Shown in pieces: positions 1 to 37,720 of a stretch of 37,720 bases of DNA (positions are counted from its first letter, which is position 1; each line of letters starts with the position of its first letter). The translations under genes and the position numbers were made by a program. The notes under the pieces were generated by a model. It was not told the DNA's origin. It made no database searches and saw only the letters and a list, made by a program, of their open reading frames with translations. The DNA lies in NCBI GenBank assembly GCA_902796355.1, contig CADBOU010000124.1, positions 1 through 37,720 of the forward strand. Reading direction: 5' to 3'. This stretch comes from an uncultured Lachnospiraceae bacterium. GTDB lineage: Bacteria > Bacillota > Clostridia > Lachnospirales > Lachnospiraceae.

Positions 1-1083
1 CCCGGACATTCTTCATTAATGGGTATCATCAAAGCTGATGGATATGGGCATGGATGTGAACGTATCGGACAGATGCTGGAAGAGCTGTCCTTTGTATGGG
101 GATACGGAGTTGCTACCGGAGACGAAGCGCTTGAACTCAAAGCGGTTCCTCTTCACAAACCTGTATTAGTGCTCGGATGTGTCTTTCCAGACCAGTATGA
201 TGCCATGATTGAAAATGAAGTGCGGATGAATGTCTACACTTATGATATGGCTGTAGAAATCGCAGAAAGGGCTGCAGCTTTAAATCTTAAGGCATATGTT
301 CACGTTAAAATTGACAGCGGGATGAACCGGCTGGGATTTTCCTGCACTCAAGAATCCATTGATCAGATCGAAGCGCTTTGCCAATTGCCTGAATTAGAAA
401 CAGAGGGTATATTTACTCATTTCTCAAAAGCAGATGAGGCTGATAAAGCTTTTACTGAGAAACAGATCAATTCATTTAACTATATGATTGACGCCCTGCA
501 TAAAAGGGGAATTAGTTTTCCGCTTGTTCATGCGGCCAACAGTGCGGGCATTATTGATTTCGGTTCGCTGCCATATCCTCTTGTCAGGGCAGGAATTGCG
601 ATGTATGGGTTATATCCTTCGGAAGAGGTTGATCGTACTCATGTCAGATTAAAACCGGCCCTCTCGCTCAAAAGCCGCGTCATTATGGTAAAAGACATTC
701 ATGCAGGTGATTCAGTCAGCTATGGCGGCCTGTTTACGGCAGATCACACGATGCGTATCGCGACGGTGCCTGTCGGCTATGGGGACGGTTATCCGCGCTC
801 GCTTTCTGAAAAAGGATCTGTGTTGATCCGCGGGAAACGGGCGAAGATTCTCGGCCGTGTATGTATGGATCAGTTTATGGTTGATGTGTCAGATATTCCG
901 GATGTCTCATTTCTTGACCCTGTCACGCTGATCGGCACTGACGGAGATGAAGAGATCACGGTTGAAGAACTGGCTCAATTATCAGGGCGTTTTAACTATG
1001 AATTTGTCTGTGATTTAAATAAACGTATACCGCGTGTTTACTTTGAAGACGGTCGCATCGTCGCTTCCGTTGACTATTTTTAA
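1..1083 (+). CDS. alr: Alanine racemase, 5'-truncated by the window edge
   Basis: PLP-dependent racemase that interconverts L- and D-alanine and supplies D-Ala for peptidoglycan. The reading frame is open from base 1, so the true start lies upstream; roughly 25-30 N-terminal residues are missing, judging from the usual family length of 370-390. The PLP-lysine motif KADGYGHG is visible at nt 31-54. The SYGG motif near nt 718-729 carries the catalytic tyrosine of the C-terminal domain, and the typical NKRIPRVYF ending follows. The fold is an alpha/beta barrel plus a beta domain. A CBS-domain gene starts 28 nt downstream. Identification is secure; the absent start is due only to the window boundary. 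Confidence 0.95.
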   Translation, partial: PGHSSLMGIIKADGYGHGCERIGQMLEELSFVWGYGVATGDEALELKAVPLHKPVLVLGCVFPDQYDAMIENEVRMNVYTYDMAVEIAERAAALNLKAYVHVKIDSGMNRLGFSCTQESIDQIEALCQLPELETEGIFTHFSKADEADKAFTEKQINSFNYMIDALHKRGISFPLVHAANSAGIIDFGSLPYPLVRAGIAMYGLYPSEEVDRTHVRLKPALSLKSRVIMVKDIHAGDSVSYGGLFTADHTMRIATVPVGYGDGYPRSLSEKGSVLIRGKRAKILGRVCMDQFMVDVSDIPDVSFLDPVTLIGTDGDEEITVEELAQLSGRFNYEFVCDLNKRIPRVYFEDGRIVASVDYF

Positions 1084-1111
1084 ATCCATTAAAAAGGAGG
1101 GATGATTTTCC

Positions 1112-1924
1112 ATGAAAAAAGATAACTCCGATCCTGCCGAACAAAAGAGAGTTGCCGGCAAGATCATGTCTATTGTCGAAGCTGGCAGGACAGAGGGAAT
1201 CTTTGACGACGATGATGTGGAGATTCTGAGAAACTTTATTAAATACGGTGATAAGGATGTCAAGCTGGTCATGACGCATCGGAAAGATATAGCGGCGCTT
1301 TCCTCGGAAGAGAAGCTGCAGGATGCGTTAATGTTTATTTTGACACAGAACTTCTCGCGTTTTCCAATTTATGAAGGAGATATCGATTCAATAATCGGCA
1401 TGATTCATCTTCGGGATGCAGTCCGGGCTTATCTGAATCATGATCTGCGCGATAAATCGCTCAGTGAGTTGGAAGAGTATATCCGGCCTGTCAGTTTTGT
1501 CCCTGAATCAAAAGAGATTGACGGCATCTTCAGAATGATGCAGCAGGAAAAGGCGCATATTGTTATTGTGGTTGATGAATATGGCCAGACAGCCGGACTA
1601 GCCACAATGGAAGATATTATCGAAGAGATTATGGGTAATATACTTGACGAGTATGACGAGGAGGAAGTGCTCTTTACCAGACAAAAAGACGGATCGTTTC
1701 TGGCGAAAGGAATGATTGAGCTCTCTGATTTAAAAGAGGAGATTCCGATTGACTTTGAAGAAGGGGACTATGAGACTCTGAACGGGTTTCTGGTTTCCAG
1801 AATCGACCATATCCCTACGCCTGATGAGGATATCAAAGTTGAGTACGGGGGCTATCTGTTCAATGTGATCAGTGTCTCCGATAATATGATTCAGGTCGTA
1901 GAGATCAGGAAGCAAGATTCATGA
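1112..1924 (+). CDS. CBS-pair / CorC-HlyC domain protein without a membrane domain
   Basis: A 270-residue soluble protein. Two CBS motifs (about residues 53-112 and 124-180, the second with VDEYGQTAGLATMEDIIEEI) are followed by a CorC_HlyC domain at about 185-265. Larger relatives (hemolysin III-like/CNNM proteins) carry an N-terminal four-helix DUF21 membrane domain; this one lacks it and resembles the short CorC type linked to magnesium/cobalt handling. AAGGAGG at 1094-1100 fixes the ATG start. The stop overlaps the next start (ATGA), which suggests translational coupling to the AEC carrier. The actual ligand or ion is unknown, and the old hemolysin label should not be taken literally. Confidence 0.85.
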   Translation: MKKDNSDPAEQKRVAGKIMSIVEAGRTEGIFDDDDVEILRNFIKYGDKDVKLVMTHRKDIAALSSEEKLQDALMFILTQNFSRFPIYEGDIDSIIGMIHLRDAVRAYLNHDLRDKSLSELEEYIRPVSFVPESKEIDGIFRMMQQEKAHIVIVVDEYGQTAGLATMEDIIEEIMGNILDEYDEEEVLFTRQKDGSFLAKGMIELSDLKEEIPIDFEEGDYETLNGFLVSRIDHIPTPDEDIKVEYGGYLFNVISVSDNMIQVVEIRKQDS

Positions 1925-2853
1925 GTTTCAGTTATGTTCTGGGCAAGATGCTGTCTCTGGCCATCATGATGATGCTCGGCTTTGCAGCTCACAAGGGGCA
2001 TATACTAAGTGCCAAGACCAATGAAGACTTGTCTAAACTTGCTGTTGACATTACAACACCCGCTATGATGCTGGCATCGCTGAGCGCGACCAAGGCAACC
2101 CGGTCAGATCTGTTGATCATCGTTGCGGCCGGAGCCGTCATCTGCGGCGTTCTAATTGCCGCCGCAGAATTGATAACACGGTTTTTTCCGTGTTCTCAGA
2201 AAGAAAGACCGGTTTACAAGTATTTTCTTGTGTTCACAAACAATGCGTTTATGGGCTTGCCAGTTGTGCTGATGCTGTGGGGTGAAAAAGCGCTGTTGTA
2301 CGCATCGCTGCTCAATATACCGATCAGTATACTGATGTTTTCTTATGGCATGTGGCAGTATGCTAAGGCTGGTTCAGACGATCCGTCATTCAGTTTAAGA
2401 AAAATTATCAACATACCGATTATATCAGCTGTACTTGTATTAGTGTTAGCGATGTTTTCTTTTAAGTTTACTGGTGTACTGCAGGATACGTTTCAGTTAA
2501 TCGGAGACGCCACCGTTCCGCTGTCAATGATTATTATCGGATCCACACTCGCTGAAAAGCCGGTGAAAGGTATATTTGAGAACAGATTTCTATATCTGTT
2601 TGCACTGATTCGGCTGATGATCGTTCCGGCTGTGATTCTGGGCATTTTGTATTTCCTTCCGATCAATCCGCTGATCAAAGGAGTGCTGGTGATTATCACA
2701 GCAATGCCCGGATCAGCTACCGGCGTCATGTTTGCTCAAATGCACAGCGTTAACAGGACAATATCGTCCAGGTATGTTTTTATTTCGACTGTTTTATCTG
2801 TTATTACGATTCCAGTTATGTCGGTGATTATACTGTCGCCGCTGGGGATTTAA
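1921..2853 (+). CDS. AEC-family (auxin efflux carrier-like) transporter
   Basis: A 310-residue integral membrane protein with about ten hydrophobic segments. It has features of the bacterial AEC/malate-permease family: an early LAVDITTPAMML stretch, a central cytoplasmic break, and a small-residue-rich late helix (ITAMPGSATGVMFAQ) typical of these carriers. Family members move organic acids or other small anions; the substrate cannot be read from sequence. The start ATG overlaps the upstream stop by four bases, so it is probably co-translated with the CBS protein. No terminator is evident before yebC, which begins 36 nt downstream. Confidence 0.85.
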   Translation: MSFSYVLGKMLSLAIMMMLGFAAHKGHILSAKTNEDLSKLAVDITTPAMMLASLSATKATRSDLLIIVAAGAVICGVLIAAAELITRFFPCSQKERPVYKYFLVFTNNAFMGLPVVLMLWGEKALLYASLLNIPISILMFSYGMWQYAKAGSDDPSFSLRKIINIPIISAVLVLVLAMFSFKFTGVLQDTFQLIGDATVPLSMIIIGSTLAEKPVKGIFENRFLYLFALIRLMIVPAVILGILYFLPINPLIKGVLVIITAMPGSATGVMFAQMHSVNRTISSRYVFISTVLSVITIPVMSVIILSPLGI

Positions 2854-2889
2854 TCAAAAACCAAGTGATTTAGAAAGGGTATAAAAAGA

Positions 2890-3627
2890 ATGTCAGGACA
2901 CTCAAAGTTTGCTAACATCAAACACAAAAAAGAAAAAAATGATGCCGCAAAGGGCAAAATCTTTACAAAACTCGGCCGTGAACTGGCTGTCGCAGTACGT
3001 GAAGGCGGCGGCTCAGATCCAGCCAGCAACAGCCGTCTGCGTGATGCGATCGCCAAAGCGAAATCAAACAATATGCCAAACGATACGATTGACAAGGCAA
3101 TTAAAAAAGCGGCGGGAGAGGACGGCGAGCATCGTTATGAACGGGCTACGTATGAAGGATACGGCCCAGGAGGAACAGCCATTATTGTCGAGGCACTGAC
3201 AGACAATAAAAACCGGACAGCTTCCAATGTACGCCACGCTTTTACAAAAGGTAACGGCAATATCGGAACGCAGGGCTGTGTTTCATTTATGTTTGATCAG
3301 AAAGGACAGATTATCGTAGATAAGGACGAATATGACGGCGATGCTGATACACTGATGATGGACGCGCTTGACTGCGGAGCAGAAGATTTCTCCGAGGAAG
3401 AAGACTCTTATGAGATCCTCACAGATCCTAACGACTTCTCTGATGTTCGTTATGAACTGGAGAAAAAAGGTGTTCCTATGGCATCAGCTGAAGTGACAAT
3501 GATTCCGCAAACAGAAGTGTCCTTGACAGATCCTGAAGATATTAAAAATCTCGTCAAAACGCTTGACATTCTGGAAGAAGATGATGATGTGCAGGATGTC
3601 TACCACAATGCGGATTATGAGGAATAA
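2890..3627 (+). CDS. yebC: YebC/TACO1-family protein
   Basis: A 245-residue cytosolic protein of the usual YebC length. It begins with the family signature MSGHSKFANIKHKK and contains the conserved YEGYGPGGTAIIVE and TDNKNRTASNVRHAFTK segments. The family was first described as transcriptional regulators; more recent work links YebC/TACO1 proteins to relief of ribosome stalling, so translation is the better-supported role. GAAAGGG at 2873-2879 precedes the ATG. The stop is three bases before ftsK, so the two are likely co-transcribed. Confidence 0.95.
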   Translation: MSGHSKFANIKHKKEKNDAAKGKIFTKLGRELAVAVREGGGSDPASNSRLRDAIAKAKSNNMPNDTIDKAIKKAAGEDGEHRYERATYEGYGPGGTAIIVEALTDNKNRTASNVRHAFTKGNGNIGTQGCVSFMFDQKGQIIVDKDEYDGDADTLMMDALDCGAEDFSEEEDSYEILTDPNDFSDVRYELEKKGVPMASAEVTMIPQTEVSLTDPEDIKNLVKTLDILEEDDDVQDVYHNADYEE

Positions 3628-3630
3628 TGA

Positions 3631-6195
3631 ATGAGTAAACGCACCAGAAGGAAAAAAGTGAATAAAAAACCCTGGGTGATTGCGTTAATCATCTTAGCAG
3701 CTTTAGCTGTTTTCTGTGAGCTGAGCCTGTTTGGACTTTGCGGTTCGCTGGGAGGAATCATTCATAACGCGCTGATCGGTACATTCGGTCTGCTCGGATG
3801 GATTTTCCCTGTCCTGCTGTGGATCTGGGTCTATTATATGATCACGCAGCTGGTACTGCGGAAGATGCGGGCCAGCGCTCTCATGAAAGCGGTTGTAGCC
3901 TTTTTTCTCTTTTGGGTTTTGTGTGCTCTGATTCATCATTTTGTGATTCCGTATGACAAGCAGGCGTCTTTTTCTGATGACTATGCACAATGTGTGAGCC
4001 GCGGTAATGGCGGCGGCACTTTTGGCGCATTAATTGTGCGTTTTCTGCGTCCGGCTCTCGGTGCCGTCGGTCTGGCTTTTGTCTTGATTGTCATCGGACT
4101 GCTTTTGTCTGAGCTTTTAACTGACGGGTTGATCATCAGATCCGTGCGCCAGATTATCCTGAAAGACAGCTCTCCGGAGAGGGCAGCAAAGAAAGAGGAG
4201 AAAAAAGCAAAAAAGGAAAAGAGGAAAGAAAAAGCTGATCAAAAACAGGATGATTTGGCTGAAGGACCTCCTGTAGAAAGGCCGCAGTATGAATCCGATC
4301 CGCGATATTTTGACATCAAAGATACAAAGAGTACAGATGTCACCGATCACCATGAAGATATTCACATTCATGATTCTCTGTTCACCACACTGGATGAACC
4401 CAACGCTCCAGTGAGCAGACAGAAATCAAAAGCAGGCGGTACTTCTGTAGGACGATCTCCTGATATTGTTGAATTATCAGATACAGATAGTTCTGGACAG
4501 GCTGAGATTTCTGAAGATTCTCTCTATCAAACGGTTGGTGATGCGCGGGGTAAAGACAGCCATCAGCCTGAAGTGAAAAAGAAGACAGCCCGTAAGCAGG
4601 TCAAAACAAAGAACGCTGACGCATCCGGCAATGAAGGATCTGCAAAAGCAACAAAAACAGAAGAAATGATTCTCTCTGGCGATTCAACTGCTTTGGACAG
4701 TGATTATGTGTTTCCGCCATATTCACTTTTGTCACGCGGTTCCCGCTCTTCAGGTGACTCACGCAGTTATCTTCGCGAGACGGCTCAAAAGCTTGAGGAT
4801 ACATTACAAAGTTTTGGGGTTAATGTCACTGTCACTGACGTCAGCTGCGGGCCTGCGGTCACCAGATATGAGCTGCAGCCGGAAGCAGGAGTTAAAGTCA
4901 GCCGCATCGTTTCGCTCGAGAGTGATATAAAGTTAAATCTTGCTGCTTCAGATATCCGTATTGAGGCGCCGATTCCCGGAAAAGCAGCTGTCGGTATCGA
5001 AGTACCCAACAAGACAAACATGACGGTGATGCTGCGCGATTTGTTGGAAGATGAGGCTTTTAAGAACCAAAAATCCAGGATCGCTTTTGCTGCCGGCCGT
5101 GATATTGCCGGTATGCCGGTGATCGCGGACATTCAAAAGATGCCGCATGTGTTGATAGCTGGTGCAACCGGATCCGGTAAGTCAGTCTGTATTAACACCA
5201 TCATCATGAGTCTTTTGTACCGGGCCAAACCTGATGAGGTTAAGATGATCATGATCGATCCCAAGGTAGTGGAGTTATCGGTCTATAATAACATTCCTCA
5301 TTTGCTGATCCCTGTTGTTACAGATCCCAAAAAAGCGGCAGGTGCACTGAATTGGGCTGTTGCGGAGATGGGCCGCCGCTACCGTCTGTTTGCCGAATTC
5401 GGAGCGCGTAAGATAGAAGAGTACAATACGCGTCTGAAGCGCGAATTAAAGAAGAAGCCTCAAGATGAAGAGGATACGCTTCGCCCGCTTCCTCAGATCG
5501 TCATAATTGTTGACGAACTTGCTGATTTGATGATGGTTTCATCAAAAGAAGTTGAAGATGCGATTGTCAGATTAACGCAGCTAGCACGGGCCGCCGGTAT
5601 TCATCTGGTGATCGCGACACAGAGGCCTTCTGTGAATGTCATTACCGGACTGATCAAGGCTAATATGCCTTCGCGCATCGCCTTTGCAGTCACCAGCGGT
5701 GTAGATTCAAGAACGATCCTTGATATGAATGGTGCGGAAAAACTGCTGGGAAAAGGCGATATGCTCTTTTTCCCGTCAGGATATCCTAAACCTGTCCGTG
5801 TACAGGGAGCATTTGTCTCTGATGATGAAGTCAGCAAAGTGGTTGACTATGTCATTAAACACAATCAGGAGACCGGTTATGATGAATCAACAATTGAACA
5901 GGTGAGTGCTGCTTCTTCGACCATTGGCGGATCACAGACGATCTCCGGACAGGAGTCGCAGGAAGACGATCGCGACGAATATTTTGTCGAGGCCGGTAAG
6001 TTCATCATTGAAAAAGAGAAAGCTTCCATCGGTATGCTGCAGCGTCGGTTTAAAATCGGTTTTAACCGTGCGGCACGCATCATGGATCAGCTGTGTGAAG
6101 CAGGTGTTGTCGGAGAAGAGGAAGGGACAAAACCGCGCCGCGTTCTCATGACATCTGCTGATGAGTTTGAACAAAGTTTATTACAGGACGATTAA
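3631..6195 (+). CDS. ftsK: DNA translocase FtsK/SpoIIIE
   Basis: An 854-residue hexameric ATPase that pumps double-stranded DNA through the division (or sporulation) septum. About four membrane helices lie in residues 10-180. A long charged, low-complexity linker runs to about 370, followed by the alpha/beta motor: Walker A GATGSGKS at 511-518 and Walker B IVIIVDE with D628/E629. A C-terminal gamma winged helix (about 781-842, containing [20 protein letters not shown]) normally reads polar DNA sequences that set translocation direction. FtsK also activates Xer recombination in several bacteria, which is relevant to the XerS-like gene at 36.3 kb. FtsK and SpoIIIE roles cannot be separated by sequence alone. 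Confidence 0.95.
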
Positions 6196-6215
6196 TCAAA
6201 GAGGGGGAAAGCTAG

Positions 6216-7067
6216 ATGACGGGAGTCGTGATTGACGGGAAAGCAGTTGCTGCACGCGTTAGAGAAGAGGTAAAAGCTGATTGCATTTCATTTCAGGAGC
6301 AATATGGATTTGCACCTAAACTGATTGTGATCCAGGTAGGTGATTTTGGCCCTTCAACTATCTATGTGCGCAACAAGAAAAAAGCTTGTGAAAATGTAGG
6401 CATAGAATCCGAGATATGGCATCTGCCTGATACAATCACGCAGGAAATGCTTCTTGAAAAGATTGATCAGTGCAACACAGATGATCAGATCAGCGGTGTG
6501 CTTGTGCAATTGCCGCTGCCCGATCACCTCGATGCGGTTGCCTGCAGAAATGCGATTGATCCCAAAAAGGATGTAGACGGATTTCATCCGATTAACACCG
6601 GCAAAATGATTGCAGGGGAAGAATCCCTTCTGCCGTGTACACCGGCGGGAATTATCCGCCTTCTAGATGAATACAACATCCAGACAGATGGAGCTCACTG
6701 TGTCGTTGTCGGACGCAGCCATATTGTCGGAAAACCGATGGCTGCATTGATGCTGGAGAGAAACGCCACCGTTACAGTATGTCATTCTCACACTAAAGAT
6801 CTGGCGCAGTATACAAAGCAGGCCGATATTCTGATCTCAGCAGTCGGACAGGCCAACATGATTACTGCAGAATATGTCAAGCCAGGTGCTGTCGTGATTG
6901 ATGTAGCCATGAACAGAGATGAGCAGGGTAAACTCTGCGGCGATATCAAGTATGATGAAGTCAGTCAGATCGCTTCGGCTATTACACCTGTTCCGGGCGG
7001 TGTCGGTCCCATGACGGTTGCAATGTTAATGTATAACTGTTTACTTGCTGCAAGGAGAAATCGGTAA
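6216..7067 (+). CDS. folD: Bifunctional methylene-THF dehydrogenase / methenyl-THF cyclohydrolase
   Basis: Folate one-carbon enzyme converting 5,10-methylene-THF to 5,10-methenyl-THF with NADP, then to 10-formyl-THF. The length of 283 residues matches the family. Visible signatures are the catalytic YVRNKKKACE segment (Tyr and Lys of the active site), the cofactor loop GRSHIVGKPMA, and the C-terminal PGGVGPMTVAML. A GAGGGGG ribosome binding site (6201-6207) supports the start. A second folate gene, 5-formyl-THF cyclo-ligase, lies at 12.6 kb but not in the same immediate pair. Confidence 0.96.
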   Translation: MTGVVIDGKAVAARVREEVKADCISFQEQYGFAPKLIVIQVGDFGPSTIYVRNKKKACENVGIESEIWHLPDTITQEMLLEKIDQCNTDDQISGVLVQLPLPDHLDAVACRNAIDPKKDVDGFHPINTGKMIAGEESLLPCTPAGIIRLLDEYNIQTDGAHCVVVGRSHIVGKPMAALMLERNATVTVCHSHTKDLAQYTKQADILISAVGQANMITAEYVKPGAVVIDVAMNRDEQGKLCGDIKYDEVSQIASAITPVPGGVGPMTVAMLMYNCLLAARRNR

Positions 7068-7069
7068 TC

Positions 7070-8218
7070 ATGATGAGATGTCCACGATGCGGATCCGACA
7101 TTCCGGACAGTATGCTCGTTTGTCCGGACTGCGGATATGAAGTGCAGATGGTGCCTGACTATAATCCGCTCGATGATGTACTTGCGAGGGAGATAGAGGA
7201 TTCTGGCGGACGACGCAGGCCGGATCAGTATGCTGCCAGACAAAGAGCACAGGCAGCGAGAGAGGCCGAGATAGCCCGTCGCCGTAAAGTGCGTCAGGAA
7301 CAGTTAAGGCGTAAAAAGAAGCAGCGCAGAAATCTGTTGATCACGATGTTTCTGCTGTTGGCTTCGATTGCTATTCTTGTCTTTTTAATATACTGGAATT
7401 CCTATTCAGGATTGGTTTCGCGTGCCAAAAGAGCACATCAGGACAATCGTTACACAGAAGCTGAGAGGCTGTTAAATAAGGCGATTGACCGACACCCGGA
7501 CAAGGATGCTGCTTACCGGGCTTTGTATAAGGTTTATATTTCTCAGGATAAGGAAGAAGAGGCTGAAGCATATTTACTCGATGTAATCAGCAAATATCCT
7601 GATAACACGTCATTGTATGAAGTTCTGTTTGCCTTTTATATTGACAGTAAGGAGTCTTCTAAAATAGCCGAGGTTCTTGATACGATTGAAGATGAGAGTT
7701 TGCTCAACAAACTCAAACAATACAATGCCCCTGAACCGACGTCATCTCTGGAAGAGGGATCTTACGATGATGTACAACAAGTTTCATTAGAGGCAAACGG
7801 GGCTGAAAACATTTACTACACAACAGATGGCTCTGACCCCACAAAAGAATCAAAACGCTATATCAATCCCATTCAGATATCAGAAGGAGAGACTGCGGTA
7901 AAGGCCATTTCTGTCAACAAAAAGGGAATTGAAAGTCTCCCTGTCACTTTTGATTATAAGGTCGAAATACCAATTGCTGATGCACCTGCCGTGACACCCA
8001 GCACAGGTCAGTATACCGGAGCACAACAGATTGAAGTGAAGGTTCCTGAAGGGTATACTGCATACTACACGATGGACGGAACAGAGCCTACCGCCACTTC
8101 AGACAGATATGAAGGACCGATTGAGATGCCGAAGGGTAATACGATTTTCTCTGTCGTATTGTTTTCTCCGGATGGAAAGTTTTCAGATATCACAAAGAGA
8201 AATTATGAAAGGCTTTAA
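7070..8218 (+). CDS. Zinc-ribbon / TPR / chitobiase-repeat membrane protein of unknown function
   Basis: A 382-residue protein. An N-terminal zinc ribbon (Cys4, Cys7, Cys18, Cys21) and a highly basic, Arg-rich helix (about 48-87) precede one membrane segment at 89-109. After it come TPR-like helices (about 115-220) and two similar beta repeats (about 230-290 and 315-380), each with a YYTxDGxxPT core as in the chitobiase/beta-hexosaminidase C-terminal domain family (CHB_HEX_C). By the positive-inside rule the zinc ribbon is cytosolic and the repeats are outside, perhaps against the wall. It starts two bases after folD and ends two bases before the uridine phosphorylase gene, so it is operonic. 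Similar architectures occur in Clostridia, but no function is known to me. Confidence 0.75.
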
Positions 8219-8220
8219 CC

Positions 8221-9012
8221 ATGATTGACTACACAGAGGGGAGTGGCAAGCAGTATCATACAAATGTCGGCCCTGGAGATATCGGCCAATATGTCATTCT
8301 TCCAGGAGATCCAAAGCGATGCCGTATCATTGCTGACTATCTGGATGATGCCAGTCTGGTTGCAGACAGCCGAGAATTCACAACATATACAGGAACCCTT
8401 GATCATATTCCGGTATCTGTTGTGTCAACCGGAATCGGCGGCCCGTCTGCTTCGATTGCGCTTGAAGAACTTGTTGCATGCGGTGCCCATACATTTATCA
8501 GGGTGGGCACGTGCGGAGGGATTGCTCCTCGTGTAAAAGGCGGAGATCTGGTCATTGCCACCGGAGCAATCCGTATGGAAGGAACAACGCGGGAGTATGC
8601 GCCTATTGAGTTTCCCGCGGTTGCTGATCTTGATGTAACCCATGCTCTTGTTGAAGCTGCCCGCAGTCAAAACCGCATCTATCATGCAGGTGTTGTGCAG
8701 TGCAAGGATGCTTTTTTCGGACAGCATCAACCGGAAAAAATGCCAACTTCAGAGATGTTGCTCTACAAATGGAACGCCTGGAAGAAACTGGGCACACTGG
8801 CTTCAGAAATGGAATCTGCAGCTCTTTTTGTTTGCGGAAGCTATCTTGGAGTACGAGTCGGAACCGTCTTGTTAGCCATTGCCAATCAGGAAAGAGCGGC
8901 TGCCGGACTTGATAATGAGCAAAACCATGATATAACACGTCCTATTGAAACGGCATTGATTGCGCTCAGATCATTGATCGCTCATGATGATAAGCGAGGG
9001 AAGCAACAGTGA
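8221..9012 (+). CDS. udp: Uridine phosphorylase (NP-I family)
   Basis: A 263-residue nucleoside phosphorylase that splits uridine with phosphate into uracil and ribose-1-phosphate. Family landmarks are [30 protein letters not shown], the uridine-phosphorylase-like segment [20 protein letters not shown], and EMESAALF (ribose-binding Glu-Met-Glu). The [10 protein letters not shown] segment and the FGQHQ loop near the base-binding site favour uridine over purine nucleosides, though a broader nucleoside phosphorylase remains possible. GAAAGG at 8207-8212 supports the ATG. Its stop overlaps the cdd start, and the pairing fits cytidine to uridine to uracil salvage. Confidence 0.85.
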
Positions 9013-9410
9013 AAGATTATCGCGGATTGATGGATACTGCACTTCGTATGCGCGAGAATGCTTATGCACCTTATTCTCACTTTACTGTGGGCGCAGCACT
9101 TTTATGCGACAATGGTAAAGTGTATACAGGGTGTAATGTGGAAAACAGTGCTTTTTCACCGTCTATTTGTGCAGAACGGACTGCTTTCGCAAAAGCTGTC
9201 AGCGAAGGAGACCGTCACTTTACGGCCATCGCGATTGCCGGTGGTGCAGCAGATGAAAAAGCTGCCAGACCCTGTCCACCATGTGGTGTATGCCGTCAGG
9301 TGATGCAGGAGTTCTGTGATCCGCAAGAGTTTAAAATTGTTCTGCTTGATGGAGAGAACTTAGTTACATATCCGTTTAAAGCCTTATTTCCTGCTGGCTT
9401 TAAACTGTGA
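9009..9410 (+). CDS. cdd: Cytidine deaminase
   Basis: A 133-residue zinc enzyme that deaminates cytidine and deoxycytidine to uridine and deoxyuridine; it is the short homotetrameric type. The zinc site is complete: Cys54-Ala-Glu56 with the catalytic Glu, and Cys89-x-x-Cys92 in PCPPC. The start is GTG, overlapping the upstream stop by four bases (GTGA). It directly follows uridine phosphorylase, so its product is the substrate of its neighbour. In many Bacilli cdd lies downstream of the phoH-ybeY genes; here it lies just upstream of phoH. Confidence 0.95.
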
Positions 9411-9420
9411 GGAATAAAAT

Positions 9421-10449
9421 TTGGAAGAGACAAAACGTGAATTAACGATTCATTTACCTGCTTCAGTTGTTCAGGATATATTTGGACAGTTTGATGTATA
9501 TGCCCGAAAGATAGAAGCTTCATTTGGTGTATCTCTGATGACCCGTGACGGAGCCATCAAAGTGGCGGGGCCGGAGGAGCGCGTCGATGAAGCGGGAAAA
9601 GTGATTAATCAACTGGCGGAATTATCCGAAAAAGGTAAAACATTAGACGAGCAGAGTGTCAATTATGCCATTTCTCTCGGTCATGATCATGTTCCATTTC
9701 GAATGAGCGGGATGGACGAACATATTATCTGTCATACTCTCGCCGGAAAGCCAATTGTTCCAAAAACACTGGGACAGGAAAACTATGTCAATGCGATTAA
9801 AGAGCATATGATCACCTTCGGGCTTGGACCGGCCGGTACCGGTAAGACTTATCTTGCCATGGCGATGGGCATAACAGCTTTTAAAAATCACGATGTCGAC
9901 CGTATTATCCTGACGCGTCCGGCTATAGAAGCCGGAGAGAATCTTGGCTTTTTGCCCGGAGATTTACAGAGCAAGGTGGATCCTTATCTTCGCCCATTAT
10001 ATGACGCGCTCTATGAAATCATGGGAGCAGAGAGCTTTCTGAAACATACTGAACGCGGGCTGATTGAGGTGGCGCCGCTTGCCTATATGCGTGGACGTAC
10101 ACTCGATCGGGCATTTATCATACTGGATGAGGCACAGAACACGACACCTGCGCAGATGAAAATGTTTTTGACAAGAATCGGTTTTGGGTCTAAGGTTGTC
10201 ATCACCGGCGATATGACTCAAAAAGATCTTCCTGCAGGCAGTGTTTCCGGTCTGACAATCGCTGTGCGCGTGATTAAAAAGATTTCTGAAATAGCAGTCT
10301 GTGAACTGACCAGTCTTGATGTCGTGCGTCATCCTCTTGTTCAGAAGATTGTTGATGCATATGAACGCTTTGAAAGCAGTTCCGGAGGAAAATATAATGA
10401 CAATAAACATCGAGGAAACAGGAGCAGGCGCTCTTCCTCAGGAGCTTGA
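9421..10449 (+). CDS. phoH: PhoH-family ATPase
   Basis: A 342-residue P-loop protein of the PhoH/PhoL family. A KH-like N-terminal region (about 20-70) is followed by the ATPase core with Walker A GPAGTGKT at 136-143 and Walker B FIILDE (D236/E237). Its cellular role is not firmly settled; genetic linkage to ybeY suggests RNA or ribosome-related work. The start is TTG at 9421, with GTGAGGA at 9407-9413 overlapping the cdd stop. The last 53 bases overlap the start of ybeY in another frame and encode a basic, Ser/Arg/Asn-rich tail. Confidence 0.93.
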   Translation: MEETKRELTIHLPASVVQDIFGQFDVYARKIEASFGVSLMTRDGAIKVAGPEERVDEAGKVINQLAELSEKGKTLDEQSVNYAISLGHDHVPFRMSGMDEHIICHTLAGKPIVPKTLGQENYVNAIKEHMITFGLGPAGTGKTYLAMAMGITAFKNHDVDRIILTRPAIEAGENLGFLPGDLQSKVDPYLRPLYDALYEIMGAESFLKHTERGLIEVAPLAYMRGRTLDRAFIILDEAQNTTPAQMKMFLTRIGFGSKVVITGDMTQKDLPAGSVSGLTIAVRVIKKISEIAVCELTSLDVVRHPLVQKIVDAYERFESSSGGKYNDNKHRGNRSRRSSSGA

Positions 10450-10900
10450 TATCCAGGGGGTTGCAGTGACTTTGCTGGAGGCTGCAGCTGATTACACGAA
10501 GGATGAATATGAACTGACCTGTGATCTTTTATTGTGTGATGAGAAAGAGATTCAGGAGCTGAACAGACAGCATCGCGGTATTGATGCTCCGACAGATGTG
10601 TTGTCTTTTCCGAATATTGAGTTTGAATTCCCTGGCTGCTGGCCAAAAGAACTGGCTGATAATCTGTTCGAACCGGACAGCGGAGAACTGATGCTGGGAA
10701 GTGTAGCCCTGTGTAAGCAGAGAGTCATCAGTCAGGCAGAAGAGTATGGTCATTCAGTATTGCGCGAGTATGCTTTTTTGCTTCTTCACAGCTTGTTGCA
10801 TCTGTGCGGTTATGACCATATGGATGAAAAAGAAAGAAAAGAGATGGAAGATGCCCAGCGCCGCATACTGGGCGAACTTCATTTGACGAGGAATATTTAA
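10397..10900 (+). CDS. ybeY: Endoribonuclease / rRNA maturation factor YbeY
   Basis: A 167-residue metalloprotein involved in 16S rRNA 3'-end processing and ribosome quality control. The metal motif is clear: HSLLHLCGYDH (three His), preceded by the family segment DAPTDVLSFP. I chose the ATG at 10397 because GGAGGA at 10385-10390 sits about six bases before it. The longer open frame from 10316 lies inside phoH and adds unconserved residues. The gene overlaps phoH by 53 nt, an unusually long overlap that suggests coupled translation. Its stop abuts the next ATG. Confidence 0.93.
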   Translation: MTINIEETGAGALPQELDIQGVAVTLLEAAADYTKDEYELTCDLLLCDEKEIQELNRQHRGIDAPTDVLSFPNIEFEFPGCWPKELADNLFEPDSGELMLGSVALCKQRVISQAEEYGHSVLREYAFLLLHSLLHLCGYDHMDEKERKEMEDAQRRILGELHLTRNI

Positions 10901-12577
10901 ATGCCTTCTGAAAAGAAAAAAGGTAACCGGGATTTTTTGATACAGGGTGCTGTCCTTGCAGCGGCCGGAATGCTGACCCGTCTGATTGGTCTGGCTTACA
11001 GGATCCCGATGAACAACATACTGGGAGATGAAGGGCAGGGTTTTTACGGTGTCGCTTTTGAGATTTACTCTATCGCTTTGCTTCTGACCTCTTATTCACT
11101 TCCTCTGGCCGTTTCAAAGCTCGTTTCAGCGCGTAAAGCACGCGGTGAGATGGGTGATGTCATTAAAGTGTTCAAAACCGCGTTGATCTTCGCATTCACT
11201 GTCGGCGGTGCTGTGGCGTTGATTATCTTTTTAGCCGCTGATGGTATTGCAACAGGAATCATGAGCATGCACCTGTCAATCTATGCTCTGCGCGTTCTGG
11301 CGCCCGGTCTATTTATTGTCGCCATATTAGGTGTTATGCGCGGCTTTTTCCAAGGCCTTGGCACTATGTATCCGACAGCCGTATCACAGATTTTAGAGCA
11401 GATTATCAATGCGGTTGTCAGTTTGCTGGCTGCCAGTTATTTCTTTAAAGCCGGAACCCGTGCGATGAAAGCAGCCGGGACTACTGACAATCTTGCCGGA
11501 GCTTACGGCGCAGCCGGCGGTACACTTGGCACAGTAACCGGTGCCATGACAGCACTGCTTTTTCTGTTGCTTTTATTGTACTTCATGCGCCGCAGCCTCA
11601 AAAAATTCAGTCAGCAAGGCGGTCAGCACGTCGAAAAATACAGTACACTTTTTGGAGTTCTCCTTGTCACAATTGCGCCTGTCATTTTAAGCACAGCTAT
11701 CTACAATATCAGTCAAGTAATCGACCAGGCAGTTTTCGCCAAAGTGATGTCGATTCAGGGGTTTAAGGAATCATCGTATTCTGCCATGCTGGGAATGTTT
11801 TCAGGTAAGTACAATACGTTGATTAATGTTCCTCTTGCGATCGCCAATGCACTGGCTGTCTCTGTCATTCCATCACTGACATCTGAAAAAGTGCAGGGAA
11901 ATACAGCCGGTATGTTCAGCAAAATGGCTCTGTCTATCCGATTTGCCATGGTTGTAGCCATTCCCAGTTTTATTGGTTATCTCATTCTGGCACATCCGAT
12001 TATTGACCTCTTATACAGCGGCAATATTGATAAGCCGGCATTGATGCTTCAGCTGGGATCTGTCTCAGTTGTATTTTACTGTCTTTCTACAGTCACTAAT
12101 GCTCTTTTGCAGGGAATTGACAGGATGATGACACCTGTCAGAAATGCTGCTATATCTTTGTTGATACATTTAGTTTCACTGTTGATTATGCTGATTATAT
12201 TCCACCTGACAATCTATGCAGTGGTGCTCTCCAATATTGTATTTTCACTGTCCATGTGCCTGCTCAATCAGTTTTCGATCAAGCGGTACACGGGGTATAC
12301 TCAGGAGTTTAAGAAGACGTTTTTCATTCCGTTGACGGCATCGGTCATCATGGGGCTCATCACATTCTTGGCCTATCGTTTATTCAGAGTTGTTCATCTG
12401 GGCCATATAGCGACTATTTTAGCTTTAATCGTTGCTGTACTGGTTTATGCTATAGCGCTTCTATCTCTTGGCGGATTATCCCGAAGTGAGCTTTTAATGA
12501 TGCCCGGCGGTGTGCGTGTCGTTAAGATCCTTGACAGGTTTCATTTTCTATCAGCCAGATTAGACAGATTTAACTGA
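10901..12577 (+). CDS. MurJ/SpoVB/YtgP-type polysaccharide (lipid II) flippase
   Basis: A 558-residue polytopic membrane protein of the MOP/MATE superfamily with about fourteen hydrophobic segments. The N-terminal region (GMLTRLIGLAYRIPMNNILGDEGQGFYGVAFEIYSIALLLTSYSLPLAVSKLVS, residues about 20-75, in pieces) is characteristic of the SpoVB/YtgP branch, which includes the Bacillus lipid II flippase and the sporulation protein SpoVB. The likely role is flipping of lipid-linked cell-wall precursors. It starts immediately after the ybeY stop with no intergenic base. Whether it is the vegetative MurJ or a sporulation paralogue cannot be settled here. Confidence 0.85.
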   Translation: MPSEKKKGNRDFLIQGAVLAAAGMLTRLIGLAYRIPMNNILGDEGQGFYGVAFEIYSIALLLTSYSLPLAVSKLVSARKARGEMGDVIKVFKTALIFAFTVGGAVALIIFLAADGIATGIMSMHLSIYALRVLAPGLFIVAILGVMRGFFQGLGTMYPTAVSQILEQIINAVVSLLAASYFFKAGTRAMKAAGTTDNLAGAYGAAGGTLGTVTGAMTALLFLLLLLYFMRRSLKKFSQQGGQHVEKYSTLFGVLLVTIAPVILSTAIYNISQVIDQAVFAKVMSIQGFKESSYSAMLGMFSGKYNTLINVPLAIANALAVSVIPSLTSEKVQGNTAGMFSKMALSIRFAMVVAIPSFIGYLILAHPIIDLLYSGNIDKPALMLQLGSVSVVFYCLSTVTNALLQGIDRMMTPVRNAAISLLIHLVSLLIMLIIFHLTIYAVVLSNIVFSLSMCLLNQFSIKRYTGYTQEFKKTFFIPLTASVIMGLITFLAYRLFRVVHLGHIATILALIVAVLVYAIALLSLGGLSRSELLMMPGGVRVVKILDRFHFLSARLDRFN

Positions 12578-12592
12578 TGGAGGATTATTGTC

Positions 12593-13192
12593 ATGGAACT
12601 GGCTGCCGCTCAAAAGAGAGAACAAATCAGAAGTATGATTAAGACAAAGCGCAGACATCTTTCCTGTGATGACTGGGAATTGTGCAGTCAGGCCATCTGC
12701 GAAAAAATAATTAAACTGCCGTTTTATAAAGAAGCTGATATTCTTTTTGCTTTCATGAGTTTTGACAATGAGCCGGATATGAAACATCTCATCAAACACG
12801 CTCTGACAAATCATAAAAAAGTCGCCGTTCCCAAATGCGAGGCTGGCCACAGGATGACTTTTTACAGGATCTTATCTCTCGATGAGGTGTCAGCTGGTCA
12901 ATACGGGATTTCAGAACCGGTCAACACAGATCAGGTGAGGAAGCTTCAGAGCACAGATCATTCACTGATTCTTGTTCCCGGTATTGCCTTTGATTTACAA
13001 GGTAACCGCCTTGGCTTCGGCCATGGCTACTACGACCGTTACCTTTCGGGCAGCACGCTTGGTATAACTGTTATGCCGGCCTTTTCGTTTCAGAGAACAG
13101 ACGGGATTCCGGCGGCTAAGACAGATGTGCCGATTGATTGTATTGTAACTGAAAATAATGTTTTTTATACAGCAGATAACAGATATGTTTGA
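12593..13192 (+). CDS. 5-formyltetrahydrofolate cyclo-ligase
   Basis: A 199-residue enzyme (MTHFS/YgfA family) that converts 5-formyl-THF to 5,10-methenyl-THF with ATP and so recovers the folate storage form. The signature GFGHGYYDRYL is at about residues 141-151, preceded by LVPGIAFD. The N-terminal basic segment with KRRHLS is also typical. GGAGG at 12579-12583 precedes the ATG. Its product enters the FolD reaction (gene at 6.2 kb). The 3' end overlaps the start of miaB by 8 bases if the start chosen for miaB is correct. Confidence 0.93.
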   Translation: MELAAAQKREQIRSMIKTKRRHLSCDDWELCSQAICEKIIKLPFYKEADILFAFMSFDNEPDMKHLIKHALTNHKKVAVPKCEAGHRMTFYRILSLDEVSAGQYGISEPVNTDQVRKLQSTDHSLILVPGIAFDLQGNRLGFGHGYYDRYLSGSTLGITVMPAFSFQRTDGIPAAKTDVPIDCIVTENNVFYTADNRYV

Positions 13193-14576
13193 TCAACACA
13201 GATTATCAGTTTTAACAGACCGTTATGCCGGAGTGATCGGACACAGGCCCACTGCCTGTGTCGTTACTTTTGGGTGTCAGATGAATGCACATGATTCTGA
13301 AAAGATCAAAGGCGTTCTCGCTGAAGCCGGGTTCAGATTATCTGACCAGGAAGAGTCTGATTTTGTTATTTATAACACATGTACGGTGCGCGAGAATGCC
13401 AATACACGTGTCTATGGCAGACTTGGTCAACTGAAAAACTACAAAAAAGATCATCCGCATATGATCATTGCAGTCTGCGGCTGCATGATGCAGGAACAGC
13501 GCGCAGCAGCCGAATTAAAAAACAGGCTGCCATTTGTCGATCTGGTTTTCGGGACATTTAATCTGGATCGCTTTCCTGTACTGTTGGAGCAGACACTCAT
13601 TAACCGGCTGGGAAATATCCATGAAACATTGGTTGAAATATACGAGAAGGAGTATGCGGGAGAGGCAGACAGGCTGCCCTCGAAGCGCAGCTTCACTTTT
13701 AAAGCCGGCGTCAATATTATGTACGGTTGTAATAATTTTTGTTCTTACTGTATCGTTCCTTATGTGCGCGGCAGGGAGAGAAGCCGTACAAAAGAAGAAA
13801 TAATGCAGGAAATAAAGATGCTGCATCAGGATGGCGTTAAGGAGATCATGCTCCTCGGGCAAAATGTGAATTCTTACGGAAAAACGCTCGAAAACCCTGT
13901 TTCGTTCGCACAGCTTCTTGAATGTGTTGCGGCTGAGTCCGGGATGGAACGCATTCGGTTTATGACATCTCATCCAAAGGATTTATCAGATGATCTGATC
14001 AGAGTGATGGCTGAAAACCAAACCGTTTGCAAGCATCTGCATTTGCCTGTTCAGTCCGGCAGCAACCGTATTTTAAAGGCGATGAACAGACGATATACCA
14101 GAGAAAACTACCTGGCGTTGGTAGACAAACTGCGAAAGGCCATTCCTGACCTGTCGCTGACAACAGATATTATGATTGGATTCCCAGGCGAAGAAGAGCG
14201 GGATGTTGCTGATACAATCGATTTGGTCAAACAAGCTGGTTTTGATAATGCCTTCACTTTTATTTATTCTAAAAGACAGGGAACACCGGCTGCGACGATG
14301 CCTGGTCAGATTGACGGGGAAACGGCTGCCGCCCGGTTTAATCAACTATTGGAAGCGGTTCATGAAACAGCATATAAGCGATGCGAACGATTTGTCGGAA
14401 TGACACTTCCGGTGATGATTGAAGATCAAAACCGTCATCAGGAAGGATGGATGACAGGCAGAACAGAACATAATCTATTGGTGCATTTCCCGACCGACAG
14501 CTGCCGGATCGGTTCAACCGTACCAGTTAAAATTGTTGAAAGCAAAGGCTTTTATCTGATCGGAAGGAGAGTATGA
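13185..14576 (+). CDS. miaB: tRNA-2-methylthio-N6-dimethylallyladenosine synthase
   Basis: A 463-residue radical-SAM methylthiotransferase that adds a methylthio group to i6A37 of tRNAs. The N-terminal UPF0004 domain has the three auxiliary-cluster cysteines (C31, C66, C100). The radical-SAM cluster C182-x3-C186-x2-C189 follows in CNNFCSYC, then VPYVRGRERSR, and a TRAM domain at the C-terminus. The start is uncertain: an ATG at 13158 in the same frame would add nine residues. Neither has a strong Shine-Dalgarno; I prefer 13185 because it gives the smaller overlap with the upstream gene. MiaA, which makes the i6A substrate, is encoded at 19.1 kb. Confidence 0.92.
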   Translation: MFDQHRLSVLTDRYAGVIGHRPTACVVTFGCQMNAHDSEKIKGVLAEAGFRLSDQEESDFVIYNTCTVRENANTRVYGRLGQLKNYKKDHPHMIIAVCGCMMQEQRAAAELKNRLPFVDLVFGTFNLDRFPVLLEQTLINRLGNIHETLVEIYEKEYAGEADRLPSKRSFTFKAGVNIMYGCNNFCSYCIVPYVRGRERSRTKEEIMQEIKMLHQDGVKEIMLLGQNVNSYGKTLENPVSFAQLLECVAAESGMERIRFMTSHPKDLSDDLIRVMAENQTVCKHLHLPVQSGSNRILKAMNRRYTRENYLALVDKLRKAIPDLSLTTDIMIGFPGEEERDVADTIDLVKQAGFDNAFTFIYSKRQGTPAATMPGQIDGETAAARFNQLLEAVHETAYKRCERFVGMTLPVMIEDQNRHQEGWMTGRTEHNLLVHFPTDSCRIGSTVPVKIVESKGFYLIGRRV

Positions 14577-14579
14577 CAG

Positions 14580-17234
14580 GTGCAGATAGACCGCGACAGA
14601 TTATCTCCGATGATGAAACTCTATATGAAGACGAAAGAAGAGTACAGTGACTGTATCTTATTCTATCGTCTGGGTGATTTCTTTGAGCTTTTTTTCGATG
14701 ACGCCAAACTGGTGTCCAAGGAATTATCTTTGACACTGACTGGCAGGGACTGCGGCCTTGAAGAGAGAGCACCCATGTGCGGCGTTCCTTACCACGCCGT
14801 AGATTCTTATATCAACCAGCTTGTTTCAAAAGGATATAAAGTAGCTATCTGTGATCAGGTAGAAGATCCCCGAACTGCACAGGGGATTGTCAGGCGGGAG
14901 GTCGTACGCATCGCAACACCCGGCACCAATCTTGATATCCAGGCGCTCGATGCATCCCGCAATCAATATCTGATGTGCGTATACTATCACAAAGGATTGT
15001 TTTCTGTCTCTTTTGCAGATGTCACAACAGGGTCTTTTTTTGTCACAAGTGTTGACAGTGCCGCGCGTTTTGTTGATGAATTCACTAAATGCGAGCCATC
15101 TGAGATGATATATAATCCTGCATTTGAAGAAAGCGGTGTTGACCTGGTTGCATTGAATGAACAGTACGGCACATCATTCTTTAAGCAGGATCCTTATTAT
15201 TTTAATCAGAACGATGCCCTGAATGCCCTTAAAGATCATTTCAAAATTGCTTCTCCGGCATCCCTGGGTCTTGAAGGGGAAACTGATCTGATGATGGCTG
15301 CGGGTATCCTTTTGGAGTACCTGAAACAGACCCAGATGACATCACTTGAGCATATCTCCAGCTTGTCTTTATACTCTCCGGGAGATTTCATGTTGATCGA
15401 TGCAGCAACCAGGCGGAATCTTGAGCTTTGCGAGACGCTGCGTCAAAAAGAAAAAAGGGGATCGCTTTACTGGGTGCTTGATAAGACAAAAACGGCAATG
15501 GGCGCCCGTATGTTAAGACATTATATTGAACAACCGCTCACTGACCGTACCCAGATAGAAAAGCGTCTTGATGCAGTGGAAGATCTTAGCAAGCAGGGTA
15601 TTTTCAGGAGTGAACTGCGGGAATTGCTGGCTCCTGTATATGATCTGGAACGCCTCAGCAGCCGCGTGGCCTATCGCAGTGCCAATCCGCGTGATATGTT
15701 GGCACTGGCTGACTCATTGGCTCTGATTCCTGATATCCAAGATGTCCTGAGACAGTTTAATGCACCGTTGCTAAATCAACTTGCCGATGAGATTGACGAT
15801 TTATCAGATGTATCGGATGCCATTCATGTCTGTATTGTTGATGATCCCCCCGTATTAATCCGAGAGGGCGGTATCATTCGGGACGGTTTTGATGAAGTTG
15901 TCGACACAAACAGGCATGCTAAAAATGACGGAACAAAATGGCTTGCCGACCTTGAGGAGCGGGAGCGCAACCGTACAGGCATAAAAAAACTAAGAGTCCG
16001 TTACAACAAAGTATTCGGTTATTTTATTGAGGTGACTAACTCTTTCAGGGATCTTGTCCCCGATGATTATGTCCGCAAGCAAACGCTGACAAATGCCGAA
16101 AGATATATTACACCGGAATTAAAAGAACTTGAGGATTCTATTCTGGGAGCCAGAGACCGGTTGATTGAACGAGAGTATGAGCTGTTCTGCGCGCTGCGTG
16201 ATGATGTCGGACAGCAGATCGACCGCATTTTAAAGGCAGCACGTGCCATCGCTTCTCTGGATGCCTTTGCTTCGCTGGCTGAGGTCGCTGTCGTGGAGCA
16301 TTATGTACGGCCTCAGATACTCTCGGACGGCAGACTGAATATACGGGAAGGGCGTCATCCTGTTGTTGAAAAAATGATGCCTCCTCAGAGCTTTGTTCCA
16401 AATGACACGTATCTGGATCAGAAGGATCACCGTCTTGTCATTATTACTGGACCCAATATGGCCGGTAAATCCACCTATATGCGTCAGACAGCGCTGATTG
16501 TCCTGATGGCCCAGATCGGCAGTTTTGTTCCTGCCAGCGAAGCACAGATTTCAGTGGCAGACCGCATATTTACTCGTGTTGGCGCTTCGGATGATCTGGC
16601 AAGCGGGCAGAGCACGTTTATGGTTGAGATGACAGAAGTGGCAAATATCCTGCACAATGCGACCAGAGACAGTTTAATCATTCTTGATGAAATCGGCCGC
16701 GGCACCAGTACATTTGACGGACTGAGTATTGCGTGGGCTGTAGCGGAGTATATCAGCAACCCTCAATTAATCGGCGCCAAAACACTTTTTGCAACACATT
16801 ATCATGAATTGACAGAGTTAGAAGGAAAGATGTCCGGTGTTGTCAATTACAGAGTGGATGTCAGGGAAGAGGGCGATGACATCATCTTTTTGCGCAAGAT
16901 TGTACCGGGCGGAGCGTCACGCAGTTATGGTATTCAGGTTGCAAGACTGGCAGGGTTGCCTGAAACGGTGCTGATTCGCGCTGGGAAACTGCTGGAGCAG
17001 CTTGTTCAGGCGGATATTGCCACAGACTTTAAAGCGGCCGCCATCTCCGGTCTGACCGAAAGCAGAGAGCGGGCATTAAATGCCTCGGCTACAGATAATG
17101 CCTGGTCATTTGCTTTATCTCCAGAGGAAAGAGAAGTGCTCGATATCATTCGACATACTGACATTTCCGGTATGACACCGCTCGAAGCGCTGAACATGCT
17201 GGATCGCTTGAATCATCAATTAAAGGAGTCTTAA
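14580..17234 (+). CDS. mutS: DNA mismatch repair protein MutS
   Basis: An 884-residue mismatch sensor. The start is GTG at 14580, with AAGGAGA at 14563-14569 inside the end of miaB; this places the conserved LSPMMKLYMKTK close to the N-terminus. The mismatch-binding domain carries the FYRLGDFFELFFDDA motif, in which the Phe-x-Glu (FFEL) wedge is intact. The C-terminal ABC-type ATPase has Walker A GPNMAGKS at 624-631, the IILDEIGRGTSTFDG Walker B/signature, and ATHYHEL. Length and domain order match MutS1. It sits in a tight miaB-mutS-mutL-miaA series. Confidence 0.97.
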   Translation: MQIDRDRLSPMMKLYMKTKEEYSDCILFYRLGDFFELFFDDAKLVSKELSLTLTGRDCGLEERAPMCGVPYHAVDSYINQLVSKGYKVAICDQVEDPRTAQGIVRREVVRIATPGTNLDIQALDASRNQYLMCVYYHKGLFSVSFADVTTGSFFVTSVDSAARFVDEFTKCEPSEMIYNPAFEESGVDLVALNEQYGTSFFKQDPYYFNQNDALNALKDHFKIASPASLGLEGETDLMMAAGILLEYLKQTQMTSLEHISSLSLYSPGDFMLIDAATRRNLELCETLRQKEKRGSLYWVLDKTKTAMGARMLRHYIEQPLTDRTQIEKRLDAVEDLSKQGIFRSELRELLAPVYDLERLSSRVAYRSANPRDMLALADSLALIPDIQDVLRQFNAPLLNQLADEIDDLSDVSDAIHVCIVDDPPVLIREGGIIRDGFDEVVDTNRHAKNDGTKWLADLEERERNRTGIKKLRVRYNKVFGYFIEVTNSFRDLVPDDYVRKQTLTNAERYITPELKELEDSILGARDRLIEREYELFCALRDDVGQQIDRILKAARAIASLDAFASLAEVAVVEHYVRPQILSDGRLNIREGRHPVVEKMMPPQSFVPNDTYLDQKDHRLVIITGPNMAGKSTYMRQTALIVLMAQIGSFVPASEAQISVADRIFTRVGASDDLASGQSTFMVEMTEVANILHNATRDSLIILDEIGRGTSTFDGLSIAWAVAEYISNPQLIGAKTLFATHYHELTELEGKMSGVVNYRVDVREEGDDIIFLRKIVPGGASRSYGIQVARLAGLPETVLIRAGKLLEQLVQADIATDFKAAAISGLTESRERALNASATDNAWSFALSPEEREVLDIIRHTDISGMTPLEALNMLDRLNHQLKES

Positions 17235-17235
17235 G

Positions 17236-19065
17236 ATGATTTCTGACATTCATTTACTGGACGCCGCTACCATCGATAAGATCGCAGCCGGAGAAGTGAT
17301 AGAAAGGCCTGCCTCTGTCGTCAAGGAGCTTGTCGAAAATGCAATTGATGCCGGCGCCGCTGTCATTAGAGTTGAAATCGTAGACGGCGGAACGCAGTTG
17401 ATCCGAGTGACCGATGACGGTTCCGGAATCCATGCCGATTCAGTTAAAATGGCGTTCCTGCGTCATGCTACGAGTAAAATCAATCATGCTGATGATCTGA
17501 TGCAGCTGCATTCGCTTGGATTCAGAGGAGAAGCTCTAGCCAGTATTGCCGCCGTGTCAAAAGTTGAGATGACCACCAGAACGGCTTCAAGCCAGTATGG
17601 AATTCATTACCGGATTGAAGGCGGAGAGGAGAAGGTGATCGAAAAGACAGGCTCTCCTGTTGGCACCAGTATTGCAGTAAGAAATCTTTTTTATAACGTA
17701 CCAGTTCGCCGCAAGTTTTTAAAAACACCTGTCAGCGAAGCTGTGCGTGTTCAGGAAACTGTTGTCAGTCAGGCGATGTCTCATCCTGAGATCTCATTTA
17801 CCTTTATGACAAACGGCCAGACAAAAATAACGACATCCGGTAACGGCGATACGCTGGAATGTGCAAGCCGCATTTACGGTATAGAATTTGGTAGAGAAAT
17901 GCTTCCGGTATCAGGGAAGGCACCCGGGCTGGAACTGAGCGGATATATAGGAGCGCCATCTCTGTCGCGCGGTAATCGCAAATTTGAGACCATTTTTATC
18001 AATCAGCGCACTGTTTCCTCCGATACAGTTCAAAAAGCGCTTGAGGAGGCTTACAGAGGCTATACAATGCAACACAGGTTTCCTGTGTGTATTCTGTATT
18101 TGCATATCAGCCCTGATGCGGTTGATATCAATATTCATCCTACGAAGAGCCGTGTCAGACTGGCAGATAAAACAGCCGTTTATCAGCTGGTCCATACTTC
18201 CTGCCTGGAGACACTTAAAAATGGCGGGCGTGTTCCGCAGGTATCAATGCCCGAAGGAAAGAGACCCGTCAGCTATCAAGCCGATGCCAGTCGTCAGGAT
18301 AAGCTCGATTACTTTATGAACCAGATGAAAGAGCGCGTACAGGCCTATCATCATCTGGCTTATGAGCCCGATCCGGGAAAACATGAAACAAAAACCCATG
18401 TGTCGGAGCAGATCAAAGCATCCCAGAAACAGGCAAACGAACAGATTACTCTGTTTCAGAATGAGACGCAGCTGGATCAGACGACTAAACGGTATCAGAT
18501 CATCGGTCAGCTGTTTGATACATACTGGTTGGTTGAGTCTGATGAGACTCTGTATATCATTGATCAGCATGCGGCACATGAAAAAGTGCTGTTCGAGCAG
18601 ACAATGCAGGGACTTAAGAATAAACAATTCACATCGCAGATGGTGAGCCCGCCTATTGTCATTAATGTCACAGCGCGGGAAGAACAGGTTTTAAATGAGC
18701 GAATGGAAGAGTTTGAAAGAATCGGATATCAGATTGAACCCTTTGGCGAACAGAGCTGGGCGGTGACAGGGGTGCCTGCCAATCTGTATTCGATTGCGGA
18801 GGAAAAACTGCTGCGTGAAATGCTCGATGATTTATCGGAAGAATTGCCAAGATCAAATGCGCCAGAGGCGGTACTGGAAAAAGTTGCGAGCATGTCCTGC
18901 AAAGCTGCGATAAAGGGGAACACAGTGATGAACGAACAGCAGATGGACAGTTTGCTCAAAAAACTGTTTGCGCTTGATAATCCTTATCATTGCCCGCATG
19001 GACGTCCGACCATGATCGCTTTTTCTCACGCAGAACTGGACAAAAAATTCAAGAGGATTGTCTGA
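17236..19065 (+). CDS. mutL: DNA mismatch repair endonuclease MutL
   Basis: A 609-residue GHKL ATPase with a C-terminal endonuclease. The N-terminus has the ATP motifs (ELVENAIDAGA, DDGSGI, HATSKI, GFRGEALASI). The C-terminal region keeps the metal-site motifs of nicking MutL proteins: DQHAAHEKVLFE starting near residue 443, SCKAAIKGN, and CPHGRP. It should therefore cut the nascent strand itself, consistent with the absence of a MutH gene here. AAAGGAG at 17223-17229 precedes the ATG, one base after the mutS stop. The stop shares one base with the miaA start. Confidence 0.97.
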   Translation: MISDIHLLDAATIDKIAAGEVIERPASVVKELVENAIDAGAAVIRVEIVDGGTQLIRVTDDGSGIHADSVKMAFLRHATSKINHADDLMQLHSLGFRGEALASIAAVSKVEMTTRTASSQYGIHYRIEGGEEKVIEKTGSPVGTSIAVRNLFYNVPVRRKFLKTPVSEAVRVQETVVSQAMSHPEISFTFMTNGQTKITTSGNGDTLECASRIYGIEFGREMLPVSGKAPGLELSGYIGAPSLSRGNRKFETIFINQRTVSSDTVQKALEEAYRGYTMQHRFPVCILYLHISPDAVDINIHPTKSRVRLADKTAVYQLVHTSCLETLKNGGRVPQVSMPEGKRPVSYQADASRQDKLDYFMNQMKERVQAYHHLAYEPDPGKHETKTHVSEQIKASQKQANEQITLFQNETQLDQTTKRYQIIGQLFDTYWLVESDETLYIIDQHAAHEKVLFEQTMQGLKNKQFTSQMVSPPIVINVTAREEQVLNERMEEFERIGYQIEPFGEQSWAVTGVPANLYSIAEEKLLREMLDDLSEELPRSNAPEAVLEKVASMSCKAAIKGNTVMNEQQMDSLLKKLFALDNPYHCPHGRPTMIAFSHAELDKKFKRIV

Positions 19066-20030
19066 TGAAGCTGAAGCCGATCATCGTTATAGGAGGGCCG
19101 ACTGGTGTAGGAAAAAGTGAGACAGCAATCAGGCTGGCTCGTTTAATCGGCGGAGAGATTGTATCTGCTGATTCCATGCAGGTCTATCAGGGCATGGATG
19201 TTGGAACAGCGAAGGTTTCAAAAGAACAGCAAGCAGAAACAGCGCACCATATGCTGGATATTGTTTCTCCTCTTGAAAGCTATAGTGCTGCCGATTACCA
19301 GCGGGATGCACGCCGCGAGGTATCCGAAATACATGCACGTGGACATCTTCCCATCGTTACCGGAGGAACCGGCTTTTACATTCAGGCACTGCTCAATGAC
19401 ATTGATTTTCATATGGATATCGGTACAGATGAAATCTATCGGAATCATTTAAACCATCTGGCTGACATCTACGGGACAGAACATCTTCACGGAATGCTTG
19501 CCCATGTAGATCCCCAGAGCGCCCAGTCGATTCATCCGCATAACCGGCAGCGTATCATCAGGGCTCTCGAGTACTTTGAGCATACAGGCACACAGTTTTC
19601 CGTCCATAATAAAGCGCAGACAAAGAAAAAACGGCTGTATGATACCGTGTTTTTTGTCTTGACAGATTCCCGGAACAGACTGTATGAGAGAATCAATAAA
19701 CGCGCTGAAAAAATAGTGCGGGAGGGATTGATTGAGGAAACCCAAACTCTTTTATCATTGGGGTGTCAGCAGGATATGACCTCTATGCAGGCGCTGGGTT
19801 ACAGAGAAACAGCCGCGATGCTGCAAAAATGCGGTGATTCAGTATCGGAAGAAGTGCTGTTTGATCTGATGAAGTCCATATCTCTGCACACACGCCATTA
19901 TGCGAAGCGTCAGCTGACTTGGTTCCGCAGAGAAACTGACACCATCTGGCTGTCCTGGGAAGATTATGACACTGAAAGCATATTAGACAAAATGACAGAG
20001 ATACTGAAAAACAGGAAAATCATTTTATGA
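19065..20030 (+). CDS. miaA: tRNA dimethylallyltransferase
   Basis: A 321-residue enzyme that transfers dimethylallyl from DMAPP to A37 of tRNAs reading U-starting codons. The P-loop GPTGVGKS lies at about residues 11-18, then SADSMQVYQGMDVGTAK (catalytic Asp/Ser region), and the C-terminal TRHYAKRQLTWFRR. I set the start at the ATG that overlaps the mutL stop (TGATG), with AAGAGGA at 19051-19057. The longer open frame from 18990 lies inside mutL and is not conserved. With MiaB it makes ms2i6A37. Confidence 0.95.
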   Translation: MKLKPIIVIGGPTGVGKSETAIRLARLIGGEIVSADSMQVYQGMDVGTAKVSKEQQAETAHHMLDIVSPLESYSAADYQRDARREVSEIHARGHLPIVTGGTGFYIQALLNDIDFHMDIGTDEIYRNHLNHLADIYGTEHLHGMLAHVDPQSAQSIHPHNRQRIIRALEYFEHTGTQFSVHNKAQTKKKRLYDTVFFVLTDSRNRLYERINKRAEKIVREGLIEETQTLLSLGCQQDMTSMQALGYRETAAMLQKCGDSVSEEVLFDLMKSISLHTRHYAKRQLTWFRRETDTIWLSWEDYDTESILDKMTEILKNRKIIL

Positions 20031-20527
20031 AGGGACCATTCTATCGAGAACTGAATAAGTACGTCAGAGCAGAAAAGGTACGGCGTCAATGGGTGTTGCT
20101 GTTAAACGAACTGATCACCTATGTTATTATGCTGATCTATCTGATTTGTCTGATTGTTATGACTGTACATCATTCATACAAAGAACTGTTTTTGCTGATC
20201 GGCGCGCCGCTGGCTGGATTTATTCTCGCCCGTTTTCTGAGAATGATCTTAAAAGTGCCCAGGCCTTATCAGGTGTTAAGAATTCGTCCGCTTCTCAGGA
20301 AAAGAAGCGATAGCTATTCACTTCCGAGCTGCCATATTGCATCTGCATTTGTGATTGGAGTCAGTCTGTGTTCCTTGCATCTTACTGCCCCAGGGATTAT
20401 TGTGATCATTCTCGGTATTATTCTGGCTGTGATGCGTGTACTGGCAGGAGCTCATTATGTGCGTGATGTTCTTACCGGGGCAGGATTGGGAATTTTGTGC
20501 GGACTTGTACCGTATGTTATACATTGA
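20027..20527 (+). CDS. PAP2-superfamily membrane phosphatase
   Basis: A 166-residue membrane protein with about five hydrophobic segments and recognisable PAP2 acid-phosphatase motifs: R-x6-RP around ILKVPRP, PSCH in place of the usual PSGH, and MRVLAGAHYVRDV in place of SR-x5-H-x3-D. The catalytic His of motif 2 and the His/Asp of motif 3 are present. Family members dephosphorylate lipid phosphates such as undecaprenyl pyrophosphate or phosphatidic acid; the substrate is unknown here. The ATG overlaps the miaA stop by four bases. The Gly-to-Cys and Ser-to-Met changes are worth noting but may be tolerated. Confidence 0.8.
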   Translation: MKGPFYRELNKYVRAEKVRRQWVLLLNELITYVIMLIYLICLIVMTVHHSYKELFLLIGAPLAGFILARFLRMILKVPRPYQVLRIRPLLRKRSDSYSLPSCHIASAFVIGVSLCSLHLTAPGIIVIILGIILAVMRVLAGAHYVRDVLTGAGLGILCGLVPYVIH

Positions 20528-20537
20528 GGAGTTTTAA

Positions 20538-21818
20538 ATGAATCAGGAAATCTATCAGAAGTTTGGATTGACAGAACCGGTTATTGCGTATGCTGATCAA
20601 AAACTGGCCGAATTGTCTCCGCGTTTTTTGCAGATCGATGAGCGCGCAGAAAGAGCACAGCTTAAAGTCATCCTGGCCATGCAGAAAGCCCGCGTGGATG
20701 CCGCCTGCTTTGCCGCCACAAACGGTTATGGATATGACGATATCGGAAGAGATAAACTGGAAGAAGTGTATGCCTGTATTTTTGAAACAGAAGATGCCCT
20801 AGTGCGTCCTCAGATCACCTGCGGGACACACGCACTTTCGTTGGCACTTCACGCTGTGCTCCGGCCCGGAGATGAATTGATATCACCGGTCGGACAGCCT
20901 TACGAGACGCTCAAATCGGTCATTGGTATTACGCCGGCCAGAAATTCTCTTGCAGAATACGGAGTTTCATATCAGCAGATTGAGTTGAAGCCTGATTTTT
21001 CATTTGATTATGATGCGATCAGAAAGGCTGTTTCCGATAAGACAAAGATGATGACCATCCAACGTTCCAAAGGTTATCAGGTCCGCCCCAGTTTTTCTGT
21101 ACAGCAGATTGGAGAGTTGATTGCATTTATCAAATCTCTCAACCCGAATATCATCTGTATGGTTGATAATTGTTACGGAGAATTTGTCGATGATCTTGAA
21201 CCAAGTCAGGTAGGAGCAGATTTAACTGTCGGATCTCTGATTAAAAATCCGGGAGGCGGACTGGCTCCGATGGGCGGATACATCGCTGGCCGAAAGGATC
21301 TTATTGAGCAATGTGCTTATATGCTGACATCTCCGGGATTGGGAAAAGAAGTAGGTGCTTCTCTTTCTGTGCTTCCAGCTTTTTATCAGGGACTGTTTAT
21401 GGCACCAACCGTCACGGCAGCAGCTCTAAAGGGTGCGATTTTTGCTGCCGCTCTGTATGAGGACCTTGGATTTGATGTCCTTCCGAACAAAACAGAAGAG
21501 CGGCATGATATTATTCAGGCTGTGACTCTTGGATCAGCAGACCGTGTGATCGCTTTTTGCCGCGGTATTCAGGCCGGTGCACCTGTTGACTCCTATGTGA
21601 CTCCAGAGCCATGGGATATGCCGGGCTATGATTGTCCTGTGATCATGGCTGCCGGAGCATTTGTTTCGGGCTCATCGATTGAATTGAGTGCCGATGCTCC
21701 CATCAGAGAACCATATGCTGTCTATTTCCAGGGTGGGCTGACATGGCCTCATGCAAAGCTGGGGATTCTTAAGTCACTGCAGCAGCTTGTTGATGAAAGG
21801 CTGGTAGAATTACCATGA
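20538..21818 (+). CDS. Methionine gamma-lyase-family PLP protein (aluminium-resistance type)
   Basis: A 426-residue fold-type I PLP enzyme of the family annotated as Met_gamma_lyase or aluminium resistance protein (PF06838 type). The presumed PLP lysine lies in GSLIKNPGGGLAPMGGY. An Asp that would pair with the pyridine nitrogen is in MVDNCYGEF. GAGGAG at 20526-20531 precedes the ATG. This family regularly sits near miaA/mutL and hfq or hflX in Firmicutes, but its physiological substrate is poorly defined; a carbon-sulphur lyase activity is inferred from fold only. The stop overlaps the next ATG. Confidence 0.85.
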   Translation: MNQEIYQKFGLTEPVIAYADQKLAELSPRFLQIDERAERAQLKVILAMQKARVDAACFAATNGYGYDDIGRDKLEEVYACIFETEDALVRPQITCGTHALSLALHAVLRPGDELISPVGQPYETLKSVIGITPARNSLAEYGVSYQQIELKPDFSFDYDAIRKAVSDKTKMMTIQRSKGYQVRPSFSVQQIGELIAFIKSLNPNIICMVDNCYGEFVDDLEPSQVGADLTVGSLIKNPGGGLAPMGGYIAGRKDLIEQCAYMLTSPGLGKEVGASLSVLPAFYQGLFMAPTVTAAALKGAIFAAALYEDLGFDVLPNKTEERHDIIQAVTLGSADRVIAFCRGIQAGAPVDSYVTPEPWDMPGYDCPVIMAAGAFVSGSSIELSADAPIREPYAVYFQGGLTWPHAKLGILKSLQQLVDERLVELP

Positions 21819-23044
21819 AACCTATGATTGATCTTGTGATTATCGGGGGCGGAGCCGCCGGCATGACGGCGGCTGTCGCAGCGTCTTCATTCTGTCAGGA
21901 TATTGTCTTGCTTGAAGGGAAAGACCGTGTCGGGAAAAAGCTTCTGGCGACCGGTAATGGGAGATGCAATTATACTAACAGGATTCTGGATCATCGCTGT
22001 TATTATGATGCAGATGCACAGTTTACTGATGCTGTGCTCGGATCTGATGCCAATGAACGTCTGATAGCCTGGATGAGTTCCATGGGAATCGAATCCAAAA
22101 TCATTGATGACAGAGTTTATCCGCACAGCGAACAGGCCTCCTCTGTACTCGATGTGCTGCGGATGAAACTCGACAGTTGTCATGTGCATGTCAAAACAAA
22201 TGCAAAAGTCCAGTCACTGAAAAAAACAGATCATATGTTTGAAATACAAACGCTGGATGATATTCTATATGCCCGAAAAGTGATTCTTGCTGCAGGATCT
22301 AAAGCAGCGCCCAAAACAGGTTCGGACGGTTCAGGTTATGTACTGGCACGCCAGGCGGGCCTTTCTGTTATCCAGCCACTGCCGGCTCTGACAGGCATTA
22401 AACTAGATGCGCCTTATTGTAAATCATGGAACGGCGTCAGATGCGACGGCACCATCGCTGTTATGAAGGACGGGCGTCTTATATGTTCAGATACAGGGCA
22501 GCTTCAACTGACTTCTTACGGCGTTTCCGGTATACCTGCTTTTCAGATCAGCCGCTATGTATCAAAGGCTTTAAATGATCAATCCGAAGTCATGATATCT
22601 ATTTCATTTCTGCCAGGCGAAGATTCAAAAAGCGCTTTTTCTATGCTGAAAAAGAGAAGAGAGCAGATCTGCTCATACCGGGCTGCAGATTTTCTTCTTG
22701 GACTCTTACCCAAAAATCTGGCTGTTGTTCTGATCAAGCTGTCAGGTGTTGACAGGCATGTGCCTGTTGGCCAGATAAGCGATGATCAGCTGCACAAACT
22801 GACAGATATTCTTACCGGACTCACAGCTTATGCTGCAGGAACAGGTTCCTTTGATCAAGCTCAGACCTGTACAGGCGGTGTCGACATCAAACAGATCAAT
22901 CCACAGACGATGGAATGCAGACAGATTTCTGGTTTATACGTTGCCGGTGAGATCATGGATGTGGACGGCATGTGCGGCGGGTATAATCTTCAGTGGGCAT
23001 TTTCTACAGGAGCAAAGGCAGGACGTGCTGCCGGCAGAGCCTGA
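21815..23044 (+). CDS. BaiN/HI0933 (YhiN)-family flavoprotein
   Basis: A 409-residue FAD-dependent protein. The N-terminal dinucleotide motif is VIIGGGAAGMTAA (about 7-19), with the family signature GKKLLATGNGRCNYTN soon after. The C-terminus has the second FAD-contact motif, GLYVAGEIMDVDGMCGGYNLQWAFSTG (given here as a landmark, about residues 373-399, in pieces). Relatives include E. coli YhiN and clostridial BaiN; the physiological reaction is not established for most members. The ATG overlaps the upstream stop by four bases. This gene ends the unit, and an 85-nt spacer to radC follows. Confidence 0.88.
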   Translation: MKPMIDLVIIGGGAAGMTAAVAASSFCQDIVLLEGKDRVGKKLLATGNGRCNYTNRILDHRCYYDADAQFTDAVLGSDANERLIAWMSSMGIESKIIDDRVYPHSEQASSVLDVLRMKLDSCHVHVKTNAKVQSLKKTDHMFEIQTLDDILYARKVILAAGSKAAPKTGSDGSGYVLARQAGLSVIQPLPALTGIKLDAPYCKSWNGVRCDGTIAVMKDGRLICSDTGQLQLTSYGVSGIPAFQISRYVSKALNDQSEVMISISFLPGEDSKSAFSMLKKRREQICSYRAADFLLGLLPKNLAVVLIKLSGVDRHVPVGQISDDQLHKLTDILTGLTAYAAGTGSFDQAQTCTGGVDIKQINPQTMECRQISGLYVAGEIMDVDGMCGGYNLQWAFSTGAKAGRAAGRA

Positions 23045-23129
23045 GACATTCTATGTACATTCCCTCCCTTTTATGATAAAATACATAATGAATTATGGTG
23101 GTGTTTTATGCGAGTGACTGTGTTTCTTT
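23045..23129 (+). promoter_or_regulatory. Possible promoter/leader region for the radC-mre unit
   Basis: An 85-nt AT-rich spacer, the widest gap in the preceding 20 kb. It holds overlapping -10-like hexamers (TATGAT at 23072-23077, TAAAAT at 23077-23082), but I see no convincing -35 at 16-18 bp. No stem-loop terminator is evident. The spacer also contains an ATG (23108) opening a short frame that overlaps the radC start. A new transcription start here is inferred from position and base composition, not shown. Confidence 0.3.
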
Positions 23130-23164
23130 ATGGAACAAAAGCATACGATAAATACCATCCCTGA
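23108..23164 (+). other. 18-codon open frame overlapping the radC start, resembling a D-lactate dehydrogenase N-terminus
   Basis: The frame encodes MRVTVFLYGTKAYDKYHP and then stops. From memory, the first residues resemble the N-terminus of D-lactate dehydrogenases (E. coli LdhA begins MKLAVYSTKQYDKKYL), with the TK-x-YDK portion matching. GGTGG lies about 8 bases upstream of its ATG, whereas the radC ATG inside it (23130) lacks a clear ribosome binding site. It could be a remnant of a lost gene, a coupling leader for radC, or chance. Confidence 0.3.
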
Positions 23165-23849
23165 GTCTGAAAGACCTTATGAGAAATGCATCGCCTGCGG
23201 GCCGGATCATTTAACGGACACCGAACTTTTAGCTGTCATGCTGCGCACCGGATCTGTCGGCGAAAACGCATTGGCGTTAGCACAGCGCATTCTGTACGAC
23301 CCTGACATGAGCAGTGTAAAAGGTGTGGCGCGCTTAACACAGGGATATGTGCGCGAGTGGATGCATTTACGCGGCATTGGTCAGGTTAAAGCCGTACAGC
23401 TTGTATGTCTGGCAGAATTAGCTAAGCGGATATCCCGCACATCATATACTGATCGTCTGACGCTTTCATCACCCTCTTGTGTCGCAGAAACTTATATGGA
23501 AGGAATGCGTCATCTCAGGCAGGAAATCATCAAGGTCGTTTTTCTTGACTCGAAGACAAAAAAGATGGGGGAGTGTGATATTTCAAAGGGGACTGTCAAC
23601 GCATCCCTTATATCACCGCGTGAAATCTTTATACAAGCTGTACATTATGATGCAGTATTTATTCTTGTTTTACACAATCATCCAAGCGGTGATCCAACCC
23701 CCTCTCAGGCAGATATCGATCTGACAAACCGGATTGCTTATGCCGGTCAGATGTTAGGTATTCCGCTTGCCGATCATATTGTGATCGGTGACCGATGTTA
23801 TTTCAGTTTTGAGGAACATGGCTTGCTCTCTGAGTTAAAGCCGGTTTAA
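23130..23849 (+). CDS. radC: RadC-family JAB1/MPN-domain protein
   Basis: A 239-residue protein. N-terminal helix-hairpin-helix-like region (PESERPYEKCIACGPDHLTDTELLAVMLRTG in pieces, residues about 11-42) followed by a JAB/MPN domain with the metal motif HNHPSGDPTPSQAD (H-x-H-x10-D). Despite the name, a DNA-repair role is not supported for the family and its activity is unknown. The ATG at 23130 gives the normal N-terminus, but no Shine-Dalgarno is visible before it, only an overlapping short frame. It precedes mreB in many Clostridia and Bacilli. Confidence 0.9.
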   Translation: MEQKHTINTIPESERPYEKCIACGPDHLTDTELLAVMLRTGSVGENALALAQRILYDPDMSSVKGVARLTQGYVREWMHLRGIGQVKAVQLVCLAELAKRISRTSYTDRLTLSSPSCVAETYMEGMRHLRQEIIKVVFLDSKTKKMGECDISKGTVNASLISPREIFIQAVHYDAVFILVLHNHPSGDPTPSQADIDLTNRIAYAGQMLGIPLADHIVIGDRCYFSFEEHGLLSELKPV

Positions 23850-23861
23850 TCGGAGAATCAA

Positions 23862-24881
23862 ATGGCTAAACATATTTACGGCATTGATCTTGGATCCTAT
23901 GAGATCAAAGTATATGACCAGGAAAAAAATACGATCTGGACCGAAAAAAATGTCGTAGCTGAAAACCGTGACGGCAAGATTATTGCAGTGGGAGACCAGG
24001 CTTTTGAAATGTATGAGAAAACCCCTCCCAATATCCGAGTGGTTTTCCCTATGAGAGAAGGTGTTATCTCTGATTTTCAACACATCACAGATTTGCTTCA
24101 GTACCTTCTTACTTCGGGACGCAGTTTTGCGCAGGGTGGAGAGTATACAATCGCCGTACCGGCTGATGTTACCGAACTTGAAAAACGTGCTTTTTATGAT
24201 CTGTTAGTTCACTCAACAGCAAAGGCGCGCTCTGTCAATGTTATCGAACGCGGTGTGGCGGATGCTGTCGGATTGGGCCTTGACGTACAGCATTGCGATG
24301 GTGTTTTTGTCGTTAATCTGGGAGGAGAAACAACAGAGCTTTCCGTACTGGCTGCCGGCGGTCTTGTGTTTAATCAGAGGCTCAAGGTCGGCGGCCGTCA
24401 GATGGACCGAGAGATTGTTGAGCGTATCAGACGTCATTACAATTTTTTAATAGGTATGTCAACGGCAGAAAAACTGCGCAAACAGACCGGCATCAATGAT
24501 GATCGGTCAGGGCGCACTGTCGAGATCGCAGGAAGAGATTTACTGACAGGTGTTCCGACCTTCAAAAACATTCCGGCCAGTTTAGTTCGTGCGTCACTTA
24601 AAGACTTGCTTGAAAAATGTGTTTCAGCCATTATGGCGCTGATCGACAGAACGCCGCCTGAAATCAACCATATCATACAGAAAGACGGTCTGTATGTCAC
24701 TGGCGGCCTTGCACGGATGGAAGGGCTCCCGTACTATATCAACCGTGCGACCGGGCTGCATGTCCACACTTCGCGCAAGCCGAAGTATTGTTCCGTCCGC
24801 GGGCTGATGGATATAGTCGGGTCTCCAGAATTACAGGCGCTCACATACTCAATGCAGGAAGAGACAGACAGGTGGATGTAA
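23862..24881 (+). CDS. mreB: Divergent MreB-like actin homologue
   Basis: A 339-residue actin-fold protein of MreB length, in the expected place before mreC. Family landmarks include GIDLGS (phosphate 1, residues 7-12), PMREGVISDF (63-72), VPADVTELEKRA, and LKVGGRQMDREIVERIRRHYNFLIG. Several nucleotide-site positions differ from standard MreB. The usual LIEEPMAAAIG appears as VIERGVADAVG (127-137), phosphate 2 DIGGGTTE appears as NLGGETTE (152-159), and the adenosine motif TGGG reads TGGLA. These changes suggest altered ATP binding or hydrolysis, though a lineage-specific active MreB is possible. It should scaffold side-wall synthesis with MreC, MreD, RodA and PBP2. Confidence 0.85.
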   Translation: MAKHIYGIDLGSYEIKVYDQEKNTIWTEKNVVAENRDGKIIAVGDQAFEMYEKTPPNIRVVFPMREGVISDFQHITDLLQYLLTSGRSFAQGGEYTIAVPADVTELEKRAFYDLLVHSTAKARSVNVIERGVADAVGLGLDVQHCDGVFVVNLGGETTELSVLAAGGLVFNQRLKVGGRQMDREIVERIRRHYNFLIGMSTAEKLRKQTGINDDRSGRTVEIAGRDLLTGVPTFKNIPASLVRASLKDLLEKCVSAIMALIDRTPPEINHIIQKDGLYVTGGLARMEGLPYYINRATGLHVHTSRKPKYCSVRGLMDIVGSPELQALTYSMQEETDRWM

Positions 24882-24885
24882 AGAT

Positions 24886-25776
24886 ATGGGCAGATTACGT
24901 GGTATAAAACTTAAGAGCAGACATCTTTTGATCATTTTTATTGCCGTCTGTATTGTGTTGATGGGGTTATCACTTCTTTCCAGCAAGACGCGCGGACCCT
25001 TGCGCTATATTGCCGGATATACAGTCGTTCCCATGCAAAAGGGGTTTAACAAACTAGGCGGATGGGCATCTGATTTCACACAGAACTTCCAGACGATCAA
25101 GGAATTGAGGACAGAAAACAAAAAACTCCAGCAGCAGATCGATGATCTGACGGTTGAAAATGGCGAATTGGCCCTCAACCAAAAGGAATTAACACGGTTG
25201 GAAGAACTGTTCAAGCTGGATCAGAATTACGGCGATTATCCCAAAGTCGGAGCGCGTGTTATCGCCAGCAATACAAGCAACTGGTTTAATTCATTTACAA
25301 TTGACAAAGGCAAAAAGGATGGTATCCGCGTCAATATGAATGTAATTGCCGGTTCCGGACTGGTCGGTATTGTCACGGAGGTCGGTCCCAACTGGTCGAC
25401 TGTACGCAGTATCATTGATGACACCAGTTATGTTTCAGGGATGATGCTGACAAGCGGTGAAAAATGCATGGTGCAGGGCAACCTGAAGCTGGCGGCCAGC
25501 GGTAAAATGAAATTCGAAGATCTTCCGGTTACTGAAAATGAAGAGGGCGAAGAGGTCAAGATAGAAGAAGGCGAACAGGTCGTCACCTCTTACATTAGTA
25601 ATAAGTTTCTGCAGGGTATACTGATCGGCTATGTCAGTGAAATCAAAACTGACGAAAGCGGATTGACGAGGTACGGATATTTAACGCCTGCCGCTGATTT
25701 TTCTGATTTACAGGATGTGTTGGTCATCACTCAGACAAAGGCTGAGACGATGAAGAGCAACAATGGAAAAGACTAA
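24886..25776 (+). CDS. mreC: Rod shape-determining protein MreC
   Basis: A 296-residue membrane-anchored protein of the elongation machinery. A short basic N-terminus precedes one membrane helix (about 13-31). A coiled coil follows (about 67-108, KELRTENKKLQQQIDDL and onward), then a beta-rich extracytoplasmic domain. That domain includes the conserved GLVGIVTEVGPNWSTVRSIID stretch (in pieces, residues about 155-175). MreC binds and activates PBP2. A GGTGG site at 24871-24875, inside the mreB 3' end, precedes the ATG. It carries a slightly acidic insert (ENEEGEEVKIEEGE) near residue 222, likely a loop. Confidence 0.93.
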   Translation: MGRLRGIKLKSRHLLIIFIAVCIVLMGLSLLSSKTRGPLRYIAGYTVVPMQKGFNKLGGWASDFTQNFQTIKELRTENKKLQQQIDDLTVENGELALNQKELTRLEELFKLDQNYGDYPKVGARVIASNTSNWFNSFTIDKGKKDGIRVNMNVIAGSGLVGIVTEVGPNWSTVRSIIDDTSYVSGMMLTSGEKCMVQGNLKLAASGKMKFEDLPVTENEEGEEVKIEEGEQVVTSYISNKFLQGILIGYVSEIKTDESGLTRYGYLTPAADFSDLQDVLVITQTKAETMKSNNGKD

Positions 25777-25787
25777 GGAGATCAGTA

Positions 25788-26312
25788 TTGAAACGTCTTC
25801 ATGTCATTGTAAATATCATACTGATTGTTGTGGCTTTTTTGCTGCAGAGTATGTTGTTTGACAATTTCTCTTTTGCATCCGTACGTCCTAACCTCCTTTT
25901 AATCATCACCGTCATGTCCGGGTTTATGAACGGCAAAAAGGAAGGCATTTTGGTTGGATTCGGATGCGGGCTGATATGGGATTTGTTTTACAACGATCTG
26001 TTGGGATTCTATGCCCTGATCTTTTTGATCATAGGCTATATCAACGGAAGATTTCACAGACTGTTCTTCGATCAGGATGTCCGTCTTCCCCTGATATTGG
26101 TAGGATTAAGTGATTTAAGCTACGGTATGATTGTCTGTGTGACACAGTTCTTTTTGCGCGGACATTTTTCGTTTTGGACATACCTTACAAAGGTGATGCT
26201 GCCCGAGGTGTTGTATACCGTTATTATCATGCTGCTGGTTTATCCGATTATGACGACCTTAAACAGCCGCATTCGTGATTTTGAACAGAGGAGTTCCGGA
26301 AAGTTTGTTTGA
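25788..26312 (+). CDS. mreD: Rod shape-determining protein MreD
   Basis: A 174-residue hydrophobic protein with about five membrane segments and the MreD-like early motif RPNLLLIITV followed by GFGCGLIWDL. It is the integral partner of MreC. The start is TTG at 25788, supported by AAGGAG at 25775-25780 that overlaps the mreC stop. The 3' end overlaps the proposed TTG start of the PBP2 gene by eight bases. Sequence conservation in MreD is weak, so context contributes much of the confidence. Confidence 0.88.
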   Translation: MKRLHVIVNIILIVVAFLLQSMLFDNFSFASVRPNLLLIITVMSGFMNGKKEGILVGFGCGLIWDLFYNDLLGFYALIFLIIGYINGRFHRLFFDQDVRLPLILVGLSDLSYGMIVCVTQFFLRGHFSFWTYLTKVMLPEVLYTVIIMLLVYPIMTTLNSRIRDFEQRSSGKFV

Positions 26313-29178
26313 TTCATTTAAAACAAAAGCACTTAAATTTATCAAATCACGTGTATTCGTGTTCATTCTGATTGTTCTGATATTGTTCGGGTCACTGATC
26401 CGAAAAGTTTTCGTACTGCAGATCATTCATGGGCAGGAGTATATGGATGAATATGCGCTTCAGATCAAGAAAACCAAGACTTTCCGGGGGACGCGCGGGA
26501 ATATTTATGACTCATCCGGCAATCTTCTTGCCTACAGCAAAGTCTCATACACTGTGACAATAGAAGATGAAGGTGTCTACAAAGACCGTGATCAGAAGAA
26601 TAAAATGCTCAATGCGATTATTCTGAAAGTGATCTATCTGGTAGAGACAAATGAAGATACAGTCAGCACTGATAATTTTGGTATTGAGGTATCAGATGAA
26701 GGGTTCCGTTATATTGATACCGGCACGAAAAAACTCCGTTTTCTGGCAGATGTCTTTGGGTACACAACCATTGATAAACTTTCTTCCAAACAGAAGAATA
26801 TGTCTGCCGGCGATCTGATTAAGTACCTGTGTACTGATGATACATACGGCTATGGTATCGATACCGACAGTATGGATGCTTCAACGGTTCTGAAGCTGGT
26901 CTGCATCCGCTACAAGATGGGACTTAACAGTTATCAGAAATACATCAGTACGCCGATTGCGGAAAATGTCTCCGAAAGAACAGTTGCAGCCATAAAAGAA
27001 AACAAAGCAGAATTGACTGGTGTCGATGTAGGAGAGGAGTATGTCCGTCAATATATCGATGCGCAGTATTTTTCACCTGTCATCGGTTACACAGGCGATA
27101 TATCACAGGAAGAATATGAAGAACTGACATCGGAAGGCCTGGATTATGAGAGAACCGATGTAATCGGCAAATCAGGCGTCGAGAAAAGCCTGGATTCCTA
27201 TCTGCAGGGGAAAAAGGGTGAGATCAACCTGTACGTCGATAACACCGGAAAAATCCTCTCCAGCAGTCAGACTGACACGGCCGGAGCCGGCAATGATGTC
27301 TATCTGACGATTGATCACGATCTTCAGATTGCCACGTATAAGATGATCGAGGAAAAACTTGCCGGTATCATATACGGGCGCCTTGCAGACACACTGACCT
27401 TTGACAGATCTTCTGTGGAAGATACATACGAACTTAAAACCCCTGTCGGAGACGTGTACTATGCGTTTTTTGACAATGAACTGCTCGATATGGAGCATAT
27501 GTGGAATTCAAGGGCTAAGACAAATGAAAAAGAAGTGGCGGCCATCACTGACGACGCCACTGAGACTATGTTGTCTAATTGTCTTAAAATCATGAAAGAC
27601 CCGGCCGGAAAAATCTTTTCGGATCTTGAAGTTGAACAGCAGAACTATCTTTCATGTCTGGTGGACAATGTGCTTACTGAAGAGACCGGCATTATTGTGA
27701 AAAGCGATATAGACAAGACAGATGATATGGTGCAGTCCTGGCTCAAAGATGAAGATATCAATGTATATGATTATCTCAATTATGTCATTTCCAAGGGGTG
27801 GATTGATATGACGCCTCTGCAGCCTTATATCGAGAAATCATCTAATTACTCAGACGCATCTCAGATTTATAATGCTATACTGGAATATCTGAAACAGAAT
27901 GCGGCAACTAACCACGAATTTCGAAAGATTGTCATCAAATATCAGATCAGAAGCGGTAAGATAACCGGCAAACAGGCTTGCATGATGCTCTATGAACAAG
28001 GCGTGCTGGACAAGAGTGACGGCATGTATGCATCACTGGCAAACGACTCTATTTCTCCCTATGAATTTGTCAGCCAGGAGATTAAATCGCTGGCTCTGAC
28101 GCCCGGTCAGATCGGCATTGAACCGTGCAGCGCTTCAGCGATTGTCACTGATCCTTCGACAGGAAAAGTGCTCGCCTGTGTCTCCTACCCGGGGTATGAC
28201 AACAACCGGCTTTCCAATGTGATGGACAACGCTTATTTCAGCCGCCTTTCATCTATGTCTTCCAGTCCTTTGTATAATAAGGCAACGCAGGAGAGGACAG
28301 CGCCCGGATCAACGTTCAAGATGATGTCTGCCGTTGCCGGTCTTACCGAAGGAGCTATTGCCACAGATACTTATGTTTACTGCTATGGCGAATTCAGGGA
28401 AGTTGAGCCGCCTGTTCGATGCTGGGTATACCCCGGCGGACACGGGGCACTTGATGTGACACAGGCTATCAATGTATCGTGCAATTATTTCTTCAACCAG
28501 GTTGGCTATAATCTTGGTTTGAAGTCAGACGGCACCTATTCAAGTGATTTAGGCATCTCTAAGCTTAGAAAATATGCCAAAGGTTTTGGATTTGATGATG
28601 TATCCGGCATTGAATTGACAGAATCATCACCGAAGATATCTGATACAGCCTCGGTTCCTTCAGCGATGGGACAGGGCACAAACAACTATACAACCGCACA
28701 GCTCGGAAAGTATGTCGCCACTATAGCGGCCAATGGTAAATGTTATGATTTAACACTTGTCGATCATATTGACGATGAAAAAGGAAAAACAGTCAAGAAA
28801 TACAAGGCGGAGATGACAAACGAGCTTTCAAAAGTCTCTGAAGAAACATGGGATGCTGTTCATGAGGGCATGCACCGTGTGGGGACAGAATCCGGGCCGT
28901 TTTTGTTGATGAAGGAGCTAAATTTTGAGATGGCCGGTAAAACCGGTACAGCCCAGCAGAGTCGCGTCCATCCTGACCACGCTTTATTTGTGGGATATGC
29001 GCCGTATGAGAAGCCTGAAATCTCTATGGCAATTCGCATCGCTAACGGCTATAGTTCCGTGTATGCTGCGGAACTTGGCAGGGATATTACACGGTACTAT
29101 TTTGATTTATCAAGCGAAGAGGCGTTAATCACAGGCTCAGCGGCAGCGGTGGCCAACACATCGGCCCGAACCGATTGA
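26305..29178 (+). CDS. mrdA: Penicillin-binding protein 2 (class B transpeptidase) with a large insertion
   Basis: A 957-residue class B PBP of the elongation complex that crosslinks peptidoglycan made by RodA. One N-terminal membrane helix (about 19-36) precedes the pedestal region with FRGTRGNIYDSSGNLLAYS. The transpeptidase has all three motifs: STFK (S669 nucleophile, K672), SCN (725-727) and KTG (879-881). Typical PBP2 proteins are about 600-720 residues; the excess is mainly a hydrophilic, probably helical insertion between DHDLQIATYKMIEEKL (near 340) and SASAIVTDPSTGKVLA (near 610). I favour the TTG at 26305 (GAGGAG at 26289-26294). A GTG at 26275 would add ten residues and overlap mreD more. 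Confidence 0.92.
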   Translation: MFDSFKTKALKFIKSRVFVFILIVLILFGSLIRKVFVLQIIHGQEYMDEYALQIKKTKTFRGTRGNIYDSSGNLLAYSKVSYTVTIEDEGVYKDRDQKNKMLNAIILKVIYLVETNEDTVSTDNFGIEVSDEGFRYIDTGTKKLRFLADVFGYTTIDKLSSKQKNMSAGDLIKYLCTDDTYGYGIDTDSMDASTVLKLVCIRYKMGLNSYQKYISTPIAENVSERTVAAIKENKAELTGVDVGEEYVRQYIDAQYFSPVIGYTGDISQEEYEELTSEGLDYERTDVIGKSGVEKSLDSYLQGKKGEINLYVDNTGKILSSSQTDTAGAGNDVYLTIDHDLQIATYKMIEEKLAGIIYGRLADTLTFDRSSVEDTYELKTPVGDVYYAFFDNELLDMEHMWNSRAKTNEKEVAAITDDATETMLSNCLKIMKDPAGKIFSDLEVEQQNYLSCLVDNVLTEETGIIVKSDIDKTDDMVQSWLKDEDINVYDYLNYVISKGWIDMTPLQPYIEKSSNYSDASQIYNAILEYLKQNAATNHEFRKIVIKYQIRSGKITGKQACMMLYEQGVLDKSDGMYASLANDSISPYEFVSQEIKSLALTPGQIGIEPCSASAIVTDPSTGKVLACVSYPGYDNNRLSNVMDNAYFSRLSSMSSSPLYNKATQERTAPGSTFKMMSAVAGLTEGAIATDTYVYCYGEFREVEPPVRCWVYPGGHGALDVTQAINVSCNYFFNQVGYNLGLKSDGTYSSDLGISKLRKYAKGFGFDDVSGIELTESSPKISDTASVPSAMGQGTNNYTTAQLGKYVATIAANGKCYDLTLVDHIDDEKGKTVKKYKAEMTNELSKVSEETWDAVHEGMHRVGTESGPFLLMKELNFEMAGKTGTAQQSRVHPDHALFVGYAPYEKPEISMAIRIANGYSSVYAAELGRDITRYYFDLSSEEALITGSAAAVANTSARTD

Positions 29179-29200
29179 TACCAGCGAAGAGGGTTCTTTT

Positions 29201-30370
29201 ATGCGTGAATTAATAAAAAGATTACGCAATATGTTTTTCAGATCATATTCAGTCAGAGAGTTCAATGTGCCTCTTCTGATTACTGTTGTTGTACTGACAT
29301 TAATTGGACTGGCTGTCATCGGCAGTGCCAATCCTGATGCCAGAGTAAAACAGATTCTGGGTATGATTCTGGGTATGGCCGCCTTATTGGTGCTGTCAGT
29401 CACTGATTATATCTGGATTCAGGATTTGCATTGGTTTTTGTATGGAGGCCTGATTTTCATTTTGCTTTTTGTCAAGCTTTTCGGTGAAACCTACAATGGT
29501 GCACAGCGATGGATCGCGATCGGAAGCTTTACTTTCCAGCCATCAGAGCTTGCAAAAATCGTTATGATCCTTTGGGCGTCACGCTTTCTTATGACACACC
29601 GGCGCACCATTAATAAACCGTCTGTATTAGTACAGTATTTTGGCCTGGCCGCCATTCCGCTTGCATTGATTTACATCCAGCCTGATTTATCGACAACAAT
29701 CTCAATAGGTATTGTGCTTGTGTTGATTCTCTTTATGGGAGGCATCAGTTATCGGTATGTTATCGCTGCTTTTGCAGTGGTTATTCCTGTGGCTGTGATC
29801 TTTCTTAATATTGTGGTGCAGCCGGGGCAAAAACTGATCGCCAAATATCAGCAGGATCGTATTCTTGCCTGGTTAGAGCCTGAGAAATATTCAACAGAAG
29901 ACGGCTGGCAGCAACAGAATTCCATTATGGCCATCGGATCAGGAAGGCTGTCAGGAAAGGGGCTGGGAAATGACACAGCACAGTCAGTTAAGAATGGTAA
30001 TTATATTGTCGAGCCCGAGACAGACTTCATCTTTGCCATTGTGGGAGAGGAGATGGGCTTTCTTGGCTCTTGCCTTGTAATCGGGCTTATTGCAATTATT
30101 GTTTTTATGATCATTCGGGTCGGTACCCAGGCGCGTGATATGGGAGGGTCACTCCTATGCTACGGCCTGGCCGGTCAGATCGCATTTCAGGCTTTTATGA
30201 ATATAGCGGTCGCGACCGGCATTGCACCAAACACAGGCATTCCGCTTCCCTTTGTCAGTGCAGGATTAACTTCTCTGGTCAGTCTCTATGCCGGCATCGG
30301 AATCGTGTTAAATGTCGGTCTTCAGAAGAACTATATCAGCAGAACAGGAGGAGAAGTCATCACATGGTAA
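29201..30370 (+). CDS. rodA: Peptidoglycan glycosyltransferase RodA (SEDS family)
   Basis: A 389-residue SEDS protein with about ten membrane helices that polymerises lipid II into glycan strands together with PBP2. Family motifs are visible: YNGAQRWIAIG, FQPSELAKI, QPDLSTT and VEPETDFIFAIVGEEMGFLG. GAAGAGGG at 29186-29193 precedes the ATG. The stop overlaps the start of the carboxypeptidase gene by seven bases (ATGGTAA). The position directly after PBP2 and MreBCD favours RodA over FtsW. Confidence 0.95.
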   Translation: MRELIKRLRNMFFRSYSVREFNVPLLITVVVLTLIGLAVIGSANPDARVKQILGMILGMAALLVLSVTDYIWIQDLHWFLYGGLIFILLFVKLFGETYNGAQRWIAIGSFTFQPSELAKIVMILWASRFLMTHRRTINKPSVLVQYFGLAAIPLALIYIQPDLSTTISIGIVLVLILFMGGISYRYVIAAFAVVIPVAVIFLNIVVQPGQKLIAKYQQDRILAWLEPEKYSTEDGWQQQNSIMAIGSGRLSGKGLGNDTAQSVKNGNYIVEPETDFIFAIVGEEMGFLGSCLVIGLIAIIVFMIIRVGTQARDMGGSLLCYGLAGQIAFQAFMNIAVATGIAPNTGIPLPFVSAGLTSLVSLYAGIGIVLNVGLQKNYISRTGGEVITW

Positions 30371-31344
30371 ACAATGCAACAGTAAAGAAATATATATGTT
30401 TGTTATGCCTGCCTGTTATTCTTCTTCTCTTGTTAAGTGCCTGTTCTATGCGGCAGGCGGCATACGCTTCTGATTATATGTTGGAGAAGTATAACGGTTC
30501 AGTTCAAAAAGGAGACCTTTTTGCGTCAAATCTATGTGTGCTAACTGATAAAACAAATGGTGAAGAAGCGCCCGTGGATGCGGCTGCGCATGGATATGCA
30601 CTCTTTAATACAGATAACAATAAGACCATAACATGGTATAAGGCTGATGAAAGTCTGTTCCCTGCCAGCACAACGAAACTGATGACGGCCCTTCTTGCAC
30701 TCAAGAGCGGTAAGTTGGATGAGACAGTTACTGTCAGTCAGCATGCTGTAGAAGATCTTGAAGAAGGGTCTTCTGTGGCAAATCTTAAACCCGGTGATCA
30801 GCTTCCTCTTTCTGATGTCCTGTATGGACTGGTTATGCAGTCCGGTAATGATGCCGCCGTTGCCATAGCTGAATTTCTGGCTGATGGCAGTGAAGCTGAC
30901 TTTGTAAAAATGATGAACGATGAAGCGCAACTGATCGGTGCGACAAAAACACATTTTATGAATCCTCACGGCCTTCATGAAGAAAAACACTATACAACTG
31001 TTTATGACCTGTATTTGATTTTTAATGAATGCCTCAAATACGATGAGTTCCGCACGATTATATCCGCAATGGATTACAATACTTCTTCAACAGCCTCAGA
31101 CGGAACGATGCGTTCGATCAATTGGGAACCCACGAATTATTATGCGTTGGGCGAGGCAGATCCACCCAAGGGCATCACCATCATTGGAGGAAAAACCGGC
31201 ACAACAGACGAGGCCGGATGCTGTCTGGTTCTGCTGAGTCAAAATGAAGACGAAACGCCTTACATCTCAATTGTGATGGGCGCTGCAGACAAACATATTC
31301 TCTATGCTGATATGAATGAATTGATGGAGATGGAGAAAGACTGA
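30364..31344 (+). CDS. Lipoprotein D-alanyl-D-alanine carboxypeptidase (serine-type, S11)
   Basis: A 326-residue penicillin-binding carboxypeptidase that removes the terminal D-Ala from muropeptides. The N-terminus has a signal with the lipobox LSAC (about residues 24-27), so the protein is probably a lipoprotein on the outer face of the membrane. The catalytic triad of motifs is intact: STTK (S102, K105), SGN (160-162) and KTG (277-279). It stops about 47 residues after KTG, too short for the C-terminal beta domain and amphipathic anchor of DacA/PBP5. Start at 30364 is supported by GGAGGAG at 30346-30352. A longer frame from 30157 is rodA in the wrong frame. Confidence 0.9.
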   Translation: MVNNATVKKYICLLCLPVILLLLLSACSMRQAAYASDYMLEKYNGSVQKGDLFASNLCVLTDKTNGEEAPVDAAAHGYALFNTDNNKTITWYKADESLFPASTTKLMTALLALKSGKLDETVTVSQHAVEDLEEGSSVANLKPGDQLPLSDVLYGLVMQSGNDAAVAIAEFLADGSEADFVKMMNDEAQLIGATKTHFMNPHGLHEEKHYTTVYDLYLIFNECLKYDEFRTIISAMDYNTSSTASDGTMRSINWEPTNYYALGEADPPKGITIIGGKTGTTDEAGCCLVLLSQNEDETPYISIVMGAADKHILYADMNELMEMEKD

Positions 31345-31346
31345 TC

Positions 31347-32759
31347 TTGAGTTCGAACAAACGAAACGCGGTTCAACACAAAAGGAAAAACAGAAAGGGG
31401 ATCGTCAATATCGGTACCTTTCTGTTTTCCGCTGTATTAATCTATCTGATCATTTCCATTGTCTCCTATATGACGAAGAATCATGTCTCTCCATATGAGA
31501 TAACCGAGGGGTCTATTGTTGAAGACTCTGTTTATACAGGCGTTATTGTGCGCAGCGAGAAAGAGGTCAAGTCAGAACAAGACGGATATATCAATTATTA
31601 TCTCGATGATGTCAGCAAGGCCGGAGCCGGCCAGCATGTGTGTGCTGTTTCAAAAAAAACATTGATTGATCTAGAAGATACAGGTGATTACAATACAAAA
31701 AAGCTCTCAAGTGCACAGGAGTCTGTCATGCTCTCAGGCATTCAACAGTATGTGACTGCGTATACGTCTGACAATTATGCCAGGCTCTATGATCTTCACA
31801 ACGAAATAGATGCAGCTTATGGTGTTAATTCAGCTGATTATCTGGCTGATCAGATCGATTCACTGGCTGAAAAAGGCGAAGATATCAAGTACGTGGACGC
31901 ACCTGCGGACGGATTGATTGTCTACACCGTCGACAGCCTGGACGGTTTAACTGCAAAAGATGTGACAACTGAATTGTTCGAGAAGAAGAAATACAACGAG
32001 CAGGTTAACAGACAGAATACAAAGATCAAGAAGAATGAGCGCCTGTTCAGGATGATCACTGATGAAAAATGGAGCATCCTTTTTCCATTGAATCAAGAAG
32101 CATCAGAAAAAATGCATGATACAAAGATGATAGAAACAAGGATTGGCAATATGCAGTCTACCATATGGGGTGATTTTGAAATTGTCAATCAGAACGGTGA
32201 TACATTCGGTAAACTGACGTTTTCAACCGATATGCTGCAGTTTGCCTCTCAGCGTTTTGTGACGGTCGAACTTGTTTTGCAAAATGACAGTGGCCTGAAG
32301 ATTCCTGAATCGGCTGTTGTTGAACGCAGTGTTTATGAGATCCCTTCAGATTTTGTGATCACAGATCCAAATACCGGCTCTACAGCAGTTATGTTGAAAG
32401 ATGAATCAGGCGAGACCATACAAAAACAGATACAGATTTTTACAAAACTGGAAAAACAAGTTGAAAGCGCAAGTGATCAACAACCTAAAACATATTATTA
32501 TGTCAAAAAAAATGAACTGACCAACGATACTGTGATCTATCGCGATAATGGCCCTGGAACTTACACTGTCAACAAAACTGTCAAAATGAAAGGTGTTTAT
32601 AACATCAACAAAGGGTATGCCTCATTTCAGTATATTGATATTAAAGCATCAAATGATCTCTACTATATAGTCGGGCACAATACGGAATACGGACCGTCTA
32701 CATACGATCATATCGCTTTAAATGCCGATAAATTAAAGGAAAATGTAGTTGTTCACTGA
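31347..32759 (+). CDS. HlyD-like (barrel-sandwich) membrane-anchored protein of unknown function
   Basis: A 470-residue protein. A basic N-terminus precedes one membrane helix (about 20-42) and a large extracellular part. That part begins with a HlyD/RND-adaptor-like segment (EGSIVEDSVYTGVIVRSEKEV, in pieces, about residues 53-75; then GYINYYLDDVSKAGAGQHVCAV) that looks like a lipoyl/barrel-sandwich half-domain. A helical region (about 105-175) and a returning half-domain (YVDAPADGLIVYTVDSLDG) follow. The start is TTG at 31347, two bases after the previous stop, with GGAG at 31332-31335. No ABC or RND partner is encoded nearby. Placement between a wall carboxypeptidase and yggS-sepF hints at an envelope or division role. 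Confidence 0.7.
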   Translation: MSSNKRNAVQHKRKNRKGIVNIGTFLFSAVLIYLIISIVSYMTKNHVSPYEITEGSIVEDSVYTGVIVRSEKEVKSEQDGYINYYLDDVSKAGAGQHVCAVSKKTLIDLEDTGDYNTKKLSSAQESVMLSGIQQYVTAYTSDNYARLYDLHNEIDAAYGVNSADYLADQIDSLAEKGEDIKYVDAPADGLIVYTVDSLDGLTAKDVTTELFEKKKYNEQVNRQNTKIKKNERLFRMITDEKWSILFPLNQEASEKMHDTKMIETRIGNMQSTIWGDFEIVNQNGDTFGKLTFSTDMLQFASQRFVTVELVLQNDSGLKIPESAVVERSVYEIPSDFVITDPNTGSTAVMLKDESGETIQKQIQIFTKLEKQVESASDQQPKTYYYVKKNELTNDTVIYRDNGPGTYTVNKTVKMKGVYNINKGYASFQYIDIKASNDLYYIVGHNTEYGPSTYDHIALNADKLKENVVVH

Positions 32760-32787
32760 TGAAGTATAATCAGAGGGAGATGGAAAT
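32760..32787 (+). promoter_or_regulatory. Possible promoter element before yggS
   Basis: The short gap contains a perfect TATAAT at 32765-32770, but I find no -35-like hexamer at 16-18 bp and no TG extension. The ribosome binding site AGGGAG (32773-32778) follows at once, so a transcript started here would have a very short leader. Likely fortuitous or weak. Confidence 0.2.
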
Positions 32788-33492
32788 ATGAGTACTATTA
32801 AAAATGGCCTTGAGACCATCGGAAACGCAGTCGAATCCGCTGCAAAACGAGCAGGCCGGGATCCGTCAGAAGTGACTTTAATCGCTGTCAGCAAGACGAA
32901 ACCAGTTGATATGATCCGGGAGGCTTACGAACTGGGGCAGAGAGATTTCGGTGAAAACAAAGTCCAGGAGCTGACGGCTAAATACGAAGAGCTTCCAAAG
33001 GATATCAGATGGCATATGATCGGTCATCTGCAAAGCAATAAAGTCAAATATATTATTGATAAAGTAGCTATGATTCATTCGGTAGATTCTCTTCATTTAG
33101 CAGAAGTGATAGAGAAGGAAGCTGTCAAAAAAGGAGTAGAACATATAGACGTGCTTCTTGAAGTAAATGTATCCGGAGAAGACAGTAAATTCGGCCTGAC
33201 TCCCGAAGATTTAAAGGCACAGATTAAACAGTTTGCTGCTTTTAAACATGTGCGGGTACGCGGCTTGATGACTGTTGCGCCCTTTGTAGAGGATCCAGAA
33301 GAAGTACGCCCTTACTTTAAGCAGTTAAAGCAACTAAGTGTTGACATTCAGAATCAAAACATAGATAATAAAATAGATGTAGGTTTACTTTCAATGGGCA
33401 TGTCCGGAGATTTCGAAGTTGCCATTGAAGAAGGAGCTGCATTTGTTCGTGTAGGTACGGCTATTTTTGGTGCCCGTAACTACACTGTGTAA
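32788..33492 (+). CDS. YggS/PROSC-family PLP homeostasis protein
   Basis: A 234-residue single-domain PLP-binding protein (YggS/YlmE/PLPHP family) with an alanine-racemase-like barrel but no known catalytic turnover; it buffers free PLP. The PLP lysine is K36 in AVSKTKP. The conserved FGENKVQEL, WHMIGHLQSNK and the late SMGMSGDFEVAIEEGAAFVRVGTAIFG region (in pieces) are present. In Firmicutes this gene (ylmE) precedes sepF (ylmF), as here. AGGGAG at 32773-32778 precedes the ATG. Confidence 0.95.
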   Translation: MSTIKNGLETIGNAVESAAKRAGRDPSEVTLIAVSKTKPVDMIREAYELGQRDFGENKVQELTAKYEELPKDIRWHMIGHLQSNKVKYIIDKVAMIHSVDSLHLAEVIEKEAVKKGVEHIDVLLEVNVSGEDSKFGLTPEDLKAQIKQFAAFKHVRVRGLMTVAPFVEDPEEVRPYFKQLKQLSVDIQNQNIDNKIDVGLLSMGMSGDFEVAIEEGAAFVRVGTAIFGARNYTV

Positions 33493-33534
33493 CGGGGGGA
33501 CGTTAAAAACAATTAAAGAAGGAAGCAGGCTGCG

Positions 33535-34110
33535 ATGAGTGTATTAGACAAATTCATGGATATGATGCGTCTTAACGACGACGATTATGATGACGAATAC
33601 TATGATGATTTAGGCGAAGAGGAAGAATACGAAGACGACCCGAAGGGCCGCACCGGTTTTTTCGGAAGAAAACGCTCCGGCAGTTATGACGATGACTATG
33701 ATGATCCGGCACCAGTTTCAAGCACACCGAAAGAGGAAAGAAAGAGTGTTTTTTCCCGTGAACCGGCTCGAAAGAGCAACAATGTGACACCGATGCGTTC
33801 ATCAAAGAACCTTCTCCCAAACATGGAGGTTTGCGTTGTAAAGCCAACGGCTCTGGACGATTCACGAGAGATTATCAATACGCTTTTAGCTGGACGGACA
33901 GTAATCCTGAATCTGGAAGGCCTAGATCTTGAGATTTCTCAGCGCATTATCGATTTTACTTCCGGCGCAGCTTACGCTATTGACGGCAAACTCCAAAAGA
34001 TATCAAGTTATATCTTCCTTGTGACGCCGCCCAATGTTGAGATTTCCGGAGATTTACAGGATCTGTTCTCAAATGGATCCCTGTCAACATCATCGGTTAC
34101 ACGTTTCTAA
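33535..34110 (+). CDS. sepF: Cell division protein SepF
   Basis: A 191-residue FtsZ-associated protein that anchors and bundles FtsZ filaments. An N-terminal amphipathic segment (MSVLDKFMDMMRL) would bind the membrane. An unusually acidic, Asp/Glu/Tyr-rich linker (about 14-45) precedes a Ser/Lys-rich stretch, and the SepF domain spans about residues 93-180 with LLAGRTVILNLEGLD and FLVTPPNVEIS. GAAGGAAG at 33518-33525 precedes the ATG. It is the last gene before a strong terminator, ending the carboxypeptidase-HlyD-yggS-sepF run. Confidence 0.94.
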   Translation: MSVLDKFMDMMRLNDDDYDDEYYDDLGEEEEYEDDPKGRTGFFGRKRSGSYDDDYDDPAPVSSTPKEERKSVFSREPARKSNNVTPMRSSKNLLPNMEVCVVKPTALDDSREIINTLLAGRTVILNLEGLDLEISQRIIDFTSGAAYAIDGKLQKISSYIFLVTPPNVEISGDLQDLFSNGSLSTSSVTRF

Positions 34111-34130
34111 ATCAGAATGCTGCAAACAAG

Positions 34131-34164
34131 ACGGTGTCATCCAAATGGATGGCACCGTTTTTTT
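34131..34164 (+). terminator. Rho-independent terminator after sepF
   Basis: A 12-bp stem pairs ACGGTGTCATCC (34131-34142) with GGATGGCACCGT (34147-34158), with one G-T wobble, around an AAAT loop. A run of seven T follows at 34158-34164. It lies 20 nt after the sepF stop and is the clearest terminator in the window. Confidence 0.92.
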
Positions 34165-34197
34165 GAAATCAGGCATTCACTTAAGGGGTAATTTGTC

Positions 34198-34695
34198 TTG
34201 ATACAATCTAAACACTTAAGAAATCTTTATATTCCCTTGCTGCTCATAGCTGCACTGACAGCTCTGGACCAGTGGACAAAAGCTTTGGCTGTACACAGTC
34301 TCAAAGGGCATGAAGATGTAATACTGATTAATCATGTGCTTCAACTGCGCTATATAGAAAACCGGGGGGCTGCTTTCGGTATCCTGCAAAACAGCAGAGT
34401 TTTCTTTATCATACTGACTGTCATAGTTCTTGCAGGTGCTGTCATCATTTATACGCGTTATTGTTTAAACAACAGGCCTCATGTTATTGTCGTCCTTTTG
34501 TTTTCTGTTCTGATGGCCGGCGCCATCGGTAACCTGATTGACAGGGCTGTCCACGGTTATGTCGTAGATTTCATTTATTTTTCTCTCATTGATTTTCCGG
34601 TGTTTAATGTAGCTGATATCTATATTACCTGTGGATGTATCATAACTTTGTTGTATGTACTGATTTCAGATAAAACAAATGACCATACCGTTTGA
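34198..34695 (+). CDS. lspA: Lipoprotein signal peptidase (signal peptidase II)
   Basis: A 165-residue aspartyl membrane protease that cleaves prolipoproteins at the lipobox after lipidation. Four membrane helices are evident. The family motifs NRGAAFGIL and the two catalytic aspartates are present: D115 in NLIDRAVHG and D140 in FNVADIYI. The start is TTG at 34198, with AAGGGG at 34183-34188. It would process the lipoprotein carboxypeptidase at 30.4 kb. The 3' end overlaps rluD by 17 bases. No clear promoter is visible between the sepF terminator and this start. Confidence 0.95.
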   Translation: MIQSKHLRNLYIPLLLIAALTALDQWTKALAVHSLKGHEDVILINHVLQLRYIENRGAAFGILQNSRVFFIILTVIVLAGAVIIYTRYCLNNRPHVIVVLLFSVLMAGAIGNLIDRAVHGYVVDFIYFSLIDFPVFNVADIYITCGCIITLLYVLISDKTNDHTV

Positions 34696-35584
34696 AGGAG
34701 ATCCCATCAGGATTGACAAATATCTTTCGACAATTTCGACTGATTATACACGTTCTTTTATACAGAAACAGATCAAGGATGGTTATGTTTCTGTCAATGG
34801 ATCTGCCGTCCGCCCTTCCTATATGCTGACAGCAGGAGATATCATTCGCATGGAGCTGCCGGCAGTAAAAGATCCTGAAATTCTACCCAGTCAGATAGAT
34901 TTGGATATCCTATATGAAGATCAGGATCTTCTGGTAGTCAACAAGCCGAAAGGCATGGTCGTTCATCCTGCACCCGGACATTATAACGACACTCTGGTGA
35001 ATGCTCTGATGGCGTACTGCAAAGATGATTTATCAGGTATTGGCGGTATCGCAAGGCCAGGAATTGTGCACAGAATCGATAAAGACACTTCAGGATCATT
35101 ACTGATCTGCAAAAACGACAGAACCCATCAGGCAATCAGTGCACAGCTTAAAGACCACAGCATCACACGGATTTACTGCGGCATTGTCTGCGGCTATCCT
35201 GATCCGGTTAACGGAACAGTCCGCGGCTGTCTCGGAAGACACGCAAAAAACCGTTTGAAACGAGCTGTTGTCAGTGCCGACAAAGGAAAACCGGCTGTCA
35301 CACACTATCAGACAACCGAACAGTTCAAAGGCTATTCGCTTATGAAATTCAAACTGGAAACCGGAAGAACGCATCAGATCCGTGTCCATATGGCATCGAT
35401 CCATCATCCGCTTCTTGGTGATGAGCTCTATGGATCGGCAAAGAATCCATTCGGCGTAACAGGGCAGGTTCTCCACGCAAAAGTCATTGGATTTATTCAT
35501 CCCTCTACCGGCCGTTACATGGAGTTTACAGCGCCGCTTCCGGATTACTTTAACCGGTTATTGCAGACTTTAAGGGAACAGTGA
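34679..35584 (+). CDS. RluD-type large-subunit pseudouridine synthase
   Basis: A 301-residue RluA/RluD-family pseudouridine synthase. An N-terminal S4 RNA-binding domain (about 10-70, IRIDKYLS and KDGYVSVNG) precedes the catalytic domain with HRIDKDTSG, in which D134 is the catalytic aspartate. The later GRTHQIRVHMASIHHPLLGDELYG region (in pieces) is characteristic. The rRNA target is probably in 23S helix 69, by analogy with RluD only. The ATG lies inside lspA and has no clear Shine-Dalgarno, so translation is likely coupled. lspA-rluD pairing is common in Firmicutes. Confidence 0.93.
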   Translation: MTIPFEGDPIRIDKYLSTISTDYTRSFIQKQIKDGYVSVNGSAVRPSYMLTAGDIIRMELPAVKDPEILPSQIDLDILYEDQDLLVVNKPKGMVVHPAPGHYNDTLVNALMAYCKDDLSGIGGIARPGIVHRIDKDTSGSLLICKNDRTHQAISAQLKDHSITRIYCGIVCGYPDPVNGTVRGCLGRHAKNRLKRAVVSADKGKPAVTHYQTTEQFKGYSLMKFKLETGRTHQIRVHMASIHHPLLGDELYGSAKNPFGVTGQVLHAKVIGFIHPSTGRYMEFTAPLPDYFNRLLQTLREQ

Positions 35585-35601
35585 TACAATAAGTACGGAG
35601 G
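35561..35601 (+). promoter_or_regulatory. Candidate promoter and ribosome binding site of the cytidylate-kinase-like gene
   Basis: TTGCAG (35561-35566) and TACAAT (35585-35590) are separated by 18 bp, a reasonable sigma-A arrangement overlapping the end of rluD. GGAGG at 35597-35601 is the ribosome binding site of the next gene. A start here would give a leader of only about a dozen bases. Confidence 0.4.
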
Positions 35602-35609
35602 TAATAATC

Positions 35610-36236
35610 ATGAAAGATCAACATATTGTGATTACCATCGGACGTGAATTCTACAGTGGAGGCCAGCGTGTCGCCAAGAAGCTTTCAGAGGATCTCGGGA
35701 TCAAGGTCTACGACGAGGATCTGATGAATGAAGCTGCCAAAGACAGCGGCTTTTCCAAGGAACTGTTTGAATCTCAGGATGAAAAGCCAACCAACAGTTT
35801 CCTGTACTCACTGGTCATGGATACATATTCATTCGGATACGGAAGCAATACATATTCTGATATGCCGCTCAATCACAAGGTGTTTTTGGCATTACTTGAT
35901 ACTATCAGGCATATAGCTGAAAATGAGTCCTGTATCATACTCGGACGTTGCGCAGACTATGCACTGGAAGAGATGGAAGAGTGTACATCCGTATTTCTAT
36001 GTGCAGATTTTGATGAACGCGTTAAAACCGTACAGAATTTGCTTGGATTAACACCATCTAAAGCAAAAGATCGTGTCAGAAAAGAAGATAAAGCGCGGTC
36101 CAGTTATTATAATTTCTATACTGACAAAAAATGGGGCAGTGCCAGCGGATATGATCTGTGCATTAACACTGGCGTTCTGGGCATAGAAGGATCTGCTAAA
36201 TTGATTGAACATTACATTGAAGAGCGCTATAAATGA
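35610..36236 (+). CDS. Cytidylate-kinase-like P-loop protein
   Basis: A 208-residue protein of the cytidylate kinase-like family (Cytidylate_kin2 type). The N-terminal ITIGREFYSGGQRVAKKLSE corresponds to the family's GRE-x-GSGG phosphate-binding loop, but a Tyr (Y15) replaces the usual Gly. The middle has CIILGRCADYAL, typical of the family, and a late segment RVRKEDKARSSYYNFYTDKKWG is the lid-like region. Despite the name these proteins are not proven CMP kinases and the true Cmk is generally a separate gene. GGAGG precedes the ATG. It is the last + strand gene of the window and is followed by a hairpin. Confidence 0.85.
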   Translation: MKDQHIVITIGREFYSGGQRVAKKLSEDLGIKVYDEDLMNEAAKDSGFSKELFESQDEKPTNSFLYSLVMDTYSFGYGSNTYSDMPLNHKVFLALLDTIRHIAENESCIILGRCADYALEEMEECTSVFLCADFDERVKTVQNLLGLTPSKAKDRVRKEDKARSSYYNFYTDKKWGSASGYDLCINTGVLGIEGSAKLIEHYIEERYK

Positions 36237-36271
36237 GTTTGACATTTTATTAACAATACGATAGAGCAGTA

Positions 36272-36307
36272 AAGACCGGACAGCAGAAGACTTCCGGTCT
36301 TATTGTT
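36272..36307. terminator. Hairpin between convergent genes, probable (bidirectional) terminator
   Basis: AAGACCGGA (36272-36280) pairs perfectly with TCCGGTCTT (36293-36301) across a 12-nt loop. T-rich sequence (TTATTGTTTATT, from 36300) follows on the + strand. It sits between the convergent cytidylate-kinase-like gene and the recombinase gene and could stop transcription from both sides, although the A-tract on the recombinase side is short. Confidence 0.7.
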
Positions 36308-37377
36308 TATTCATTCTCTCGTAACTGAACAACTCCGGCTGCCTGACGGCGTCTGTTCTCGTCTATTGCAGCATAGTGCTTCCTGGTCGTGTTAACATCT
36401 TTATGGCCCAGCACATCAGCGACCAGGTAAATATCACCTGTTTCTTTATACAGCGACGTACCGTAGGTACTGCGCAGTTTATGCGGCGTAATATGCTTGT
36501 TCGGCGTTACCTGAACAGCATATTTTTTGATCATGTTTTCTATTGCCTGTACACCGATTCTTTTTCGCTGCAGCGAGTAAAACAGAGCATTTTCATGCCC
36601 TTTTAAAGGCTCAATTTTCTTGCGGTCACCTTCAATGTAATCAATCAGGGCTTTTTCAACTTCCTGGCCGAAGTACACGATCATTTCGTTTCCGCCTTTT
36701 CTGACGACTTTAACGCTGTTATTCTTAAAATCGACATCGCCCAGATCAAGACCGACACATTCTGAGACACGCAGTCCGGTGCCCAGAAGCAATGTGCAAA
36801 TAGCCAGATCCCGTTGTTTGGTTTTTTTGTAATAAGCTAATGCCTGCCCTTTAAGAGAATCTCCGCCTTTTTCAATTAAATCAAGAAGGGATGCGACTTC
36901 ATCAGGTTCCAGTCGTATAATTGCCTTTTCATGCAGCTTAGGCATCTCTACAAGCACAGTAGGGTTAGTCTTGATCATTTGCTTTTTAAAATAATAGGCG
37001 TAAAAGCTTCGGAGCGATGACATCTTTCGCGCAAGGCCTTTTTCCGTGTTTGTCACGATACGTCCGTTTTCTTCCTGACGGTATACTTTCAGATACTCCA
37101 TATATTCTTCAAGATCCAGCGCTGTAACACGGTCCAGATCGTCCACTGTGAAATCCTGTATAGAGCGCCCGCTGTAAGAAGGATTCTCACTTAAAAGGAA
37201 ATGAAAGAAGACACGGATATCATATGCATAAGAGATACGTGTTTTTGATGACGTATGCGGTTCGATAGAACGAAAATAGTCTTTAGCAAACGGAGGAAGA
37301 GTCTTGAGCATATCACGCAGCCGAAGCGTGTGATCAATATAAAGCTTTTGATGGTAGGTCTGTTGATCCCGGTTCAT
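36307..37377 (-). CDS. xerS: XerS-like tyrosine recombinase
   Basis: A 356-residue tyrosine site-specific recombinase. The N-terminal SAM-like core-binding domain spans about residues 30-160 and the catalytic domain about 170-350. Catalytic residues are all present: R203 (GTGLRVSE), K227 (VVRKGGNE), H299 and R302 (TPHKLRST), H325 (VLGHKDVN) and nucleophile Y335 (KHYAAI). XerC/XerD are about 300 residues. The length and the stretch YKKTKQRDLAICTLLLGTGLR resemble the streptococcal XerS single-recombinase family (recalled, not searched). The ATG at 37377 has AAGGGG upstream; a longer frame to 37428 lacks this. XerS resolves chromosome dimers at a dif-type site with FtsK. An integrase role is less likely because no prophage genes flank it. 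Confidence 0.8.
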   Translation of the reverse strand: MNRDQQTYHQKLYIDHTLRLRDMLKTLPPFAKDYFRSIEPHTSSKTRISYAYDIRVFFHFLLSENPSYSGRSIQDFTVDDLDRVTALDLEEYMEYLKVYRQEENGRIVTNTEKGLARKMSSLRSFYAYYFKKQMIKTNPTVLVEMPKLHEKAIIRLEPDEVASLLDLIEKGGDSLKGQALAYYKKTKQRDLAICTLLLGTGLRVSECVGLDLGDVDFKNNSVKVVRKGGNEMIVYFGQEVEKALIDYIEGDRKKIEPLKGHENALFYSLQRKRIGVQAIENMIKKYAVQVTPNKHITPHKLRSTYGTSLYKETGDIYLVADVLGHKDVNTTRKHYAAIDENRRRQAAGVVQLRENE

Positions 37378-37410
37378 AAAAATACCCCTTATTATGAAAA
37401 AACAAAATAT

Positions 37411-37449
37411 AGCGCCCCAGGCAGGCATATCATACCATATCAGGGCGCT
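37411..37449 (-). terminator. Hairpin after rsfS, probable terminator for the minus-strand unit
   Basis: Arms AGCGCCC (37411-37417) and GGGCGCT (37443-37449) pair perfectly around a 25-nt loop. Read on the minus strand, a T-rich tract (ATATTTTGTTTTTT) follows, as expected for termination of transcription from rsfS. On the + strand five T follow the other arm. The long loop weakens the prediction. It overlaps the candidate xerS promoter. Confidence 0.55.
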
Positions 37450-37458
37450 TTTTGTCTA
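37429..37458 (-). promoter_or_regulatory. Candidate promoter of the xerS-like gene
   Basis: On the minus strand TAGACA (37458-37453) is followed after 18 bp by TATGAT (37434-37429) with an upstream TGG, giving an extended -10. The predicted transcript would start near 37422, about 45 nt before the ATG, and would carry the AAGGGG ribosome binding site. The elements lie within the hairpin described for rsfS termination, so termination and initiation may be interleaved. Confidence 0.4.
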
Positions 37459-37481
37459 TATCTATTTGCAAAATCTGTATT

Positions 37482-37509
37482 TGTCGTATAGATTGATCTC
37501 TATCCGAAA
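37482..37509. other. Imperfect inverted repeat with 11-6-11 layout, candidate Xer (dif-type) recombination site
   Basis: Left arm TGTCGTATAGA (37482-37492), spacer TTGATC (37493-37498), right arm TCTATCCGAAA (37499-37509). The reverse complement of the right arm matches the left arm at 9 of 11 positions, with the five inner bases ATAGA identical; one more outer base also matches. Arm and spacer lengths equal those of dif sites bound by XerC/XerD-type recombinases. It lies about 105 bp upstream of the xerS-like start, between that gene and rsfS. Further TCTAT motifs occur at 37455-37465. It could instead be an operator or chance. Confidence 0.45.
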
Positions 37510-37571
37510 ACTGTTAAATCGAAAGAATTATCCTTTTAAGCTGCTCTTCCGGCTTGAGTGTCTTGCTCAAA

Positions 37572-37720
37572 TCAGGCGTCCAATTCAAGAGGATTGATCT
37601 GTTTTGCATCCTTCCAGATTCTTGCAAGATCATAGAATGTCCGGTTGCTTGCATCAAACAGATGAATCACAATATCCCTGCAGTCAATCAAGACCCAGCC
37701 GCTCTTGCCTTTTCCTTCAA
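37572..37720 (-). CDS. rsfS: Ribosome silencing factor RsfS, C-terminal part
   Basis: The last 48 codons of a minus-strand gene that continues beyond the window; the frame is open from the window edge to TGA at 37572-37574. The translated segment contains GKSGWVLIDCRDIVIHLFD and FYDLARIWKDA, matching the C-terminal half of RsfS/RsfA (DUF143), which binds uL14 and blocks joining of ribosomal subunits in starvation. The following 120 nt before the hairpin contain no gene. The first codon inside the window is incomplete. Confidence 0.88.
   Translation of the reverse strand, partial: EGKGKSGWVLIDCRDIVIHLFDASNRTFYDLARIWKDAKQINPLELDA

Follow-up and report, generated by a model that had tools for sequence, protein, structure and literature searches.

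The window analysed here, a stretch of 37,720 nucleotides from an uncultured Lachnospiraceae bacterium (contig CADBOU010000124.1), contains a 34-bp element at positions 37460-37493 that very probably serves as chromosomal dif to a Xer system with a single recombinase, conserved across Lachnospirales. An initial annotation had suggested that an undescribed dif stands beside a XerS-like single recombinase in a clostridial lineage, and this suggestion is well supported, with the 34-bp element as the site. Members of Lachnospirales rank among the dominant bacteria of gut and rumen, and a 34-bp dif with one recombinase opens chromosome segregation, the mapping of termini and Xer-dependent integration of phages to testing in this order. 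The features of the window discussed below are the following.

3631..6195, plus strand: FtsK translocase with alpha, motor and gamma domains (PF01580, PF17854, PF09397)
36307..37377, minus strand: XerS-like tyrosine recombinase of 356 aa, candidate single-recombinase Xer (Pfam PF00589 and PF02899; NCBIfam XerS as best model; tree)
37424..37459, minus strand: candidate promoter of the recombinase gene next to the site (-35 TAGACA, which begins 1 bp past the site, and -10 TATGAT, separated by an 18-bp spacer)
37460..37493, minus strand: dif-like site of 34 bp, intergenic (conservation, uniqueness, covarying arms, skew position in relatives)
37482..37509, no strand: 11-6-11 inverted repeat of the initial annotation, TGTCGTATAGA-TTGATC-TCTATCCGAAA, arms matching at 9/11
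37572..37720, minus strand: 3' end of a putative rsfS, which continues beyond the contig and neighbours the site on its upstream side (sequence reading)

A XerS-like recombinase in Lachnospirales

Started at the ATG at 37377, which has an AAGGGG ribosome site, the recombinase counts 356 aa; an alternative upstream ATG would give 373 aa. The protein contains a Phage_integrase domain (PF00589) and an N-terminal SAM-like domain (PF02899), and there is no question about its fold. Its catalytic set is complete: R (GLRVSE), K (KGG), H-R (HKLR), H (GHKD) and Y (KHYAA) all align with the corresponding residues of XerD and XerA. The open reading frame, the Pfam domains and the alignment thus agree with the minus-strand recombinase of 356 residues and full R-K-H-R-H-Y set that had been described from the sequence.

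The resemblance to XerS, also mentioned in that description, holds as relatedness and not as family membership. The best curated model for the protein is XerS (NCBIfam NF003462), but its score of 202.4 bits lies below the cut-off of 267, whereas XerS-type proteins of the phylum reach 382-557 bits on this model. The recombinase shares about 29% identity with the XerS-type proteins, and has the length and residues of a XerS (~356 aa, R-K-H-R-H-Y). We built a tree from XerS-type proteins, E. coli XerC/XerD and XerD-like proteins of Lachnospirales, in which branches are long and from which XerH, XerA and any streptococcal sequence were left out. The Lachnospirales proteins formed a clade (100/97) whose sister group consisted of five XerS-type proteins (100/95), and the two groups were joined at 100/99, apart from XerC/XerD. 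Judged by both cut-off and tree, the window recombinase appears to be XerS-related, yet outside the XerS family. A XerS-like gene was found in 59 of 61 Lachnospirales relatives; it is near-universal in this order and vertically inherited. One relative, G006, carries two XerS-like genes at most 5 kb apart (C2:103222-104241 and C2:107058-108095), whose products are 51% and 58% identical to the window protein.

A conserved 34-bp site upstream of the recombinase gene

The DNA upstream of recombinase orthologues was compared at about 110 Lachnospirales loci, and a conserved block, ATCTATACGACAAATACCGATTTTTCCAAAAGAT, was observed. The window version of this block lies at 37460-37493 and reads, on the minus strand, ATCTATACGACAAA (arm)-TACAGA (6-bp centre)-TTTTGCAAATAGAT (arm), a 14-6-14 layout with arms that are symmetric at 10/14 positions and a G+C content of 26%. 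Over 76 non-redundant Lachnospirales loci, the 34 site columns hold a mean of 1.81 bits and the 40 columns upstream 0.23, the conservation being confined to the 34 columns. Remoter relatives carry other arms that still match each other (AACTATTCG...CGAATAGTT; ATCATGTCG...CGACATGAT), indicating that the two arms change together. Six of the 14 arm pairs are altered on both sides versus 2.9 in shuffles, the covariation score is 0.135 versus 0.057 in shuffles, and the variants have in common the grammar CG-NN-AAA-N6-TTT-NN-CG.

The repeat that had first been noticed upstream of the gene, at 37482-37509, does exist with its 11-bp arms, 9/11 of them matching, and 6-bp spacer. It does not stand out, however: the window contains eight 11-6-11 repeats with at least 9/11 matches, versus 6.3 expected from shuffled sequence, and symmetry alone therefore carries no weight. 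The dyad symmetry of the 34-bp site is not clearly above chance either, and thus the case for this site rests on conservation. The 34-bp element is displaced by about 22 bp from the 28-bp repeat, and the two overlap only at the left arm of the element, with 37482-37493 as the common stretch. Across relatives, the left arm and spacer of the 28-bp repeat hold 0.38 bits per column, versus 1.81 for the 34-bp element.

Copy number, distribution and linkage of the site

Searches with a sequence model built from the 34-bp site gave one match in the window's genome (E 2.2e-8; next match E 8.9), and the search for further copies proposed for the initial repeat thus finds the 34-bp site to be single. 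Matches at E<=0.01 were obtained in 38 of 61 Lachnospirales genomes, mostly at one place each, and ten further genomes, reached through named loci, contain one strong match apiece. The same model search detected the site in none of 148 other genomes sampled across the phylum (0/148). About one third of the relatives lack the site by this model; in some of them, the arms have diverged. The distance to the xer gene is at most 10 kb in about 26 of the 38 genomes with the site, while in other families the site lies kilobases from the gene, downstream of it or on a different contig. The element thus has the attributes of a dif: one copy per chromosome, an intergenic position, low G+C and a dyad around about 6 bp.

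Additional copies were observed in a few genomes. G053 carries two extra full sites 260 bp apart on a small contig, C221 (L320:745-778 and 1005-1038), and G048 has an extra full site on C2 (L318:4802-4835) in a respiratory-complex neighbourhood, where the skew does not flip. In G016, two decayed copies lie upstream of the recombinase (L181:10615, 10709; L180:11641) and an intact site is found on another contig, an arrangement that looks like a moved or element-split dif.

The GC skew changes sign at the site

In three chromosomes, those of Claveliimonas bilis, Schaedlerella arabinosiphila and G057, the sign of the GC skew changes at the site; in the last two, this change was placed at the site within a resolution of 2.5 kb. 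In the complete C. bilis chromosome (3,042,110 bp), dnaA is at 1,442,558 and its antipode at 2,963,613, and the site was located at 2,954,314. The last skew sign change falls at the site, although the skew is negative already over some 20 kb ahead of it, a stretch that looks inserted. On the 6.35-Mb contig of Schaedlerella, the site lies at 1,826,620, about 31 kb from the antipode, with a skew of +0.099 over the 13.6 kb before and -0.109 over the 13.3 kb after. The skew of G057 is +0.082 and -0.112 on the two sides, although the site lies 378 kb off the geometric midpoint.

Drafts in which the site and xer are unlinked or far apart (G048, G045, G046, G054, G053, G034 and G055) also show converging genes and a skew flip at the site. 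In G048, for instance, 52 kb separate the site from xer, and the skew goes from +0.256 to -0.193. Since the skew flips at the site where site and gene are far apart or unlinked, the terminus signal tracks the site and not the xer gene. Two draft sites do not coincide with a skew flip, the one on C2 of G048 and one in G036, beside a prophage. Among relatives, three long chromosomes and several drafts thus have the site at a skew switch or terminus, and it offers a replication-terminus landmark for draft genomes.

In the window itself, all main genes are on the plus strand up to the recombinase, and the skew stays at about +0.08 for 35 kb before turning negative in the last 1.5 kb. The proposed relation between dif and GC skew is borne out for the 34-bp site, at which the flip occurs in relatives. 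A candidate FtsK-guiding motif, GAGAAGGG, was rejected: it points to the site in 14 of 14 cases in C. bilis, but purine-rich octamers are generally 86% skewed, and it is unremarkable in G057.

Filamentous prophages at the site

G036 harbours a 7.6-kb inovirus-like prophage between two direct copies of the site (C14:95714-103331; L332:6715-13001 and L338:1-1832). This element encodes a Zot-domain assembly ATPase (PF05707), and no integrase was found among the frames read. The two copies share 26 bp of flank, the left arm and the centre, GTCTAG, without a difference; divergence sets in beyond the centre. A second pair of sites, 6.2 kb apart in L237 (2365-8621), also parts just after the centre. 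These junctions show that recombination has taken place at the 34-bp site in relatives, with the crossover at the centre. Structurally, they match phages integrating by host Xer recombination, such as CTXphi and XacF1 (PMC5666396): here too, a small Zot-encoding phage, without an integrase among the frames read, sits at dif and is bordered by recombinant copies at both ends. They differ from CTXphi and XacF1 in their host order, Lachnospirales, and in a host recombinase that is XerS-like and not XerCD. Related filamentous elements occur in L234, L235 and L218, the first two adjoining the xer gene; in all, G036, L237, L218, L234 and L235 show filamentous prophages of Lachnospiraceae (Zot, Rep_trans) that have integrated at the dif site or are associated with it.

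Which protein acts at the site

We infer that the recombinase encoded next to the site, rather than another one, binds and cuts it. Alternatively, the element could be a true dif for a XerD-like or other recombinase, working either by itself or paired with the XerS-like protein in a heterodimer. A XerD-like protein of about 300 aa scores above ~310 bits in 25 of 61 Lachnospirales genomes (18 of them above the cut-off), so that a partner recombinase may operate in those lineages, and the limited symmetry of the window's site, only 10/14 positions, also speaks for this reading. We nevertheless consider this unlikely, for the XerD-like gene is patchy next to a XerS-like gene present in 59/61 relatives, and it is the latter gene to which the site is linked. 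Moreover, nearly complete genomes bear the site but no XerD-like gene (e.g. G010, G015, G025 and G057), and G050, rated 100% complete, has the XerS-like protein as sole candidate.

The proximity of the promoter raises another question, whether the element does no more than regulate the recombinase gene, as an operator or part of a promoter. Of 81 loci, 65 have a -35/-10 promoter beginning 1 bp past the site, 58 of these with an identical offset and 17-bp spacing. Yet the sites of other families, far from, downstream of or unlinked to the gene, mark the terminus there, and filamentous prophages with recombinant ends at the site largely refute a purely regulatory role, which is very improbable. 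Regulation may come in addition to recombination: because the promoter begins 1 bp after the site, the bound recombinase probably represses its own gene in the window's clade.

It is hardly credible that a standard XerC/XerD-dif system resolves dimers in these bacteria, with the XerS-like protein serving a mobile element as integrase or acting as an accessory. XerD-like proteins do occur in the order and the window's genome is an 86% complete draft, but one Xer-type gene and no second was found in it, and a search without positive control for the 23-mer of the canonical Firmicutes dif, with 3 mismatches allowed, gave no match there. The pair of Xer proteins and the canonical dif that define such a system were thus not seen in this draft. 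In relatives, matches to the canonical dif are about as rare as those to a reversed control pattern, and the vertical, near-universal XerS-like gene is unlike a mobile integrase or accessory. Finally, that the 28-bp repeat is the dif, as its 11-6-11 geometry and 9/11 symmetry had suggested, can be practically dismissed in view of its chance frequency and of a left arm that is not conserved beyond the genus.

Proposed mechanism and comparison with known systems

In the single-recombinase system that we favour, two subunits of the XerS-like protein would bind the two 14-bp inverted arms. When a chromosome dimer forms, its two sites would synapse at the septum, and strand exchange across the 6-bp centre, with cleavage at the borders of the centre, would resolve the dimer. 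FtsK, noted in the same window from the start and confirmed at 3631-6195 with its alpha, motor and gamma domains, is the expected activator of Xer recombination by analogy, and probably activates it here. Both catalysis by the recombinase and chromosome dimer resolution are likewise predicted from the Xer family.

XerS/difSL of streptococci and lactococci is the closest of the known systems: it also combines a single tyrosine recombinase of about 356 aa with a gene beside the site and a site at the terminus (PMC5357621), and XerS provides the closest profile and the sister group in the tree. However, difSL is a 31-bp site beside the gene with an 11-bp centre and unequal arms (PMC5357621), whereas the Lachnospirales site, linked in the window, has 34 bp, 14-bp arms and a 6-bp centre, and is unlinked in some families. 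XerH/difH of Campylobacter and Helicobacter similarly involves a single recombinase and inverted repeats around a hexanucleotide, usually gene-linked and at the skew switch (PMC2731167), but XerH, which is outside the tree, has a weaker sequence relation to the window recombinase (5jjv, E 5e-7). In Legionellales, the new dif of XerL was found through an element integrated at the site; this low-G+C palindrome near the terminus, served by a single recombinase, was supported by the same kinds of evidence (PMC9765430). Unlike the present recombinase, XerL is not linked to its site (>400 kb away) and its sequence does not reveal it as XerS/C/D, and XerL/dif is experimentally proven (PMC9765430) where the Lachnospirales system is known from sequence. 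By these analogies, the latter would work like XerS/difSL, XerH/difH and XerL/dif with its own site length and centre, and it joins XerS, XerH, XerL and XerA as one more branch of Xer systems with a single recombinase. In the open-access literature, we found no description of a Lachnospirales dimer-resolution system, and none treating XerS with Lachnospiraceae, combining inovirus, Lachnospiraceae and Xer, or giving the sequences of these sites.

Site copies in viral contigs

Among named phage records, the search for the site gave short matches only, the best being a Microviridae genome with an imperfect site. In IMG/VR, at least 120 viral contigs (loci L195-L274) each carry a single palindromic AACTATTCGNNAAA-N6-TTTNNCGAATAGTT whose 6-bp centre varies (for example L198:3037-3070 and L258:12841-12874). 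In 32 of the 80 viral loci read, the distance between the site and the large terminase gene is 250-2141 bp. Want of an integrase was rejected as the simple reason for its presence in tailed phages, as 16 of 40 records have their own tyrosine integrase. It is conceivable, if on balance doubtful, that Lachnospirales rely on an order-wide, vertical single-recombinase Xer lineage, sister to XerS and equipped with a 14-6-14 dif of its own, and that this lineage is exploited by dif-integrating filamentous phages as well as by many tailed phages with a dif copy beside their terminase genes, perhaps resolving their genomes with the host enzyme. A further viral contig, IMGVR_UViG_3300026549_000220, carries at L188:11793-11826 a ATCTATACG-type site, a GGAAAA variant in which the dyad is intact.
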